Origin: an uncultured Amylibacter sp.
GTDB lineage: Bacteria; Pseudomonadota; Alphaproteobacteria; Rhodobacterales; Rhodobacteraceae
Direction of reading: 5' to 3'
NCBI GenBank assembly: GCA_943846615.1
Contig: OX044354.1
Span: 1,257,001-1,321,000, forward strand
DNA: 64,000 bases
Made by a program: the position numbers and the translations under genes
Notes under the pieces: model-generated
Told to the model about the DNA's origin: nothing
The model's database searches: none
Seen by the model: the letters and a program-made list of their open reading frames with translations, nothing else
Shown here: positions 1 to 64,000 of the stretch, one piece after another
Layout of the letters: each line of letters starts with the position of its first letter
Numbering within the stretch: position 1 is the first letter of the stretch

Positions 1-355
1 CGGGCATGTAGGCCTCTGCCGGTAGCATGTCGAATGCCTTGGCGACGTTCAGGTCTGTGTCAGCGATGATTGGGAAACCAGCGTTTGCGCCGGAAACCTG
101 TTCGATGTCTGATTTCCATTTTTTGTGGTCTTCAACACCGTCGATGGAAATGCCCATCACTTTGGTGTCGCGTGCGGCCCATTCATCAGCCAGCTGTGCA
201 ACCGCGCCGAATTCGGTGGTGCAAACAGGTGTGAAATCTTTGGGGTGTGAAAAGAGGATTGCCCACTTTCCATCCAACCAATCGTGCAGGTCAAATGTGC
301 CTAAATCGGTTTCTACGTTAAGGTTTGGTACTGTGTCGTTGATGCGTAATGCCAT
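1..355 (-). CDS. 1-Cys peroxiredoxin (Prx6 type), 3' part missing
   Basis: Thiol peroxidase that reduces hydrogen peroxide and organic peroxides, cytosolic. The 118 visible N-terminal residues contain the peroxiredoxin active-site stretch HPKDFTPVCTTEF with the peroxidatic Cys at residue 45. The HPKDFTPVC form is typical of the Prx6/1-Cys subgroup. The start is the ATG at 353-355, preceded on the minus strand by an AGGAG ribosome site about 9 nt away. The gene runs off the left edge, so its C-terminal half is not visible. Family assignment is firm; the subgroup is inferred from the motif. Confidence 0.93.
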   Translation of the reverse strand, partial: MALRINDTVPNLNVETDLGTFDLHDWLDGKWAILFSHPKDFTPVCTTEFGAVAQLADEWAARDTKVMGISIDGVEDHKKWKSDIEQVSGANAGFPIIADTDLNVAKAFDMLPAEAYMP

Positions 356-360
356 GGGGG

Positions 361-639
361 AGACTCCTATATTGAGCAATAAAACTATCAGGCCTTGAAG
401 CGAGGTCAAACGAATAGGCAACGCCAAGCTGTGTAAATTGTCGCGCCTCCGAAATCGTGCCAAAAACCTGTGCCACCCGCAATCGGTATGATTTTCAAGT
501 AAATATAGTGATATACGTCACATTTATTGGATTTTTTATTTGATCGGTTGAAAAGTACATTCCAATATCAACCTGAAATACATAGCAAAAGATAGTTCTT
601 TACTTTGTTTTTCTTCTTAAACTTACACAGGGGAATACA
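361..639. other. intergenic region between peroxiredoxin and tail-collar gene
   Basis: About 280 nt without a credible gene. The right half is AT-rich and probably carries the promoters of the divergent genes. The only distinct element I see is a Crp-like palindrome at 507-522, listed separately. Confidence 0.5.
507..522. promoter_or_regulatory. Crp-like palindromic site AGTGA-N6-TCACA
   Basis: The sequence AGTGATATACGTCACA fits the GTGA-N6-TCAC pattern recognised by Crp-type regulators. It lies 118 nt before the tail-collar gene. The same pattern occurs in front of the Crp-family gene at 59977, whose recognition helix carries the R-E-x-x-x-R residues that read GTGA in E. coli CRP. Binding is inferred from the pattern only. 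Confidence 0.45.
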
Positions 640-1260
640 ATGAAAATTTTAAAACGCATTTCTTCTTTAGCTTGCTCAATTGCTACAGCCGCTACGATGA
701 CCGCCGCACCCGCACAGGCCCAAGCAGAACCATTTATCGGACAAATTATGTATTTTGGCGGAAATTTTTGCCCACGTGGCTGGGCGGCAGCGAATGGCCA
801 GCTACTCCCAATTGCTCAAAACAGCGCTGTATTTTCCCTTTTGGGAACGATGTATGGTGGTGATGGAAGAACTACATTTGCGCTGCCAGATTTACGTGGC
901 AGATCAGCAGTAAATGTTGGTACTGGTCCAGGTTTGAGTAACGTTACTTGGGGTCAACGGAAGGGCTCTGAAACTTTCTCCATTACTTCGCCCAATCAAT
1001 TGCCAAGCCATAACCATATGGTCAACGCGACAAACGCGACTGCGAATAAAAATGGCCCAGGTACAGATTTCCTTTCTGTGCCCAACACACCGGGCTTGGA
1101 TATTTACCACGAAGGTGCACCAACACCACAGCAAGAACGCCAGATGGATCCCGGTATGATTGCCAACACGGGTGGAAGTGCTCCGATATCGCATACAAGC
1201 CCTACTTTGGGTATCCAAACGTGTATCGCACTACAAGGTATTTTCCCTTCTCGTAGCTAA
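640..1260 (+). CDS. secreted phage-tail-collar-domain protein
   Basis: A 206-residue protein with a clear Sec signal peptide (basic start, hydrophobic core, AxA-type cleavage near residue 29). The mature part opens with the tail-collar pattern: GQIMYFGGNFCPRGW, then NGQLLPI, LLGTMYGGDGRTTFALPDLRGR and LPSHNH. In phage tail fibres and in microcystin-dependent (MdpB-like) proteins this domain is a short fibre-tip/collar fold. Here it is exported, with no phage gene beside it, so a surface or extracellular adhesive role is possible but unproven. ATG start follows GGGGAATACA. It stands alone between divergent peroxiredoxin and the downstream aldehyde dehydrogenase. Confidence 0.85.
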   Translation: MKILKRISSLACSIATAATMTAAPAQAQAEPFIGQIMYFGGNFCPRGWAAANGQLLPIAQNSAVFSLLGTMYGGDGRTTFALPDLRGRSAVNVGTGPGLSNVTWGQRKGSETFSITSPNQLPSHNHMVNATNATANKNGPGTDFLSVPNTPGLDIYHEGAPTPQQERQMDPGMIANTGGSAPISHTSPTLGIQTCIALQGIFPSRS

Positions 1261-1305
1261 AACTGCGAATAGTGAACCCTTTTGAACGCGGCGTGTCGAT
1301 TTTGT

Positions 1306-1379
1306 TATAGAATTGCGTCGCGTTCATTCTTGCCATTTCACTGTACCAATGTCAGTTTCACCATGAAATCAATTCTATA
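1306..1379 (+). promoter_or_regulatory. long inverted-repeat leader of the aldehyde dehydrogenase gene
   Basis: Perfect 10-bp arms TATAGAATTG (1306-1315) and CAATTCTATA (1370-1379) enclose 54 nt. A nested pair ATTTCA / TGAAAT (1335-1340 and 1364-1369) lies inside. The right arm ends where the ribosome site AGGTG begins, 8 nt before the ATG at 1388. It could be a structured RNA leader or a looped operator; the sequence does not decide. Confidence 0.4.
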
Positions 1380-1387
1380 GGTGAATC

Positions 1388-2821
1388 ATGTTAGACAGAC
1401 GTCAGTTTTATATTAGTGGCGAATGGGTCAACCCCGCAAAGGCGAATGACCATAATGTCATTAACCCCGCGACAGAAGAGGCATTTGCAACCATTTCGCT
1501 GGGCGGCCAAGCCGACACGGATGCCGCAGTAGCATCCGCACGCAAAGCGTTTGGCACGTGGCAACATTCCAGCAAGGCGGAACGCATTGCGTTGTTGAAA
1601 TCCATTCAAACAGAATATGCCAAGCGCGAAGAAGATGTGGCGCAGGCAACATCGTTGGAAATGGGTGCACCGATTACATTGTCACGTACGCAACAGGTAG
1701 GTTGTGGTACCGGGCACATTCAGAAATTCATCGACTCTCTGGAAAAGTTTGAATTCGAAGAAGAGATTGAGGGTTTCCCGACAGAGAAGATCATCAAAGA
1801 GCCGATCGGTGTGGCGGGTTTGATCACGCCGTGGAATTGGCCGATGAACCAGATTTTCCTAAAGGTCATTCCTGCGATTGCAGCGGGTTCAACATGTGTT
1901 TTGAAACCATCCGAGGAATCGCCGTTGTCGGCGATGGTGTTTGCGGAAATCATGCATGATGCGGGTGTTCCAGCGGGTGTGTTTAACCTGATCAATGGTG
2001 ATGGTGTTGGCGTTGGATCACAGATGTCCGCACATAAAGACATCGATATGATTTCCTTTACGGGTTCAACACGCGCGGGTTCCCTGATTTCCAAAGCGGC
2101 GTCTGATACGGTGAAACGTGTGACGTTGGAATTGGGTGGCAAAGGCGCGAATATCGTGTTTGCCGATGCGGATGACAAAGCGGTTAAACGCGGTACGATG
2201 CACGTTTTCAATAACTCTGGTCAGAGCTGTAACGCGCCGACGCGGATGATAGTTGAGCGTTCGATTTATGACGAGGCCGTCGAAATTGCGGCGGCGACCG
2301 CCGAGAAGCATGGCGTTGGCGATCCTGCGGTTGAGGGCCCACACATGGGCGCGATGGTATCCGAGGCGCATTACAACAAAGTGCAAAGCATGATCGAAGC
2401 GGGCATCAAAGAAGGTGCGCGTTTGGTTGCGGGTGGTTTGGGCCGCCCCGAAGGCATGAACAAAGGTTTCTTTGTTCGTCCGACGGTATTTGCCGATGTG
2501 ACGAATGACATGACTGTTGGTCGCGATGAAATTTTCGGGCCAGTGATGGTTATGATGCCGTTTGATGACGAAGAGCATGCATATGAATTGGCGAATGACA
2601 CGGATTACGGTTTAACAGATTACGTTCAGACCCAAGATGCCGACAAAGCGAAGCGTGCGGCGCGTGCCATGCGTGCGGGCATGATCCGTATTAACGGTGA
2701 CGGCGGCGCGGCACCATCGCCATTTGGTGGCTACAAGCAATCGGGTAACGGGCGCGAAGGTGGCAAATGGGGTATCGAGGATTTCTGTGAAATCAAACAT
2801 ATCACAGGTTGGACATCTTGA
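1388..2821 (+). CDS. NAD(P)-dependent aldehyde dehydrogenase family protein
   Basis: Oxidises an aldehyde to the acid with NAD(P)+, cytosolic. The 477 residues show the full family set: the PWNWPMNQ cofactor/oxyanion segment (about 148-155), LKPSEESP (Lys173), the SFTGST loop, the general-base Glu248 in LELGGKGANIV and the nucleophile Cys281 in NNSGQSCNAPT, then EIFGPV and the C-terminal SPFGGYKQSGNGRE motif. Substrate cannot be told from sequence. It is monocistronic, with an inverted-repeat leader in front and an intrinsic terminator directly after the stop. Confidence 0.95.
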   Translation: MLDRRQFYISGEWVNPAKANDHNVINPATEEAFATISLGGQADTDAAVASARKAFGTWQHSSKAERIALLKSIQTEYAKREEDVAQATSLEMGAPITLSRTQQVGCGTGHIQKFIDSLEKFEFEEEIEGFPTEKIIKEPIGVAGLITPWNWPMNQIFLKVIPAIAAGSTCVLKPSEESPLSAMVFAEIMHDAGVPAGVFNLINGDGVGVGSQMSAHKDIDMISFTGSTRAGSLISKAASDTVKRVTLELGGKGANIVFADADDKAVKRGTMHVFNNSGQSCNAPTRMIVERSIYDEAVEIAAATAEKHGVGDPAVEGPHMGAMVSEAHYNKVQSMIEAGIKEGARLVAGGLGRPEGMNKGFFVRPTVFADVTNDMTVGRDEIFGPVMVMMPFDDEEHAYELANDTDYGLTDYVQTQDADKAKRAARAMRAGMIRINGDGGAAPSPFGGYKQSGNGREGGKWGIEDFCEIKHITGWTS

Positions 2822-2848
2822 TTTAACCAACAAAAATGATCACATTAT

Positions 2849-2879
2849 AAAGGCGTCCATTTGGGCGCCTTTATTTTTT
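2849..2879 (+). terminator. intrinsic terminator after aldehyde dehydrogenase
   Basis: Stem AAAGGCG (2849-2855) pairs with CGCCTTT (2866-2872) across a 10-nt loop and is followed by a T-rich run. It lies between the stop at 2821 and the next start at 2891, and argues against any start of the next gene upstream of it. Confidence 0.85.
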
Positions 2880-2890
2880 GGAGCTTTGGT

Positions 2891-4060
2891 ATGAAATTGA
2901 TTTCTTCTTTGACTGTAGCGGTGGCGTTGACATTGGGTGGTGCGGCGCATGCGAAATGTGGTGGGAATTTTAACACGTTTGTTAAGGGGTTGAAGAAGGA
3001 AGCGCGTGCGAATGGGTTTTCGAAATCGGATGCGGATAAGTTTTTTGCGAACGTAAAGGCCGACGGTAAGGTTTTGAAACTGGATCGCTCACAGGCCGTG
3101 TTTCGCCAGAACTTTAGCCAATTCGCGGGGCGTGTGGTTTCATCGAACCGTTTGAAAGTTGGTGCATCCAAGCGGAAGCAGTTTAATAGCGCGTTTAAAA
3201 AGGCAGAGGCCAATTACGGCATCCCTGCCCCAGTGTTGTTGGCGTTTTGGGCGATGGAAACGGATTTTGGGGCCAATCAGGGCGGGTTTAATACACTGAA
3301 CGCGCTGGCGACATTGGCGCATGATTGCCGCCGTCCGAACCTGTTCCGCCCACAGATTTTCGCGGCGATGGGATTGTGGAAGAAGGGTACGTTTAGCCCG
3401 ACGAAATCCAAGGGCGCATGGGCCGGCGAAATTGGCATGGTTCAGATGTTGCCCGAAGATGTTTTGAATAACGGCGTTGATGGTGACGGTGATGGGCGCG
3501 TTGATTTGGTGCGTTCGGCACCCGATGCGATTTTGACCAGTGCGAAGGTTTTGAAAAGCCATGGTTGGAACAAAGGCCAGCCGTGGATGGTAGAGGTTTC
3601 TGTGCCGTCGAATTTGGATTGGTCGAAAACTGGGTTGGGGAAACCGCAGAAGGTTTCGGCGTGGCAAAAGCAGGGTGTGAAATTGCGTGGTAAGGCATCC
3701 AGCAAGTACAATGCATCGTTGTTGTTGCCAGAGGGCCGCAAGGGGCCAGCGTTTTTGGTGTTTGATAACTTTGACGTATATTTCAAATGGAACAAATCGT
3801 TGGTGAATGTGACTTCGGCAGCGTATTTCGCGACGCGTTTGAATGGCGCGCCACGGTTTAATGCGGGTAGCCCCGATGCGCCGTTGTCAGGTGCGGATAT
3901 GGTGAAATTGCAGAAGAAGCTGAAGGCCCGTGGGCATGATGTGGGTAAGGTTGATGGGATTTTAGGGGCGAAAACCCGCGCGGCGGTTCAGAAGGAACAG
4001 AAGCGTGTGGGCTTGCCTGCGGATGCTTGGCCGACGAAGGCGTTGATTGGGAAGTTGTAG
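2891..4060 (+). CDS. periplasmic lytic murein transglycosylase, MltB type (SLT_2) with peptidoglycan-binding domain
   Basis: Cleaves the MurNAc-GlcNAc bond of peptidoglycan to a 1,6-anhydro product. The start chosen is ATG 2891 (389 aa): it has GGAG 7 nt upstream and begins a signal peptide MKLISSLTVAVALTLGGAAHA; a longer frame would overlap the terminator. The catalytic Glu lies in LLAFWAMETDFGANQGG, followed by the MltB pattern GAWAGEIGMVQMLPEDV. The last about 70 residues (MVKLQKKLKARGHDVGKVDG) are a PG_binding_1 repeat. A paralogue of the same layout lies at 38831-40063. The next gene follows after only 3 nt. Confidence 0.92.
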   Translation: MKLISSLTVAVALTLGGAAHAKCGGNFNTFVKGLKKEARANGFSKSDADKFFANVKADGKVLKLDRSQAVFRQNFSQFAGRVVSSNRLKVGASKRKQFNSAFKKAEANYGIPAPVLLAFWAMETDFGANQGGFNTLNALATLAHDCRRPNLFRPQIFAAMGLWKKGTFSPTKSKGAWAGEIGMVQMLPEDVLNNGVDGDGDGRVDLVRSAPDAILTSAKVLKSHGWNKGQPWMVEVSVPSNLDWSKTGLGKPQKVSAWQKQGVKLRGKASSKYNASLLLPEGRKGPAFLVFDNFDVYFKWNKSLVNVTSAAYFATRLNGAPRFNAGSPDAPLSGADMVKLQKKLKARGHDVGKVDGILGAKTRAAVQKEQKRVGLPADAWPTKALIGKL

Positions 4061-4063
4061 GTA

Positions 4064-4720
4064 ATGGCCGAAGAAGAGTCAGTCAAGTTCAGTTTCTTAG
4101 ACTATACGTCTATTACGCTTAGAGCCGTCCCATTTCCGAAAGTCACATGGCTTTTCGTAATCGTGGCTTCCTTCGCTGTTTTTAAGTTGCAAGAAAACTA
4201 TAACTGGGGTGTTTTGGGTAAAACATTCCATCCTTTTGTTGTTGCCTTCACATTTTATTGTATTTCCAACGGACTACTATATTCAGAAACGGGCGAAAAA
4301 AGGCTAAAAGATGTTTTAAGAAGGCCAGCTTTATCGGTAATCAATTTGTCAGCATATTGCTTCTTTTTACTGGTATTATACATAAACAATCCGTTCATAT
4401 GCATACAACTGGCGTCTCTACTCCCGAGTATGAAATTTTTGGTGCTAATCTTGCACAAAGATGTTCACTTTTTAAAAAAATTCTATCCGCGACTAAATGG
4501 GTTAACCAAGGTAGTCGATGTGTATGCTTTGGCAAAAATTAGTGCCGCATTTCATGTCGCAAACTTCTGCTTTCTTCAATACTTGGCTTTTGTGGTAGAA
4601 CCCAACGATTGGCCAAAATACTTAATAGCATGGTTTCCAATTTACTATTTTCTAACTCACTTTTTCCAATGCTTTTACGTCGCATATTACGTTATGAAAC
4701 GTATCGAGTTACGCCCCTAA
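4064..4720 (+). CDS. unrecognised AT-rich multi-span membrane protein
   Basis: I do not recognise this 218-residue protein. It has an N-terminal cytosolic-looking stretch followed by several hydrophobic segments, a basic stretch (KRLKDVLRR) between spans, and many aromatic residues (Phe, Tyr). Base and codon use differ from the neighbours: AT-rich, with AGA/AGG, ATA and CTA codons that are rare around it, which suggests transfer from another source. It starts 3 nt after the lytic transglycosylase stop and its own stop overlaps the stop of smc on the other strand (4717-4720). No motif supports a function. Confidence 0.6.
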   Translation: MAEEESVKFSFLDYTSITLRAVPFPKVTWLFVIVASFAVFKLQENYNWGVLGKTFHPFVVAFTFYCISNGLLYSETGEKRLKDVLRRPALSVINLSAYCFFLLVLYINNPFICIQLASLLPSMKFLVLILHKDVHFLKKFYPRLNGLTKVVDVYALAKISAAFHVANFCFLQYLAFVVEPNDWPKYLIAWFPIYYFLTHFFQCFYVAYYVMKRIELRP

Positions 4721-7700
4721 TCAATCATCTCTTCCGCCGCTTGCAGATCAACTGACACCAGCTGGCTCACGCCCTGCTCTGCCATCGTAACCCCAAACAG
4801 GCGATCCATGCGGGCCATGGTTACGGCGTGGTGGGTGATGATCAGGAAACGGGTGTCTGTGGCGGCGATCATTTCGTCCAGCATGTCACAGAAACGGTTT
4901 ACGTTCGCGTCGTCCAGTGGGGCGTCGACCTCGTCCAGTACACAGATCGGGGCGGGGTTGGCCAAGAATACCGCGAAGATCAGCGCCAGTGCGGTTAGGG
5001 TTTGTTCGCCGCCTGATAGCAGGGATAAGGTGGAGAGTTTTTTGCCCGGTGGTTGGCACATGATTTCGAGGCCAGCCTCTAACGGGTCATCACTCTCGAC
5101 CAATACCAGATTTGCCTCGCCGCCGCCGAACAGGGTTTTGAAGAGGCGGGCGAAGTTTTTGTTTACTTCGTCGAAGGCCGTTAGCAGGCGTTCGCGGCCC
5201 TCTTTGTTTAATGCGGCGATGCCGATGCGCAGCTCTTTGATCGCTTCTTCAAGGTCTTCTTTCTCGACCACCAAATTATCGCGTTCTTCGTTCACTTCTT
5301 TCGCGTCTTCTTCGGCGCGTAGGTTTACGGCGCCCAGTGCGTCGCGTTGACGGCGTAATCGTGCGACGTCGTTTTCGATGACATCGGCGGGGGGCATTTT
5401 TTCGGGATCGGTTTCGAGGGTTTCAAGCAAACCTTCGGGCTCGATATTTAGGTCTTCGCGGATGCGATCGGCGGCGGTGGAAACCTGAATGATCGCGGCC
5501 TCTGATACCGCATCGGCGCGGGCGCGTTTTTCGCGGTTGTCGGATGCGCGGCGTTCGGAATCGCGTTCCTCTTGTTCCGCTTTGCGAAGATCGCTTTCGC
5601 CCACGGCCAATGTGTCGGATGCGGATTTCATGCGGGTTTCGGCGGTGTCGATTGCCTTGGATAATTCATCGCGTTTGGCGGTGATTTCATCGGGGGCTTG
5701 GTTCGCCTCTTTCAGCTCGATGGCTGATTGTTCTTTGCGTTCCGCCAGTTCGGCAATCCGTGTTTCGGCGGTGGACAGGCGGTGGCGCCAGCCTGAAACC
5801 TCTTGGATGATTTCTTGGCGGCGTTTTGTGCGTGCTTCGCCTTCGCGGCGTGTTTCGTCGAACATTGACCGTTTGGTCATCATTGTCATTCGCGCGGCTT
5901 CGACGGCGATTTTTGTGGCCTCGACGGCGTTGCGTGCCGCGTCCAGATCGCCCAGATCGGTGATGCCTTTTTGCGCCTCTTTCAATGCATCGGCGGCGGC
6001 GTGGGTTTCATCCTCTAATCTGGCCTGTGCCAGTTTTAGGTTTTCGACTTTGCCGACCAATTGGTCGCGATCAGCTTCGGCGCGGGACATTTGGCGGGTT
6101 GCGTTTGTGGCGGCGTCGTCGGCGGATTTACGCGCCGTGCGGGCGTCGCGATCCGCTTGGATCAAGTCCTGTAATGTGTGGTGGATGCGGTCGAAGTTTT
6201 CTTGACTGGCTTCGAGGCGTGAGGTGGCAAGGGCCAGTGTTTCGCGCAACTCTTCCAATCTGTTCATTTGTTGTAGGCGTAGGGCCGCGGCGGAGGGGGC
6301 GTCATCGCCGCCCTGTCGGAAACCGTCCCAGCGCCATAGATCGCCATCGGTAGACACAAGGCGTTGGCCCGGTTTTAGATCGGATTGAAGCCGTGCGCCA
6401 TCTGCGCGGGATACAACGCCGATTTGTGACAGGCGGCGGGATAAAACAGAGGGGGCATCGACGTGGGATGCCAATGGTTCTGTGCCATTTGGCAGGTCTG
6501 CGGATGCGGAATAATCGGGCATTTGCGCCCAGCCTGACAGGCCGTTTGCATCGACAACGGGTGCCTTTAGATCGTCGGCAAGGGCTGCGCCCAGTGCCGC
6601 CTCGTATCCTTTGGCCGCGCGGATGCTGTCCAATAATTGTTTGCCGTCGGCGCTGTCGCGCGCGATTACGCGTTCAAGGGCGGCCACTTCGGCGCGAAGG
6701 GCGTTTGCTTCGCCCTCAGATTCCGACAATGCGGCGCGTGCGTCGCTGTCTGCTGATTGGGCGGTTGAGCGTTGGCCTTCGATTTCGAGTAATTTTGCCT
6801 CTGCTTTCAACATCGCCTCTTGGGTGATTGCGCGGGTTGCGGTGGCTTGCTCATAGCGTTCGTTTGCTTCCTCTAGCCCCTCTTCGGCGGTGAGGACGTT
6901 GCCGACGGCGGCGTCTGATTCTGCTTGGCGTTTGTCTAGTACGGATTGAGCTTCGGCCAGAAGGCGATGTGCGGATTGGTGACGAGCGGATAGGCGTGCC
7001 GCATCTTCGGTCAGCTTGTCCAGCTCGCTTTCTTTTTCTTGCATGATGCCTGCGGCGTCACGTGCGGCGATGTTTGCCGAGCTGAGCTTTTCTTCGTGGC
7101 CTTGGGATGCCTTTTCGATTTGGTCTTGCTCCCAATCGAGGCGTTTGATGGTTTCTTCGGCGTCTTTGTTTAGGCCAGTTTCGCGATCGATGTCGTTGCC
7201 CAATTGTTCGATGCGCGATCGTAATGTTTCGATTTGGTCGCGTGCGCGTGCCTCTTGGTCTGCCAAGGTATCGCGTTGCACGGTTAAGCGTTGCACAACG
7301 GCGGAGGCAATTGCCTCTTCTTCGCGTAATGGCGGCACCTTACCCTCGGCCATTTCGCGGGCTTTTAGGGCTTGGGTTGCTTCGGTTTGGGCAGTTGCGG
7401 CGGCTTTGGTTGCGTTTGTTAGTTCGTCCGATGCGGCCTGACGTGCGACGTCTGCTTCGCGCCAGCGGCGGTATAATAACAGACCCTCGGATTGGCGCAG
7501 TTCTGTGCCGATTTCCCGGTAGCGTTTTGCTTGGCGGGCTTGACGGGCCAGTGAGCCGAGTTGGCTATCGAGTTGTTCGACGACATCATCGACACGGTTT
7601 AGGTTTGTTTCTGCGCCGCGCAGTTTAAGTTCTGCTTCGTGGCGGCGTTGGTAGAGGCCTGAAATGCCTGCCGCCTCTTCCAATACACGACGACGTGCCT

Positions 7701-8172
7701 TGGGTTTGGCATTGATCAATTCGGAGATTTGGCCTTGGCGAACCAGTGCAGGGGAATGTGCGCCCGTGGAGGCATCGGCGAAGAGCATTTGCACATCGCG
7801 GGCGCGGGTTTCTTTGCCGTTTGCTTTGTACGCCGAACCCACGTCGCGGGTGATGCGTCGGATGACTTCCAATACGTCCTGATCATTAAACGCGGCGGGG
7901 GCGAGGCGTTGGGTGTTGTCGATTAAAAGGGATACTTCGGCGTAATTGCGTTGTGGGCGCGATGCAGCGCCTGCGAAGATCACATCCTCCATGCCGCCAC
8001 CGCGCATTGCCTTGGGACGGTTTTCGCCCATGACCCAGCGAAGCGCCTCTAGCAGATTCGATTTACCACAGCCGTTGGGCCCGACGACCCCCGTCAGGCC
8101 ATCAGCAATCACCAGTTCCGTAGGGTCTACGAAACTTTTGAAACCTGTTAATCTGAGCTTACTGAACTGCAC
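4717..8172 (-). CDS. smc: chromosome segregation protein SMC
   Basis: ATPase of the bacterial condensin SMC-ScpAB, which organises and segregates the chromosome. The 1151 residues match the family length. Walker A GPNGCGKS at about 31-38 and MQFSKLRLTGFKSF start the head; long Glu/Ala/Arg-rich coiled coils flank a hinge roughly at 500-650. The C-terminal head has the signature LLSGGEQTLTAL, and Walker B ICVLDEVDAPLDD. The start is the ATG at 8172. It is transcribed away from the cobalamin block and meets the orphan membrane gene tail to tail with overlapping stop codons. scpA and scpB are not in this window. Confidence 0.97.
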   Translation of the reverse strand: MQFSKLRLTGFKSFVDPTELVIADGLTGVVGPNGCGKSNLLEALRWVMGENRPKAMRGGGMEDVIFAGAASRPQRNYAEVSLLIDNTQRLAPAAFNDQDVLEVIRRITRDVGSAYKANGKETRARDVQMLFADASTGAHSPALVRQGQISELINAKPKARRRVLEEAAGISGLYQRRHEAELKLRGAETNLNRVDDVVEQLDSQLGSLARQARQAKRYREIGTELRQSEGLLLYRRWREADVARQAASDELTNATKAAATAQTEATQALKAREMAEGKVPPLREEEAIASAVVQRLTVQRDTLADQEARARDQIETLRSRIEQLGNDIDRETGLNKDAEETIKRLDWEQDQIEKASQGHEEKLSSANIAARDAAGIMQEKESELDKLTEDAARLSARHQSAHRLLAEAQSVLDKRQAESDAAVGNVLTAEEGLEEANERYEQATATRAITQEAMLKAEAKLLEIEGQRSTAQSADSDARAALSESEGEANALRAEVAALERVIARDSADGKQLLDSIRAAKGYEAALGAALADDLKAPVVDANGLSGWAQMPDYSASADLPNGTEPLASHVDAPSVLSRRLSQIGVVSRADGARLQSDLKPGQRLVSTDGDLWRWDGFRQGGDDAPSAAALRLQQMNRLEELRETLALATSRLEASQENFDRIHHTLQDLIQADRDARTARKSADDAATNATRQMSRAEADRDQLVGKVENLKLAQARLEDETHAAADALKEAQKGITDLGDLDAARNAVEATKIAVEAARMTMMTKRSMFDETRREGEARTKRRQEIIQEVSGWRHRLSTAETRIAELAERKEQSAIELKEANQAPDEITAKRDELSKAIDTAETRMKSASDTLAVGESDLRKAEQEERDSERRASDNREKRARADAVSEAAIIQVSTAADRIREDLNIEPEGLLETLETDPEKMPPADVIENDVARLRRQRDALGAVNLRAEEDAKEVNEERDNLVVEKEDLEEAIKELRIGIAALNKEGRERLLTAFDEVNKNFARLFKTLFGGGEANLVLVESDDPLEAGLEIMCQPPGKKLSTLSLLSGGEQTLTALALIFAVFLANPAPICVLDEVDAPLDDANVNRFCDMLDEMIAATDTRFLIITHHAVTMARMDRLFGVTMAEQGVSQLVSVDLQAAEEMID

Positions 8173-8266
8173 GCAATTCGCCTTATGATTCTTATTTCAG
8201 TTAAATTCGGTGTTTCGGGGCCGTTGAGTCAACATAAAAACCCTGCATTTAGCGGTTTGGGCAGAG

Positions 8267-8275
8267 TTATCCACA
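8267..8275 (+). promoter_or_regulatory. perfect DnaA box TTATCCACA between smc and cbtB
   Basis: Exact match to the strong E. coli DnaA box in the intergenic region upstream of smc and of the riboswitch. A single box does not make an origin. A second exact copy (reverse strand) is at 35938-35946. Confidence 0.4.
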
Positions 8276-8379
8276 AGATATTGGCATATATAGGGGTGTC
8301 GGCCATGTCACAGGTGGCGGGAATGCTGTGGCGGTGGTCGGAATCACGCTTGCGTCACTGCGTATGAAAGTGCACAAAG

Positions 8380-8575
8380 GCAAGGCATGGTTCCCCGTAA
8401 GCATGTTTCAACATGTGGGGATCAAATGGGAATGCGGAGAGGGACGACCCAAAAGGGGCCCATAGCCGCGACCGCCCCCGCGACTGTATGCGGAGAGTGA
8501 CACCCGAATACCACTGGCGATACGCTGGGAAGGTGGGTGGAACGATCGATCCGTAAGTCAGGAAACCAGCCTTGC
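8380..8575 (+). ncRNA. cobalamin (adenosylcobalamin-type) riboswitch
   Basis: The leader of the cobalt uptake genes carries the aptamer marks: the P1 closing stem GCAAGGC (8380-8386) pairs exactly with GCCTTGC (8569-8575). In between lie a CCCCGCGACTGTATGCGG segment (the class hallmark is CCCCGCxACTGT), a GATACGCTGGGAAGGTGGG segment, and AAGTCAGGAAACCAGCC, the usual 3' B12-box end. A further hairpin (CCGTC-N6-GACGG, 8591-8606) lies just before the ribosome site GGTGAGGAG of cbtB, and could be the expression switch. High cobalamin is expected to turn the downstream operon off. Confidence 0.95.
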
Positions 8576-8620
8576 AGAACGTTAATCAGGCCGTCGGGGA
8601 TGACGGTGAGGAGAGATAAA

Positions 8621-8785
8621 ATGAACACACATGTAAAAACACGCGTAAACACATCAACAGCGCAAATCGTATTTGCAGCATTGATCGGTTTGACAGTGAT
8701 GATCGTTGCGGGCCACCTACAGGCGGCAACATTGCACGATGCGGCACATGACACGCGTCACGCAACTGGCTTTCCCTGCCACTAA
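8621..8785 (+). CDS. cbtB: cobalt transporter subunit CbtB
   Basis: A 54-residue single-span membrane peptide whose C-terminus HDTRHATGFPCH is the CbtB family hallmark, with conserved His and Cys as likely metal ligands. CbtB and CbtA form a predicted cobalt importer, commonly found under cobalamin riboswitches. The start is ATG 8621, 5 nt after GAGGAGAG; an earlier in-frame ATG would lie inside the riboswitch. It is the first gene after the riboswitch and cbtA begins 3 nt after its stop. Confidence 0.93.
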   Translation: MNTHVKTRVNTSTAQIVFAALIGLTVMIVAGHLQAATLHDAAHDTRHATGFPCH

Positions 8786-8788
8786 GCC

Positions 8789-9460
8789 ATGCTTTCTAGA
8801 ATTGTTACCAGCGCGTTGTTCGCTGGTTTTGCAGCGGGGCTGATTGCCGCCTTGCTGCAATTGGCATTTGTGCAACCACATTTATTGCATGCGGAAATGT
8901 TCGAAAGTGGTGAACTGGTTCACAGCGTAACCGCTGGCAGTTCAGCGCACGGGCCAGCGTATCAGTTTGATGCGATGCGCGATGGGTTGAGCATTTTGTT
9001 TTCGGCGCTGATTTACACAGGCTATGCCTTGATGATGATTGCGGCGATGGCATTTGCGGATGAACGCGGACATGTTTTGACACCGCGCGTTGGGATCATT
9101 TGGGGATTGGCAGGATTTATCGCCGTGCATTTTGCACCCGCGATTGGATTGCCACCTGAATTGCCTGGATCGTCTGCGGCGGATGTTGGTGCGCGTCAGA
9201 TTTGGTGGTTCGCAACAGTCGGCGCAACGGCGTTGGCGTTATGGTTGATTGCATTTGGACGTTCGATGATGGCTTGGGGCATTGCCGTGATATTGCTGGC
9301 AGCGCCGCATATTGTTGGTGCGCCGCATCCCGATAAATTCCACGGTGGTGTACCGCCGGAATTGGGTGGATTGTTTGCAGGCAACGCATTGGGTGTTGGC
9401 ATGGCCGCGTGGGTTGTGCTGGGCCTGTTGGCGGCGCATTTCTGGAATTCGGAGGCATAA
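8789..9460 (+). CDS. cbtA: cobalt transporter subunit CbtA
   Basis: A 223-residue inner-membrane protein with about five to six spans, starting MLSRIVTSALFAGFAAGLIAA as CbtA proteins do. It carries His residues in loops (for example QPHLLHAEMF and PHPDKFHGG) and the family segment GFIAVHFAPAIGLPPELPGS. It is the predicted channel part of the CbtAB cobalt importer. It is downstream of cbtB and one base before the His-rich gene at 9462, so the three are probably co-translated from one riboswitch-controlled message. Confidence 0.94.
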   Translation: MLSRIVTSALFAGFAAGLIAALLQLAFVQPHLLHAEMFESGELVHSVTAGSSAHGPAYQFDAMRDGLSILFSALIYTGYALMMIAAMAFADERGHVLTPRVGIIWGLAGFIAVHFAPAIGLPPELPGSSAADVGARQIWWFATVGATALALWLIAFGRSMMAWGIAVILLAAPHIVGAPHPDKFHGGVPPELGGLFAGNALGVGMAAWVVLGLLAAHFWNSEA

Positions 9461-9461
9461 T

Positions 9462-9956
9462 ATGCGGCAGTTTATGTTGCTGTTTATCGGGCTGTTTTTC
9501 GGTGTTGGTATTGGGTTTTTGATCGCAATAAGTAGCGGTGCGGAGTTGGAAGGCCATGCGCATGGTGAGATGGGGCATGATATGGCTGATGGCATGGCGC
9601 ATGATCATGCTGAGCACGATCATTCCACGCTGTTGGAAAATGGTGATGGCCCTGCCCCCAGCGTTGATATCGCATTGATTGAAGATACTGCGGCGGGTTG
9701 GAATTTACAGGTTATGACCGAGAACTTCGCCTTTGCCCCGACCGCTGTGAACCAAGAGCATGTCCCAAATACGGGCCATGCGCATGTGTACGTGAATGGT
9801 CAGAAGTTGGCGCGGATTTATGGGCCGTGGATGCATATTGGTGAATTGCCAAGCGGTGAAGTGACGGTTTCAGTTTCTCTGAATGCCAATACACATAGCC
9901 CGTTGGCGGTGGATGGTGTTGCGGTACAAGCCGCAAGAACCATTACGGTTGAATAA
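9462..9956 (+). CDS. membrane-anchored His-rich protein of the cobalt uptake operon
   Basis: A 164-residue protein without a family name I can give. One N-terminal membrane span (about 2-25) is followed by a His/Asp/Met segment (about 30-55) with nine His in a metal-ligand-like arrangement. A C-terminal domain with beta-strand pattern follows: NTGHAHVYVNGQK, GPWMHIGEL, VSLNANTHSPLAVDG. The start is ATG 9462 with GGAGGC upstream. Its place directly behind cbtBA under the cobalamin riboswitch suggests a periplasmic cobalt chaperone or capture protein; that role is inference. Confidence 0.8.
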   Translation: MRQFMLLFIGLFFGVGIGFLIAISSGAELEGHAHGEMGHDMADGMAHDHAEHDHSTLLENGDGPAPSVDIALIEDTAAGWNLQVMTENFAFAPTAVNQEHVPNTGHAHVYVNGQKLARIYGPWMHIGELPSGEVTVSVSLNANTHSPLAVDGVAVQAARTITVE

Positions 9957-10319
9957 TCAGGCGGGGATGCGCCCCGTTAAACAAAAGCGAAGACGGCCGC
10001 ATGGACGGGCGTCTTCTATCCAGCCATCGGTTGAGGCAGTATAGAGTTTGGCAAAGGCCAGAATGTCATCGTGATCCACAGATGGATCAATGCCAGAGAA
10101 TAAATATGCGGCCTTATCTGCCGCGCGAAATGATAGGGATGTTGGTGTATCGCACATGGACATGCATTCCACGGTTTCAATGGAAATCGCACGGATCGCA
10201 TCATCATCCGATTTGGCAAACAATTGGCGTAATTCAGCCGCCAGTGTTTCGCCGCGAGGGTCTGTTTCAGTGTCTTTCAGACACGTAGAGCAGATGTGAA
10301 GTTTATGTGTGACGTCCAT
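9957..10319 (-). CDS. DUF1636 protein, predicted metal- or Fe-S-binding
   Basis: A 120-residue protein with the DUF1636 layout: an N-terminal HICSTCLKD Cys pair, central VECMSMCDTPTSLSF Cys pair, and a late Cys-rich tail (ARPCGRLRFC). The four paired Cys resemble thioredoxin-like 2Fe-2S ferredoxins, so cofactor or metal binding is likely. DUF1636 genes are often found beside cobalamin genes. It lies on the opposite strand within the block, its stop abutting that of the His-rich gene and its start 70 nt from cobW, so it shares a divergent promoter region with cobW. Confidence 0.85.
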   Translation of the reverse strand: MDVTHKLHICSTCLKDTETDPRGETLAAELRQLFAKSDDDAIRAISIETVECMSMCDTPTSLSFRAADKAAYLFSGIDPSVDHDDILAFAKLYTASTDGWIEDARPCGRLRFCLTGRIPA

Positions 10320-10389
10320 TGGGCATTCCTAGCCCGTTGTGGATGATCGCGCAATTTAATATGACGAATAAAAGGGATTGGAAAATATC

Positions 10390-11487
10390 ATGGCACAAAA
10401 AATACCAGCAACGGTTGTTACCGGATTTCTAGGCGCGGGGAAAACCACATTGATCCGCCACATGTTGCAGAATGCACAAGGCAAGCGCATCGCATTGATC
10501 ATCAATGAATTTGGCGATCTGGGCGTGGATGGTGACATCCTGAAGGGTTGTGGCGACGAGACATGTACTGAAGATGACATCATGGAATTGTCCAACGGGT
10601 GCATCTGTTGCACCGTGGCGGATGATTTTGTGCCGACGATTACGAAACTGTTGGAACGTGAAAACAAGCCTGATCACATCGTGATCGAGACATCTGGTTT
10701 GGCATTGCCACAGCCATTGATCCGCGCGTTTAATTGGCCCGAGATTTCCACCAAGGTAACCGTTGATGGCGTTGTGACCGTCGTGGATGGTAAGGCCGTG
10801 ACTGAGGGGCGCTTTGCACACAATGTGGCGGCTGTGGATGCGCAACGTGCGATGGATGAGAATTTGGACCATGAAACGCCGTTGTCTGAATTATTCGAGG
10901 ATCAGATCGCATGTGCGGATATGATTGTGGTGAACAAATCGGATTTGTTGACGGACGCCGAAAGCGTGAAAATCATTGCTGATCTAAAGGGTTCCAGCCG
11001 TGATGCCGTGCAGGTTGTGAAATCATCAATGGGTGTGTTGCCTGTGGATGTGTTGTTGGGCCAAGGCATTGGCGCAGAGGCGGATATGGATGCGCGTCAC
11101 GAAGTACATCATCATCACCATGACCACGACGATGACCATCATGATGATCACGATGACGACCATGAGCATGAACATGAGCACCATCATCACCACGATCATG
11201 ATCACGACGAGTTCGAAAGTTTCGTTGTGGCGCGTGGCGAGGTGGTTGATCCCGTTGCGTTCGCAGAACGTGTGGCGGATATCATTCGTGAACATGACAT
11301 TTTGCGACTTAAGGGATTTATTGCCGTTGAAGGCAAACCGATGCGCATGACAATTCAGGCGGTTGGGCCACGTGTTGATACATATTTCGATCAACCGTTT
11401 GGTTCCGCACCGCGTGAAACAAAGCTGGTTGTGATTGGACAGGCGGGATTGGATCGCGCAGAGATTTCAGCGGCGCTGACCGCATGA
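10390..11487 (+). CDS. cobW: CobW, metal-chaperone GTPase of cobalamin synthesis
   Basis: A G3E-family GTPase thought to deliver Co(II) to the cobaltochelatase. The P-loop GFLGAGKTT is at residues 12-20, the metal site C-x-C-C at 71-74 (GCICC), and NKSD marks guanine binding. A strongly His/Asp/Glu-rich loop at about 238-274 can buffer metal. The CobW_C domain follows. The start chosen is ATG 10390; a TTG at 10378 is in frame but too close to the purine-rich ribosome site. The stop overlaps the next gene (ATGA). Confidence 0.95.
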   Translation: MAQKIPATVVTGFLGAGKTTLIRHMLQNAQGKRIALIINEFGDLGVDGDILKGCGDETCTEDDIMELSNGCICCTVADDFVPTITKLLERENKPDHIVIETSGLALPQPLIRAFNWPEISTKVTVDGVVTVVDGKAVTEGRFAHNVAAVDAQRAMDENLDHETPLSELFEDQIACADMIVVNKSDLLTDAESVKIIADLKGSSRDAVQVVKSSMGVLPVDVLLGQGIGAEADMDARHEVHHHHHDHDDDHHDDHDDDHEHEHEHHHHHDHDHDEFESFVVARGEVVDPVAFAERVADIIREHDILRLKGFIAVEGKPMRMTIQAVGPRVDTYFDQPFGSAPRETKLVVIGQAGLDRAEISAALTA

Positions 11488-11939
11488 CAGTGACTGTTGA
11501 ACCTTGTGATCCACGTGATCCAGCGGCGGTTGCGTTGTTGGAACAAAGCCATGCTTTGATGACGGAGATGTTTCCAGCAGAGAGCTGTCATTTCCTGTCA
11601 TTGGATGCGCTGTGTACCGATGACATCTCGTTTTTTGCGGGCACGGTTGATGGCGTTATAATGGGCTGTGGCGCGATTGCGCGGCGATCGGATTATACCG
11701 AGGTAAAATCGATGTTCGTTGATCCTTCCGCACGTGGAAAAAAGGTGGCACAGCATATTTTAGAACATTTGATAACGCTTTCAGGCGACGAAGGCTTCAC
11801 CCAGATGTATCTGGAAACAGGTGTGGGGTTAGATGCCGCGCATGCGTTGTATCAAAAATACGGTTTCGATTTTTGTCCACCCTTTGGCGATTATGTCGAA
11901 GATCCGTTGAGCCTGTGCATGCACAAGATTTTGGAATAA
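11484..11939 (+). CDS. GNAT family N-acetyltransferase in the cobalamin operon
   Basis: A 151-residue GNAT protein. The acetyl-CoA binding segment VDPSARGKKVAQHILEHL (R/Q-x-x-G-x-G/A-like) is at about 77-94, followed by the beta-5 bulge LETG and a C-terminal YQKYGF motif. It overlaps cobW by 4 nt and precedes cobN by 42 nt, so it is cotranscribed with both. No cobalamin step needs an acetyltransferase of this kind, so its substrate is unknown and its place in the operon may be incidental. Confidence 0.88.
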   Translation: MTVTVEPCDPRDPAAVALLEQSHALMTEMFPAESCHFLSLDALCTDDISFFAGTVDGVIMGCGAIARRSDYTEVKSMFVDPSARGKKVAQHILEHLITLSGDEGFTQMYLETGVGLDAAHALYQKYGFDFCPPFGDYVEDPLSLCMHKILE

Positions 11940-11981
11940 TGCACATCGATACGTCTGTGCGAGAATAGAACTGGTAGAATT

Positions 11982-14900
11982 ATGCATTTATTGGCCGCGA
12001 CACCTGGACAAATTGATGATGGAAACGAAGCGGTTGATTTAGGTCAAACGCCAGCCGATATCGTTTTTATTTCCGCCGCTGATACCGAATTGGCCGCGTT
12101 GTCAGAGGCGCGTACATCATTGAATTTGGTGCGTAGCTTGCGGTTGGCGAACCTGACGCATTTAAACCATCCAATGTCCGTAGATTTGCACATTGATGAT
12201 TGTGCGTCGAAATCAAAAATCGTGATAGCGCGCGTTTTAGGTGGCATGGGATATTGGAAGTATGGGTTAGAGCAATATGCCGCCCGTTTGGGTGCGGCAG
12301 GCGTAATATTTATCGCCCTGCCCGGCGATGATAAGCCCGATGAAGAACTATGGCGCCTGTCCACGTGCGATCGTACAGATTGGGAGGCTTTGTGGGCCTA
12401 TATGGTCGAAGGTGGTCCTGAGAACTCGAATAACTTCCTGTTGTATGCGCAGGCGATTTTGAACGGTGTCGAACGTCCAGAACCCGCCAAACCATTGTTG
12501 AAGGCAGGGATATATTGGCCCGGCGTTGGAATTGCGGATTTCGATGCGTTGCAAGATGCCTGGACAGAAGGTGCGCCAGTGGTCCCCATTACGTTCTATC
12601 GTGCACTGGTTCAGGGCGCGGGGTTGCATCCGATCAATCGGTTAATCAAAGCATTATTGAAACGCGGGTTGAACCCGATGCCAATTTTTGTGGCGTCGTT
12701 GAAGGATCCGTTATCGGTGGCGACGTTGCAGGGTTTGTTTGAACAAGTCCCGCCAGAGGTGATTTTAAATTGCACCAGCTTTGCGGTTGGATCACCTGAT
12801 CAAGGTGCGCAAAACGCAGGGGTTTCGAATCCCCTTGTGATGCCAGAAGCGCGACGCGCACCTGTGTTCCAAGTCGTTCTGTCGGGATCATCCGAGGCGG
12901 CGTGGGAAGAAGGGCTGAATGGGTTATCGGCGCGGGACATTGCGATGAATGTGGCTTTGCCCGAGGTTGATGGCCGCGTATTGACGCGAGCGATTTCGTT
13001 TAAAGGCGAAGCGTTTTTTGATGAGGCGACAGAGTGCCCGATTGGGAGTTATCGTGCGCGTGGGGATCGTGTGGAATATGTGGCTGAGTTGGCAAAGAAC
13101 TGGGCGGCATTACGCAGTATAGATGCAGGCCAGAAAAAGGTATCGCTGATCTTAGCGAACTATCCGAACAAGGATGGGCGACTGGCGAATGGGGTTGGGT
13201 TGGATACGCCGCAGGCCACGGTGGATATGTTGGCAGCCTGTGCAGATGACGGGATGGAAGTACGCGATGCGCCCAAGTCGTCGGATGATTTGATGTCAAT
13301 CATCACCGCGGGGCCGACGAATTGGTTGACGGATCGCTCGACGCGCGCGGGTGGTGTTCGGATGCCGCTGGATGATTACATGGCGCATTACAAAGCGCTC
13401 CCTTTGGCTGTGCGTGACCAGATTACGGATCGTTGGGGTGCGCCAGATGCCGATCCGTTTTTTGGTGCTGATGGGTTTGCATTATCCATCTTTGAATTTG
13501 GAAATGTATGTGTCGGGGTACAGCCCGCTCGCGGGTATAATATCGATCCCAAGGATACCTATCATTCACCCGACTTAGTACCACCACATAACTACTTGGC
13601 GTTCTATTTTTACCTGCGTCACACATTTGGTTCGAATGCATTAGTTCACATGGGCAAGCATGGGAATTTGGAATGGTTGCCAGGGAAGGCGATTGCATTA
13701 TCGGATGAGTGTTGGCCCGAGGTTGTGATAGGCGCGACGCCAAACGCATATCCTTTCATCGTAAATGACCCCGGCGAGGGTACACAGGCAAAACGTCGGA
13801 TTAGTGCAGTAATTGTCGATCACCTGACGCCGCCGCTTACCCGTGCAGAGACATATGGGCCACTGAAAGACTTGGAAGTTTTGGTTGATGAATACTATGA
13901 AGCGGCTGGTGTTGACCCGCGTCGGTTAGATCACCTGCGTCGCGAAATTTTGGCGCTGACATCTGCAACTGGTATTGATCAAGATGCAGGTATGGCAGGC
14001 GACGATCAAGACAATGATTTAGCAAAACTTGATGAGTATCTGTGTGAGCTAAAAGAGGCACAGATACGTGACGGATTGCATGTGTTTGGGACGTCTCCCA
14101 CTGGCCGTCTTGAACGTGATTTATCCATAGCATTGGCGCGCGTGCCACGCGGCGATGGCAAAGGTGAAAAAGCGAGCCTCCAAAGGGCGTTAGCTGTCGA
14201 TCTTAAATTAGGTATTGATCCATTAGACTGTTCTATGGGTGAAACTTATGAAGGGCCGAAACCAGAACTATTACAGTCACTTAGCGATGTTAGTTGGCGT
14301 ACAAATGGTGACACGATTGAACGCATCGAAGAACTGGCCGCGACGTTGTTGGATGGTGCACCCGTTGGTGATTGGCCGAATGCAAAAATAGTTCTTGAAG
14401 GTATTCACAAAACGATACGCCCGATAGTTGCCAGTTGTGGTGCCTACGAACGCGACGGTTTGTTGGACGTTTTGAATGGCAAGTTCATCCCGCCAGCACC
14501 ATCAGGCGCACCGACACGGGGACGGTTGGATGTTTTACCAACAGGACGGAACTTCTTCTCCGTTGACAGCCGTGCCGTGCCTACACCCACCGCATGGGCG
14601 TTAGGTTGGAAAAGTGCAAGTTTATTGATCGAAAAACATCTACAAGATCATGGTGATTGGCCGCGTGCGATGTTGTTGACCGCGTGGGGAACCGCGAACA
14701 TGCGCACCGGTGGCGATGATATTGCGCAGTGCTTGGCGTTGATGGGGGTCAAGCCGCAGTGGGATTCCGCGAACCGTCGTGTGGTTGGGTTTGAGGTTAT
14801 TCCCGTCAGTGTATTGGATCGTCCGCGTGTGGATGTGACATTGCGTGTGTCAGGATTTTTCCGCGATGCGTTCCCACAGCAAATGGCGCTGGTCGACAGT

Positions 14901-15671
14901 GCCGCGCGTGCGGTTATGGAAATGGATGAGCCCGACGATATGAACCCAGCGGCGGCGAAGTTTCGCGCCGAGGGCGATGCGTTTCGTGTGTTTGGATCGA
15001 AACCCGGTGCGTACGGTGCCGGATTACAGGCGATGATTGATGAGAAGCTGTGGGCGGATAAGGCCGATTTAGCAGACAGTTATCTGGAATGGGGTTCTTA
15101 TGCATACGGTAAAAATGCAGATGGTGCGCCCGCCCGCGCGGCGTTGGAAACGCGTTTGTCACAGGTAGAAGCCGTGGTGCAGAACCAAGATAATCGCGAG
15201 CATGATATTTTGGACAGTGATGATTACTATCAGTTTGAGGGCGGCGCAGCGGCGGCTGTTTCGACGTTGCAGGGGCGTGATCGCCCGATTTACCACAATG
15301 ATCATTCCCGCCCCGAGCGCCCCGTTATTCGCACATTGGACGAAGAGATTGGGCGTGTGATGCGTTCACGCGTTGTGAACCCAAAGTGGATCGATGGTGT
15401 GAAACGCCATGGGTACAAAGGCGCGTTTGAGATGGCGGCGACGTTGGATTATTTGTTCGCCTTTGCGGCGACCACCGGCGCGGTGAAAAATCATCATTTC
15501 GATATGGCCGAGGCCGCGTTTATCGAGGATGACGAAACGCGGGAATTCATCGCACAACACAACCCAGCGGCGCTGCGCGAAATGGCAGAGCGATTACAAG
15601 AAGCGATTGATCGCGGCATGTGGAACCCGAAATCAAATTCAGCGCGTGCGCGGATTGAGGAATTGTTGTGA
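11982..15671 (+). CDS. cobN: aerobic cobaltochelatase subunit CobN
   Basis: Large subunit of the ATP-dependent CobNST chelatase that inserts Co(II) into hydrogenobyrinate a,c-diamide. At 1229 residues it is full length. CobN/magnesium-chelatase marks seen include LGGMGYWKYG, RPVIRTLDEEIGRVMRSRVVNPKWIDG and HGYKGAFEMAATLDYLFAFAATTG near the C-terminus. The partner AAA genes cobS and cobT are not in this window. The segment about 13960-14470 uses more TTA and ATA codons than the rest. It is followed by cobO after 63 nt. Confidence 0.97.
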   Translation: MHLLAATPGQIDDGNEAVDLGQTPADIVFISAADTELAALSEARTSLNLVRSLRLANLTHLNHPMSVDLHIDDCASKSKIVIARVLGGMGYWKYGLEQYAARLGAAGVIFIALPGDDKPDEELWRLSTCDRTDWEALWAYMVEGGPENSNNFLLYAQAILNGVERPEPAKPLLKAGIYWPGVGIADFDALQDAWTEGAPVVPITFYRALVQGAGLHPINRLIKALLKRGLNPMPIFVASLKDPLSVATLQGLFEQVPPEVILNCTSFAVGSPDQGAQNAGVSNPLVMPEARRAPVFQVVLSGSSEAAWEEGLNGLSARDIAMNVALPEVDGRVLTRAISFKGEAFFDEATECPIGSYRARGDRVEYVAELAKNWAALRSIDAGQKKVSLILANYPNKDGRLANGVGLDTPQATVDMLAACADDGMEVRDAPKSSDDLMSIITAGPTNWLTDRSTRAGGVRMPLDDYMAHYKALPLAVRDQITDRWGAPDADPFFGADGFALSIFEFGNVCVGVQPARGYNIDPKDTYHSPDLVPPHNYLAFYFYLRHTFGSNALVHMGKHGNLEWLPGKAIALSDECWPEVVIGATPNAYPFIVNDPGEGTQAKRRISAVIVDHLTPPLTRAETYGPLKDLEVLVDEYYEAAGVDPRRLDHLRREILALTSATGIDQDAGMAGDDQDNDLAKLDEYLCELKEAQIRDGLHVFGTSPTGRLERDLSIALARVPRGDGKGEKASLQRALAVDLKLGIDPLDCSMGETYEGPKPELLQSLSDVSWRTNGDTIERIEELAATLLDGAPVGDWPNAKIVLEGIHKTIRPIVASCGAYERDGLLDVLNGKFIPPAPSGAPTRGRLDVLPTGRNFFSVDSRAVPTPTAWALGWKSASLLIEKHLQDHGDWPRAMLLTAWGTANMRTGGDDIAQCLALMGVKPQWDSANRRVVGFEVIPVSVLDRPRVDVTLRVSGFFRDAFPQQMALVDSAARAVMEMDEPDDMNPAAAKFRAEGDAFRVFGSKPGAYGAGLQAMIDEKLWADKADLADSYLEWGSYAYGKNADGAPARAALETRLSQVEAVVQNQDNREHDILDSDDYYQFEGGAAAAVSTLQGRDRPIYHNDHSRPERPVIRTLDEEIGRVMRSRVVNPKWIDGVKRHGYKGAFEMAATLDYLFAFAATTGAVKNHHFDMAEAAFIEDDETREFIAQHNPAALREMAERLQEAIDRGMWNPKSNSARARIEELL

Positions 15672-15734
15672 ATTTGAACAGTTGCAAACCCCGTGCGATG
15701 TGCCAAAATATAATTTAAACAGGAGGATATCACC

Positions 15735-16343
15735 ATGAGCGAAGATACAGAACGTCACGCAATGAAAATGGCCAAGAAGAAAGCCGCGCGCGATAAGATT
15801 ATGGCGACCAAGACCGACAAAAAGGGATTGATCATTGTTCACACCGGCAAGGGTAAGGGTAAATCCACCGCCGCGTTTGGTATGATTTTCCGCCACATTG
15901 CACATGGGATGCAATCCGCCGTGGTGCAATTTATCAAGGGCGGCATGTCCACCGGCGAACGCGATATGATTTTGGATCGCTTTACAGATTTATGTTCATT
16001 CCACACAATGGGTGAGGGATTTACATGGGAAACACAGGATAAAACACGTGACACCGAAATGGCACAGGCCGCGTGGGAAAAGGCCAAGGAATTGATCCGT
16101 GATCCGAAGAATTCAATGGTATTACTGGACGAGCTGAACATTGCGTTGCGTTACGACTATGTTGATATCAACGAAGTGGTTGAATTCTTGGTCGAGGAAA
16201 AACCAGAGATGACGCATGTGGTGATTACGGGCCGCAATGCCAAAGATGAATTGATTGAAATCGCCGATATGGTGACGGAGATGGAATTGATCAAACATCC
16301 GTTCCGTTCAGGCGTTAAGGCACAGATTGGCGTGGAATATTGA
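15735..16343 (+). CDS. cobO: cob(I)yrinic acid a,c-diamide adenosyltransferase (CobA/CobO type)
   Basis: Transfers the adenosyl group of ATP to Co(I) corrinoid. The 202 residues carry the family P-loop HTGKGKGKSTAAFG (36-49), the LLDELNIALRYDYVD segment and the terminal VTGRNAKDELIEIADMVTEM. ATG start with a strong AGGAGG 8 nt away. It follows cobN in the same direction, and its stop overlaps the TTG start of the DUF5665 gene. Confidence 0.97.
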   Translation: MSEDTERHAMKMAKKKAARDKIMATKTDKKGLIIVHTGKGKGKSTAAFGMIFRHIAHGMQSAVVQFIKGGMSTGERDMILDRFTDLCSFHTMGEGFTWETQDKTRDTEMAQAAWEKAKELIRDPKNSMVLLDELNIALRYDYVDINEVVEFLVEEKPEMTHVVITGRNAKDELIEIADMVTEMELIKHPFRSGVKAQIGVEY

Positions 16344-16606
16344 GCGACGAACAGCCATCCGAAGCCGGTCAGTTGTTGGCCGAAGTGCGCAAATTGAACG
16401 AACATAAGTTCGTGCGGGCGCATGACAGCTGGATCGGGTTGATCTGGTTTCAGGTTGTTCGCGGTTTGGCGTTTGGTTTGGGTTCGGTTATTGGCGCGAC
16501 CGTATTGGTGGCGCTGTTTATTTCCATGTTGGGCGAGTTGGATTTCATTCCGATCCTGGGCGAATGGGCCAAACGGATTTTGGAAATTATGCAGGCTGGA
16601 AAATAG
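16340..16606 (+). CDS. DUF5665 small membrane protein
   Basis: An 88-residue protein with an N-terminal helix (AGQLLAEVRKLNEHKFVRAHDSW), a Trp-rich membrane entry and two hydrophobic stretches, matching what I know of DUF5665: LIWFQVVRGLAFGLGSVIGATVL then ILGEWAKRILEIM. Function unknown. TTG start overlapping the cobO stop (TTGA) implies translational coupling. It ends directly against the stop of the convergent FAD oxidoreductase gene. Confidence 0.8.
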   Translation: MSDEQPSEAGQLLAEVRKLNEHKFVRAHDSWIGLIWFQVVRGLAFGLGSVIGATVLVALFISMLGELDFIPILGEWAKRILEIMQAGK

Positions 16607-17698
16607 TTATTCCAGGTGATGCGCAATTGTGAAGCTCTTGGGTAGATCAACTGGTTTACCCATTACGAAGTCAGCCATCGTAAAGCCGATTTTGTGGGCT
16701 AAGCCGAAGCCGATTTTGAACCCACCCATTGCGGCGAATACGCCATCTGTATCAATGATTGGGCCAAGCAGTGGGTCCCGGCGGCGTGCTTTGGGGCGTA
16801 GGCCTGCCCATTGTTTGATGACGGGTGCATCAGCGATTTTCGGGCAAATTTCGCGGGCTTTGGCGACGACATCATCCAGTAGATGGTCGATCTCATAGGG
16901 TTGACCCCATTTGTTTTCGGATGTTGATCCAACGCTGGTGGTGCCATCAGCATGGGGAATAATGTATACGCCGTTTGCGTAGATTTGTGGGGCGTCGCCC
17001 ATGTCGATATCTAACAGGGCCGCCTGCCCCTTTACGCCCGAACCCATTTGGGTGCCGAAATGGTAATCCAATAAATGGAAGCCCTCGTAACCGCCAGCGA
17101 GGATGATGGATTTTGCATGCTCTTCACCCCATGGGCCGAAAACGCGGCCTGTGTCAAATCCAGTGACGCGGGTGTTTTCACGGAATTGCACGCCCAGTTG
17201 TTCACAGGCGCGGGCAAGGGATGCGCATGCCTTGGATGGGTAAATGCGGGCGGAGAGTGTATCGTGGATCAGGCCAAAGGGGGCGGCATCGGGAGTGATC
17301 AATTCGTGGTTCTCGATCACGTCCCATTTGAAATCGACCCAGTTTTGTTTCGCCTCTGCATGGCGTAAATGCGCCAAGTTTAGCGTGCGTTCATCAATGA
17401 TGGGGGACAAACGGCCAATGCGCCCGTATCCCGATGAAATCCCAGACAGTTTATCAACGTCCGCCCAATGTTTTTCCGCCGATGCCAGCGCATCCAGTTG
17501 GTATTGCTTTTTGGCGTGCCATTGATCAGGGGTATAGGGCGCCAATGCGCCAACAATACCGCCCGACGCACCCGCACCAATTGTGTTTGCATCCAAAACC
17601 TGTACGGACAGCCCAGCGCGTGCGCAGGCATAGGCGCATGACAGGCCGAAAATGCCCGCGCCAACAATAAGTACATCCGTAGAATTGCTCACTGTCAT
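16607..17698 (-). CDS. DAO-family FAD-dependent oxidoreductase, probable MnmC1-like partner of MnmD
   Basis: A 363-residue flavoprotein of the D-amino-acid-oxidase fold. An N-terminal Rossmann motif VLIVGAGIFGLSCAYACARAG is followed by GAGASGGIVGALAPYTPDQW, close to the MnmC oxidase pattern, and by a C-terminal VFAAMGGFKIGFGLAHKIG. The start chosen is ATG 17698, which places the dinucleotide fold at the usual distance and has AAAGG upstream; an ATG at 17731 adds 11 unlikely residues. It is divergent from mnmD, so it probably oxidises cmnm5 of tRNA U34 to nm5. A glycine-oxidase-like role is the alternative. Confidence 0.8.
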   Translation of the reverse strand: MTVSNSTDVLIVGAGIFGLSCAYACARAGLSVQVLDANTIGAGASGGIVGALAPYTPDQWHAKKQYQLDALASAEKHWADVDKLSGISSGYGRIGRLSPIIDERTLNLAHLRHAEAKQNWVDFKWDVIENHELITPDAAPFGLIHDTLSARIYPSKACASLARACEQLGVQFRENTRVTGFDTGRVFGPWGEEHAKSIILAGGYEGFHLLDYHFGTQMGSGVKGQAALLDIDMGDAPQIYANGVYIIPHADGTTSVGSTSENKWGQPYEIDHLLDDVVAKAREICPKIADAPVIKQWAGLRPKARRRDPLLGPIIDTDGVFAAMGGFKIGFGLAHKIGFTMADFVMGKPVDLPKSFTIAHHLE

Positions 17699-17746
17699 TT
17701 GGAAACCTTTAGGGTTAGAGTTTGAGTTCATTTAAGGCAAATACAC

Positions 17747-18421
17747 ATGAGCGACCAGATTAAAAACGCGCATATTGAATGGCGTGATGGGACTATCCCG
17801 ATCGCAAATGCGTTTGATGATCCGTATTTTTCAATCAACGATGGATTGGCGGAAACGCGATTTGTGTTTCTGGATGGCAATGGTTTGCCAAATCGGTTTC
17901 GCGATGGATTTCATGTGGGTGAATTGGGATTTGGTACGGGATTAAACTTGTTGGCTACGTGGCAAGCATGGATTGATGCTGGGTTTGAAACACCGTTGCG
18001 TTTTACCAGCTTTGAGGCCTTTCCGATGACGCTGTCCGATATGCGACAAGCGTTGGCAAATTGGCCCGCGTTGAACGCGTTAGCCGAAGAGATGTTGGTA
18101 CAGTTGGAAACCGGTTGGACAGTTCAAACGCCAACGTTGGATGCGCGGATTGTTATTGGGGATGCGCGTGAAACGTTGCCTATTTGGGATGGGCGTGTGG
18201 ATGCGTGGTTTTTGGATGGGTTTAGCCCTGCGAAGAACCCCGAACTATGGGACGCGAATTTGATGAAGGCCGTTGGCGATTGTACCGCCACAGGTGGTAC
18301 ATTTGCAACGTATTCTGCGGCTGGGTTTGTGCGCAACCGTTTGGCCGATTCCGGTTTTGAGGTCAGCCGCAAGGATGGGTTTGGACGCAAACGACATATG
18401 TCTGTGGGGGTAAAGCAATGA
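17747..18421 (+). CDS. mnmD: tRNA (5-methylaminomethyl-2-thiouridine)-methyltransferase MnmD domain
   Basis: SAM-dependent methyltransferase that turns nm5(s2)U34 into mnm5(s2)U34. The 224 residues show the DUF752/MnmD features: N-terminal IEWRDGTIPIANAFDDPYFS, SAM motif ELGFGTGLNLLATW, the TSFEAFPM segment, WFLDGFSPAKNPELWD and the end GFGRKRHMSVG. In E. coli this domain is fused to the FAD oxidase in MnmC; here the two are separate divergent genes. The stop overlaps the following MFS start (ATGA). Confidence 0.92.
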   Translation: MSDQIKNAHIEWRDGTIPIANAFDDPYFSINDGLAETRFVFLDGNGLPNRFRDGFHVGELGFGTGLNLLATWQAWIDAGFETPLRFTSFEAFPMTLSDMRQALANWPALNALAEEMLVQLETGWTVQTPTLDARIVIGDARETLPIWDGRVDAWFLDGFSPAKNPELWDANLMKAVGDCTATGGTFATYSAAGFVRNRLADSGFEVSRKDGFGRKRHMSVGVKQ

Positions 18422-19611
18422 AGCCTGCAACCACACCGCCACGGATTATTACGCTGATCTTTCTGATGGCGGGTTCGATGCTGTCGTTGAATATGTTTTT
18501 GCCGTCTTTGAACCAAATGGCCGAAGAATTTGGTGTATCGTATGCGGTGATGAACCTGTCCCTGTCCGGTTATTTGGCGGTGACTGCCGTTTTGCAGGTA
18601 ATTTTTGGGCCGTTGTCGGATCGATATGGTCGACGGCCTGTTTTGCTGGGCAGTGCTGCGATTTTTGTGGTGACGTCGATTGGATGTGTGTTGGTGACAA
18701 ACATTTGGGCGTTTTTAGTTCTGCGCATTTTTCAAGGATCTATCATCGCTGGAATGGCCCTGTCCCGCGCGGTTATCCGCGATATGATGTCCGCCAAAGA
18801 GGCCGTGGGCGTGTTGGGAACCACCTCTATGGTTATGGCAATTGCGCCGATGTTGGGTCCGATTATTGGTGGATTTTTGGAGCAGGCCTATGGCTGGCGG
18901 GCAACATTTTATTTGTTTGTTTTCATCGGTATCGCATTGCTTGGGTTGATATGGGCTGATTTAGGTGAAACCAACAAAAACCCATCCGATACGTTTCGCC
19001 AACAATTTTCAACCTATCCTGAGTTGCTTAAATCCAAATTGTTTTGGAGTTATTCCATCTGCTTATCTTTCTCGATTTCATGCTTCTTTGTATTTCTGAG
19101 TGGTGCACCGTTAGTTGCGAAATCTGTTTTGAATGTACCCGCGACCCATTTGGGTTTTTACATGGGAAGTATCACGATGGGATTTGTTTTTGGCAGTTTC
19201 CTGTCTGGGCGTCTGATAGATAGATATGGAATGAACGCGCTGATTTTCAGCGGACGAATCGTTGCCGTTGTTGGGCTGGTCGTTGGGTTGATCAGCGTAT
19301 TAAGCGGTTTCATCAGTGCATTTACAATATTTGGAGCGACAGTATTTATCGGCATTGGTAACGGCTTAACGCTGCCGAGCTGCAATGTTGGTGTGATGAA
19401 TGTGCGCACAGATTTGGCAGGCAGCGCATCTGGGCTATCTGGAGCAATGTCGGTGGCAACTGGTGCAATCCTATCAACCCTGTTGGCAGCAACTTTAACA
19501 CCAGACAATGCCGCATATGGATTTCTGGCGTTTCTCTTAGCGGCGAAAGTTGTCAGCCTGATCGCCGCCATTGCCGTGATCAAATTTGAACGCGAGCAGT
19601 CCGGCAGCTAA
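18418..19611 (+). CDS. Bcr/CflA-type MFS efflux transporter
   Basis: A 397-residue, 12-span major facilitator protein. The Bcr/CflA marks are MFLPSLNQMAEEF after span 1, LSLSGYLAVTAVLQVIFGPLSDRYGRRPVLL (motif A) and ALSRAVIRDM. It is predicted to export drugs or small metabolites with proton exchange across the inner membrane. It is translationally coupled to mnmD by a 4-nt overlap, although no functional link is obvious. Confidence 0.9.
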   Translation: MKPATTPPRIITLIFLMAGSMLSLNMFLPSLNQMAEEFGVSYAVMNLSLSGYLAVTAVLQVIFGPLSDRYGRRPVLLGSAAIFVVTSIGCVLVTNIWAFLVLRIFQGSIIAGMALSRAVIRDMMSAKEAVGVLGTTSMVMAIAPMLGPIIGGFLEQAYGWRATFYLFVFIGIALLGLIWADLGETNKNPSDTFRQQFSTYPELLKSKLFWSYSICLSFSISCFFVFLSGAPLVAKSVLNVPATHLGFYMGSITMGFVFGSFLSGRLIDRYGMNALIFSGRIVAVVGLVVGLISVLSGFISAFTIFGATVFIGIGNGLTLPSCNVGVMNVRTDLAGSASGLSGAMSVATGAILSTLLAATLTPDNAAYGFLAFLLAAKVVSLIAAIAVIKFEREQSGS

Positions 19612-19643
19612 AGCTTGCTTTTGACGTTGCTGTTGTTAGGCTT

Positions 19644-19669
19644 TGACCACCAATTGGGGGTCATTTTTT
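19644..19669 (+). terminator. terminator-like hairpin overlapping the start of the EamA gene
   Basis: TGACC (19644-19648) and GGTCA (19659-19663) with an inner CC/GG and an AATT loop form a 7-bp stem with one mismatch, followed by TTTTTT at 19664-19669. It can end the MFS transcript, but the T run contains the TTG start at 19668 and the stem holds the GGGGG ribosome site. Confidence 0.45.
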
Positions 19670-20540
19670 GGCACAAGTTAACAATCGCTTAGGCATTGCA
19701 TTGATGATCACTGCGACGCTGATTTTCGCAGTCCAAGATGGCGTATCGCGCCATTTGGCCAGCGAATACAGCGTCTGGATGGTCGTGATGGTGCGGTATT
19801 GGTTTTTTGCCGCCTTCGTTTTATTTATCGCCAAGTTGCACCATGGATCAATTCGCAAGGCCGCGCATACGACACAACCGCTATTCCAGATATTTCGCAG
19901 CCTGTTGTTGGTGATCGAAATTTGCGTCGCAGTGTTTAGTTTTATTTATGTCGGCTTGATCCAAACCATGGCGATTTTTTCAGTCAATCCGTTGATCGTT
20001 GCAGCCCTGTCAGGGCCCGTATTGGGGGAACGCGTTGGGTTGCGGCGGTGGATTGCCATTTGCATCGGGTTCATTGGCATTTTGATTATTTTGCAGCCCG
20101 GGACACAGGCCATTGATATAACATTGGCCCTACCAATCGGATCCGCGATTTTATTCGCACTGTATTCCGTATTTACCCGCCTTGGCGCACGCAAAGATGA
20201 TGCACAAACCAGCTTCTTTTGGACTGGTGTTGTTGGTGCAATTTTTATGACCTGTATTGGGATTTTTCATTGGGAACCGATGAGCCTCGTGGATTCAGGT
20301 TGGATGCTATGCCTGTGTATCACAGGTGTGTTGGGCCATTTTCTATTGATCAAAGCATATGCGGTGGCTGAGGCCAGTGGGTTACAGCCGTTCACCTATT
20401 TCCATCTGGTTTTCGTGTCAGCCATAGCAATGACTTTGTTTGGTGAAACGATCCCCATAACCACAGCAATTGGCGCGGCAATTGTGATTGCGGCGGGACT
20501 GTATACGATATGGCGCGAACGACGCCTAGCCACGCGATAG
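19668..20540 (+). CDS. DMT superfamily EamA transporter
   Basis: A 290-residue protein with ten predicted spans in two EamA repeats (about 8-135 and 148-282), each ending in a PLxAALxGxxxLGE-like stretch (SVNPLIVAALSGPVLGERVG; HLVFVSAIAMTLFGETIP). Likely exporter of metabolites or amino-acid derivatives. The TTG start at 19668 gives the normal short N-terminus before span 1 and has GGGGG upstream; ATG 19704 is the alternative. Its end overlaps that of the convergent lytic transglycosylase by 15 nt. Confidence 0.87.
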   Translation: MAQVNNRLGIALMITATLIFAVQDGVSRHLASEYSVWMVVMVRYWFFAAFVLFIAKLHHGSIRKAAHTTQPLFQIFRSLLLVIEICVAVFSFIYVGLIQTMAIFSVNPLIVAALSGPVLGERVGLRRWIAICIGFIGILIILQPGTQAIDITLALPIGSAILFALYSVFTRLGARKDDAQTSFFWTGVVGAIFMTCIGIFHWEPMSLVDSGWMLCLCITGVLGHFLLIKAYAVAEASGLQPFTYFHLVFVSAIAMTLFGETIPITTAIGAAIVIAAGLYTIWRERRLATR

Positions 20541-22439
20541 GTCGTCTGTGATTTGCAGGGGCGGTGTTTTGCCCGCGATCCGTGCGCGATACACATGCAG
20601 GGATTCCATAACTCGCATAACGTAATTACGCGTTTCGCGAAACGGGATATGTTCGATCCAATCCACCACTGACGTCAGCGGATCACGGGGATCCCCATAC
20701 AGATCGATCCATTCAACAACACGGTGCGGCCCCGCGTTATACGCGGCAAAGGCCAGAACATATGAACCGTTATATTTTTCAATCAACTGGGCCAAATACG
20801 CTGTGCCCAGCGTGGCGTTATATTCCCAATCCGATGTCAGGCGAGCGCGTTCATATGCGATGCTTATATCGCGCGCGACCTCCTTGGCAGTGGCAGGCAT
20901 GATTTGCATTAATCCTCGCGCACCAGCGGGGCTGATCGCGTCGGGTTTCAGTTCGCTTTCGCGTCGTGCGATGGACATGGTAATTTCAGGGGGGACTGAT
21001 TTGTTGAATGTCGCCAATTTGGTAATTGGAAAATATGGTTTGGGCAGGATAATGCCGCGCTTTGCGGCCTCTTTCGCGATGCCAAGGGTTACGAAGTCCG
21101 ATCCCATGCGTTTCGCATAATCGGCCAATTGCGCGATTTCATCACGCGGCAGAGTTTCCGCCATATGTGTCATAAACCAACGCGTCATGGTGGGTCTGTT
21201 TGCGCGGTGCAATATAATCGCGGCCTTAAAAACGCTGCTGTTGGCAAAGCTGGATTTACGCCAATCACCGATGGGTTCATTGCCCGCCAATGTTTCATCT
21301 CGTTTTGCCTCAATACGCGCAGCGCTTAACTGTCCGTAGAAACTGGTCTGATATGCAGCACCTTTGATATAATGGCCTGCGGCTGTATCATAATCCTGCA
21401 GTTCTTCGTGTACACGACCCAGCCAATATGAACCACGTCCAAGACTGATTGGAGATTTCACGGCCGCGTTGAAAGTTTCAAAATGGCTCAACGCTTGGTC
21501 AGGGTCATTGCGATACGTCAGCGCGATATATCCCGATAACCATTCTAAATCCGCAAAGCTGGCCCCCGACGTTAGGCCATGTTGGCTGGCCAGTTTATAT
21601 GCTTCATCGATCTTACCCGCGCGCATTGCACGCCTTGCAAATCCGCGCCGGCGACTGGACCATTTATCTGGGCGGCCCATTTTTGTAGTAGGCGACGTAC
21701 GTTCGAGAATCAAATCCTGCGCCTCGTCCCAACGGTCCTTGGCCATGCGCCCTTCGAAACGATCAAATGCAAGGCCAGCGTCATTTTGTTGATCGCCCGT
21801 GAGCGCGTTAATCGCCGCCTCCACCGATTTATCGCGCCGCTGCAACGCCATGCGCGCCTGCGCCAAGCGATATGTCTCGGCCGAAACAAGCGACTTCATG
21901 CGTTCCGCCTGTGATCGCAATTTACGCCACAACAGGTTTTCCAAGCGTGTGTTATGATGAGGTGTCAGAATATCGCCAAAGGTGTCGATGAATTGCTGTT
22001 GTTCATCCACAGACAATGACATGTCTGTCCACGCTGAAATCGCCAATTCTGGCCGCTGTTTCGCCACCAGCAATACACCCGCTGGTGTTTCGGGTATCCG
22101 ATCCGCAAAAAATGTGCCGATCGTTTCGGGATCTTTGGGCAACTTTGCCTCGGCTTGCTTTTTTAACCGCTGCAAGCCAGGCCAATCGGGATGATCGGAC
22201 AAAAACCGCTGATATTCCAGCCAGTCCCCTTCGCCCGCGCGTAATTTTGACCACCTTATCAATGTTTGTATTTGGGCATTATCCGTTAGCGTGGCTATTT
22301 CAGAGGCGGTTTCAAAATCGCCCTGTTCAATCGCTGCGAATGCCGCATTCAACCCGTCGGTACTCGCTGTTTGTGAAATAACCGCATTTGTTTGCAAACA
22401 AATGGACATAATAAATGTAATGAACCCAATGAAACGCAC
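20526..22439 (-). CDS. slt: soluble lytic murein transglycosylase, Slt70-like
   Basis: A periplasmic peptidoglycan lyase of 637 residues, with signal peptide, a long alpha-superhelical middle (many short helix repeats, 60-430), and a C-terminal family 1A catalytic domain. The catalytic Glu is in MSIARRESELKPDAISPAGARGLMQIMP, followed by ATLGTAYLAQLIEKYNGSYVLAFAAYNAGPHRV. ATG start at 22439. It converges with the EamA gene and shares a divergent intergenic region with dapA. Confidence 0.95.
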   Translation of the reverse strand: MRFIGFITFIMSICLQTNAVISQTASTDGLNAAFAAIEQGDFETASEIATLTDNAQIQTLIRWSKLRAGEGDWLEYQRFLSDHPDWPGLQRLKKQAEAKLPKDPETIGTFFADRIPETPAGVLLVAKQRPELAISAWTDMSLSVDEQQQFIDTFGDILTPHHNTRLENLLWRKLRSQAERMKSLVSAETYRLAQARMALQRRDKSVEAAINALTGDQQNDAGLAFDRFEGRMAKDRWDEAQDLILERTSPTTKMGRPDKWSSRRRGFARRAMRAGKIDEAYKLASQHGLTSGASFADLEWLSGYIALTYRNDPDQALSHFETFNAAVKSPISLGRGSYWLGRVHEELQDYDTAAGHYIKGAAYQTSFYGQLSAARIEAKRDETLAGNEPIGDWRKSSFANSSVFKAAIILHRANRPTMTRWFMTHMAETLPRDEIAQLADYAKRMGSDFVTLGIAKEAAKRGIILPKPYFPITKLATFNKSVPPEITMSIARRESELKPDAISPAGARGLMQIMPATAKEVARDISIAYERARLTSDWEYNATLGTAYLAQLIEKYNGSYVLAFAAYNAGPHRVVEWIDLYGDPRDPLTSVVDWIEHIPFRETRNYVMRVMESLHVYRARIAGKTPPLQITDDLSRG

Positions 22440-22587
22440 AGCGATTTCCCTTTAAACCAGTCCACAGAATAGAGGATCACCCTATCATTTCAAAGCAACA
22501 TGTTGGTGATCACAAAATTCATAGTACCCATCGGCCAATTTTCGCGCTATATGCGCCTTTGAATCACTTGGTTTAAGGAGAAACCCC

Positions 22588-23460
22588 ATGTTTAAAGGTT
22601 CTATGCCCGCACTGATCACACCGTTTAACAACGGTAAGGTGGATTTTGACGCCCTTAAACACCTTGTGGATTGGCAGATTGCCGAAGGTTCGCACGGTTT
22701 GGTACCAATGGGGACAACAGGCGAGAGTGCCACGTTGACGCATTCCGAGCATGAAGAAGTTATTCGCGTGACTGTTGAACACACTGCTGGTCGCGTTCCT
22801 GTGATTGCAGGTGCTGGATCAAACAACACCGCCGAAGCTTTACGCTTAATGCACTTTGCCAAAGATGTTGGCGCAGATGCGGCCTTGGTTGTGACACCAT
22901 ATTATAACAAGCCAACACAGCGCGGCTTGTATGCGCATTTTGAGGCATTGAATGCAGTTGGTTTGCCTGTTTTCATCTATAATATTCCGGGGCGCTCAGT
23001 TGTTGATATGTCACCAGAAACAATGGGTGCCTTGGCCAAATTAGAATTCATGATCGGTGTAAAAGATGCGACGGGATCAATGGATCGCGTTTCGCAACAA
23101 CGCCGCGAATGTGGTGCAGATTTCATTCAGATGTCTGCCGAAGACGCCAGCTCGCTTGGCTTCTATGCGCATGGTGGTGTTGGTGCGATTTCTGTTACGG
23201 CAAACGTAGCACCACGTTTGTGTGCGGATTTCCAGAACGCGCTGGCTGATGGAAATTTTGCCGCCGCCTTGGAACTTCAAGATCGCTTGATGCCGTTGCA
23301 CGAGGCGATCTTTACAGAACCGGGTTTGGTTGGTGCGAAATATGGTGCGTCTTTGCTGGGCAAAAGCTCCGAGGATGTACGCTTGCCACTGACTGGATTG
23401 TTGGATGAAACCAAGGCGAAAATCCAATCAGCGATGCGTCATGCTGGTGTCTTAAATTAA
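22588..23460 (+). CDS. dapA: 4-hydroxy-tetrahydrodipicolinate synthase
   Basis: Condenses pyruvate with aspartate semialdehyde in the lysine/diaminopimelate pathway. The 290 residues show [12 protein letters not shown], the GTTGE signature ([15 protein letters not shown]), the [14 protein letters not shown] motif with the proton-relay Tyr, and the Schiff-base Lys159 in [14 protein letters not shown] ribosome site 7 nt before the ATG. dapE of the same pathway is at 47643-48776. A hairpin repeat and an intrinsic terminator follow its stop. Confidence 0.97.
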
Positions 23461-23461
23461 C

Positions 23462-23502
23462 TTTTATGCGCTCCGCGCGGAGATATTTATACAAAGTAAA
23501 AA
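23462..23502 (+). repeat. intergenic hairpin-GATATTT repeat, copy 1
   Basis: Directly after the dapA stop: TTTTATGCGCTCCGCGCGG followed by AGATATTTATACAAAGTAAAAA. It shares the first 19 bases with copy 2 (42138-42180), and its GATATTT...AAAG part with copies 3 (51559-51593) and 4 (23594-23623). Confidence 0.7.
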
Positions 23503-23504
23503 TG

Positions 23505-23537
23505 CGCCCCGTTGATCCAATCAAACGGGGCGTCTTT
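23505..23537 (+). terminator. intrinsic terminator after dapA
   Basis: Perfect 9-bp stem CGCCCCGTT (23505-23513) / AACGGGGCG (23524-23532) with a 10-nt loop, followed by a T-containing tail TCTTTAC. Confidence 0.75.
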
Positions 23538-23593
23538 ACTTTGACGGTCATCGGCATCTCTGCCTGTTCCGCCCCCTATTAATTACCTAAAAT

Positions 23594-23623
23594 AGTTTTT
23601 ACTTTGTTAAAATATCTGCGGGG
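23594..23623 (-). repeat. intergenic hairpin-GATATTT repeat, copy 4 (inverted)
   Basis: Read on the minus strand it is CCCGCAGATATTTTAACAAAGTAAAAAC, matching copy 1 in 22 of 26 aligned positions. It faces copy 1 in the same intergenic region about 90 nt away, so the two can pair. Confidence 0.6.
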
Positions 23624-23645
23624 TGAATGGGCGCATGGCGCACAG

Positions 23646-23663
23646 AGGGGTGCGCGCACCCCT
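23646..23663. promoter_or_regulatory. 18-bp perfect palindrome upstream of smpB
   Basis: AGGGGTGCGCGCACCCCT is fully self-complementary and lies 45 nt before the smpB ATG. It could be an operator or a leader hairpin of the message; no regulator can be named. Confidence 0.45.
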
Positions 23664-23707
23664 TAGGACTTGGCAGCACGCGCGGACTGCAATATAGCAG
23701 AGCCATT

Positions 23708-24184
23708 ATGGCAAAGAAGAAAACACCAGATAACAACAAGATGATCGTTGAAAATCGTCGCGCGCGTTATGACTACGCCGTCGAAGACGTGTACGAATGC
23801 GGAATTGTTTTAATGGGATCAGAGGTGAAGGCACTGCGTATCGGTTCCGCCAATATCGCCGAGAGTTATGTTGATATCGAAGATGGTGAGCTGTTTTTGA
23901 TCAACTCTTATATATCTTTGTACACGCAGGCGCAGAATTTCGGACACGAAGAGCGCCGTCGCCGTAAGCTGTTGGTTTCAAAACGCGAATTGGCAAAGTT
24001 GTGGCAGGCCAAAGGCCGTGAAGCCATGACAATTGTCGCGCTGAAGATGTATTTCAACGACAAAGGTAAGGTCAAATTGTTGATTGGTACCGCCAAAGGT
24101 AAGAAACAATCAGACAAGCGCGACACCGAAAAGAAGCGCGATTGGAACCGTCAGAAATCCCGGTTGATGCGCGAACATAGTTAA
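23708..24184 (+). CDS. smpB: SsrA-binding protein SmpB
   Basis: Binds tmRNA and delivers it to stalled ribosomes for trans-translation. The chosen ATG 23708 gives 158 residues, the normal length, starting [23 protein letters not shown]. Further marks are [16 protein letters not shown], the [14 protein letters not shown] segment and the basic C-terminal tail ([17 protein letters not shown]) that reads the empty mRNA channel. The ribosome site is weak. The tmRNA gene is not in this window. A second rescue factor, arfB, is at 30020. Confidence 0.96.
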
Positions 24185-24277
24185 TTTTCTTAGGAAAATA
24201 CCTTGTTTTGCGTTATTTTAGGCATACGTGCAGAAAATCAGGCCCGATAATGGGTCGTAAAACAGGGGAATATTATT

Positions 24278-24538
24278 ATGGAAGCTTTATTAATTCAGGC
24301 CGTTTCAGGTGCAGTTGGCGGTAACGTTGCTGGTGGTTTACTAAAAAATCTAAATCTTGGTGTTTTGGGTAATTCGATTGCTGGTATCGTTGGCGGTGGC
24401 TTGGGTGGTCAAATTTTGGGCGCATTGGGCGCTGGTGGTGACATGGGTTCAATCGTTGGATCATTGGCATCTGGTGGTGTCGGTGGTGGTGCCTTGATGG
24501 TAATCATCGGCATGGTCAAAAAGGTTTTGGCGAAATAA
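24278..24538 (+). CDS. small glycine-rich hydrophobic protein
   Basis: An 86-residue protein of unknown function. About one third of the residues are Gly, arranged in GG and GxxxG runs through two or three hydrophobic helices (GAVGGNVAGGLLKNL, AGIVGGGLGGQILGALGAGG, ASGGVGGGALMVIIGMVKKVL). Such composition suits tightly packed membrane helices, as in small phage-holin- or bacteriocin-like peptides, but no family is recognised. AGGGGA ribosome site and an own terminator show it is a real single-gene unit. Confidence 0.7.
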   Translation: MEALLIQAVSGAVGGNVAGGLLKNLNLGVLGNSIAGIVGGGLGGQILGALGAGGDMGSIVGSLASGGVGGGALMVIIGMVKKVLAK

Positions 24539-24557
24539 TCGATTAACATGAATTTGG

Positions 24558-24590
24558 CGCGCATTCAGGGAAACTTGAATGCGCGTTTTT
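24558..24590 (+). terminator. intrinsic terminator after the Gly-rich gene
   Basis: Perfect 10-bp stem CGCGCATTCA (24558-24567) / TGAATGCGCG (24576-24585), 8-nt loop, then TTTTT. Confidence 0.9.
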
Positions 24591-24627
24591 CTTTGCTACT
24601 AATCCAAACCTTGGTTAAGTTTTGGGC

Positions 24628-25446
24628 ATGCAAGTTACAGTAACAAGTGAATGGTTAGCCGCACATATTGAGGATGTGAAAATCCTGGATGCGTCGTGGT
24701 ATTTACCGACCGAGCCCCGTGATACATTTCAGGAATACCAAAACGCGCATATCAAAGGTGCGCAGTTTTTTGATATTGATGTAATCGCGGATATCAGTAG
24801 CGATCTGCCGCACATGGTGCCTACCGCCGATGTTTTCAGAAAGCATGTCGAAGGTATGGGCATTTCTAACGGTGATACCGTCGTTGTTTACGACACTCAT
24901 GGGATTTTTTCCGCGCCACGTGTTTGGTGGCTGTTTCGCGCCATGGGCCACAACAACGTTTTTGTTTTAGATGGTGGGTTGCCGAAATGGATCGCCGAGG
25001 GGCGTGCCGTTTCGGATCAACACACAAAGCCAACGTTGGGCAATTTCAATACGCAATTGGATAGGGATCGCGTTTTGGATGCGGCGGCTGTTTTAAGCAC
25101 ATCCGCACAGGTGATCGACGCCCGACCCCCTGCTCGTTTTGCAGGCCAAGCCGCAGAGCCGCGCCCAAATACGCGTTCGGGTCATATTCCAAATTCAACA
25201 AATGTGTTTTTCAAAGATGTTTTGAATGATGGGCGGACCCTGAAATCAGAAAAGCAGTTGCAAGAAGTCTTTACCAACGCAGGTGTCGACTTGACCCAAC
25301 CCATTGTGACCTCTTGTGGTTCCGGCGTTACCGCTGCCGTGCTGACCATGGCGCTAAAACAGCTAGACCACCCCGACGTGGCACTGTATGACGGATCGTG
25401 GTCAGAATGGGGTGCCCGTGATGACCTTCCAATCGCAACCAGTTAA
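24628..25446 (+). CDS. sseA: 3-mercaptopyruvate sulfurtransferase
   Basis: Two-rhodanese-domain enzyme that moves sulfur from 3-mercaptopyruvate to an acceptor. The N-terminal domain (about 8-130) is inactive; the C-terminal domain carries the catalytic Cys230 in CGSGVTA, the loop form typical of mercaptopyruvate rather than thiosulfate sulfurtransferases (CRxGxx). ATG 24628 gives 272 residues; a TTG at 24622 is also in frame. It is 11 nt before the aminotransferase gene, which can make the keto acid from cysteine, so the pair makes metabolic sense. Confidence 0.93.
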   Translation: MQVTVTSEWLAAHIEDVKILDASWYLPTEPRDTFQEYQNAHIKGAQFFDIDVIADISSDLPHMVPTADVFRKHVEGMGISNGDTVVVYDTHGIFSAPRVWWLFRAMGHNNVFVLDGGLPKWIAEGRAVSDQHTKPTLGNFNTQLDRDRVLDAAAVLSTSAQVIDARPPARFAGQAAEPRPNTRSGHIPNSTNVFFKDVLNDGRTLKSEKQLQEVFTNAGVDLTQPIVTSCGSGVTAAVLTMALKQLDHPDVALYDGSWSEWGARDDLPIATS

Positions 25447-25457
25447 GGACGTAAGAC

Positions 25458-26642
25458 ATGTTGTCTTCTTTGAAAAAACAGCCCGCTGACCGTATTATCG
25501 GTCTTTCAGCAATGTATAACGCGGATCCACGCGACACAAAAATCGACCTTGGGGTCGGTGTATACAAGGATGCTGGCGGGAACACGCCAATCATGCGCGC
25601 CATTAAAACGGCCGAACAGCGTTTGTGGAATGATGAGACGACGAAAACATATACTGCCCTGATTGGTGATGGTGGTTTTCACAATGCAATGGCTGATTTA
25701 ATTTTGGCCGATAGTGTGGATCGTTCGCGCGTTTCATATTGCGCCACGCCAGGTGGCACAGGTGCGGTTCACCATGTTTTGGAATTGGTGAAAATGACCG
25801 GCACAGATGCAACAGTTTGGTTCAGTGACCCAACATGGGGCAACCACCTGAGCATTGCGAAACACGTTGGCGTGCCTGTTGAAAAATACGGCTATTTCGA
25901 TGCCGACACACGTGCGGTTGATTTTGATAAAATGATAGCTGATTTGGGCCGCGTTTCCGCTGGTGATGTTGTTGTATTGCACGGCTGTTGTCACAACCCA
26001 ACAGGTGCAAACCTGAACGAAACCCAATGGGGTTTGGTAGCTGATTTACTGTTGGAAAAAGGTGCGGTGCCGTTCATTGATATCGCATACCAAGGGTTTG
26101 GTGATGGATTGCAAGAAGATGCATTTGGCACGCGCCTGTTGGCAGGTAAGTTCCCAGAAATGTTCATCGCCGCCAGCTGTTCCAAGAATTTCGGTATCTA
26201 CCGCGAACGTTGTGGTTTGATCATGGCGATTTCTGCGGACGGTGATGCGTCTGCGATTACGCAGGGCAATTTGGCCTATGTGAACCGTCAAAACTTCAGC
26301 TTCCCGCCTGATCATGGTGCGCGTTTGGTGACGATGGTTTTAACCGATCCAGAATTGCGTGCGGATTGGGAAGCAGAATTAGAAGATGTGCGTTTGGGCA
26401 TGTTGAAAGCGCGCCAGGGTTTGGCGGATGCGTTGCGTGCGGAATGTGGTTCGGATCGTTTTGGTTTCTTGGCCGATCACCGTGGCATGTTTTCACGCGT
26501 TGGCGCAACCGAAGCACAGGTTGATCAGCTGCGCGAAGAGCATGGCATTTACATGGTGTTCGACAGCCGTTTGAACATTGCCGGCGTGACCGAAGATAAG
26601 ATCGAAACAATCGCCAAGGCGATTATCGCGGTTGGTATTTAG
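25458..26642 (+). CDS. aromatic/aspartate aminotransferase (class I, PLP)
   Basis: A 394-residue PLP enzyme of the AspC/TyrB subgroup: KIDLGVGVYKDAGGNTPIM at the start, YATPGGTGAVH-type segment, HGCCHNPTGANL, and the PLP Lys243 in SCSKNFGIYRERCG. The C-terminal Arg of SRLNIAGV binds the substrate carboxylate. Likely substrates are aromatic amino acids, aspartate or cysteine with 2-oxoglutarate. It follows sseA closely and has a good GGACG-type ribosome site. It converges with the DUF2927 gene after 7 nt. Confidence 0.93.
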   Translation: MLSSLKKQPADRIIGLSAMYNADPRDTKIDLGVGVYKDAGGNTPIMRAIKTAEQRLWNDETTKTYTALIGDGGFHNAMADLILADSVDRSRVSYCATPGGTGAVHHVLELVKMTGTDATVWFSDPTWGNHLSIAKHVGVPVEKYGYFDADTRAVDFDKMIADLGRVSAGDVVVLHGCCHNPTGANLNETQWGLVADLLLEKGAVPFIDIAYQGFGDGLQEDAFGTRLLAGKFPEMFIAASCSKNFGIYRERCGLIMAISADGDASAITQGNLAYVNRQNFSFPPDHGARLVTMVLTDPELRADWEAELEDVRLGMLKARQGLADALRAECGSDRFGFLADHRGMFSRVGATEAQVDQLREEHGIYMVFDSRLNIAGVTEDKIETIAKAIIAVGI

Positions 26643-26649
26643 AACATTT

Positions 26650-27345
26650 TTAAAATGGATAGTGCCGCTGCAACGCGGCCTTATCCTGACCTTCTATCTT
26701 TAACAGATTATCTGGGCCTGATTGGCTGAAGATCGAGATTTTGTTGTAGAACGGATTTTCGATGTCCCACATCAGGCCCAATGATTGAACCAATTCCTCT
26801 AACACTAATGCGCGCAATTGAACGGGATCGGTAATTGTATTGCTGATCGTGACCCCGACGCGCCCGATTTGGTGGTTTTTCGTTACATATAATTTGGTGC
26901 GTGCGTTTTGTGCCTTTAGGCCATTGATGCCCTTTAGCGAAACGCCTTTGATGATATGACGCAGACCTTGGGGTTGAACAATGTGAACCTTAATCCATGT
27001 GCGATGCGCCATGATACCAGAGACATAACGTAGTTTTAGATTTGCGCCACTGGCGTTTATCATCGCGACGCTGTCTTTTAAAGCTGTGCGTACAACTGCC
27101 TCTTGGACTTTGGACGTGCCTTTCTGCACTTGGGCCAAACCGACGGTCAATTGATTGGAAAGATAAGCGGGCCATCGCGTTGGTTTCTCTTGGCAACGGC
27201 CATCCAATTTTGCCTTGCATGAAATTGCCGCATAGAATTGATCATCCGATAACTTACCATTGGAAAAGGTATGATCCCGCGCGAAAGCGGCGCCAACCAT
27301 TGTGGTGAATACGGCAAGGCCGATAATTGTTGCTCTGATCCACAT
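26650..27345 (-). CDS. secreted DUF2927 protein
   Basis: A 231-residue protein with a Sec signal peptide (MWIRATIIGLAVFTTMVGAAFA). The DUF2927 signature is the C-terminal VLEELVQSLGLMWDIENPFYNKISIFSQ; in related proteins the E-E-x-x-Q block resembles a zincin-like helix without a full HExxH. Function unknown; location periplasmic or extracellular. It is divergent from the queuosine-precursor transporter gene, sharing a 136-nt region with two palindromes. Confidence 0.82.
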   Translation of the reverse strand: MWIRATIIGLAVFTTMVGAAFARDHTFSNGKLSDDQFYAAISCKAKLDGRCQEKPTRWPAYLSNQLTVGLAQVQKGTSKVQEAVVRTALKDSVAMINASGANLKLRYVSGIMAHRTWIKVHIVQPQGLRHIIKGVSLKGINGLKAQNARTKLYVTKNHQIGRVGVTISNTITDPVQLRALVLEELVQSLGLMWDIENPFYNKISIFSQSGPDNLLKIEGQDKAALQRHYPF

Positions 27346-27398
27346 GGTTATTCTCCTTTCTTTCTAAATAGGAACCAAAACCGAAATCACAACATCAC

Positions 27399-27448
27399 TT
27401 GCGCAGATTGCGCAAAGGGGCTAACAGCGCCTTGCCCATCTTGGGCAA
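27399..27448. promoter_or_regulatory. two tandem palindromes TTGCnCA-N3-TGnGCAA
   Basis: TTGCGCA-GAT-TGCGCAA (27399-27415) and TTGCCCA-TCT-TGGGCAA (27432-27448) are both perfect 7-bp inverted repeats with a 3-nt centre, exactly 33 bp apart centre to centre (about three helical turns). Between them GGGGCT-AAC-AGCGCC (27417-27431 region) is a near-perfect third hairpin. The spacing favours a dimeric repressor binding one DNA face; a structured RNA leader is the alternative. Confidence 0.55.
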
Positions 27449-27481
27449 AGTGTCCGCGACCTTTTCAAAACGGAGTAAAAT

Positions 27482-28123
27482 ATGACACGTGGTATTATCC
27501 TTGGCGTTATCGCCATGGCGGCAATTGTTGTCGCCTCTAACATTCTGGTGCAGTTCTTTGTTGGCAATTGGCTGACGTGGGGGGCTTTCACCTATCCTTT
27601 CGCATTTTTGGTGACTGATTTGGTCAACCGTATGTACGGCGCCAATGGCGCACGTAAGGTGATCGCTGTTGGTTTCGTTGTGGGGATCATCTGTTCCCTG
27701 ATCGGCACCCAAGTAATGGTTCAAATCGCCCCTGATTTTTCCGCACCAGCGGTTACGTTGCGTATTGCTATTGGTTCTGCGACGGCCTTTTTCGTGGCGC
27801 AAATGGTTGATGTGTTTGTGTTTGATCGCTTGCGCGAAGGTTCCTGGTGGCGTGCGCCATTGGCGTCCACACTGATCGGTTCCACAATCGACACCGCCCT
27901 GTTTTTCACCATCGCCTTTTCGGCGGGTATGACAGGCCTGTTAGGAACAGATCATAACATCGATTTCTTCAACGAAGTTGTAGCCGCGCCATTTGGCGGA
28001 TCGGACACAGTGCGTTGGGTTGGTACCGCGTTAGTGGATTGGTCAGTGAAAATCGGTATCGCGTTGATCGCGTTGATCCCGTTCCGCATGTTGGTAACGA
28101 AGTGGCAGCGTTCAGCGGCATAA
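27482..28123 (+). CDS. yhhQ: queuosine precursor transporter (YhhQ/DUF165)
   Basis: A 213-residue inner-membrane protein with about six spans. The family marks are FTYPFAFLVTDLVNRMYGANGARKVI, with the conserved acidic-Tyr-Gly segment, and VFDRLREGSWWRAPLASTLIGSTIDTALFF. It imports preQ0/preQ1 for queuosine in tRNA. CGGAG ribosome site 7 nt from the ATG. It is preceded by tandem palindromes and followed by an intrinsic terminator, so it is monocistronic. Confidence 0.93.
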   Translation: MTRGIILGVIAMAAIVVASNILVQFFVGNWLTWGAFTYPFAFLVTDLVNRMYGANGARKVIAVGFVVGIICSLIGTQVMVQIAPDFSAPAVTLRIAIGSATAFFVAQMVDVFVFDRLREGSWWRAPLASTLIGSTIDTALFFTIAFSAGMTGLLGTDHNIDFFNEVVAAPFGGSDTVRWVGTALVDWSVKIGIALIALIPFRMLVTKWQRSAA

Positions 28124-28151
28124 CGGCCCCATCTTTCAATCAATGAATTAG

Positions 28152-28187
28152 AAACGGCGCGCCCAAATGGGTGGGCCGTTTTTTTTG
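28152..28187 (+). terminator. intrinsic terminator after yhhQ
   Basis: AAACGGC (28152-28158) pairs with GCCGTTT (28175-28181), with CCC/GGG inside, followed by a run of T. Confidence 0.85.
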
Positions 28188-28304
28188 CAAATGGCATTTC
28201 ACAAAAAATTTTCAAAAACTTCTTGGATATTTCACAAAGTCATTGCATGATTCGTATATCGGACGAAATGATCCGGTCATTGAAACAATCGAAAGGAGGT
28301 GCCT

Positions 28305-28361
28305 ATGATTATTGGGAAACAAGAGCAGCTGGTGAAGGATACGAGCGGGGTTCACGTTTAG
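28305..28361 (+). CDS. possible 18-residue peptide MIIGKQEQLVKDTSGVHV
   Basis: ATG 5 nt after AAAGGAGG, one of the strongest ribosome sites in the window, and 18 codons to a TAG whose last base lies in a G/C hairpin. The peptide has no signal sequence or known motif. It could be a leader peptide, a micro-protein or an accident inside a regulatory RNA. Confidence 0.3.
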   Translation: MIIGKQEQLVKDTSGVHV

Positions 28362-28433
28362 GGGGCAGCCCCCCATTTCGAAGACCCGGCTTCAAAGCAT
28401 ACGGCTTTGCTTGCCACCTCTAAATCTCGAGAG

Positions 28434-28462
28434 AAGCCCGCATTCCTTGGTGCGGGCTTTTT
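28434..28462 (+). terminator. intrinsic terminator of the short unit
   Basis: Perfect 9-bp stem AAGCCCGCA (28434-28442) / TGCGGGCTT (28451-28459), 8-nt loop, TTTTT tail. It isolates the short unit from the SPFH gene. Confidence 0.9.
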
Positions 28463-28552
28463 CACGAGGTATCTGTTGAATTTTTAGTTCTATATATTGA
28501 AAAGTAGAAAATAATACATAGATATACATCATAATTATTGAAAGGAATTTGT

Positions 28553-29962
28553 ATGTACGGCATGACAATTGCTGCCATTTTCGCATTGGCGATTTGGGGC
28601 GGAACCAGTTTGGTTCATGAGAAATTTAAGGATTATATGAAGATTGGTTATCTGTTAGCGGCGGGGTATTTTTTATTCAGCGCGTTCAACGGTATCTTCT
28701 TCTATGCGGAACCGGGGTACAAATACCACGTGCGCACGATTACAGGTCAGGAAAAAATGGTTTCGGACACGGGTTACAATTCATACCTGTTTGGCCGCGT
28801 GAATGCGTGGAAAAACGCGATGTCGGTTCAGGCATCATCGGGTGGCGTTGGCAAAGTTAGCGCCGAAATCGAGGGTTCGTCGACCAGCGCGAATCTGTCG
28901 CCGCAATCATTGGTATTTTTGGATCAGGTAGATGCATTGGTAACGGCTACAACCCGGTACGAATTGCCCGCTGACGAAGACGCGTTTTTGAAAATGGTGC
29001 GGTTGTACCGTACGCCTGAAAATCTGTTGCGCACGGAATTAATCCCCGCGTTTCAGGAAACATTGGGCGCGACGGCCGCATTGCTATCGGCCGAGGATTA
29101 TTTCCAAGGTGGGAAAACAGAATTCAACAATGAATTCCAACGTCAGATGGAAAACGGTATTTACATTGTGCGCCGTGTCGAAGAACGCGTGCGCCTTGAC
29201 GAAGGTCCTGCGCAAGGTTCAGCCAACGCATCGTTAGGCACGGATCAAAAAGAGTACGGTGATCAGTTCAAAACCGTATTCCGCGTTAAGAAGATTTTGG
29301 ACAACACGGGCCAACCACAACGCAAATCGCAATCCTTTACCAAGTTCGCAATCGCAGTAACCAGCGCACGTGTTACCGGTGTTGATCCAAACACAGAGTT
29401 CAAGCAACGCATGCGTCTGCGCCAACAAGCGGCAGCGGATCGATCCATTGCACGAGAGCAACGCATCCAAGAAGAAGAGCAACGCCTGTTGGCAATAGCC
29501 AAGGGTGAACGCGAAGTTGCAGAGCGCCAAGCGCAAGCCAAAGTAACACAGATCGAGCGTACGACAGATGCGGAAACTGAAAAGCAGTTAACCCTAACGG
29601 ATGCGAACAAGTTGAAAGAACAAGCGGCCATCGACCGCGAACGTTCAGAGATTTTATTGGAGAAAGCCGAAATTGATGCCAAAGCCGTGAAAGTGGCGGC
29701 AGACGCCGAAGCTTATGCTAAGGCCGCCGTTTTGGAAGCGGATAACGCATTAGCGCAGAAATTGGCAACCGAGTTGAAAATCCAAGAAGCATGGGCGCTG
29801 GCCTATTCGGAACGTAAGGTTCCGCAATATGTATTTGGTGGTAGTGACGGCGCAGGAGAGACACCTGTTGGTGGCGACCAAGAGGCGATTTTGTTGCAAA
29901 AATTGCTGACGATGGAATACGCCAAGCGGTTGGATTACGACCGCGAAATTGGCAATCAATAA
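28553..29962 (+). CDS. SPFH/Band 7 domain membrane protein
   Basis: A 469-residue protein with one or two N-terminal membrane segments (about 1-50), an SPFH/Band 7 domain (about 55-280) and a long Gln/Glu/Ala/Lys-rich coiled coil (about 290-420), as in flotillin- and prohibitin-like proteins that scaffold membrane patches or proteases. ATG 28553 has AAAGGAA 7 nt upstream; a TTG at 28538 would add five residues. No protease gene of the NfeD/HflC type sits next to it. A terminator follows the stop. Confidence 0.85.
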   Translation: MYGMTIAAIFALAIWGGTSLVHEKFKDYMKIGYLLAAGYFLFSAFNGIFFYAEPGYKYHVRTITGQEKMVSDTGYNSYLFGRVNAWKNAMSVQASSGGVGKVSAEIEGSSTSANLSPQSLVFLDQVDALVTATTRYELPADEDAFLKMVRLYRTPENLLRTELIPAFQETLGATAALLSAEDYFQGGKTEFNNEFQRQMENGIYIVRRVEERVRLDEGPAQGSANASLGTDQKEYGDQFKTVFRVKKILDNTGQPQRKSQSFTKFAIAVTSARVTGVDPNTEFKQRMRLRQQAAADRSIAREQRIQEEEQRLLAIAKGEREVAERQAQAKVTQIERTTDAETEKQLTLTDANKLKEQAAIDRERSEILLEKAEIDAKAVKVAADAEAYAKAAVLEADNALAQKLATELKIQEAWALAYSERKVPQYVFGGSDGAGETPVGGDQEAILLQKLLTMEYAKRLDYDREIGNQ

Positions 29963-29971
29963 AATTCAAAT

Positions 29972-30001
29972 CAGCCCGCGTCAGTTGCGCGGGCTGGTTT
30001 T
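29972..30001 (+). terminator. intrinsic terminator after the SPFH gene
   Basis: Perfect 9-bp stem CAGCCCGCG (29972-29980) / CGCGGGCTG (29988-29996), 7-nt loop, TTTT tail. Confidence 0.88.
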
Positions 30002-30019
30002 ACGCATTAGATCAAGGAT

Positions 30020-30439
30020 ATGATCCACGTAACCGACAATATCCAAATTGAAGACTGGGAAGTGACCGAGAGCTTTATGCGATCATCCGGCCCCGGCGGT
30101 CAGCATGTGAACAAGGTGTCGACCGCAGTAGAGTTGCGGTTTGAGGCGGAACGATCCCCAAACCTGCCCCCACATGTAAAAGTGCGGCTGCGCAAATTGG
30201 CGGGTCGTAAATGGACAAAGGATGGCGCGATTATTATCACCGCCGAGAAGCATCGATCGCAACCGATGAACCGCCAATTGGCCCAAGAGAAGTTGGTTGA
30301 ATTGATTATCGAGGCCACAAAACGCCCGAAATATCGTGTAAAAACCAAACCAACCAAAGCATCGCAACGCCGCCGCATGGACAGCAAAACCAAACGCGGT
30401 CAGGTGAAATCTTTACGTGGGCGTGTAACGGGCGAATAG
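30020..30439 (+). CDS. arfB: ribosome rescue peptidyl-tRNA hydrolase ArfB (YaeJ)
   Basis: Codon-independent release factor that frees stalled ribosomes. At 139 residues it has the catalytic GGQ at 26-28 (SSGPGGQHVNKVSTAVELRF) and lacks the codon-reading domains of RF1/RF2. The basic C-terminal tail (KASQRRRMDSKTKRGQVKSLRGR) is the part that enters the mRNA channel. It is a backup to the SmpB/tmRNA system whose smpB lies 6 kb upstream. Confidence 0.93.
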   Translation: MIHVTDNIQIEDWEVTESFMRSSGPGGQHVNKVSTAVELRFEAERSPNLPPHVKVRLRKLAGRKWTKDGAIIITAEKHRSQPMNRQLAQEKLVELIIEATKRPKYRVKTKPTKASQRRRMDSKTKRGQVKSLRGRVTGE

Positions 30440-30441
30440 CC

Positions 30442-30483
30442 CCCGCAGGGTTGCGGGTTTTTAGTCTTTAAATCTGGACTAAA
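30442..30483 (+). terminator. intrinsic terminator after arfB, with a second hairpin
   Basis: CCCGCA (30442-30447) / TGCGGG (30452-30457) with a GGGT loop and TTTTT. A second stem TTTAGTC (30460-30466) / GACTAAA (30477-30483) overlaps the T run and leads towards the SulP gene. Confidence 0.75.
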
Positions 30484-30522
30484 AGAGCCTAGAAGGCGCG
30501 AAACCCATCACAGGATTATCCA

Positions 30523-32136
30523 ATGGCCAATTTTACGACGATTGCAGATTTCACGCGCCGTTTGCGCACATCAGATCGCAGCCCAGATTACACGCCGATT
30601 ACACCGATGCAGGCGAAGACGGATATCCTGTCTGGATTAACAGTTGCACTGGCATTGGTTCCAGAGGCCGTTGCATTCGCGTTTGTTGCGGGTGTTGAAC
30701 CGTTGGTTGGTCTGTACGCCGCGTTTATCGTTGGTTTTATCACCGCTGTATTCGGTGGTCGTCCGGGGATGATTTCGGGTGCCACGGGTGCGCTGGCGGT
30801 TGTGATGGTTGCACTGGTTGCCGATCATGGCGTTCAATATCTGTTTGCAACCGTTGTGTTGATGGGGATTTTGCAGGTTTTGGCGGGGATATTTAAACTG
30901 GGAAAATTCATGCGTTTGGTGCCGCATCCTGTGATGTTGGGTTTTGTGAATGGCTTGGCGATTGTAATTTTCCTGGCACAGATGGAACATTTCCAAGTGA
31001 AGGACGCTGCTGGTCATCACGTTTGGATGACGGGCATGACACTGTGGATCACGCTGGGATTGGTTGCGTTGACGATGGCATTGATCTGGGTGACCCCAAA
31101 AGTCACTCGCGCAATTCCAGCGCCATTGGTGGCAATTGGATTGGTTGCGGGTTTGGTAATCTTCTTTGATATTCCTGTGCCGCGTGTTGACGATTTGGCA
31201 TCTGTTAAAGGTGGCTTGCCCAGCTTTGCGATCCCAACTGTGCCGTTCACACTTGAAACGCTTTACATCATTTTCCCATACGCGTTGATTTTGGCGGCGA
31301 TTGGTCTGATCGAGAGTTTGCTGACCCTTAACCTTGTTGGTGACATCACAGGCAAAAAAGGTGGCGCGAGTAAGGAATGTTTGGCCCAAGGCGGCGCGAA
31401 TATCGTAACCGGTTTCTTCGGCGGTATGGGTGGTTGTGCGATGATTGGACAATCGATGATCAACGTGAATTCAGGTGGACGTACGCGTTTGGCCGGTATT
31501 GCGGCGGCAGTGTTTTTGTTGATCTTTATCCTGTTCGCCAGCCCGATTATTGACATCATCCCATTGGCGGCGCTGGTTGGCGTTATGTTCATGGTGGTTA
31601 TTGGCACATTTGCATGGCAGTCGTTACGCTTGATGAAGCGTATTCCAATGTCCGATTTGTTGGTGATTGTCACCGTGACGGCCGTAACTGTTTATTCCGA
31701 TTTGGCGACTGCGGTGGTTGTTGGTGTGATCATTTCCGCGTTGGTATATGCGTGGAATGCGGCAGCGCAAATCCAAGTTTCGACACATGAATCGCAAACT
31801 GAAAAAGGCGCGATTGTTTATGAATTGTCGGGGCCGTTGTTCTTTGGTTCGACCACGCGTTTTATCGATTTGTTCAATCCAGAGAATGATCCAGATACGG
31901 TGATTTTGGATTTCAACGGTTCGCGCGTTGTAGATCACAGTGCATTGCAAGCCATCGATGCCGTTGCAGCAAAATACGAGACGGCTGGCAAGAAGTTGAT
32001 GTTGCGCCATCTATCGCGCGACTGTCATGCCTTGTTGTCCAAGGCAGGTCAGCTGATCGTGGATATGGATGATGATCCAAGTTATCAAATCGCAACGGAT
32101 TATGGTATTTTGCCCGGTAATATCGGGGGCCATTAG
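30523..32136 (+). CDS. SulP family anion permease with STAS domain
   Basis: A 537-residue inner-membrane transporter. The SulP signature begins DILSGLTVALALVPEAVAFAFVAGVEPLVGLYAAF, followed by GAISGATGA-type segment, about 11 spans, and a cytosolic STAS domain (about 430-530, VILDFNGSRVVDHSALQAID). Transports sulfate or another anion such as bicarbonate; substrate not decidable. It begins a run of three genes with trhO and a TauE-like protein, giving a loose sulfur theme. Confidence 0.93.
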   Translation: MANFTTIADFTRRLRTSDRSPDYTPITPMQAKTDILSGLTVALALVPEAVAFAFVAGVEPLVGLYAAFIVGFITAVFGGRPGMISGATGALAVVMVALVADHGVQYLFATVVLMGILQVLAGIFKLGKFMRLVPHPVMLGFVNGLAIVIFLAQMEHFQVKDAAGHHVWMTGMTLWITLGLVALTMALIWVTPKVTRAIPAPLVAIGLVAGLVIFFDIPVPRVDDLASVKGGLPSFAIPTVPFTLETLYIIFPYALILAAIGLIESLLTLNLVGDITGKKGGASKECLAQGGANIVTGFFGGMGGCAMIGQSMINVNSGGRTRLAGIAAAVFLLIFILFASPIIDIIPLAALVGVMFMVVIGTFAWQSLRLMKRIPMSDLLVIVTVTAVTVYSDLATAVVVGVIISALVYAWNAAAQIQVSTHESQTEKGAIVYELSGPLFFGSTTRFIDLFNPENDPDTVILDFNGSRVVDHSALQAIDAVAAKYETAGKKLMLRHLSRDCHALLSKAGQLIVDMDDDPSYQIATDYGILPGNIGGH

Positions 32137-32144
32137 GAGGCGTT

Positions 32145-33050
32145 ATGTCCAAAGTCGTTGTTGCCGCTCTGTACCACTTTACCAAGTTTTCGGATCATAC
32201 CGCCATCCAAGGCCCATTGTTGACCCTGTGCCGTGCGCAAGGGATCAAGGGATCGTTGTTGTTGGCATATGAAGGCATCAATGGCACCATCGCAGGATCA
32301 CGCGGTGGTATCGATGCGGTACTGGCGCATTTACGCGGCCTGCCCGGTTGCGCCGATTTGGAACACAAAGAAAGCTTCGCGTCCGAAATGCCGTTCAATC
32401 GCATGAAGGTGAAGTTGAAGAAAGAGATCGTCACGATGGGTCAGCCCAACATCGATCCGACTGTGAATGTTGGCAACTATGTTGCCCCCCAAGATTGGAA
32501 TGATCTGATTGCCCAAGATGATGTAGTTTTGATTGATACACGCAATGACTACGAAGTTGCGATTGGCACGTTCGAAGGTGCAATCGATCCCTTAACCAAG
32601 AGTTTTGGCGAATTCCCTGCATGGTGGGAAGAGAACAAAAACCGTTTTCACAACAAACGCGTTGCGATGTTTTGCACAGGTGGCATTCGGTGCGAAAAAT
32701 CCACGAACTTCTTATTAAACGAAGGTGTGGATGATGTTTACCATCTAAAAGGCGGCATCCTAAAATACCTAGAGGAAGTTCCTCAAGAGAGCAGTACTTG
32801 GGACGGCGAGTGTTTCGTTTTTGACGCACGTGTTTCGGTGAAACATGGCTTGGAAGAAGGCAAATACGATTTGTGTTACGCCTGTCGCATGCCATTAGCA
32901 CCCGAAGATTTTGCACGCCCCGAATTCGAAAAAGGTGTGTCATGCCATTTGTGTATCGAAACAACAGATGACGAACGCAAAGAGCGTTTTCGCGAGCGCC
33001 AGCGTCAGGTAGAGCTGGCGGACAAGCGTGGCAAACATCATATTGGATAA
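32145..33050 (+). CDS. trhO: tRNA uridine(34) hydroxylase TrhO (rhodanese family, YceA)
   Basis: Oxygen-dependent hydroxylation of U34 giving ho5U in tRNA. The 301 residues show the N-terminal ALYHFTKFSDH and EGINGTIAGSR motifs, a rhodanese domain with Cys177 and Cys183 in FCTGGIRCEKS, and a C-terminal Cys pair region (CYACRMPLAPEDF ... GVSCHLC). TAGGAGG ribosome site. It is 8 nt after the SulP stop and 7 nt before the TauE-like gene. Confidence 0.93.
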   Translation: MSKVVVAALYHFTKFSDHTAIQGPLLTLCRAQGIKGSLLLAYEGINGTIAGSRGGIDAVLAHLRGLPGCADLEHKESFASEMPFNRMKVKLKKEIVTMGQPNIDPTVNVGNYVAPQDWNDLIAQDDVVLIDTRNDYEVAIGTFEGAIDPLTKSFGEFPAWWEENKNRFHNKRVAMFCTGGIRCEKSTNFLLNEGVDDVYHLKGGILKYLEEVPQESSTWDGECFVFDARVSVKHGLEEGKYDLCYACRMPLAPEDFARPEFEKGVSCHLCIETTDDERKERFRERQRQVELADKRGKHHIG

Positions 33051-33057
33051 ATAGCGA

Positions 33058-33813
33058 ATGATCGAAACCGCCATCAGCGTTTTGTTAATCCTGTTTTTGG
33101 TGGCCATGTTCGCTGGCTTTGTGGATGCTATTTCAGGTGGCGGTGGCTTGATAACAGTTCCAGCGTTGTTGATGGCTGGCGTACCACCGTTGGTTGCCCT
33201 GGGCACGAACAAATTCCAAGGTGTTTTTGGAACCGCATCGGCAGCAATGACATTTGCATCCAAAGGACATTTGAATTTACGCGCGTTATGGCCTGTGGCG
33301 TTGATTTGTTTTTTGGCGTCTGTGGTTGGCGCATTGATCGCATCTTATATCCCACAGGACGCATTGGCATTCGCACTGCCTGCTGTTTTGATATTGGTAG
33401 CGATATATTTTGCCTGCGCACCGAACTTGTCCAAGGGACCGCGTAAGCCGGTGGTTGGGGGCGCGATTATCACTGGTTTCGCCCTGCCATTGATTGGGTT
33501 GTACGACGGTATTTTTGGCCCCGGCGCGGGATCGTTTTACATGTTGGTTTTGTTGGGATTGGGCGGAATGGAGTTGGTACAAGCAACCGCACGGACCAAG
33601 TTGTTCAATTTTTCCTCAAACCTTGGTGGGTTGATCGGGTTTGCCCTGATCGGTGCTGTCGCGTGGAAGGTTGGGCTCACCATGGCTGCTGGCCAAATTA
33701 TTGGCAGCAACCTCGGAGCGCGTATGGCGATTAATAAAGGGGCATCACTTATTCGCCCTCTTTTGGTGGTTATTTGTATTGCGACTACTTTGAAACTGCT
33801 GTTGGCGGGCTAA
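33058..33813 (+). CDS. TauE/SafE (TSUP) family sulfite/organoanion exporter
   Basis: A 251-residue membrane protein with about eight spans, carrying the two TSUP signatures FAGFVDAISGGGGLITVPALLMAGVPP and GLYDGIFGPGAGSFYMLVLLGLGG. It is predicted to export sulfite, sulfoacetate or a related anion. It ends the SulP-trhO run. Its last 69 nt overlap the 3' end of the histidine kinase gene on the other strand. Confidence 0.92.
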   Translation: MIETAISVLLILFLVAMFAGFVDAISGGGGLITVPALLMAGVPPLVALGTNKFQGVFGTASAAMTFASKGHLNLRALWPVALICFLASVVGALIASYIPQDALAFALPAVLILVAIYFACAPNLSKGPRKPVVGGAIITGFALPLIGLYDGIFGPGAGSFYMLVLLGLGGMELVQATARTKLFNFSSNLGGLIGFALIGAVAWKVGLTMAAGQIIGSNLGARMAINKGASLIRPLLVVICIATTLKLLLAG

Positions 33814-35877
33814 GATAAGATCGTGCATTTCATCCAGCTTGGATATGAGTATCTCTTTCTTAAGCGGTTTTGTCAGATAGTCATCCATTCCAGCCGCCAA
33901 CATTTTTTCTCGATCACCTGGCATGGCATGCGCCGTTAAGGCCAAGATTGGGAGCGCTGGCGCTTTGTCCAAATCCTCGCTTGCGCGGATGATTTGCGTG
34001 GCTTCGACCCCATCCATTTCGGGCATCGAAATGTCCGTGACAATGATATCGGGACGTTGTGACGCCGCCATTTCCACCAATTCCAAACCGTTGACGGCAA
34101 TGCGCAAAACCACATCTGCGGATTTCAGCATTTTGGTGAAAACCAACTGGTTTGTTTTGTTATCTTCGGCCAACAGGATGTTTAACGTTCCGCGTTCCAG
34201 CTTACTTGGTCGTGTATCGATTTCCTTGAAGAAGGGAGAATCCTCGGTCACTTCGTAATACATGTTCAGGGATTTATACAAATCGCTGCGTAATGCCGGC
34301 TTTTGGAAACTGGCGTTAAAAATCGCGCGATCCTGTTTGAACGAACCGTCCAATCGTCTGGGGCACATTGCAATCAATGGCCCAGTGTAGCCAAGATCGC
34401 GCAGGTGGTTCGCTAGCTCTACTCCGGGCATACCTGCCATCGCAACATCAGTAAGAATCAGATCGTAATTCGCGCCCAAGCGAAAATGTTTCAAAGCGTC
34501 GACACCATTGCTGAAACAATCGACCTCTAATCCGAGGTGGCCCAGTTGTTTTTGCAGGATTTCCCGTTGCTGGCCAATGCCATCAACAATCATTGCGCGC
34601 GATACGTTTTCCGTCAGGGCGGGTAATGAACCCCCGTTCACATCTTGGACGCCTAGGTTGATTTTGAAGCCGAAAACGCTGCCTTCGCCGTACACGGAAT
34701 CCAGCCACATCTCTCCGTCCATCAACTCAACTAAACGCTTTGAGATTGCCAACCCAAGGCCCGTGCCCTCATATTTACGGTTTTCTTCTTCGTCGACCTG
34801 TTGGAATTCACCGAACACATGATCAATCTTATCTGCGGGTATCCCGATGCCCGTATCTTCGACAGTAATGTGGACACATTGATTATCCCCTTCGTCGATC
34901 CCGATAACGCGCACCAAAACATGCCCCGCTTCGGTGAATTTGATGGCATTCCCGATCAGGTTCAGCATGATTTGACGAATGCGACCATTATCACCGACGA
35001 AGCCAGATGGTGTGAACAAATCGTAATCCACCAAGAGTTCCAGCCCCTTATCTTGGGCCTTACTTTCCATTAACATCGTCACTTCGTGAATGCATTCTTC
35101 CAAGTTGAATGGTTCAGGGAACAGTTCCATTTGGTCAGCTTCGATTTTGGAATAATCCAAAATGTCGTTGATGATAATTAATAACGCTTCGCCTGAATTT
35201 TTGATCGTGCGCATGAAAACACGCTGTTCTTGATCCAAATCCGTTTCCGCCAGTAAATCCGCCATCCCGATCACACCATTCATCGGCGTTCTGATTTCAT
35301 GGCTCATATTAGCCAGAAATGCGGATTTGGCCTTGGTTGCGACTTCGGCTGCCTCTTGGGCCTGTAACAGCGCATCCTCGCGTGCTTTCTCTTCTGAGAT
35401 ATTTACGCGGTAGGATATAATATCCCCCGACGGTGTTCGGCGTTCAACCAGCCGCAACCAACCGCCATCCTTGGTGCGGATAAGGGGTTCTGGGAATTCA
35501 TTGTCCCGCCATGCCTGTTCGCGTTCCTGAACCCACGCAGGGCCATCCATGCCGTCGGTATCGATCAGATTATGATCAATGCCCGCCTGCAAAATTTGCG
35601 AACGAGCTGCGCCCGCAACCAATAACGGGCGTATCTTTGCATAGTTATCGGAATAGGCCATATTCGCCGTAAGCAACCGATGATCATTGTCAAACATAGC
35701 AAAGCCATCTGGCATAGTTTCAATCGCATCTAACCAACGAATTTGCATCCGTTCCGATGCTTTCGCACTCTGTGCCAATGCCTCTTCCAGTGTTAAAACC
35801 AGCGCCCGCAGCTTGGCATTCTCTTCCGCTAACACCTCGCTTTCTTCCGTACAGTTTTCCACGATTGCCCCTTTCAC
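33745..35877 (-). CDS. hybrid sensor histidine kinase with two receiver domains
   Basis: A soluble 710-residue kinase. Order: coiled coil (10-45), PAS domain (about 45-165), HisKA with phospho-acceptor His193 (MSHEIRTPMNG), HATPase (N box around 307, DTGIGIP 341-347, GTGLGLAI 371-378), receiver 1 (about 427-545, Asp477) and receiver 2 (about 565-690, Asp615). Receiver 1 has only one acid in its pocket (MIVDGIG), so it may not be phosphorylated normally. GTG start with GAGG 7 nt upstream; a second GTG five codons on is possible. No membrane span, and no cognate output gene beside it. Confidence 0.93.
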   Translation of the reverse strand: MKGAIVENCTEESEVLAEENAKLRALVLTLEEALAQSAKASERMQIRWLDAIETMPDGFAMFDNDHRLLTANMAYSDNYAKIRPLLVAGAARSQILQAGIDHNLIDTDGMDGPAWVQEREQAWRDNEFPEPLIRTKDGGWLRLVERRTPSGDIISYRVNISEEKAREDALLQAQEAAEVATKAKSAFLANMSHEIRTPMNGVIGMADLLAETDLDQEQRVFMRTIKNSGEALLIIINDILDYSKIEADQMELFPEPFNLEECIHEVTMLMESKAQDKGLELLVDYDLFTPSGFVGDNGRIRQIMLNLIGNAIKFTEAGHVLVRVIGIDEGDNQCVHITVEDTGIGIPADKIDHVFGEFQQVDEEENRKYEGTGLGLAISKRLVELMDGEMWLDSVYGEGSVFGFKINLGVQDVNGGSLPALTENVSRAMIVDGIGQQREILQKQLGHLGLEVDCFSNGVDALKHFRLGANYDLILTDVAMAGMPGVELANHLRDLGYTGPLIAMCPRRLDGSFKQDRAIFNASFQKPALRSDLYKSLNMYYEVTEDSPFFKEIDTRPSKLERGTLNILLAEDNKTNQLVFTKMLKSADVVLRIAVNGLELVEMAASQRPDIIVTDISMPEMDGVEATQIIRASEDLDKAPALPILALTAHAMPGDREKMLAAGMDDYLTKPLKKEILISKLDEMHDLILARQQQFQSSRNTNNHQKRANK

Positions 35878-35937
35878 TTTGCCTCAAGGGGTTTTCTCAT
35901 ACTGACATTTAGTGCGACGTTAACGCAAAGAAGTATC

Positions 35938-35946
35938 TGTGGATAA
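35938..35946 (-). promoter_or_regulatory. perfect DnaA box (TGTGGATAA, reverse of TTATCCACA)
   Basis: Exact match in the 86-nt gap between the histidine kinase start and the MFS gene stop. It could influence the kinase promoter; single boxes also occur by chance. Confidence 0.35.
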
Positions 35947-35963
35947 TATGTCTAAACTTTTCC

Positions 35964-37208
35964 CTATACGGGTTGTCGTTTTCCAAGGGGCAATTCGCGG
36001 ATTGGCATGTGGACAATCGCACTGAACGCACCAACACCGATGCCAACCCACCAAACGATCGTATAGCTGCCGTAAATGTCATACAACGCTCCGCCCAACC
36101 AAACCCCCAAAAACGATCCCAATTGGTGGCTGAAAAACACGATTCCGTACAACGTGCCCATATAACGCAGCCCATAAATGTATCCAACCAAACCCGATGT
36201 CAGCGGCACGGATGCCAACCACAATAAACCCATCGTGATCGAAAACGTAACCACCGTCAGCGGCGTCATCGGCAGCATAATAAAGATAATGGCGATTATG
36301 GTACGCCCGGTATAGATCAACGCCAACAAGTTCTTCTTCTTATATCGTTTGCCGAAATAACCAGCGAACAGCGTGCCAATAACATTCGCCGCGCCGATCA
36401 GCGCGATGGCAAACGCGCCCAGTGCACTGGTGGTATCCACACCAATGCCCGCCAGCAAACTGTCGCCGTTAATGTTGGCGCACATCTCGGTCACGAAGGC
36501 GGGGAAATGTGCAGTCACAAACGCCAATTGGAAACCGCAGGAAAAGAAGCCAAGGAAGATTAAGGTGAAACTGGGATCGTAGAACGCTTTGCGCAGGATT
36601 TGCGTCAGGGTCTCTTCCAATTCGGGCTTGGTATCACGATCAGGCGCAGACAGGATCGGCAACAGTGCCAATGAGGCCACGATGATGCCAGCGAATATCA
36701 GGAATACAGTCGACCAGTTGAATTGACCCAACAGGTATTCCGCCAATGGTGGGCCAACGATTTGACCCACGGAGCCAACAGCCGTCGCAATTCCCAGTGC
36801 CATTGATCGATTTTCATCTGATGCCGCGCGTCCAACGATTGCCAGTATCACCCCAAACCCTGTGCCAGCTACGCCAAAACCCACGAACAGTGCATAGAAC
36901 TGATGTTGACCAGGTGTGATAGCAAAGCTGGATAGCACTAGCCCCAAGGCGTAGAAAACCACACCAATTAGGATTGCTTTGCGATCGCCAATTTTTTCTG
37001 CGATTGCCCCAAAAATCGGCTGACCAATGCCCCACGCCAGATTTTGAATCGCAATCGCCATAGAGAAATCGGCGCGTGCCCATGCGAATTCTGATGCGAT
37101 AGGGATCTGAAACACGCCAAAGGATGCGCGAATACCGAAACCGATCATCAAGATCAAGGATGAGGCCACAAGGACAGGAGTAATAAGACGGTTGTTTTGT
37201 GAATGCAT
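35964..37208 (-). CDS. MFS transporter
   Basis: A 414-residue 12-span major facilitator. N-terminal FGIRASFGVFQIPIASEF and the loop GAIAEKIGDRKAILIG (motif A-like) resemble the monocarboxylate/oxalate-formate group (OFA/MCT). Direction and substrate are open. It lies between the kinase (same strand, downstream) and zapE (divergent), and its start codon almost touches the longest possible zapE frame. Confidence 0.88.
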   Translation of the reverse strand: MHSQNNRLITPVLVASSLILMIGFGIRASFGVFQIPIASEFAWARADFSMAIAIQNLAWGIGQPIFGAIAEKIGDRKAILIGVVFYALGLVLSSFAITPGQHQFYALFVGFGVAGTGFGVILAIVGRAASDENRSMALGIATAVGSVGQIVGPPLAEYLLGQFNWSTVFLIFAGIIVASLALLPILSAPDRDTKPELEETLTQILRKAFYDPSFTLIFLGFFSCGFQLAFVTAHFPAFVTEMCANINGDSLLAGIGVDTTSALGAFAIALIGAANVIGTLFAGYFGKRYKKKNLLALIYTGRTIIAIIFIMLPMTPLTVVTFSITMGLLWLASVPLTSGLVGYIYGLRYMGTLYGIVFFSHQLGSFLGVWLGGALYDIYGSYTIVWWVGIGVGAFSAIVHMPIRELPLGKRQPV

Positions 37209-37268
37209 GATTTCGACCCTTGGTGTTGTAACAGCCTGTTGGAATTGGTATCGAAGGTCAAAGGTTTT

Positions 37269-38357
37269 TTGAGGCTGAAACAGTTGAAACCCATCGAGAT
37301 ATATAACGCGCGTATTGCCAATGGCGAATTGAAAGATGACTCGGATCAGCGGCAGATTTTGCAGGCACTTCAGGATTTAGCGATTGCGATTGAGGGGTAT
37401 AAACCCCGTTCCAAATTTTTGATGTCTGGTCTTTTTGGCGTTAAGGCGCCCCGCCCCAAGGGGCTGTATATTTACGGCGGTGTTGGGCGCGGCAAATCCA
37501 TGTTGATGGATTTGTTTTTTGACGCCTCGCCGATCAAACGCAAACGCCGCGTCCATTTTCATGCCTTTATGCAAGAGGTGCATGATGAAATGCACCGCGT
37601 GCGCCAATCTGGGGTCGAAGACGCCATTCGCCCTGTCGCGGAGAAGATCATCAAAGAGGCCAGCCTACTGTGTTTTGATGAAATGCAAATCACCGACATT
37701 GCCGATGCGATGATCGTTGGGCGGCTGTTTGAATTCCTGTTTGATTCTGGTGTGTTGATTGTGACCACATCAAATCGCCATCCAGACGATCTGTATAAAC
37801 AGGGACTGAACCGAAGCCTGTTTTTGCCATTTATAGAATTGATCAAATCGTATTTGGTCGTGCATAATTTAGACAGTGAAACCGACCATCGGCAAAACCG
37901 CGTTTCCGGTCAGGTGCGTTATTTATCGCCCCTGAATGACGAAACAACGGGTCGTGCAAATGCCATGTGGGATGATCTTTCCCAAGGTAAATCCGAACCG
38001 ATTACATTGCGTCAGAAGAAAAGACAGATTGAAATCCTCCACCACCACAACGGTGTCGCGCGCGCCAGTTTTGATGATCTGTGCAAAAAGCCCTTGGGCC
38101 CTGGTGATTACCTGTTGATTGCGAATTCATTCCGTCTGTTGATGATTACCGATGTGCCGATACTGCGGCGTGAAAACAATAACGAGGCTAAACGCTTCGT
38201 CACGTTGGTTGATGCGCTGTACGAGGCAGGAACCACCGTCATCATCAATGCCGATGCCGAACCAGAGGCATTATATGAAACTGGCGAAGGTGCGTTTGAG
38301 TTCGAAAGAACCGCCAGCCGATTACGCGAAATGCAGGCGGATTCTTGGGGAACTTGA
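37269..38357 (+). CDS. zapE: cell division ATPase ZapE (AFG1-like)
   Basis: P-loop ATPase related to mitochondrial AFG1/LACE1 and to E. coli ZapE, which modulates the FtsZ ring. Walker A is YIYGGVGRGKSMLMD, followed by the family segments KRRVHFHAFMQEVH and LLCFDEMQITDIADAMI (Walker B), then TSNRHPDDLYKQGLNR. The start is uncertain: typical proteins begin near IEIYNARIANGEL, so the TTG at 37269 (362 residues) is preferred to the ATG at 37203, which would overlap the divergent MFS start. Confidence 0.9.
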   Translation: MRLKQLKPIEIYNARIANGELKDDSDQRQILQALQDLAIAIEGYKPRSKFLMSGLFGVKAPRPKGLYIYGGVGRGKSMLMDLFFDASPIKRKRRVHFHAFMQEVHDEMHRVRQSGVEDAIRPVAEKIIKEASLLCFDEMQITDIADAMIVGRLFEFLFDSGVLIVTTSNRHPDDLYKQGLNRSLFLPFIELIKSYLVVHNLDSETDHRQNRVSGQVRYLSPLNDETTGRANAMWDDLSQGKSEPITLRQKKRQIEILHHHNGVARASFDDLCKKPLGPGDYLLIANSFRLLMITDVPILRRENNNEAKRFVTLVDALYEAGTTVIINADAEPEALYETGEGAFEFERTASRLREMQADSWGT

Positions 38358-38527
38358 CATTTTCAAAAATGTGGCTAAATTGTGTTCAATACCTTTTTAA
38401 TAAAACTTTAATACCCTGATCCGTTTTGGATCAATAACACCTAAATTGCGAATACGGGCATATATCTGGCTCGAATAAACCTACATATACTGCCCCTCGC
38501 TCTCCTTTCTGCCAATCGGAGGCTATT

Positions 38528-38749
38528 ATGGCTACATCGACTATATACTTGAAAAACCACGGAATTCCTTACCCGAATGTCCTTATCGGGCTGGCATTTC
38601 AAAGCGGCGGCATGACACGCGCATTGTTTACGGATCGTTTTGGTCGCGCGGAAATCCCGCATCGCAACTCTGGCCCTGCTAGCGTTTTGTTGAACGGACA
38701 AGAAATTGCCACAATTGAGACGCCAGCGGTGGTTGACGTCGAAGTTTAG
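38528..38749 (+). CDS. 73-residue beta-rich small protein, family unknown
   Basis: Strong CGGAGG ribosome site and its own downstream hairpins support a real gene. The sequence alternates hydrophobic strands with turns, and the segment TDRFGRAEIPHRNSGPASVLLNG resembles the edge of transthyretin/carboxypeptidase-regulatory-like beta-sandwich domains. No signal peptide, so cytosolic. Function unknown, and the resemblance is only by pattern. Confidence 0.6.
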   Translation: MATSTIYLKNHGIPYPNVLIGLAFQSGGMTRALFTDRFGRAEIPHRNSGPASVLLNGQEIATIETPAVVDVEV

Positions 38750-38757
38750 GACTTGAA

Positions 38758-38828
38758 CGGTTTTGCGAAACCGCTTGTGTGAAACACAAGCTGGCCCATT
38801 TTGGCTCGATGCCGAAATGGGCCAGCTT
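38758..38828. terminator. three consecutive hairpins between convergent genes
   Basis: CGGTTT-TGCG-AAACCG (38758-38773), CTTGTGT-GAA-ACACAAG (38774-38790) and an 18-bp stem 38788-38805 / 38811-38828 with a single T-G wobble and a 5-nt loop. The last two share three bases and so compete. There is no clear T run, so termination may depend on the hairpin alone or serve both strands. Confidence 0.55.
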
Positions 38829-38830
38829 AG

Positions 38831-40063
38831 TTAACGCGCACGGCGCAATTTCAACAATAGTTCTTCGTTCGCTTTGCCATCAGGAACCAACCCAAGTGAC
38901 GTTTGAAACTTGCTAACCGCATCAATTGTGTTTGGCCCGATAATGCCATCGGGCTCACCAACATCGTAACCCAGCTTGTTCAACAATTCTTGAACTTCCA
39001 TCTTCTCTGCTAACTTTAATGCACCTGGGCCACGTGGCCATTCACGTACAAACGGGCCTTTGCCGGCAATGCGATCCGCCAGATGCCCTACAGCCATCGC
39101 GTATGAATTGGCGTTGTTATAGCGTTTAATCACGAAGAAGTTTTTGAACACCACAAATGCTGGCCCATCTGCGCCGGCTGGTAGAAACACAGAACCCTCT
39201 CCATGGTTCGGAATCTTACCGCCATTGATTGTACGCACGCCCAGTTGCGTCCAACGCGCTGGAGTTGCTTTCACTTTCAATGACGCATTGCCGTAATTGA
39301 AACCAGATGGCAGCTTCACCTCGATGCCCCATGGTTGGTTATGTTTCCATCCAAATTTCGCCAAGTAGTTTGCAGTGGATGCCAGTGCATCGGATGGATT
39401 ATTTGGATCCCAAACGTCGCGTTTTCCGTCACCAGTGAAATCTTGGGCGTATGCCTGATAACTGGTTGGGATAAATTGCGTGTGGCCCATTGCGCCCGCC
39501 CATGAACCCATCATGCGATTTGGGGTGATGTCGCCACGTTGAATAATGCGTAGTGCCTCTAACAATTGCTGACGCCCAAATTTTTCGCGGCGACCATCAT
39601 ATGCCAATGTCGCCAAGGCCTCGATGATATTGATGTCGCCCATGCGTTGCCCATACGAACTCTCTAATCCCCAAATGGAAACGATGACTTCGGCGTCGAC
39701 CTTATACTTCTTTTCAATCTTTTTCAGAATGCGCGAACGGGCGTTGAAATTGGCTATGCCGTTTGAAACACGCTTTGGCGATGTGGCGGTATCAAGGTAA
39801 TCCCAAATTTGACGTGAAAATTCCGCCTGTTTGCGATCCAGCTTCACCACACGTTCGTTCAGTTTTACGCCGCGAAAGGCGCGATCAAAGGTGCGGGCTG
39901 AAATACCCTTGGTCAGTGCTTGGGAGCGGAATGACTTTACCCATCGTTGAAAACCACTTTCGCTTTGCGCCACCAGAAATTCCTGTTTTGTGTTTGTATT
40001 TGCGGCGATGGGTGTTGTCAGAATCGACAGACCCACGGCCAGTGCCGTTGCAAATCTATACAT
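38831..40063 (-). CDS. periplasmic lytic murein transglycosylase, MltB type, with peptidoglycan-binding domain
   Basis: A 410-residue enzyme with the same layout as the protein at 2891-4060: signal peptide (cut near residue 21), SLT_2 domain with catalytic Glu in SIWGLESSYGQRMGD and the segment GSWAGAMGHTQFIPTSYQAYAQDFTGDGKRD, and a C-terminal PG_binding_1 repeat (VQELLNKLGYDVGEPDGIIGPNT). The SLT_2 part is closer to the family norm than the other paralogue. It stands alone between hairpins and the WYL regulator. Confidence 0.94.
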   Translation of the reverse strand: MYRFATALAVGLSILTTPIAANTNTKQEFLVAQSESGFQRWVKSFRSQALTKGISARTFDRAFRGVKLNERVVKLDRKQAEFSRQIWDYLDTATSPKRVSNGIANFNARSRILKKIEKKYKVDAEVIVSIWGLESSYGQRMGDINIIEALATLAYDGRREKFGRQQLLEALRIIQRGDITPNRMMGSWAGAMGHTQFIPTSYQAYAQDFTGDGKRDVWDPNNPSDALASTANYLAKFGWKHNQPWGIEVKLPSGFNYGNASLKVKATPARWTQLGVRTINGGKIPNHGEGSVFLPAGADGPAFVVFKNFFVIKRYNNANSYAMAVGHLADRIAGKGPFVREWPRGPGALKLAEKMEVQELLNKLGYDVGEPDGIIGPNTIDAVSKFQTSLGLVPDGKANEELLLKLRRAR

Positions 40064-40155
40064 ATTTCTCTCCTGCTCGAGATTATTATTTTTATTACAT
40101 ACAACTTAGGTCAGCATTGCGATCAAAACAATGGGCCTTTGATCATTCCGCGTTT

Positions 40156-40845
40156 TCACGCCGATCCGTTAGTGACCGCGCGGATTGCATCGCGCAACAT
40201 TGCGACGCGGCGTGGTTTGAAAGATTTTCCCGTTGCGCGAAAGGACGCCACACGATCCACACGAAACGCACGGAAATCATTCCGCAGATTGCAAAACGAT
40301 ATGACCATCAATTTCCCATCCATATAGACGATAGACAGCGGCAGGATCGTTCGCGTGGTATTCACGCCAGCGGCATCGCTGTATTCAATCGACAGTTCAT
40401 TTTCGGCGCGGGTTTGTTTTCGCAGGTCGGCAATGTCTATTTTTATATCGGGACGTGTTGAGAAATTTTTAACGTGCAGGACGGAATGCATCAGCTGGTT
40501 TTGCAGGTCCTTGGGCAGGCCTGCGGCCACCTTGGACAGCACGTTTTTGGCGGCGCTTGCCAGCACTGGGTCGGCAATGGATTGAACCTCTTTTAGGCCC
40601 AAAACCAGTGCTTCGATTTCATCCACTGTGAACATCATGGGCGGCAATGCGGGGTCTTCGATCAATGTGTAGCCGTAGCCTGCCTCGCCGTCGATCATGG
40701 CACCCGCTTTGCGTAGGCTGTCGATGTCGCGGTAGGTTGTGCGCAAAGATACCTCCGTTTGGGCCGCTAAATCGGTGGCCTTAACTGGGGCGGGCATGGT
40801 GCGTAGGGCTTGCATGCATTGTAAGAGGCGGTCTGATTTGCTCAT
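40156..40845 (-). CDS. YafY-type HTH-WYL transcriptional regulator
   Basis: A 229-residue regulator: N-terminal winged helix HTH_11 (about 1-60, TDLAAQTEVSLRTTYRDIDSLRKAGA), linker, then a WYL domain (about 130-205) with the variant core ELSIEYSDAAGVNTTRTILPLSIVYMDGKLMVISFC. Such proteins repress neighbouring genes and sense small ligands or nucleotides. It is divergent from a GST gene, with a palindrome in between that is its likely operator. Confidence 0.9.
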   Translation of the reverse strand: MSKSDRLLQCMQALRTMPAPVKATDLAAQTEVSLRTTYRDIDSLRKAGAMIDGEAGYGYTLIEDPALPPMMFTVDEIEALVLGLKEVQSIADPVLASAAKNVLSKVAAGLPKDLQNQLMHSVLHVKNFSTRPDIKIDIADLRKQTRAENELSIEYSDAAGVNTTRTILPLSIVYMDGKLMVISFCNLRNDFRAFRVDRVASFRATGKSFKPRRVAMLRDAIRAVTNGSA

Positions 40846-40867
40846 GTTTTTTGTTACGTGATTTCTG

Positions 40868-40884
40868 CTGACAATTTTTGTCAG
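40868..40884. promoter_or_regulatory. palindrome CTGACAA-TTT-TTGTCAG, likely operator of the WYL regulator
   Basis: Perfect 7-bp inverted repeat in the 80-nt region between the divergent WYL regulator and GST genes. TGACA...TGTCA palindromes are common beside YafY-type regulators, so autorepression and control of the GST operon are likely. Confidence 0.6.
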
Positions 40885-40925
40885 TATGGCCCAGATAAAA
40901 GGTAAAAAACAACAAAGGAAATGTT

Positions 40926-41624
40926 ATGGAATTGATTGTCTTCCCACCGACCTATGGCGAGCCTGCGGGCAGCCCGTTTGCGACCAAGGCGATGGCGTTA
41001 TTGAATGTAGCGGGGGTTAAACACGACCTGACGTATTTGTCGAACCCCACCAAGATGCCCAAGGGCAAGTTACCCGTGTTGAAGGTTGGCGATCGGTTGA
41101 TCCCCGACAGCAACGAAATTCGCGCCTATATCGAGGCGAAAACGGGATTTGATTTTGATGCGGGGTTAAGTGCGAAAGATCGCGCGATTTCGACGGCTGT
41201 GATCCGTATGGTAGAGGAACATATATATTTCATTGTGTACACAAGTCGTTGGAAAGAAGACAAAAATTGGGCCGTGACCAAGGCCGCAAATTTCGGAGCG
41301 GTCCCCGCGATCATGCGTGGATTTATCACGCGGATGGTGCGCAAAGGAGCGGTGGCGCAATGCATGGGCCAAGGTATGGGACGACATTCCAAGGCGGAGC
41401 GTTTGAGCCGTTTTCAAGAGGATATTGATGCAATTGAAACCCTGTTGGGCGACAAGGATTACCTGTTTGGGGACACACCAAAGGCGGCAGATATTTCGAC
41501 GATTACGGCGCTAAGATTTACTGCTGCGTTTACGGGTTCAAATGATTTGACGGATTATTTGATGACGAAACCAACCATTATGGCGTATCTTGAACGCGGT
41601 AAGGAGGTGTTGTTTCCAGCATGA
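40926..41624 (+). CDS. glutathione S-transferase family protein
   Basis: A 232-residue protein with an N-terminal thioredoxin-like domain (FPPTYGEPAGSPFATKAMALLNVAGV, then GKLPVLKVGDRLIPDSNEI, the cis-Pro and glutathione-binding SNEI) and an all-helical C-terminal domain (about 95-225). It belongs to the Tom37/metaxin-like branch by its PSPFATK-type opening. Substrate unknown. AAAGGAAA ribosome site. Divergent from a WYL regulator and overlapping the DUF1801 gene by 4 nt. Confidence 0.87.
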   Translation: MELIVFPPTYGEPAGSPFATKAMALLNVAGVKHDLTYLSNPTKMPKGKLPVLKVGDRLIPDSNEIRAYIEAKTGFDFDAGLSAKDRAISTAVIRMVEEHIYFIVYTSRWKEDKNWAVTKAANFGAVPAIMRGFITRMVRKGAVAQCMGQGMGRHSKAERLSRFQEDIDAIETLLGDKDYLFGDTPKAADISTITALRFTAAFTGSNDLTDYLMTKPTIMAYLERGKEVLFPA

Positions 41625-41983
41625 TAAAAAACGACCCCAAAGCAGAAGCGATCATCGATGATATGCCTGAAACAGCACGGGTTTTGCGTGATTTGATAGC
41701 GCGTGAATCCGATGGGTTGGCTGTGCAGGAATGTCTACGTTGGGGGCAACCGACGTATATAGCGTCCAAGGGTTCGATGCTGCGGATTGGTACGGTGAAA
41801 TCGGGGGATGTGGCGATTTTTGCGCATTGCCAGACCACGATTATTTCGGATTTCGCAGCGCAGTTTGGGGCGGATTTTCAGATTGAAGGGAACCGTGCAG
41901 TTGTGTTTTCCAAGGGTGCAGATATTCAGCCCGAGAAGCTGCGATTGATGGTGTCGCATGCGTTGCGATATAAGGAAAAATGA
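41621..41983 (+). CDS. DUF1801 domain protein
   Basis: A 120-residue cytosolic protein of the DUF1801 (YdhG-like) fold: LRDLIARESDGLAVQECLRWGQPTYIASKGSMLRIG with the conserved W-G-x-P-x-Y, and the terminal LRLMVSHALRYK. The fold is thought to bind iron or small ligands in some relatives, but no activity is established. ATGA overlap couples it to the GST gene, and both are probably under the WYL regulator. Confidence 0.85.
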   Translation: MIKNDPKAEAIIDDMPETARVLRDLIARESDGLAVQECLRWGQPTYIASKGSMLRIGTVKSGDVAIFAHCQTTIISDFAAQFGADFQIEGNRAVVFSKGADIQPEKLRLMVSHALRYKEK

Positions 41984-42040
41984 GCGCATGCGGGCGGTGC
42001 GTTAAATGGTTAATTTTTGCTTAGGTCAGCGTTTTTCCAA

Positions 42041-42084
42041 CGTCTAGCAAACGTCTAGATAGCGTCTAGATAACGTCGTGAAAA
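42041..42084. repeat. 11-bp tandem direct repeats CGTCTAGATAR
   Basis: Units at 42041 (CGTCTAGCAAA), 42052 (CGTCTAGATAG), 42063 (CGTCTAGATAA) and a degenerate fourth at 42074 (CGTCGTGAAAA). CTAG occurs three times at exact 11-bp spacing, one helical turn, although CTAG is usually rare in such genomes. The site is between the 3' ends of convergent genes. Confidence 0.65.
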
Positions 42085-42137
42085 ATAACCGACGGGTAAA
42101 ATTAATATTTGAATCGTTGAAACGTTAACGCGCGGAG

Positions 42138-42180
42138 TTTTATGCGCTCCGCGCGGGGGATATTTTGACAAGAAAAAGTT
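42138..42180 (+). repeat. intergenic hairpin-GATATTT repeat, copy 2
   Basis: TTTTATGCGCTCCGCGCGG then GGGATATTTTGACAAGAAAAAGTT. The CTCCGCGC here also pairs with GCGCGGAG at 42130-42137 to make an 8-bp hairpin. It ends 11 nt before the rnr stop, and shares its first 19 bases with copy 1. Confidence 0.7.
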
Positions 42181-42191
42181 TTGGGGTCTGA

Positions 42192-44435
42192 TTAACCCCG
42201 ACGCTTTCTACCTGTCTTCTTTTTGGTGCCATCCTTGGATCGTGAAATGCGGCGACCTTTGTGGCTTTTCTGTCGGCCTGAACCCTTGGGCATTGCTTTG
42301 CCGTCGAGTTCCAGCATCTCCAGCGTTAGACCACCCGTGACGGCGGTTGCGTCAACAAGCGCAACCTTACATGGCATGCCCATCGCGATGATGCGACCGC
42401 TGTCTTCGCCTTGAAGTGTGCGTTCGCGATCATTGTAGCGCCAGTATTCGCGCCCCAATTGTGACAGTGGGATGATGCCATCCGCGCCGCTGTCGTCCAG
42501 TTTTACGAACAGGCCAAATTTGGCGATGCCTGAAACGCGGCCGGTGAATTCCGCGCCGACACGATCCGCGAGGAATGCGGCCAAGTAGCGATCCGTTGTA
42601 TCGCGTTCGGCCAGCATAGAGCGGCGTTCGGTAGTGGAAATCCATTCGCCGGTTTCTTTCAAAACGGCCTCTTCTGCCGCGGACAATCCATCATCGCCAA
42701 AGCCGTGTGCGGATACCAATGCACGGTGCACAATCAGGTCAGCGTAGCGTCGAATTGGACTGGTGAAGTGGGCGTAACGGCGCAGGTTTAAGCCGAAGTG
42801 GCCGAAGTTTGATGGGGCGTAATATGCCTGAGTCATAGAGCGCAGGACAGACATATTGATGATTTCTGCGTCTTCGGTGTCTTCGGCGGCGGCCAAAAGT
42901 TTGTTCAGGTGCATTGTTTTAAGCACTTGGCCTTTGGCCAGTTGCATACCGGATTCTTCGGCGACTTCGCGAAGTGCCTCCAACTTCTCTGGTGATGGTT
43001 CTTCGTGGACGCGGTACAGGAAGTGTTTTTGTTTTGCCTCCAGTGTTTCCGCCGCACAGACGTTGGCGGTGACCATGAATTCTTCGACCAATTTATGCGC
43101 ATCGAAACGGGCGCGGAAATCCACGGAGAGGACTTGGCCTTCGTCGGATAGAACGATTTTACGTTCTGGGAGATCAAGGTTTAGGGGTTGGCGTTCATTA
43201 CGCGCCTTGGTCGCCGATTGGTAGGCGGCGAATAGATCGGCGAGTGGACCCGCGATTGGTTTGGTGGCGTCGTCATATGTACCCTCGAACGCGGCTTGTG
43301 CCTGTTCGTAAGATAGCGCCGCAGGGGACTTCATCAGGCCACGGTGGAATTCGTGATCCAATTTTGCGCCTTTGGCGTTCAACTTGATGCGTACCGCCAT
43401 GCAGGCGCGTTCGACACCTTGGTGCAATGAACAAAGATCGCCAGATAATGCATCAGGCAACATTGGGACGACGCGATCTGGGAAATAGGACGAGTTACCC
43501 CGTTTGCGCGCCTCTTTGTCCAGTTTGGATCCTGGACGTACAAAATGTGCCACATCGGCGATTGCAACCCAAACGATGTGACCGCCAACATTTGCGGGAT
43601 CGTCATCTGGAATTGCACAGATCGCATCATCACGATCACGCGCATCGGCGGGATCGATGGTGAACAATGGCAGGTGACGCAGATCGGTGCGGTTGCCAAG
43701 TTCAACTGGTTTTGCAGACTCAGCCTCTATCACGACATCATCGGGGAAATGATCGGGGATTTCGTGTTGGTGGATTGCGATTAGGGAAATGGAACGTGGT
43801 GCCATGGGATCACCCAGCACCTCCATCACACGCGCCGATGGTAGGCCCATGCGGGCCTTGGGGCCGATTTGTTCAGCCTCGACCAATTCGCCGTCCTTGG
43901 CGCCATTGGCATCGCGCGAAGAGATTTTGTATTCGCGCGTGCTTTTTTTGTCCACGGGAACCAAACGCCCGCCTTCGGAGCCGAGGCGGTAGATACCGAT
44001 TACCAAATCGGGGCCAGAGCCGATGCGGCGAATGAGGCGTGCTTCTAGCTTGTGGTCTTGGTCATCTACGGGGGCGATGCGGCATAGGATGCGATCACCT
44101 ACGTTTAATGCTGGGTCGTCTTTTTTGGCGACGAACAGGATACGCGGGCGGTCTGTTTCGTTTTCCCATTCGGCGGGTTCGGCCCAGAGTTCGCCAGCGG
44201 AATCCAATTCGGATACGCGAAGGACGGAAACAGGGGGCAATGCGCCCGCGCTGCGATATGTTGTGCGGGTGCCCGAAATCAACCCGTCAGCGCGCAATTC
44301 GCGCAACAGGCGTTTAAGTTCGGTGCGGGCATCCCCAGTGATTGAGAATGCTTTGGAAATGTCACGTTTTGACGCTTTGTCGGGATGCTCTTGCACCCAT
44401 TTCAAAATGTCTTCTTTGGAGGGAAGTTTGCTCAT
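42192..44435 (-). CDS. rnr: ribonuclease R
   Basis: 3'-5' exoribonuclease able to degrade structured RNA and involved in tmRNA-linked decay. The 747 residues show an N-terminal winged-helix region (about 1-60), cold-shock domains, the RNB active site FTIDPADARDRDDAICAIP with clustered Asp, YAHFTSPIRRYADLIVHRAL, a C-terminal S1 domain (GRVSGIAKFGLFVKLDDSGADGIIPLSQL) and a Lys/Arg-rich tail. It is divergent from the OmpA-family gene and works with SmpB/tmRNA encoded at 23708 in known systems. Confidence 0.96.
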   Translation of the reverse strand: MSKLPSKEDILKWVQEHPDKASKRDISKAFSITGDARTELKRLLRELRADGLISGTRTTYRSAGALPPVSVLRVSELDSAGELWAEPAEWENETDRPRILFVAKKDDPALNVGDRILCRIAPVDDQDHKLEARLIRRIGSGPDLVIGIYRLGSEGGRLVPVDKKSTREYKISSRDANGAKDGELVEAEQIGPKARMGLPSARVMEVLGDPMAPRSISLIAIHQHEIPDHFPDDVVIEAESAKPVELGNRTDLRHLPLFTIDPADARDRDDAICAIPDDDPANVGGHIVWVAIADVAHFVRPGSKLDKEARKRGNSSYFPDRVVPMLPDALSGDLCSLHQGVERACMAVRIKLNAKGAKLDHEFHRGLMKSPAALSYEQAQAAFEGTYDDATKPIAGPLADLFAAYQSATKARNERQPLNLDLPERKIVLSDEGQVLSVDFRARFDAHKLVEEFMVTANVCAAETLEAKQKHFLYRVHEEPSPEKLEALREVAEESGMQLAKGQVLKTMHLNKLLAAAEDTEDAEIINMSVLRSMTQAYYAPSNFGHFGLNLRRYAHFTSPIRRYADLIVHRALVSAHGFGDDGLSAAEEAVLKETGEWISTTERRSMLAERDTTDRYLAAFLADRVGAEFTGRVSGIAKFGLFVKLDDSGADGIIPLSQLGREYWRYNDRERTLQGEDSGRIIAMGMPCKVALVDATAVTGGLTLEMLELDGKAMPKGSGRQKSHKGRRISRSKDGTKKKTGRKRRG

Positions 44436-44593
44436 GGTGTATGTCTAGCATGATGTTGGAGCGAGGTCATCGGCATTCGTATCGCATGAGAGCGAATAGA
44501 TCAGGCAATTATTAAGTAGTTACATGCAATTAGTTGGGTTGTATCCAAAGGTGCTGAATATTACCTGTATTAAATGCGATTGCGTAAGGGAGA

Positions 44594-46465
44594 ATGGCGT
44601 TGCGAAAGTTTTTGGGATTGTCGGTGTTATTTGTGGGTTGGGTTGTTTTAGGCCTGATTGGTAGTGGCAGTGTCTTCGACGATTGGAAATTTGGCAAAGA
44701 TGCCGAAGAAATTCAAAGTTTCGTGGCGCAACAGGCACAGCGCAACGTTGGGAAGACAACGTATAATGTACAGACGGATGTGTCTGGGCGTGATGTGCGG
44801 GTGTTCGGTACCGTTGCGAACGAGGCCGAAAAGGCCGCGGTTTTGGCGGGTGTTGATGCGACGCGTGGACGCCGAGTGGTGATTGATGAATTGGAATTGA
44901 TTGATATTGCCAGCCCCTTTGTTTTTCGTGGCAGTAAGGGTGCGGGTGGATTAGTGTTGCAGGGGAATTCACCAACAGCGAGCACCTTGGGATTGGACGA
45001 TGCAGATTTGACGCTGGCAGGTGGGATGCCTGATGCACAGTGGCCCGCGTTCGTTGCCTTGGGTGTTCAGGGTATATCGTCGATGGAGAATGCATCGTTT
45101 GAGATTTCCGATCGGACGATGCAGGTGTCTGGGTTGGTAGGTTCGTATGAAGAACGTGATGCAGTGCGCGCGATGTTTGATGGGCTGCCTGATGGGTATA
45201 GCGCGCAGGTGAATTTGGATGTGGCCCCGACGGTTCCGTATGTTTTTAACGGGGTTAAACGTGAGGGTGGCGAGGCATATAGTGGGTATGTCCCGTCCGC
45301 CAGTGCACGTGGTGGATTGGCCGGATTGATCGGCGATGATGCGCAGTCATTGAAGCCGGCGGCGGGGATGCCTGATGAGAACTGGTTGTCTGTTGTTGGT
45401 GTTGGCGTCAAGGCGATGAAAAGTTTAAACGAAGGATCGTTGGCGGTGGTTGATCGCACAGTGACATTGACCGGTTCTGTGAATACGCCCGATGCGATTG
45501 CGAGTATTCGGGGTCTATTTGCGGCAATGCCCGAGGGTTACACTGCAACGGTAAATTTGAATTCGCTGGATGATGGTACACCAAGTGTTTTAGATTTTGA
45601 TTGGGTTGCTGGCAAAGGCGGCAGTATCAGCGGCAAAGGCCCCGATGGGGTCAGTTTAGATGATCTGACGGGTGCGTTGAATTTGCCCAAGCTGGAGGGC
45701 ATTTTTCGCCAAGGCCGCGTGCGTGGCAAGGATGAGATTTTAGCACAGTTTAAAGGCATCGCCCCTGTGCTACCATTGCTGGAAAGTGCGCAGGCGCAGG
45801 TGCGTGTTGATGGTGCGTCATTTACAGGCGTTTTAGCGCCAGGTGGTGACATGGATGTGGCCGAGGCAGGGTTGATTGACGCATTGGGTAGTGGAGCGGA
45901 TATTGCATTGGTACGCTCTGCGTTAGAGCCCAAAGAGGGTGATGAACGGATAAATGAAGACACTGGAAAAAACGAGATTTTTCAAGGTGGGTTTTGGTTT
46001 GTGGTAAAGGACCCCGTGATCGAGGTGCCCATCGTTTCAGAACCTGTTGTGACAAAAGTTGAAACGCAATCCCCCGCAGAAGTTTTGCAAGCGCGTTGCG
46101 AGGTCACCACCAAGGAAATTTTGGCACAAGCCAAGATCAGTTTTGAAACAGGATCCGCCGTGTTGACAGGCGACAGCCGCGAGATGTTATCGCGGTTGGG
46201 TGCGGTCATGGGGGCCTGTGCGGGATCGAACGGGTTGCAGGTGAATGTCGGCGGTCACACAGACAGTCAAGGATCAGATGAATTCAATTTAGATCTGAGC
46301 CAGCAACGTGCGAATTCAGTACGTGACGCATTGATTGAAAGTGGCGTTTTGAGGGCTGCGATTACCGCCACGGGATTTGGCGAAGCACAACCAATTGCAA
46401 CCAATGACACCGAAGATGGGCGTGCGCAGAACCGTCGCACGACATTTGACTGGATCATTAAATAA
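44594..46465 (+). CDS. OmpA-family envelope protein with BON-like internal repeats
   Basis: A 623-residue protein anchored by an N-terminal membrane segment (6-24). Residues about 35-100 look like a BON domain (VRVFGTVANEAEKAAVLAGVDATRGRRVV). Two imperfect copies of a roughly 90-residue unit follow, each holding GMPD-x2-W, GV-x4-S, a DRT and a P-x-GY-x-A-x-VNL end. The last 110 residues are an OmpA/MotB peptidoglycan-binding domain (VGGHTDSQGSDEFNLDLSQQRANSV). Such ArfA/OmpA-type proteins tie the envelope to the murein. It precedes the HhH gene by 32 nt. Confidence 0.88.
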   Translation: MALRKFLGLSVLFVGWVVLGLIGSGSVFDDWKFGKDAEEIQSFVAQQAQRNVGKTTYNVQTDVSGRDVRVFGTVANEAEKAAVLAGVDATRGRRVVIDELELIDIASPFVFRGSKGAGGLVLQGNSPTASTLGLDDADLTLAGGMPDAQWPAFVALGVQGISSMENASFEISDRTMQVSGLVGSYEERDAVRAMFDGLPDGYSAQVNLDVAPTVPYVFNGVKREGGEAYSGYVPSASARGGLAGLIGDDAQSLKPAAGMPDENWLSVVGVGVKAMKSLNEGSLAVVDRTVTLTGSVNTPDAIASIRGLFAAMPEGYTATVNLNSLDDGTPSVLDFDWVAGKGGSISGKGPDGVSLDDLTGALNLPKLEGIFRQGRVRGKDEILAQFKGIAPVLPLLESAQAQVRVDGASFTGVLAPGGDMDVAEAGLIDALGSGADIALVRSALEPKEGDERINEDTGKNEIFQGGFWFVVKDPVIEVPIVSEPVVTKVETQSPAEVLQARCEVTTKEILAQAKISFETGSAVLTGDSREMLSRLGAVMGACAGSNGLQVNVGGHTDSQGSDEFNLDLSQQRANSVRDALIESGVLRAAITATGFGEAQPIATNDTEDGRAQNRRTTFDWIIK

Positions 46466-46497
46466 CGCGCATGCGTGAAATGAAGTAGGAGAGTAAT

Positions 46498-47043
46498 ATG
46501 TTTCAAAATTGGGGATTTTTATTGGGTGAGATTTGGGTTCTGTTGGCGCTGGCGGCGCTGTTGGGATTGCTGGCTGGTTGGATCATTTGGGGGCGTCGCA
46601 ATAACTATGCTGCCGAGAATGCATTGCAGGACAAGTTGAACGCCTGCCGGGTGGAATTGAATGCCTATATTGCGCGCGAAACACCCGCCGTCGCCGCGCC
46701 AGAAGTTGGCGAGGATTATGATGGAGACGGCATTGTTGAAGGCAAAAATGAGGGTACGCGTCCCGAGGCATTGAGCGGCCCACGTGGTGGCGTGTCCGAT
46801 GACCTGAAGCAAATCAAAGGCGTTGGTGCCAAGATGGAAATCCTGTGTAACGAATTGGGGTTTTATCACTTCGATCAAATCGCAGCATGGTCTGGTGACG
46901 AGGTTGCATGGGTTGACGCAAATCTGGAAGGGTTTAAGGGCCGTGTGACGCGTGATGATTGGGTCGCACAGGCGCAAGTTTTGGCGGCTGGTGGCACCAC
47001 GGAGTTTGCCGAAAAAGTTGCCAAAGGCGATGTGAACTATTGA
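46498..47043 (+). CDS. membrane protein with C-terminal helix-hairpin-helix-like domain
   Basis: A 181-residue protein: one N-terminal span (about 8-32, LLALAALLGLLAGWIIWGRR), an acidic linker, and a C-terminal segment DDLKQIKGVGAKMEILCNELGFYHFDQIAAW whose IKGVG is a helix-hairpin-helix turn. Similar domains occur at the end of alphaproteobacterial NuoE and some ribosomal L21-type proteins. Function unknown. AGGAGA ribosome site; cotranscription with the OmpA-family gene is likely. Confidence 0.8.
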   Translation: MFQNWGFLLGEIWVLLALAALLGLLAGWIIWGRRNNYAAENALQDKLNACRVELNAYIARETPAVAAPEVGEDYDGDGIVEGKNEGTRPEALSGPRGGVSDDLKQIKGVGAKMEILCNELGFYHFDQIAAWSGDEVAWVDANLEGFKGRVTRDDWVAQAQVLAAGGTTEFAEKVAKGDVNY

Positions 47044-47067
47044 TTACAAGTGGGTGATTTATATGGT

Positions 47068-47646
47068 TTATAGATCGGCCACTGTATCAACATCATTCAA
47101 AGTAGCGATGCGCTTGATGGGCTTTGTACCGAGGCTGTTTAATGTGTCGGTTAGTGTTTCGCTGTGCGACCAACGTACATTTTTAAACAATGATTTAGGT
47201 ATAGGTTTTGCCCCGCGTTTCAACCCGATTAACCAGTAGCCACCATCGGGTGCCGGGCCGACAACCGCGTCGTGATCGTTCAATGCGGTGAAGGCATCGT
47301 TGATCAATTTTGGTGTAATGTCGGGGATATCCGCGCCAATAATTACCACCGCGCCTGTTGGTCCGTTGCGCAAAATGTTACCCATGCGATCACCCAAATC
47401 ACCCTGCCCCTGCGCCCATCGCGGCAATGTTTCGGGCCAGACACGGCTGTTCAACCCATCGATATCTGGGGCGACGGCCAGAACGGTATTCCAGCGTGGA
47501 TCGCGTGACAGGATACGGATGATTTTTTGTGCCTGATGACGGAACCACCATGCCGCGCGCGTCATACCGATGTCACGACCAAGGCGCGTTTTTACGCGGC
47601 CTGCGCGGGGCTCTTTGACCATGATGAAAAGGTGGCGTTGTTTCAC
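47068..47646 (-). CDS. DUF2064 / TIGR04282 glycosyltransferase-like protein
   Basis: A 192-residue GT-A-fold nucleotide-sugar-type protein: [19 protein letters not shown] at the start and [32 protein letters not shown] in the middle, the marks of the TIGR04282 family linked by name to arsenosugar synthesis. No arsenic gene is nearby, so the substrate is open. Its start overlaps the dapE stop by 4 nt. Confidence 0.88.
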
Positions 47647-48776
47647 GCAAAGTAATCCTGCATCACACGCATATAGATCGACTTGAGTTGGTGGATTTGT
47701 TCAACTGAAACGCGTTCATCAACCTGATGCATGGTTTTGCCAACCAGACCGAATTCAACAACGGGACAGTGGTTTTTCACGAAGCGTGCATCCGATGTGC
47801 CACCCGATGTGGATGGCTCGGGCGTCAGGCCTGTTTCGGCGTGAACCGCGTTTGAGATGAGGTGTGAAAGATCACCAAGGGGGGTTACAAAACTCTCGCC
47901 TGAAACGGAAACATTCATGTCGATTTCAATGCCGGTTTTTTGACAGATGTCCGCGACAGCAGTTGCCATCCAGTTCGCCAAGTCATCCGAAGTGTGGGCA
48001 TCGTTGAAACGGATATTTACCGTTGCCGATGTTTCGGCGGGGATCACGTTATTCGCGGGGTTGCCTGTGTCGATTGTGGTAATGGCCAGCGTGGACGCAT
48101 CAAAATATTCCGTACCTTGATCTAGCTCCTTGGACGATAAAACTGTCATCAATTCTGCCATGGCTGGCATTGGATTTTTGGCGCGATGTGGATAGGCGAC
48201 GTGGCCCTGTACGCCACGGGCAGTGAAATAGGCGGTCATGGAACCACGGCGTCCGACCTTCATCATTTCACCCATTTCATCGGGGCATGTGGGTTCGCCG
48301 ACGATGCAGTGGTCGATGGTTTCGCCGTTCGCATCCATCCAATCGAGCAAGGCGACGGTGCCATCTTTGGCGGGGCCTTCTTCGTCACCTGTGATGGCCA
48401 TGACGATTGAACCGTTTGGCGGTGTGTTCGATACGAAATCAATTGCGGCGGCGGCGAAGGCCGCGACGCCTGATTTCATGTCTGTGGAGCCGCGACCATA
48501 TAGAAAGCCGTCCTTGATTTCCGCACCAAATGGATCGACTGTCCATGCGTCCAGATCACCCACGGGTACAACATCGGTGTGACCGTTGAAGCCCAGCGTT
48601 TTACCATTGCCCCAGCGTGCGAATAGGTTCGACACCTCGCCGCGATCAACGCGTGTGCATGTGAAACCAGCGTCGGAAAGTAGGCGTTGCAACAGAACCA
48701 ATGCGCCACCCTCGACCGGCGTGACGGAAGCGCATTTGACCAGATCAGCGGTGAGATCGACGGGATTGATTGTCAT
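47643..48776 (-). CDS. dapE: succinyl-diaminopimelate desuccinylase
   Basis: Zn2+-dependent M20 hydrolase of the lysine/diaminopimelate pathway, 377 residues. Metal ligands appear in [13 protein letters not shown], the central [13 protein letters not shown] (catalytic Glu-Glu) and the C-terminal [15 protein letters not shown]. The dimerisation domain sits between about 180 and 290. It starts inside the last 32 nt of the upstream LytTR gene and is followed by the DUF2064 gene with a 4-nt overlap, so three genes are tightly coupled. Confidence 0.96.
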
Positions 48777-49587
48777 GGTATTTTCCTGATGTTTGCCCCC
48801 AAATACCGCGTCGCGCCGATAACGGCAAGCGTTGGGCGAGGAATGATTTCACCGACGCGGCGTTGCTGCGGCTGATCGGGAGGGTTTCGTTATTGTGTAA
48901 GGTGACGGACGTGGTCGTGTGTTTCGCGATGCCCGCGCGCGCCACCCAGTGGGATCGGTGAATTTGTACGCCGTCGCGATGGGTCAGTTCCGACAGCGCA
49001 TCGGATAGGCGCATCAGGATGAGTTCCGAACCCTCGTCAGTTTGTACATTCAGATAGTGGTCCTGCGCACTGATCGCGTATAGTTTTGCGGTTTGGTATT
49101 TTGACAAGCGGTTTTCGAATTTCGGTGCCAGCAGTGGCGCCGGTTTTGAAACATTTGGGCGGGCAATCCAAACGATCCCGAATATCACCAAAGAAATCAA
49201 AAAATTAGAGATAAAGAAATGCGCTGGCAGTTCAAACCCATAAAGGGTTTCATTTACGAAAATCAGAACGGGTGTGAAGAGTAACGTAAAAACGGTACTG
49301 CCAACGATGGCCACCAAAAGGTATTTTTCCCCCATCATGTTACCAAAACCGCGAAGAACACCAAACATAATCGCAACCGCAATGCCGTTAATCAACAACC
49401 AGTATCCGATGGCACTGATTAGGCCCAGCTGATCCGTGTCGAATGGTCTGGCAACCACGCAGATCAGCGAGGCCAACAGCCAACCCATCAGCCAATAGCC
49501 TAACTCGCCCTGCCATTCACGACGCGCCAATTGTTTAAGTCCACCAATCACGAATATTCCACCCCTATTTGCGAAATCTAATTTCAT
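48745..49587 (-). CDS. membrane-bound LytTR-type transcriptional regulator
   Basis: A 280-residue protein with four predicted spans (about 28-140) followed by a cytosolic LytTR DNA-binding domain (about 165-260: [51 protein letters not shown]). It lacks a receiver domain, so the membrane part is the likely sensor. An AAATATG...CATATTT palindrome lies directly before its start. Its 3' end overlaps the dapE start by 32 nt. Confidence 0.88.
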
Positions 49588-49589
49588 AA

Positions 49590-49617
49590 AAATATGTGAC
49601 CCAAGTTACCCATATTT
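49590..49617. promoter_or_regulatory. palindrome AAATATG-N14-CATATTT with tandem GGGTMAC repeats, probable LytTR site
   Basis: The arms are perfect 7-bp inverted repeats in the 55-nt gap between the divergent LytTR and DUF2306 genes. On the minus strand the centre reads GGGTAACTTGGGTCACAT, two direct repeats 10 bp apart. LytTR proteins bind direct repeats, so autoregulation is plausible. GTGACCCAAGTTAC is also one base off a Crp-type site. Confidence 0.45.
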
Positions 49618-49642
49618 CAAACAAGAACAACCGGAGATAGTT

Positions 49643-50044
49643 ATGAATTTCACACCGATTTCACAAGCAAGCACCGCGATCCAAATTCATCTGGCGGCGG
49701 CAGTGATGGCGATACTGTTATTTATGGTCATTATGATGCTGCGCCGTGGCAGCCGATTGCACAAATTCACGGGCCGCATTTGGGTGGCGATAATTGCAAT
49801 CACTTCGATTTCATCTTTTTGGATCAGCGAGATCAATCACTTTGCTGGGTTTTCGGCGATCCACCTGCTGTCTATTTTTACGCTGGTGAACTGTGTGATT
49901 GGGGTGCGGGCCATTCGCCGTGGAAAACTGCGCACGCATCGCAATGCGATGATTGGCATTGCGGTTGGTGGTTTGCTGATTGCGGGCGGCCTGTCGTTTG
50001 TGCCTGGCCGCACGCTGTATCATGTGTTTTTGGCGGGAGTTTAA
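49643..50044 (+). CDS. DUF2306 membrane protein
   Basis: A 133-residue protein with four spans: IHLAAAVMAILLFMVIMML, LHKFTGRIWVAIIAITSISSFWI, IHLLSIFTLVNCVIGVRAIRRG and a last glycine-rich span before FVPGR. This matches DUF2306 (HKxxGRxwv motif, HLLS). Function unknown. It is divergent from the LytTR regulator and is its likely target, as LytTR-membrane protein pairs often are. Its stop overlaps the YHYH gene stop by 4 nt. Confidence 0.82.
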   Translation: MNFTPISQASTAIQIHLAAAVMAILLFMVIMMLRRGSRLHKFTGRIWVAIIAITSISSFWISEINHFAGFSAIHLLSIFTLVNCVIGVRAIRRGKLRTHRNAMIGIAVGGLLIAGGLSFVPGRTLYHVFLAGV

Positions 50045-50808
50045 CGCCCGCGTTTAGGGATGAAATCTGCACTGGGTTCACCCATGTGACAACGCCCATA
50101 ATAGGGAAAGCTGTCGGTGGCAAAGTAGACGTATTTGCCATTCACCTTAGCGCCATTGCATTCATCTAGATTGCCTGCGCCTGATTTATAAACCCAGTCC
50201 TGCAAATACGATCCATCGTATTTTCCGCGTGGTGCGGTTGGGCGGGTGCCTGATTTTAAAACCCAAGACGATTGCGCCTCGCCGCCGGCGTAGTGGATTT
50301 CATGCCCGTCGGCGGCGTACCCAATCAATGTGCTGTCGTTCAGATTGATCAAGGCCGCTGGCATCCCGTGGTAGTGGTACAGCCCGCGATTGTCTACGTG
50401 TGCGTTGTTTTCATCCAGCCCGAATACTTTGCCGTTTGGGGTCAACGCCTCTAGGTTCCAGCCCGATGAGCGATCTCGCGAATGGCCCCTGCGCGATGAT
50501 GCATCGTACCAATCTGCTGTGCCTGGGCGAATCGGAATGCCAGTCAATGTTACGCCAACTGTGCGGGCCCGTTCATTTGGCTGACCCGTAAATGTGGGGT
50601 TTGTGGGGAAGCATAATTTCACCTGCTGTGCCTTAAACCGATTTGGATTTCCGCGTGTTGGGAACTGACCTATGTCATGGTTTGGCGATCCGTTGGATGA
50701 AATACAGGTGTTTGCGCCGCGTTGCTGAATGCTCGCGTTGTTTTTGGCATTTGCGGCGCCGGCAATGACGCCTGTGATAGCGACCGCGGCAAAAATGGAT
50801 TTTTTCAT
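50041..50808 (-). CDS. secreted YHYH-domain protein
   Basis: A 255-residue protein with a Sec signal peptide (cut after AGAANA). It carries the family name-giving motif in NRGLYHYHGMPAAL, plus GYAADGHEIHYAG and a Cys-containing YFATDSFPYYGRCHMGEP. The His cluster suggests metal binding. The family is widespread in marine bacteria without a proven activity. TTTTCTCC-complement (GGAGAAAA) ribosome site before the ATG. Confidence 0.87.
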   Translation of the reverse strand: MKKSIFAAVAITGVIAGAANAKNNASIQQRGANTCISSNGSPNHDIGQFPTRGNPNRFKAQQVKLCFPTNPTFTGQPNERARTVGVTLTGIPIRPGTADWYDASSRRGHSRDRSSGWNLEALTPNGKVFGLDENNAHVDNRGLYHYHGMPAALINLNDSTLIGYAADGHEIHYAGGEAQSSWVLKSGTRPTAPRGKYDGSYLQDWVYKSGAGNLDECNGAKVNGKYVYFATDSFPYYGRCHMGEPSADFIPKRGR

Positions 50809-50859
50809 AGATTTTCTCCTGTGTTGCCAATGATACGGGTGAGTGAAATGTTTCCGTCG

Positions 50860-51513
50860 CTAAAAAGACACATCGCATTTGAATTCATGCCAAGCGCCGC
50901 CATTTGGGTGGCGCAATGACAGCTGTTGTGCGTGTAACTGCAAACGCGGCTCCGCTGCAATTTGGACATCATTACCATAGAAGCGGTCGCCCAATATCGT
51001 ATGCCCAAGGGCCTGCATATGGACACGTAATTGATGGGTGCGACCTGTTTCAGGCTTCAATTCAACGCGGGTGGCATGTGGTTCGCGTGATAAAACCCGC
51101 CAAACGGTGATCGCAAGTTTACCATTTTCATGATCAACAATTTGCAACGGGCGATTGGGCCAATCCAAGATTAACGGCAAATCAACTACGCCCTCGTCCG
51201 CATCAATTACTCCATCGACGCGAGCGACATAAATCTTCTTCATCATGCGTTTTTCGAATTGCATGCCCAAATGTCGTTGCGCGGGTTTGTTACGCGCAAA
51301 CACCATAATGCCGCTGGTGTCCATATCCAACCGATGCACCAACAATGCCTCTGGATATGCGGCACGCACGCGTAATTCCAACGAATCCTGATGCGCTTCT
51401 GCCTTACCCGGCACGGACAGCAGACCCGAAGGTTTATCGATAATTAACAGATCATCATCCGCATAAACGACAGCCAGTGGATCCATAGGTGGGTCATAGA
51501 CAAATTTTTCCAT
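50860..51513 (-). CDS. rluA: RluA-family 23S rRNA/tRNA pseudouridine synthase
   Basis: Isomerises uridine to pseudouridine in rRNA and/or tRNA. At 217 residues it is the short RluA form. The catalytic Asp is in LLVHRLDMDTSGIMVFARN, followed by RVELKPETGRTHQLRVHMQALGHTILGDRFYG. The start is taken as the ATG at 51513 (MEKFVYDPP); a longer TTG-started frame begins inside the intergenic repeat and is unlikely. Confidence 0.93.
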   Translation of the reverse strand: MEKFVYDPPMDPLAVVYADDDLLIIDKPSGLLSVPGKAEAHQDSLELRVRAAYPEALLVHRLDMDTSGIMVFARNKPAQRHLGMQFEKRMMKKIYVARVDGVIDADEGVVDLPLILDWPNRPLQIVDHENGKLAITVWRVLSREPHATRVELKPETGRTHQLRVHMQALGHTILGDRFYGNDVQIAAEPRLQLHAQQLSLRHPNGGAWHEFKCDVSF

Positions 51514-51558
51514 GCACTGCCCATAAAACCAAAAGACGCCCGTGTCACGGCCGCCTTT

Positions 51559-51593
51559 CTTTTTCTTGTCCAAATATCCTCGGTCCGAAGGCC
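51559..51593 (-). repeat. intergenic hairpin-GATATTT repeat, copy 3
   Basis: On the minus strand: GGCCTTCGGACCGAGGATATTTGGACAAGAAAAAG, immediately after the stop of the sarcosine-dehydrogenase-like gene. The part GATATTTGGACAAGAAAAAG differs from copy 2 by one base, while the hairpin part is different in sequence but again self-pairing (CCTTCGG, GGCC). Confidence 0.65.
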
Positions 51594-51594
51594 A

Positions 51595-54039
51595 TTAAAT
51601 TTTTACACGTTCCGATTTCGGATCATACAACGGCTTCATACTTGGCGTGGCCTTAACCCGCACACCAGCGACATCGATTTCGTAATTCGACGCCAGTACA
51701 TCCGCGACCGTTTCACCCTTGCATGGGACATAGCCCAAACCAACGGCTGCGCCCAAGGTGTGCCCGTATGAGCCAGAAGATAGGTATCCGACCAATTCGC
51801 CATCACGCAAGATTGGCTCGTTGTGGTACAACAACGGTTCACCATCGTTCAAAACGAATTGTAATAAACGGTTTTCCAAACCGTTTTCCTTTTTGCGAAT
51901 GACGGCGTCACGACCGATGAAATCAGGCTTGTCGGTTTTCACGGCAAACCCCAATCCCGCCTCTACCACATGATCCTCGCAGGTAATGTCATGGCCGAAA
52001 TGACGATATCCTTTTTCAATGCGCAAACTGTCCATCATGTGCATGCCACATAACTTCAAATCCATATCCTGTCCCGCATCATACAGGGTTTCAAAGACAT
52101 GGCCTGCTTGATCGGCGCTGACATAAACTTCCCAGCCCAATTCGCCCACATAGGTTACGCGGTGTACCCGCGCGAGACCCATGCCGATCTCAATTTCCTG
52201 AGCAGTACCAAAAGGATTGACGTCATTGGTGAAATCATTCGGGCTGACCGCTTGTAATAACTTACGACTGTTCGGGCCCATCACCGCCAGTACACCTTCG
52301 CCTGCGGTTACGTCCGTGATCACGACATTGAAGTCACCGATGTGGCGTTGCAACCAAACCTGATCTGCCAAACGTGTTGCGGCGGGTGTAACCACCAAAT
52401 ATGCGGTTTCAGACAGGCGTGTGATTGTGACATCTGCCTCGATACCACCTGTGTTGTTCAAGAATTGCGAGTAGACGATTTTACCAATCGGCACGTCATA
52501 TTGGCCACCTGCGGCATAGTTTAGAAACGCGGTCGCATCGCGACCCTCTACGCGGATTTTGCCGAAACTGGACATGTCATACATGCCGACGTTTTCACGC
52601 ACAGCACGGTGTTCACGCGCGGAATTTTCGAACCAGTTCTGGCGTTTCCATGTGTATTCATATGCTGCCTCTTGGCCCTGATCTGCGAACCAGTTCGCGC
52701 GTTCCCAGCCAGCCAATTCGCCCATCACCGCGCCGTTGTCCAACAGTTGTTGGTGGAATGGTGTGCGACGAATGCCACGTGCTGTTTTTTTCTGAAGGTA
52801 GGGGAAGTGATCGGCGTAAAGCAGGCCCAATGTTTCCTTTGACCGCTCGAACAGATATTGTTTGTTACCTTGGAACGGTTGCATGCGCGAAATATCCACA
52901 TCGCCCAGATCGAATGGTTTCGCGCCTGTGTCCATCCATTCCGCCAGCGCCATACCCGCGCCGCCAGCGGATTGGATACCGATGGAATTGAACCCCGCAG
53001 CGACCCAGAAATTATCCATTTCCGGTGCCAATCCCAAATGATAAGCGTCATCAGGTGTAAAGCTTTCGGGACCATTGAAGAATGTGTGGATGCCTGCCTC
53101 TGCCAACATCGGCAGGCGTTCGCATGCAGCCTCTAGTATCGGTTCGAAGTGATCGAAATCTTCGGGCAGTTGGTCGAATTCGAAATCTTTGGGGATGCCG
53201 TTCATGCCCCATGGTTTTGAAATGGGTTCAAACGCGCCCAGCAGGAATTTACCCGCGTCCTCTTTGTAATATGCGCATTCATCGGGAACACGCAGAACGG
53301 GCATTTGTTTAAGCCCTTCAATAGCTTCGGTAACGATGTAAAAGTGTTCACATGCCTGTAATGGTACATTAACCCCTGCCATACGGCCAACTTCGTGGCC
53401 CCACATTCCACCACAGTTTACGACCATGTCGGCAGCGATGTGGCCGGTTTCGCCACCCGCTTCCCAGTCGACACCGGTGACGCGACGGCCATCCTTCGTG
53501 ATGTTTGTGACGCAAGTATTTTCACTTATTAAGGCACCGCCATTTCGCGCGCCCTTGGCCAATGCCAATGCGATGTTTGCTGGGTCTCCTTGGCCGTCCA
53601 ATGGCAAGTATACGCCCGCTTTTACACCGTCGATATTCAGGTGTTCATACTTTGCTTTCACCTCTTGGGGCGAAATCTCTTCGACTTCGACGCCGAATGC
53701 GCGGGCCATTGCGGCCTGGCGGAAGGTTTCTTCTTTGCGCTCTTCGGTCAATGCAACCGTGATGGAACCACAGCGTTTGAAACCTGTCGCGACGCCTGTT
53801 TCGGACTCTAGCTTGCCATATAGTTCCTGCGAATACTTTGCCAATTTTGTCATATTTGCTGTCGCGCGAAGCTGTGCGATCAAACCCGCAGCATGCCATG
53901 TCGTACCCGAGGTAAGTTGCTTGCGTTCCAACAGGACAACGTCTTTCCAGCCCTTTTTGACCAAGTGGTAGGCAACAGAACAGCCGATTACGCCGCCGCC
54001 AATGATGACCACGCGGGCCGATTTTGGAAGATCTTTCAT
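51595..54039 (-). CDS. sarcosine/dimethylglycine dehydrogenase-like FAD oxidoreductase with GcvT domain
   Basis: Removes a methyl group from an N-methylated glycine as a C1 unit on tetrahydrofolate or as formaldehyde. The 814 residues start with the Rossmann motif RVVIIGGGVIGCSVAYHL. His49 in SGTTWHAAGL is the covalent FAD site of dimethylglycine and sarcosine dehydrogenases. The FAD-linked half (1-430) is followed by a GcvT folate-binding half (about 440-810). ATG 54039 has GAAGGAAAA upstream; the longer frame starts upstream of it. It is the last gene of the betaine run and a paralogue of 55916-58369. Confidence 0.88.
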   Translation of the reverse strand: MKDLPKSARVVIIGGGVIGCSVAYHLVKKGWKDVVLLERKQLTSGTTWHAAGLIAQLRATANMTKLAKYSQELYGKLESETGVATGFKRCGSITVALTEERKEETFRQAAMARAFGVEVEEISPQEVKAKYEHLNIDGVKAGVYLPLDGQGDPANIALALAKGARNGGALISENTCVTNITKDGRRVTGVDWEAGGETGHIAADMVVNCGGMWGHEVGRMAGVNVPLQACEHFYIVTEAIEGLKQMPVLRVPDECAYYKEDAGKFLLGAFEPISKPWGMNGIPKDFEFDQLPEDFDHFEPILEAACERLPMLAEAGIHTFFNGPESFTPDDAYHLGLAPEMDNFWVAAGFNSIGIQSAGGAGMALAEWMDTGAKPFDLGDVDISRMQPFQGNKQYLFERSKETLGLLYADHFPYLQKKTARGIRRTPFHQQLLDNGAVMGELAGWERANWFADQGQEAAYEYTWKRQNWFENSAREHRAVRENVGMYDMSSFGKIRVEGRDATAFLNYAAGGQYDVPIGKIVYSQFLNNTGGIEADVTITRLSETAYLVVTPAATRLADQVWLQRHIGDFNVVITDVTAGEGVLAVMGPNSRKLLQAVSPNDFTNDVNPFGTAQEIEIGMGLARVHRVTYVGELGWEVYVSADQAGHVFETLYDAGQDMDLKLCGMHMMDSLRIEKGYRHFGHDITCEDHVVEAGLGFAVKTDKPDFIGRDAVIRKKENGLENRLLQFVLNDGEPLLYHNEPILRDGELVGYLSSGSYGHTLGAAVGLGYVPCKGETVADVLASNYEIDVAGVRVKATPSMKPLYDPKSERVKI

Positions 54040-54052
54040 GGGGTTTTCCTTC

Positions 54053-55009
54053 TTAAACCAAACGCTCTTTGCGCGTTTCGCGCGGCGTTTTGCCGTAATA
54101 TGCTTTGTAAATTTTGCCGAAATTGCTGCCGAAACCACAGGCGGCGGCGATTTCGAGGATGCTCATGTCTGTGTTGACCAAGAAGTTTTGTGCGCGGATC
54201 AGGCGTAGTTCGCGGTAAAATCGGCCCGGACTGCGGCCAAGGTGGCGCAGGAATTGGCGTTCAAGTGACCGCGTTGTTTGACCCAATGCCAATGCCAGTT
54301 CGGTGGTTTTTAACGGCTCTTCGATGTTGGATTGCATTAGTTTGATTGCGTGATCGATATGGCTGTCTTTACCGACACTAAGGGCGTCCATCGCGCCCGG
54401 CTGGCGGGTTTCGAATGAGCGTACTTTGTCCAGTAACAGGATGCTGGAGATAGTTAGGAGCTTGGCCTTGGACACAAATGCGGCAACGATTTGCAGCATG
54501 ACATCGTATGTTGAAACGAGGCCTGCACATGTGACCACCTTATCGTTCCAGACGGCCAGTGATGGGGCGATGTCGAAAATGCCGCTTTTTTCCTCTAGCA
54601 ATAATCGGTTTTCCCAGTGGGTAGTGTGGCCATGGCCATCATCAGAATTTGCGGAAATGTAGATTGCCGCCGCTTCGGCCAGCAGGATTACGACGGCGCC
54701 TGCGAAACGGTATTTGTGCACCGCTTGTTCTATTTCACGCGACGTGAAGTTGAGATCGGAGTTGCCAAGGAAAACCACGATATCGGCGCTGGGAGATTTC
54801 GGAAGCGCGTCTGCGTTTAGCCATGTATCGGCGCTGGATTTTACCATGCCCTCTTCTGGGCTGATGTAGGAATAAGTAAATATTTTTTGACCCACGACAC
54901 GATTTGCCAAGCGTAGAACATCCACAACGCCAGACAATTCTGTCATTACAAATCCATCCGACAAGACGATGTCGACGTGTTGGAGTTTCTGAGATTCGTC
55001 GGTTGTCAT
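54053..55009 (-). CDS. GlxA-type AraC family regulator of methylated-amine genes
   Basis: A 318-residue regulator with an N-terminal DJ-1/PfpI-like ligand domain (about 10-180, VDIVLSDGFVMTELSGVVDVLRLAN) and a C-terminal HTH_18 domain (about 215-315: ELALALGQTTRSLERQFLRHLGRSPGRFYRELRLIRAQNFL and IAAACGFGSNFGKIYKAYYGKTPRETR). This architecture is that of GbdR/GlxA regulators, which activate betaine and sarcosine catabolic genes on binding the substrate. Placed between the two enzyme genes, the same role is likely here. Confidence 0.9.
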   Translation of the reverse strand: MTTDESQKLQHVDIVLSDGFVMTELSGVVDVLRLANRVVGQKIFTYSYISPEEGMVKSSADTWLNADALPKSPSADIVVFLGNSDLNFTSREIEQAVHKYRFAGAVVILLAEAAAIYISANSDDGHGHTTHWENRLLLEEKSGIFDIAPSLAVWNDKVVTCAGLVSTYDVMLQIVAAFVSKAKLLTISSILLLDKVRSFETRQPGAMDALSVGKDSHIDHAIKLMQSNIEEPLKTTELALALGQTTRSLERQFLRHLGRSPGRFYRELRLIRAQNFLVNTDMSILEIAAACGFGSNFGKIYKAYYGKTPRETRKERLV

Positions 55010-55046
55010 GACTGTACCTCTTGGTGTGCATGGATCGTGGGGTGGG

Positions 55047-55919
55047 TCATTTTACAAACCTACGATGCAGTTCTGCGATATGCTTTGGGCCGACTTCGCA
55101 GCAGCCACCGATCACGGTTGCGCCATTGTCGATCCATGTTTGAGCGAAATCTGCGTAGGCGTCTGGGCCGAGGTCTGTGCGGGCCTCCATGATGTCAACT
55201 GTGGCGCCGACCTGATTGAAATCGCTGTGAATTTTGGTGAAGCCGTTGGCGTATGCACCCACGGGAATACCCGCGTTCATCAGGAGCGGAATTGCGGTTG
55301 TGACTGCCTCGGGCATGGAACAATTTACGTTGACGGTTGCCACATTGTATTCGCGTAACATGTCCAGTATTTCCACGACGGGTTCGCCAGAGCGGAGTTT
55401 CGTACCGTCACTGTCATCAACTGACACCGACATCCAGATTGGCTTGCCATGGCCCGACATGCCCATCAATGCGCCCAGTGTTTGATCGACGGATGCCATG
55501 GTTTCAGCCATTAAAATATCCACATATTCGGATTGAATTTTGCAAATTAGATCATATGCCTCTGCCGCCTGTTCGGCGGGTGGCGCCAGATCGGGTTGGT
55601 ACGAAAACCCCTGTGGACCCAATGAACCGATCACCATGCCAGTGCCATGTGCATCACGGGCATCAACGGCGATTTGGCAGGCCCTGCGTTGCAGAGGTTC
55701 CAATTGATCATCCATGTCGTGCGCAGCCATGCGATCGGGGAGGATCGCATAGGTGTTTGTTGTCGCTGCCATGGCACCCGCTGCGAAATAGTCATCGTGC
55801 ACATCACGCACAATTTGGGGATTATCCAGCAGGATTTGCGTGGCCCACAGGCCCGTGGCTTTGCCTGCGCGGGCAACCAATTCTTGACCCATGCCACCGT
55901 CGAGTAGAGTTATTGTCAT
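55047..55919 (-). CDS. homocysteine S-methyltransferase family protein, probable betaine-homocysteine methyltransferase
   Basis: A 290-residue TIM-barrel Zn2+ methyltransferase. Start MTITLLDGGMGQELVARAG; zinc Cys in NVNCSMPEAV and in the CC pair of TVIGGCCEVGPKHI. It can move a methyl group from glycine betaine (or S-methylmethionine) to homocysteine, leaving dimethylglycine. ATG 55919 overlaps the stop of the dimethylglycine-dehydrogenase-like gene (ATGA), so the two are translated together and the betaine substrate is favoured by context. Confidence 0.88.
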   Translation of the reverse strand: MTITLLDGGMGQELVARAGKATGLWATQILLDNPQIVRDVHDDYFAAGAMAATTNTYAILPDRMAAHDMDDQLEPLQRRACQIAVDARDAHGTGMVIGSLGPQGFSYQPDLAPPAEQAAEAYDLICKIQSEYVDILMAETMASVDQTLGALMGMSGHGKPIWMSVSVDDSDGTKLRSGEPVVEILDMLREYNVATVNVNCSMPEAVTTAIPLLMNAGIPVGAYANGFTKIHSDFNQVGATVDIMEARTDLGPDAYADFAQTWIDNGATVIGGCCEVGPKHIAELHRRFVK

Positions 55920-58369
55920 GCGCGTATCCGTTCGTTTGATGGATCCCATAATGGTTCATCTTTCTGCACAACCGCTTTGCAACGTTTGCCGAAGATTTCG
56001 ATTTCGAGTTCTGTTCCCGGTGCTGTTAAATCTGCGCGCACCATGCCCAGCGCGATGGATGCGTTTACGCGGTAACCCCAATCGCCTGAGGTGGTTTCAC
56101 CGACGACTTCGTCGCCATTCCAGATGGTGGACATGTATGGTGCGTCGGCAAAATCGGCGTCGACGATCATGGTGACAAAACCCTTTTTCGAACCCTGTTG
56201 TTTTTCAGCCATCAATGCAGCCTTACCCGGGAAATCCTGCGGTTTTTCAAAGCGGATGAAACGTTCAATTCCGCCTTCTAATAGGCTGTAATCAGTGGAT
56301 AAATCGCCCTTCCATGTGCGGTATCCTTTCTCAATACGCATGGAGTTAAGGGCGTACATGCCAAATGGTTTTGCACCTGCCGCCGTGACAGCATCGAACA
56401 CTGCTGGGCTGTCATCAAATGCGGTGTGGATTTCCCAACCCAATTCGCCCGCGAAAGAAATACGGAACAGTTTGGCGGGCTTGCCCGCAACCGTTGCGTC
56501 CTGATGGGTTAGCCAGCCAAGTGACAGATCGGCACCTGTCGTCATTCCTTCCAAAATCTCGCGTGAGTTTGGGCCTGTAAGAAGTAGTGTTGAGTATTCC
56601 TTGGTCACATCCGCAAGGGTCAGTGAACCATCCGTTGGCAGTGCCTTTTTCAGGAATTCGAAATCGTGCCATTGTGCTACCGCCGCTGTCATCAACAGGA
56701 AGTCGTCATCGCCGAAACGGATAATTGTGACTTCGGTTACGATGCGACCGCGGCTGTCGGCGAAGTAGCCAAGGTTCATGCGGCCAACCTTGGGTAATGC
56801 CCCCGCGATTTGGCAACGCAACCATTCCGCGGCGCCCGCGCCCGAAAGGGTGTAGCGAGAGAAGCCGGGCATATCGAGGACGCCAGCGTTATCACGTACG
56901 GCTTCGACTTCGTCCTTGATCCGCCCGGCCCACGGACCATTACGTTCCCATGTGTGCGTTGCCTGTTCGGATGTGTCATCGCCATCTGCCGCATACCAAT
57001 TGGCGCGTTCCCATCCGTTGTAGGCACCGAATTGTGCGCCTGCGTTTTTCAATGCCACGTGGTTTGGCGACAGCTTTTTATTGCGACCAGCAGGCCATTC
57101 GTGACGTGGGAAGTGCATGGCGTATTCGTGGCCATAAGTTTCCAATGCTTTGGACAAGCAGTAATCGTGATCCGCGAAATCGGTGTAGCGACGCGGATCG
57201 ACCGCCCACATGTCCAGTTCGGTTTCGCCGTGCATGATCCATTCGGATAACACCTTGCCTGCGCCGCCGCCTTGGGCGATGCCGAAGGTGAATGAGTGGC
57301 CTTCAAATGCGTTTTTCACGCCTGGCATAGGACCGACCATTGGCAACCCATCGGGTGCGTATGGGATTGGGCCGTTGATGTTGCGGTTGATGCCGCCTTC
57401 GCCCAGAATTGGTACGCGGGCCATCGCATCCTCGATGTAGTATTCCAAACGTTCCAGATCATCGGGGTAGAGTTGGAATGAGAAATCCTCGGGCATTGGA
57501 TCGTTTGGTGTGACCCAATGTGCCTTGCAATTATGTTCATATGGGCCAAGGTTTAGGCCGTTTTTATCCTGACGCAGGTAGTAGGATGTATCTACGTCAC
57601 GCAACAATGGCACCTTGTGACCTTTTTCTTTGGTCCATTCTGCTAGTGCTGGGATTTCTTCGGTTAGGAAATATTGGTGTGACATCACAACCATTGGAAC
57701 GGTGCGACCGCCGAAGGGTTTGAACATCTCGCCAACACGTTGGGCGTAATAGCCCGCACAGTTCACAACCTTTTCACAGCGAATATCGCCTTTGTGGGTT
57801 TTTACAATCCATTCATCGCCATCACGTTCGATACCAATTGCAGGGCAGAAACGTTCGATACGTCCACCTGCATCGCGGGCACCTTTAGCCAATGCTTGGG
57901 TTAATTGGGCAGGGTCGATGTCACCGTCCAATGGATCCCACAGACCACCTTCTAGACCGTGTGTTTCCATGAAGGGATGCATTTCCTTCAGCTCTGCTGG
58001 GGTACAGATGTCCATTTGCAGACCTTGGTAGTGGCCCATACCAGCAACGCGTTCGAATTCTTGCATCCGTTCCTTGGTGTGAGCCAAGCGGATCGAACCG
58101 GTTACGTGGTAGTTCATTGGGTAATCGACGTCCTCGCCCAAAGTGCGGTACATTGTGGCACCATCGCGTTGCATGTTCATCACGGCCCATGAGCCCGCGA
58201 AGTTTGGCACGTTACCAGCAGCGTGCCATGTGGAGCCAGCTGTTAATTCGTTCTTTTCCAACAGAACACAATCTTTCCAACCTGCCTTGGCCAAATGATA
58301 GAGTGTTGAGGTGCCGACGACGCCGCCGCCGATGATGACCACACGGGCCGTTGTTGGAAAATCTGACAT
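55916..58369 (-). CDS. dimethylglycine dehydrogenase-like FAD/GcvT oxidoreductase
   Basis: An 817-residue protein of the same two-half design as 51595-54039: Rossmann motif RVVIIGGGVVGTSTLYHL, covalent-FAD His49 in ELTAGSTWHAAG, an FAD oxidase half (1-430), and a GcvT half with GELGWEIHTAFDD and MRIEKGYRTWKGDL. It probably demethylates dimethylglycine made by the coupled methyltransferase. Which of the two paralogues uses dimethylglycine and which sarcosine cannot be told. It begins 8 nt after the GFA gene stop. Confidence 0.88.
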   Translation of the reverse strand: MSDFPTTARVVIIGGGVVGTSTLYHLAKAGWKDCVLLEKNELTAGSTWHAAGNVPNFAGSWAVMNMQRDGATMYRTLGEDVDYPMNYHVTGSIRLAHTKERMQEFERVAGMGHYQGLQMDICTPAELKEMHPFMETHGLEGGLWDPLDGDIDPAQLTQALAKGARDAGGRIERFCPAIGIERDGDEWIVKTHKGDIRCEKVVNCAGYYAQRVGEMFKPFGGRTVPMVVMSHQYFLTEEIPALAEWTKEKGHKVPLLRDVDTSYYLRQDKNGLNLGPYEHNCKAHWVTPNDPMPEDFSFQLYPDDLERLEYYIEDAMARVPILGEGGINRNINGPIPYAPDGLPMVGPMPGVKNAFEGHSFTFGIAQGGGAGKVLSEWIMHGETELDMWAVDPRRYTDFADHDYCLSKALETYGHEYAMHFPRHEWPAGRNKKLSPNHVALKNAGAQFGAYNGWERANWYAADGDDTSEQATHTWERNGPWAGRIKDEVEAVRDNAGVLDMPGFSRYTLSGAGAAEWLRCQIAGALPKVGRMNLGYFADSRGRIVTEVTIIRFGDDDFLLMTAAVAQWHDFEFLKKALPTDGSLTLADVTKEYSTLLLTGPNSREILEGMTTGADLSLGWLTHQDATVAGKPAKLFRISFAGELGWEIHTAFDDSPAVFDAVTAAGAKPFGMYALNSMRIEKGYRTWKGDLSTDYSLLEGGIERFIRFEKPQDFPGKAALMAEKQQGSKKGFVTMIVDADFADAPYMSTIWNGDEVVGETTSGDWGYRVNASIALGMVRADLTAPGTELEIEIFGKRCKAVVQKDEPLWDPSNERIRA

Positions 58370-58377
58370 GGTGTTCC

Positions 58378-58842
58378 CTATTTTTCGTTATCTGTGTTTG
58401 TTGGTTTTTTTGACGCATAACTGCTGGTGGTGAATCCGACGTCGAATTGTGGTGCCTGAGGACGACCATCACTGATGTCGTAGTAATCACCCTTTTCAGA
58501 AGTGAAGCAATGGTAGTTTATTTTGCTGTCTGTTGGCCCGTCGAATGCTCCGGCGCAGACAGACCAGCCATCGCGCCCCTTGAGGTTCCAAAACAGGCTG
58601 GAACCGCAATCGGTACAGAAGCCTTTGTTGACGCCATCCATGGATTCGTACCACGCAAGCGTTTCAAATCGAAGCATTTCCATTTTTGCGGAGGGCACAA
58701 TGATATAGGCGGCGTAGTGGCCAGATGTTTTTCGACATTCGTCACAGTGACAGATGACGGTATCGTTCAGAGGTCCTGTGACCTCGAACATGACGCCTTT
58801 GCAGGCACAAGATGCTGAGTGGGTGGTTGGCTTGACTGACAT
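58378..58842 (-). CDS. GFA family zinc protein (glutathione-dependent formaldehyde-activating type), copy 1
   Basis: A 154-residue protein with the seven Cys ligand pattern of the family: SCACKGVMFEV, ICHCDECRKTSGHYAA, GFCTDCGSSLFW. Family members bind zinc and some condense formaldehyde with glutathione. ATG 58842 overlaps the TAA of the second copy (TAATG), with GGAGAAG upstream; a GTG two codons earlier is less likely. Between the demethylases and copy 2, it may scavenge formaldehyde released by demethylation, but that is inference. Confidence 0.87.
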   Translation of the reverse strand: MSVKPTTHSASCACKGVMFEVTGPLNDTVICHCDECRKTSGHYAAYIIVPSAKMEMLRFETLAWYESMDGVNKGFCTDCGSSLFWNLKGRDGWSVCAGAFDGPTDSKINYHCFTSEKGDYYDISDGRPQAPQFDVGFTTSSYASKKPTNTDNEK

Positions 58843-59225
58843 TACCACTTCTCCAATTGCGGCAGGCCGTCTTTGATTTCGTAATAATCGCCCTTGTCCG
58901 CCATGCAGATGTGTTTTTCTGTCTTTAAGCCTGTTTCACCGTCCAAGGTTCCAGAGCCAATGGATGTTGTGCCTTCGCCGTCTTTTTCCCAAAACATTGA
59001 CGAACCACACAGATCGCAAAATCCGCGCCGCGCCCATTCGGAAGATCTAAACCATTTCAAGCCTTTGTCCTTGGTTAATTTTAAGCGATCGCTGGGTACC
59101 TGTGTTGCAGACCAATAATGGCCGCTGGTTTTGCGACACTGTGTGCAGTGGCACGCGACCGATGGGCGCATTTCGCCTGTCACTTCGTATGTTACGCCGC
59201 CGCATTCACATGATCCTGTTTTCAT
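58842..59225 (-). CDS. GFA family zinc protein, copy 2
   Basis: A 127-residue GFA protein with the same ligand pattern (SCECGGVTYEV, ACHCTQCRKTSGHYWS, GFCDLCGSSMFW), about 20 residues shorter at the C-terminus than copy 1. The start is ATG 59225 with AGGGGA upstream; a longer frame would run into the regulator gene. The tandem GFA pair in this position is a local duplication or a heteromeric enzyme. Confidence 0.87.
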   Translation of the reverse strand: MKTGSCECGGVTYEVTGEMRPSVACHCTQCRKTSGHYWSATQVPSDRLKLTKDKGLKWFRSSEWARRGFCDLCGSSMFWEKDGEGTTSIGSGTLDGETGLKTEKHICMADKGDYYEIKDGLPQLEKW

Positions 59226-59233
59226 GTCGTCCC

Positions 59234-59806
59234 CTAATAAATTGGTGGTGCGATAACCCAAATCACAACCGCGTCGATTGGATGGGGGTTCGCCCATTTG
59301 AATTGTTCACCGCGAATGCGAAAACTGTCGCCAGCGGTCAATTCATATTTGTCTTCTGCGATCCATAAGGTCAAATCGCCAGATACAATATAACCGACTT
59401 CTTGGGTGGGGCGGGTCACAAAATTTGTTAATTTCGCGCTGGGTGCGAATACGGAACGTAGGACTTCGAAATCATCGGTAAGGTCTGGAGAGAGGAGTTC
59501 CTCGACCAGACCAGTATCACCACCACCGATTTTGCGACGCGCCGATTTGCGAACGATTCGACCGACTTCTTCGGCTTTGGCCTCTGACTGACCAAAGAGG
59601 ATAGAGACAGGGACGTTTAGTGCCGTTGCGAGTTGACGAATTTCTTCAATTGTTGGCGATGAGAGATCACGCTCTACTTGGCTGAGCCACCCGACCGAAC
59701 GACCCAATGCTTCACAAAGATCGATCAACGTCAGACCACGCGCTTTGCGCAAGGCGCGCAAATCGGCGCCCAGTGATCCTGTTTTATCTAACGTTTTTTG
59801 TAGCAT
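59234..59806 (-). CDS. XRE-cupin transcriptional regulator
   Basis: A 190-residue regulator: HTH_3 domain (about 12-66, LRALRKARGLTLIDLCEALGRSVGWLSQVERDLSSPTIEEIRQLATAL) and a C-terminal cupin (about 110-185, TQEVGYIVSGDLTLWIAEDKYELTAGDSFRI) that binds a small ligand. It heads the minus-strand run of betaine genes and so probably controls them and itself. An inverted repeat TCGTGAAA-N13-TTTCACGA lies 14 nt before its start. Confidence 0.9.
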   Translation of the reverse strand: MLQKTLDKTGSLGADLRALRKARGLTLIDLCEALGRSVGWLSQVERDLSSPTIEEIRQLATALNVPVSILFGQSEAKAEEVGRIVRKSARRKIGGGDTGLVEELLSPDLTDDFEVLRSVFAPSAKLTNFVTRPTQEVGYIVSGDLTLWIAEDKYELTAGDSFRIRGEQFKWANPHPIDAVVIWVIAPPIY

Positions 59807-59819
59807 TTGGTTGGTGCTC

Positions 59820-59848
59820 TCGTGAAATTATAGCTTATTTTTTCACGA
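59820..59848. promoter_or_regulatory. inverted repeat TCGTGAAA-N13-TTTCACGA, likely operator of the XRE-cupin gene
   Basis: Perfect 8-bp arms just upstream of the XRE-cupin start. The right half-site TTTCACGAAA is itself nearly palindromic. Position and symmetry suit autoregulation of the betaine operon. Confidence 0.5.
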
Positions 59849-59929
59849 AAATGCGATTCGCGCAGGTCAAGTTACGACATTTTCAGGTCGTTTCTTCACC
59901 AATTGCAGAATCGGCAAATTTTAAATAAT

Positions 59930-59943
59930 GTGATAAATATCAC
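59930..59943. promoter_or_regulatory. Crp-like site GTGATAAATATCAC before the Crp-family gene
   Basis: GTGA-N6-TCAC, symmetric over six bases per arm, centred 40 nt before the ATG of the Crp-family gene. It suits autoregulation; the same pattern is at 507-522. Confidence 0.5.
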
Positions 59944-59976
59944 TTATTTTTTCGATTTTCGCACTAGGATATCTTG

Positions 59977-60666
59977 ATGTTACGCAATGAACTCACCTTT
60001 CCGCCCAAAAGCTTCTTGGGACAGATTAACCAAGATAGTTGGGATCTGTTATCATCACGCTGGCGGACGCAATTGTATAAATCTGGTCAATTCCTGATTA
60101 ACGCTGACGATAACAATCGTGATGTGTTTTTCGTTTTGCGTGGATCGGCCAAGGCGACAATTTACACCGACAGCGGGCGCGAGGTTTCGTTTATTTCTGT
60201 TGGAACCGGCGATTGTTTTGGAGAGTTTTCCGCATTAGATGACAGCCCACGATCCGCCTCCGTTGTGGCAGCCGAGGAATGTTTTGCAGCGCGGATTGAT
60301 CAAGCGAATTACATTCAATTAATGCGTAGCCATTCGGATATGACGTTTTCATTGCTGAATATTTTAATCGGGCATTTACGCGATTTGTCCAAACGGGTTG
60401 TCGATTTCAATGCGAAAAATGCGGACGAGCGTTTGCATGATGCATTGTTGGAATTGGCGTTGAAATATCAACGTGGTGATGAGGATAATGTTTTAATCCC
60501 GCGTCCACCGACCCAATCGGAATTAGCAGCGTTCATTTTTTCGTCGCGTGAAAGTGTGGCGCGAGAAATGGGGCGGATGCGCAAAATGGGATTGTTGGCG
60601 CGCCAAAAACGCGCGCTGGAAATTACCAGCGTCGATAATTTACGCGCCTTTACTGAATCGTCCTAG
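59977..60666 (+). CDS. Crp/Fnr family transcriptional regulator
   Basis: A 229-residue regulator: cyclic-nucleotide-type beta-roll (about 15-125, with GEFSALDDSPRSASVV, the phosphate-binding cassette pattern of true cNMP binders), dimer helix, and winged helix (TQSELAAFIFSSRESVAREMGRM) whose recognition helix has R-E-x-x-x-R as in E. coli CRP. No N-terminal Cys cluster, so it is not an oxygen-sensing Fnr. ATG 59977 has AGGA 7 nt upstream. It lies back to back with the XRE-cupin gene. Confidence 0.92.
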   Translation: MLRNELTFPPKSFLGQINQDSWDLLSSRWRTQLYKSGQFLINADDNNRDVFFVLRGSAKATIYTDSGREVSFISVGTGDCFGEFSALDDSPRSASVVAAEECFAARIDQANYIQLMRSHSDMTFSLLNILIGHLRDLSKRVVDFNAKNADERLHDALLELALKYQRGDEDNVLIPRPPTQSELAAFIFSSRESVAREMGRMRKMGLLARQKRALEITSVDNLRAFTESS

Positions 60667-61019
60667 GACAGTTTCCAATCATCTGGATTTAGAGGATAGA
60701 ACGCCTCTACCGCGGCGGTGGCGATGATGTGCGATGTGCCGTTTGCGATGTTTTCAACGTTTTGACCGCCCTTTACCGCCTTAACAGTTGCAACCCCGCG
60801 TGGCAGTGTCGCGGCGACCGCGTCGCAATCGACCTGATCGGGTTCGGCGACGCCGACCGTAACCTGTACCTGCATTTGAGCGGGGTCCAGTTTTAGTGAT
60901 GTAAACACACTAAGCGTTGAGTGGCGAAAGGCATCTTCGACGGCGCGTTTTGCGGCCTTGGTGTAATCCATGCCGTACAGATCATTACCCATGCCCATTT
61001 CAAGGATCAGACGCTTCAT
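60663..61019 (-). CDS. Lin0512 family protein, copy A
   Basis: A 118-residue protein of the uncharacterised Lin0512 family (TIGR02058): MKRLILEMGMGNDLYGMDYTKAAKRAVEDAF with the conserved GMG-x-D/S-L and TKAA. Small alpha/beta fold, cytosolic, no known activity. Its start overlaps the stop of copy B (ATGA). Ends 4 nt into the stop of the convergent Crp-family gene. Confidence 0.82.
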   Translation of the reverse strand: MKRLILEMGMGNDLYGMDYTKAAKRAVEDAFRHSTLSVFTSLKLDPAQMQVQVTVGVAEPDQVDCDAVAATLPRGVATVKAVKGGQNVENIANGTSHIIATAAVEAFYPLNPDDWKLS

Positions 61020-61366
61020 GTTGCCGCCTCCATATCGAATGACACGATGACGGCGGCGTTGGCGATGACGGTTGTACCGGATGCGTCTGGTTTTGGTATG
61101 TCCAGCCCACCGTGAACGGCCCTGAATGATCCTTGGCCATAGGGCAGGACATCGCGCAGGGCATCGATGTCCACCTGGTCGGGTTGCTGAACGGCGACTT
61201 CGACGTCGACAATCATTGCGGATTTATCGAAACCGAAAGCTTGTGCCATGTTCAGAGAATTGTGCCATAGCGCGTCTTTCAATGCGCTGACGGCTGCCTT
61301 AGTGTAATCGCGGCGGCGTAGGGATGTGCCCATGCCGAATTCAACAGCGACGCGTGTTTTAGCCAT
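61016..61366 (-). CDS. Lin0512 family protein, copy B
   Basis: A 116-residue paralogue of copy A: VAVEFGMGTSLRRRDYTKAAVSALKDALWHNSLNMA, then a shared PDQVDIDALRDVLPYGQG segment. The two differ in charge near the conserved GMG loop, as expected of a heteromeric pair. Function unknown. It is 14 nt after the yaaA stop, so it may share the Irr-box promoter of yaaA. Confidence 0.82.
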   Translation of the reverse strand: MAKTRVAVEFGMGTSLRRRDYTKAAVSALKDALWHNSLNMAQAFGFDKSAMIVDVEVAVQQPDQVDIDALRDVLPYGQGSFRAVHGGLDIPKPDASGTTVIANAAVIVSFDMEAAT

Positions 61367-61380
61367 TTTTAATTCCTTGT

Positions 61381-62136
61381 TTAGGGTGTGACGCGCGAAA
61401 ATACCCAGTCGTTTTCGCCAGATAGATCAGCACGGAAACCGTAGCCGTCGGTGTTGAAATCCTTCAAGCCATCCACGGTTTCGATTTTGTTTTGGACAAT
61501 AAAACGCGCCATTGCTCCGCGTGCCTTTTTTGCAAAAAAGCCAATCATTTTCAGGCCCTCTTCGCGCTCTTCTTTGAAGGCTGGTGTTATCACGCGGCTG
61601 GCCATTTTTTTGCCTGCGGCCTTGAAATATTCGTTTGATGCAAGGTTTACGATCACGCCATCCGATGCCGCGTCCAGCGCCGCGCCGATGCGATCATCCC
61701 AGTAGGCGTAAAGTGTGTTGCCCGATTTGGTGGCTAGTTTACGGCCCATTTCAAGACGGTATGGTTGGATGCGATCAAGGGGGCGTAGGACGCCATATAG
61801 ACCCGATAAAATACGCAGGTGGTTTTGAGCGTATTCCAGATCATCGGCTGACAATGTGTCGGCCATTAGCCCTGTGTAAGTGTCACCCGCGAATGCGAAT
61901 GCGGCCTGTTTGGTGGCGCGATCATCGGGGGATTCGGAAAATGCCTGAAACCGTTCGCGGTTTAGTTGTGCCAAAGGTTCGGAGATTTTCATCATGGCGC
62001 GCAGGTCAGACACAGAGAGTTTGCGCGCGTGTTTTGCCAGAGTGTTTGCATCCGTAATGAAATCAGGGGTGGATGAATTTAGGTTTTCGACGGGTTCGAA
62101 ATCCATTTTTTTAGCTGGGGAAATGACGGCGAGCAT
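61381..62136 (-). CDS. yaaA: peroxide-stress protein YaaA (DUF328)
   Basis: Lowers free iron and oxidative DNA damage under peroxide in E. coli. The 251 residues match: MLAVISPAKKMDFEP, FAGDTYTGLMADTLSADDL, LRILSGLYGVLRPLDRIQPYRLEMGRKL, NLASNEYFKA. ATG at 62136 with AGGAC upstream. A perfect Irr-type box lies 12-28 nt before the start, tying it to iron control. Probably cotranscribed with the Lin0512 pair. Confidence 0.95.
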   Translation of the reverse strand: MLAVISPAKKMDFEPVENLNSSTPDFITDANTLAKHARKLSVSDLRAMMKISEPLAQLNRERFQAFSESPDDRATKQAAFAFAGDTYTGLMADTLSADDLEYAQNHLRILSGLYGVLRPLDRIQPYRLEMGRKLATKSGNTLYAYWDDRIGAALDAASDGVIVNLASNEYFKAAGKKMASRVITPAFKEEREEGLKMIGFFAKKARGAMARFIVQNKIETVDGLKDFNTDGYGFRADLSGENDWVFSRVTP

Positions 62137-62147
62137 GAGCGTGTCCT

Positions 62148-62164
62148 TTTAGAATTATTCTAAA
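62148..62164. promoter_or_regulatory. Irr (iron control element) box TTTAGAATTATTCTAAA before yaaA
   Basis: Perfect 8-bp inverted repeat with one central base, matching the alphaproteobacterial Irr/ICE consensus TTTAGAA-N3-TTCTAAA. It is centred 20 nt before the yaaA ATG, just ahead of the ribosome site. Irr responds to heme and iron state, which suits a protein that limits free iron. Confidence 0.8.
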
Positions 62165-62238
62165 TATAACAGGGAAATTTTAGAGGCCAAGTTTATTTTC
62201 TGTGCCCATCGTCTGAAATGTCACGCTAGGTGTTCCGC

Positions 62239-64000
62239 CTATGCCGTTTCCAATATTTCCAAGAACGCATCGCCGAAGCGTTCCGTTTTGCGATCCCCTA
62301 AGATCCGTTCCATCGCGGCCAAGTCGCGGGGTTTGGATTCGGCAACTTTGGCCAGCAGGCTGGCCGAACAGGCCATGGGTTTGTCGTGACCATGGGGGCC
62401 GGTCATGAGTTCCAACTGTGCGGCCTGTAATTGATCGAAAACTGCGCCCGCATCGCGGCCTGCGAGGCGACGGCGTGTAGGGTGTTGTTCAGCGACACTG
62501 TCGTTGATCACCTCTAGGAATGCCTTGCCGTAGCGTTCTAGCTTTACGGCACCGACGCCAGAAAGTTGGGCGAAGTCGTCCAGATTGGCGGGACGGGTGC
62601 GAGCCATTTCCATCAGGACGGCATCGGCGAAAACGACATAGGCGGGGGCGTTTAATGCTTCGGCTAATGCGCGGCGTTTTGATTTTAGGGCAGAGAAGAG
62701 TGGCTCGTCCTCTTCGGCGACCAATGATTTGACTTTAACGCGGCGCGTTTCCTTGGTGATTGTATCGCGGCGGAGTTCGATTTTATCCTCGTCTCGTAGG
62801 ATTGGACGCGCGGCGTGGGTCATGCGGAATGCACCGAAGCGTTCCATGTCGGGGCGGATCAGATCGTAGCCCATCATTTGGCGGAAGACAGCCTGCCACT
62901 CTCCTTTGGAGTAATCCTTGCCGACGCCAAAAGTTGGGAGGCTTTCGTGGCCATGTTGACGAGTTTTGTCGGTGGATTGACCACGCAGGATGTCGATCAG
63001 ATGGCCCGCGCCGAAGCGTTCATCAGTGCGTAGGATTGCGGATAGGGCCATGCGGACGTGGGTGGTGCCGTCGAAAAGTTCGGGTGGTTTATCGCACAGG
63101 TCGCAGTTGCCGCATTTTTTGATTTCGTCGCCGAAATATCCCAACAGGACGCGGCGGCGGCATCGACGCGCCTCAGCCAAACCCAAGAGTGCGTTTAGGC
63201 GACCGTGATCTGCCTCTTTGCGTTCCGTTGGGGCCAAGCCTTCGTCGATTTGAGAGCGGCGCAGGCGGATGTCATCGGCACCGTATAATGTGAGTGTTTC
63301 GGCTGGGGCGCCATCGCGGCCTGCGCGGCCGATTTCTTGGTAATAACTCTCGATTGATTTGGGCAGGTCGGCGTGGATGACGTAGCGGATATCGGGTTTG
63401 TCGATGCCCATACCAAAGGCAACGGTGGCAACAACGATTAGGCCATCTTCGACCTGAAAACGGCGTTCGGCGTTGCGGCGATCTTCGGCATCCATGCCTG
63501 CGTGGTAATGGATTGCAGCGTGGCCCGCGGCGCGTAGTGCCTGGGCCAATGTTTCGCATTTTGCACGCGATCCACAATAGATGATGCCCGACTGACCCTT
63601 GCGCGAAGCGGTGAAGTTTAGCACCTGTTGGCGCGGGGCATTTTTGGGAGCGAACGCAAGGTGTATGTTGGGGCGATCGAAGCCCTGAAGGAAGATTTTG
63701 GGTTGGCGATTGGCGAACAGACGCGCGACGATTTCGTCTTGGGTCTCGGGGTCTGCGGTGGCGGTGAAGGCAGCCAATGGGACGTTTAGTTTTTCGCGCA
63801 ACTCGCCGATGCGCAGGTAGTCGGGGCGGAAATCGTGACCCCATTGTGAGACACAGTGAGCCTCGTCCACGGCGATGAAGTTGATGTTGAGATTGGACAA
63901 CATGCGTTGTGTGCCAAAGTTTGCCAAACGTTCGGGGGCAACATAGAGAAGTTTTAGTTGATTATTTTCAAGTGCTTGGAAGACGGTTTCGGTTTCTTCC
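62239..64000 (-). CDS. recQ: ATP-dependent DNA helicase RecQ, N-terminal part missing
   Basis: 3'-5' DNA helicase for recombination and fork repair. The visible 587 residues enter in helicase domain 1 (LYVAPERL, DEAHCVSQWGHDFRPDY), continue through domain 2 (GSRAKCE, HYHAGMD, ATVAFGMGIDKPDIRYVIH, QEIGRAGRDG), the Zn-binding RQC region (CRRRVLLGYFGDEIKKCGNCDLC), the winged helix and a C-terminal HRDC domain. The frame stays open to the right edge; Walker A and the start lie beyond it. The 101-nt gap to yaaA holds the Irr box. Confidence 0.95.
   Translation of the reverse strand, partial: EETETVFQALENNQLKLLYVAPERLANFGTQRMLSNLNINFIAVDEAHCVSQWGHDFRPDYLRIGELREKLNVPLAAFTATADPETQDEIVARLFANRQPKIFLQGFDRPNIHLAFAPKNAPRQQVLNFTASRKGQSGIIYCGSRAKCETLAQALRAAGHAAIHYHAGMDAEDRRNAERRFQVEDGLIVVATVAFGMGIDKPDIRYVIHADLPKSIESYYQEIGRAGRDGAPAETLTLYGADDIRLRRSQIDEGLAPTERKEADHGRLNALLGLAEARRCRRRVLLGYFGDEIKKCGNCDLCDKPPELFDGTTHVRMALSAILRTDERFGAGHLIDILRGQSTDKTRQHGHESLPTFGVGKDYSKGEWQAVFRQMMGYDLIRPDMERFGAFRMTHAARPILRDEDKIELRRDTITKETRRVKVKSLVAEEDEPLFSALKSKRRALAEALNAPAYVVFADAVLMEMARTRPANLDDFAQLSGVGAVKLERYGKAFLEVINDSVAEQHPTRRRLAGRDAGAVFDQLQAAQLELMTGPHGHDKPMACSASLLAKVAESKPRDLAAMERILGDRKTERFGDAFLEILETA

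Follow-up and report, generated by a model that had tools for sequence, protein, structure and literature searches.

The window, by which we mean the whole 64,000-nucleotide stretch of Amylibacter DNA that was analysed, contains a compact unit on its forward strand (28291-28462, +) made up of a ribosome site, an 18-codon reading frame, a hairpin at the stop codon, the heptamer CACCTCT and a terminator. The initial annotation had described one short RNA that combines a frame with a self-masked ribosome site, and comparison of relatives supports this description. The hairpins and terminator that it listed are present in the sequence, and the stop-codon hairpin and terminator recur in relatives. 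The unit and its surroundings comprise the following features:

27482-28123, + strand: gene for a VUT/YhhQ-type transporter (Pfam Vut_1), the upstream neighbour
28223-28251, + strand: promoter-like pair; -35 TTGGAT (28223-28228), 17 nt, -10 CATGAT (28246-28251)
28260-28275, + strand: 5' leader hairpin CGGACGAAATGATCCG; by eye, the stem sequence varies and pairing seems kept
28291-28301, + strand: very strong Shine-Dalgarno (SD) sequence GAAAGGAGGTG, with 11 nt of complementarity to the 16S 3' end
28305-28361, + strand: 18-codon frame MIIGKQEQLVKDTSGVHV plus TAG (ATG at 28305, TAG at 28359-28361), conserved in length but not in peptide
28361-28374, + strand: stop-codon hairpin GGGGGCAGCCCCCC, starting at the stop codon
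28394-28408, + strand: second hairpin AAAGCATACGGCTTT (AAAGC..GCTTT), with two-sided changes in columns 105-111/120-126 among 25 sequences
28415-28421, + strand: cis copy of the anti-SD sequence, CACCTCT, able to pair with the ribosome site at GGAGGTG
28424-28433, + strand: pre-terminator ATCTCGAGAG, which could pair with codons 3-5 (TTGGGA)
28434-28462, + strand: intrinsic terminator; 7 of its 12 stem pairs have two-sided changes (25 sequences)
28553-29962, + strand: SPFH/Band_7 gene, the next one downstream in the window, 90 nt past the terminator
30020-30439, + strand: gene for an arfB-like RF-1 domain protein (ribosome rescue), ~1.6 kb from the unit in the window

Judged from the position of the promoter-like pair, the RNA probably begins near 28257 and not at 28196, where the annotated span (28196-28462) started; the end of that span at the terminator stands. 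Similar promoter-like sequences (TTTGG/TTGAC ... GCATGAT or GTGGCA..T) were read by eye in relatives, and the pair at 28223-28251 was not among the predictions of a sigma-70 scan. A 33-bp-spaced direct repeat had also been counted as part of the unit. The copies of ATTTCACAAA at 28196 and 28229 do lie 33 apart, the second inside the promoter spacer, but a 10-bp repeat within 60 nt arose in 398 of 5000 order-1 random sequences of the same composition, and no exact copy was present in the 140 nt upstream of the 70 other loci counted (L014, dropped for a run of N, has one copy). We rejected the repeat as a component of the unit, as it is at chance level and its own genome is the only one, over 71 loci, with the exact repeat. 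For the leader hairpin, 18 upstream sequences of the window's group were aligned; RNAalifold placed only 3 pairs in them (-0.2 kcal/mol), and the hairpin was thus not confirmed by the program.

Distribution of the unit and its reading frame

A DNA search recovered homologues in 26 of 61 genomes (its own included) and in 24 of 32 same-genus relatives; across the family, it did so in 10 of 295 genomes. A covariance model built from 25 sequences (R1) gave matches in 56 of 295 genomes (E <= 0.001), including a few that were weak and partial. For a sample independent of the RNA, the VUT protein was sought in 46 family genomes and was present in 44. In each of the 30 best-scoring VUT loci (the window's own included), the VUT match is followed after 58-172 nt by an extended SD with a short frame, and in 27 this frame is exactly 18 codons long; five of the 30 came from genomes already known to be RNA positive. 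Twelve of the other 14 VUT genomes carry the unit, one recognized by R1 and 11 among the 13 scanned with a second model, R2. Nine of these 11 R2 matches lie beside VUT and two on another contig, including a 41-bit match to a 26-codon form in G064, while the R2 scan gave no match in the VUT-bearing genomes G070 and G089. Of the genomes without VUT, G085 had no match and G073 a weak one of 26 bits. Altogether, 42 of the 46 VUT-sampled family genomes carry the unit, and it is conserved.

No credible copy was found in 8 of the 32 same-genus relatives (two have 25-bit matches), four of which are at least 95% complete. In these near-complete genomes (G010, G012, G015 and G026), the RNA is, as far as the sequences tell, lost or diverged beyond recognition; such absences within the genus indicate that it is dispensable.

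For the comparisons below, 71 loci were gathered from DNA and model matches and from the VUT sample. All 71 candidates were anchored with a script pattern for AAAGGAGGTG, together with a separate pattern for L115 from the VUT set. Left out were L014 (run of N), the duplicates L021 and L022, five loci from genomes already represented (L102, L103, L107, L117 and L122), and genome G261 (L029/L082), which has 18 codons and a divergent 3' part. Alignment A3 and model R2 rest on 59 of the 71 loci, and R2 is a Rhodobacteraceae-only model. A background pattern with N4 spacing matched in 17 of 295 genomes, some of these being true members. In 4 of the 71 loci, the unit is kept without a VUT match.

The annotated frame has exactly 18 codons in 65 of the 71 loci. 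Across all 71, GTG (36 loci), ATG (31) and TTG (4) interchange as starts. A stop triplet at offset 54 is found in 65 of 71, and the best other offset between 30 and 75 reaches 14. Stops in the main type are TAG (18), TGA (18) and TAA (5), and in the window's type TAG in 24 of 24. In 69 of the 71 loci, GGCAR is found between nt 48 and 75 of the frame. Among 21 further loci from the R2 scan, 15 have 18-codon frames (14 from genomes outside R2), L283 has 26 codons, L285 has 31, and four weak matches lack a frame. Five of six named Rhodobacterales loci have 18 codons, and L176 (Halocynthiibacter) has 23. The unit is also present in Roseovarius nubinhibens ISM (L189).

The peptide is another matter. 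Over the 65 loci with 18 codons, differences at the three codon positions were 0.27/0.28/0.34 for codons 2-12 and 0.60/0.62/0.44 for codons 13-18 in the main type, and 0.12/0.18/0.15 and 0.39/0.37/0.39, respectively, in the window's type. The neighbouring genes in the same loci clearly have a third-position excess (VUT, 0.26/0.13-0.15/0.53-0.60, with 0.26/0.15/0.53 in the main-type set; arfB, 0.26-0.28/0.17-0.19/0.55-0.63, with 0.26/0.19/0.55 in the main-type set), whereas the 18-codon frame has none. This flat variation indicates that the length of translation is conserved and the peptide product, on this comparative evidence, is not. The initial annotation had asked whether the peptide or only the RNA is conserved; the reading frame is, and the peptide sequence, which lacks codon-level selection, is not. 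A frame of fixed length with a drifting peptide is evidence for the act of translation itself being the function.

The ribosome site and its predicted self-masking

The heptamer GGAGGTG is identical in 71 of 71 loci, and 22 of them have an ATCC-extended SD. Contiguous complementarity to the 16S tail, which we take to be GGATCACCTCCTTTCT, spans 10-12 nt in 50 of the 71 loci (11 nt in the window) and 14-16 nt in the other 21. This tail is present in Rhodobacter, Cereibacter, Sulfitobacter and Paracoccus plasmid records; in the sequence of the unit's own genome (G000), neither the tail pattern nor the SSU rRNA family gave a match. This 2.75-Mb genome contains one instance of GAAAGGAGGTG with an ATG or GTG 3-5 nt downstream, namely the unit's, and such extended sites are rare in general, with 24 matches in 37 genomes.

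The CACCTC noted earlier as complementary to the ribosome site is present at 28415, and a masking element of this kind recurs. Scored as seven pairs, at least six of them Watson-Crick, an anti-SD copy is found in 61 of 71 loci, compared with 222 of 3550 shuffled 3' regions. In the single-sequence fold of the window's RNA, the ribosome site pairs with CACCTCT (minimum free energy [MFE], -71.8 kcal/mol; z, -2.51; stability reached by 3 of 200 shuffles; mean pair probability, 0.97), and single-sequence MFE folds pair the two elements in 57 of the 61 loci that carry the copy. Consensus folding gave divided results. RIBOSUM scoring of the 59-sequence alignment pairs GGAGGUG with CACCUCC, while default scoring of the same alignment and a 25-sequence fold give no SD/anti-SD pairing; in the latter, the 3' arm pairs with codons 3-11 instead. 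As the SD is invariant, two-sided covariation of the masking helix is impossible; most of the changes seen are C/U or A/G, and such changes automatically leave a G-U pair in place. For the predicted masking helix, the single-sequence folds are evidence in favour and the divided consensus folds evidence against. When the SD context was set against the anti-SD context, 4 of 300 permutations were as good, a figure uncorrected for relatedness.

Pairings of the 3' arm with the frame did no better than permuted genomes, and two were rejected: that of codons 1-7 with the pre-terminator, for which 89 of 300 permuted genomes were as good, and that of codons 7-13 with the segment that precedes the anti-SD copy (195 of 300). 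In the possible pair of the pre-terminator with codons 3-5, G-C is replaced by A-U in 4 of 25 sequences.

Kinship with the CC2171 family

An Rfam scan of the window gave only a cobalamin riboswitch above threshold (8371-8588, +; 111.9 bits). The Betaproteobacteria toxic sRNA and Thr leader families, which match mainly the terminator and stay below threshold, were rejected. CC2171 (RF01867), which Rfam types as an sRNA (Caulobacter), gave full-length matches below threshold (14.6 and 19.9 bits), the former in the window, where the gathering score of 75 bits is thus not reached. These matches led to a class-wide test. The RF01867 model matched in 25 of 142 genomes, in five of them over its cut-off and in the unit's own genome not at all; R2 likewise matched in 25 of 142. 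Outside the unit's own family, RF01867 matched in 24 genomes and R2 in 23, with 19 common to both, each at the same place. The link within the family is G265, which RF01867 matches with 33 bits (4.7e-5) at the place that R1 matches at 4.6e-12. R2 matched 20 of 20 RF01867 loci, with 20.8-47.9 bits; among 19 control loci of the form GAAAGGAGGTGCC-N-ATG from outside the Alphaproteobacteria, which lack the ATCC form, 10 had R2 matches of at most 17.6 bits. The E-values of this R2 comparison are rough. Significant homology to CC2171 was thus found through intermediates (G265 and the reciprocal model searches). Aligned to the Rfam model, L028 fits at the terminator and ends and has many nonstandard pairs in the middle region.

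By pattern, 26 of 27 wider-family loci share the extended SD GAAAGGAGGTGATCC, a start codon and a short frame with the unit; the 27th, L050, has a shorter SD. The ATCC-extended form of this SD is also that of 22 of the 71 Rhodobacteraceae loci. In our reading, the extended SD and start codon open these RNAs, and a terminator ends them, as in the unit. The differences are in the frame (22-35 codons in the wider family versus 18 in 65 of 71 loci here), in the cis anti-SD copy (0 of 26 wider RNAs versus 61 of 71), in the GCAR element of the stop region (10 of 27 as GRGCAR, and not in the core Caulobacter-like RNAs, versus 69 of 71) and in the VUT/arfB synteny found here; by tblastn, neither VUT nor arfB was found in flanks of up to 1.5 kb around 20 RF01867 loci. 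Since the anti-SD copy is absent from the wider family, masking is not that family's core function. The wider RNAs L042, L047, L048, L264, L283, L133 and L148 encode Glu-Gln-Pro (EQP), mostly at codons 20-22, and in several of them these codons come from a GAGCAR hairpin element; 8 of the 27 wider frames have 26 codons.

The 18-codon self-masked form looks like a Rhodobacteraceae branch of an extended CC2171 kind, to judge from these comparisons. Because the Rfam cut-off is not reached, we do not file the unit as a member of RF01867. The initial annotation had matched it to no known family; the Rfam sRNA CC2171 can be named as a distant relation. CC2171 is listed in an sRNA table of Mesorhizobium huakuii (PMC5596092, in the part available). 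In the accessible portions of the literature covered (including PMC5596092, PMC11701678, PMC10117765, PMC5082802, PMC8307010, PMC11354728 and PMC8625941), papers name CC2171/RF01867 without stating a function, and those on Rhodobacter sRNAs and small proteins, anti-SD sRNAs and Caulobacter ribosome profiling contain no description of a function for the unit's RNA.

Possible functions and known systems

In 45 of the 71 loci, arfB lies directly downstream of the RNA. It is not adjacent in the other 26, the window included (L012 ends too early), and 25 of these 26 still have 18 codons. The unit had been called isolated; in most relatives, it lies between VUT and arfB. Because arfB directly follows the RNA in those 45 loci, the SPFH/Band_7 gene that separates the two in the window may have been inserted in this lineage. 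An SPFH/Band_7 gene is also found downstream of the RNA in L002. Counted from the ribosome site, the arfB start (taken from the tblastn match) comes after 178-315 nt in 45 of the 55 loci with a downstream arfB, and in L105, L003 and L011 it is less than 20 nt past the T run of the terminator, distances that make control by read-through plausible there. In L105, L003, L011 and L106, arfB starts ~15-35 nt past the terminator and no clear SD was seen by eye, which suggests read-through or an unusual mode of arfB expression.

We give an even chance to the proposal that ~28257-28462 is the gene of a terminated small RNA that acts as a translation-gated regulatory switch, in which, we infer, the signal would be the act of translation and not the peptide. 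The 30S subunit and the built-in anti-SD would vie for one ribosome site. Should the 30S subunit win, the 18-codon run would end at the stop-codon hairpin and leave the 3' part, including CACCUCU/C, exposed; should it lose, the RNA would close on itself. The most likely output would be base pairing of the exposed 3' part with putative other RNAs, and a second possible one would be read-through into arfB where arfB follows.

The RNA could instead serve as the 5' leader of arfB, in which a stalled leader ribosome would allow GGCAGCCCTT to pair with the 5' arm of the terminator and so turn arfB on. Besides the 178-315-nt distance, this is what the lack of room for a promoter in L105, L003 and L011 would fit, as would the complementarity of GGCAGCCCTT to the terminator arm, which beats shuffles (0 of 300 as good), and the stop element's top rank among leader stretches in 33 of 68 loci. 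However, the arms of other genomes fit equally well (174 of 300 permutations) with no covariation, the RNA is unchanged in the 26 loci without adjacent arfB, and the 20 RF01867 loci lack VUT and arfB in the flanks searched. We regard a leader role as unlikely, and a specific arfB antiterminator was rejected because covariation support is absent over 68 loci (L083, L101 and L114, where the script found no terminator, are absent from these tests). The unchanged RNA in loci without arfB and the antiterminator's lack of covariation favour a stand-alone translation-gated RNA.

An improbable account of the ribosome site makes it a decoy that would tie up small subunits, with the frame clearing them and the anti-SD setting the affinity. 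The 10-16 nt of 16S complementarity, the equally extended site of the wider family and the rarity of such sites per genome agree with it, but a sponge needs no fixed-length frame with a kept stop, and with one strong match in its own genome, very high expression would be needed. That the unit is an ordinary small-protein gene with the 18-amino-acid peptide as its product seems very improbable to us: the strong ribosome site, the conserved frame and the near-constant residues E7 (64 of 65) and V10 (61 of 65) speak for it, and against it stand the missing third-position excess, clear in VUT and arfB, and peptides that vary from MIIGKQEQLVK to VSRxxLERGVGT to the 22- to 35-amino-acid forms of the wider family.

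Beyond the translation-gated switch in Rhodobacteraceae, it is conceivable, if doubtful, that an Alphaproteobacteria-wide class of RNA reports ribosome status, pairing with nearly the whole 16S tail so that free 30S subunits would load there first; the Rhodobacteraceae replica of the anti-SD would then make a free-ribosome sensor that drives arfB or other genes by the act of translation. Through this work, an orphan Rfam sRNA becomes a ribosome-facing RNA that is probably translated and whose logic can be tested; a form of it is present in 42 of the 46 Rhodobacteraceae genomes sampled.

For Sinorhizobium meliloti, the available part of PMC10117765 describes annotated sRNAs that carry translated short frames. 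There, rnTrpL-peTrpL resembles the unit as a small RNA with a very short frame; rnTrpL is a leaderless RNA with a peptide that is reportedly active (PMC10117765, same part), whereas the unit has an extreme SD and a drifting peptide. The Rhodobacter sRNA StsR, given in the accessible source text as 72 nt long and driven by RpoHI/RpoHII, was set apart by description only. Rhodobacter also has sRNAs with an anti-SD motif (CcsR/'cuckoo' RNAs), which carry a pyrimidine-rich, anti-SD-like stretch; compared by description only, the unit differs from them in that its stretch faces an SD in the same RNA.
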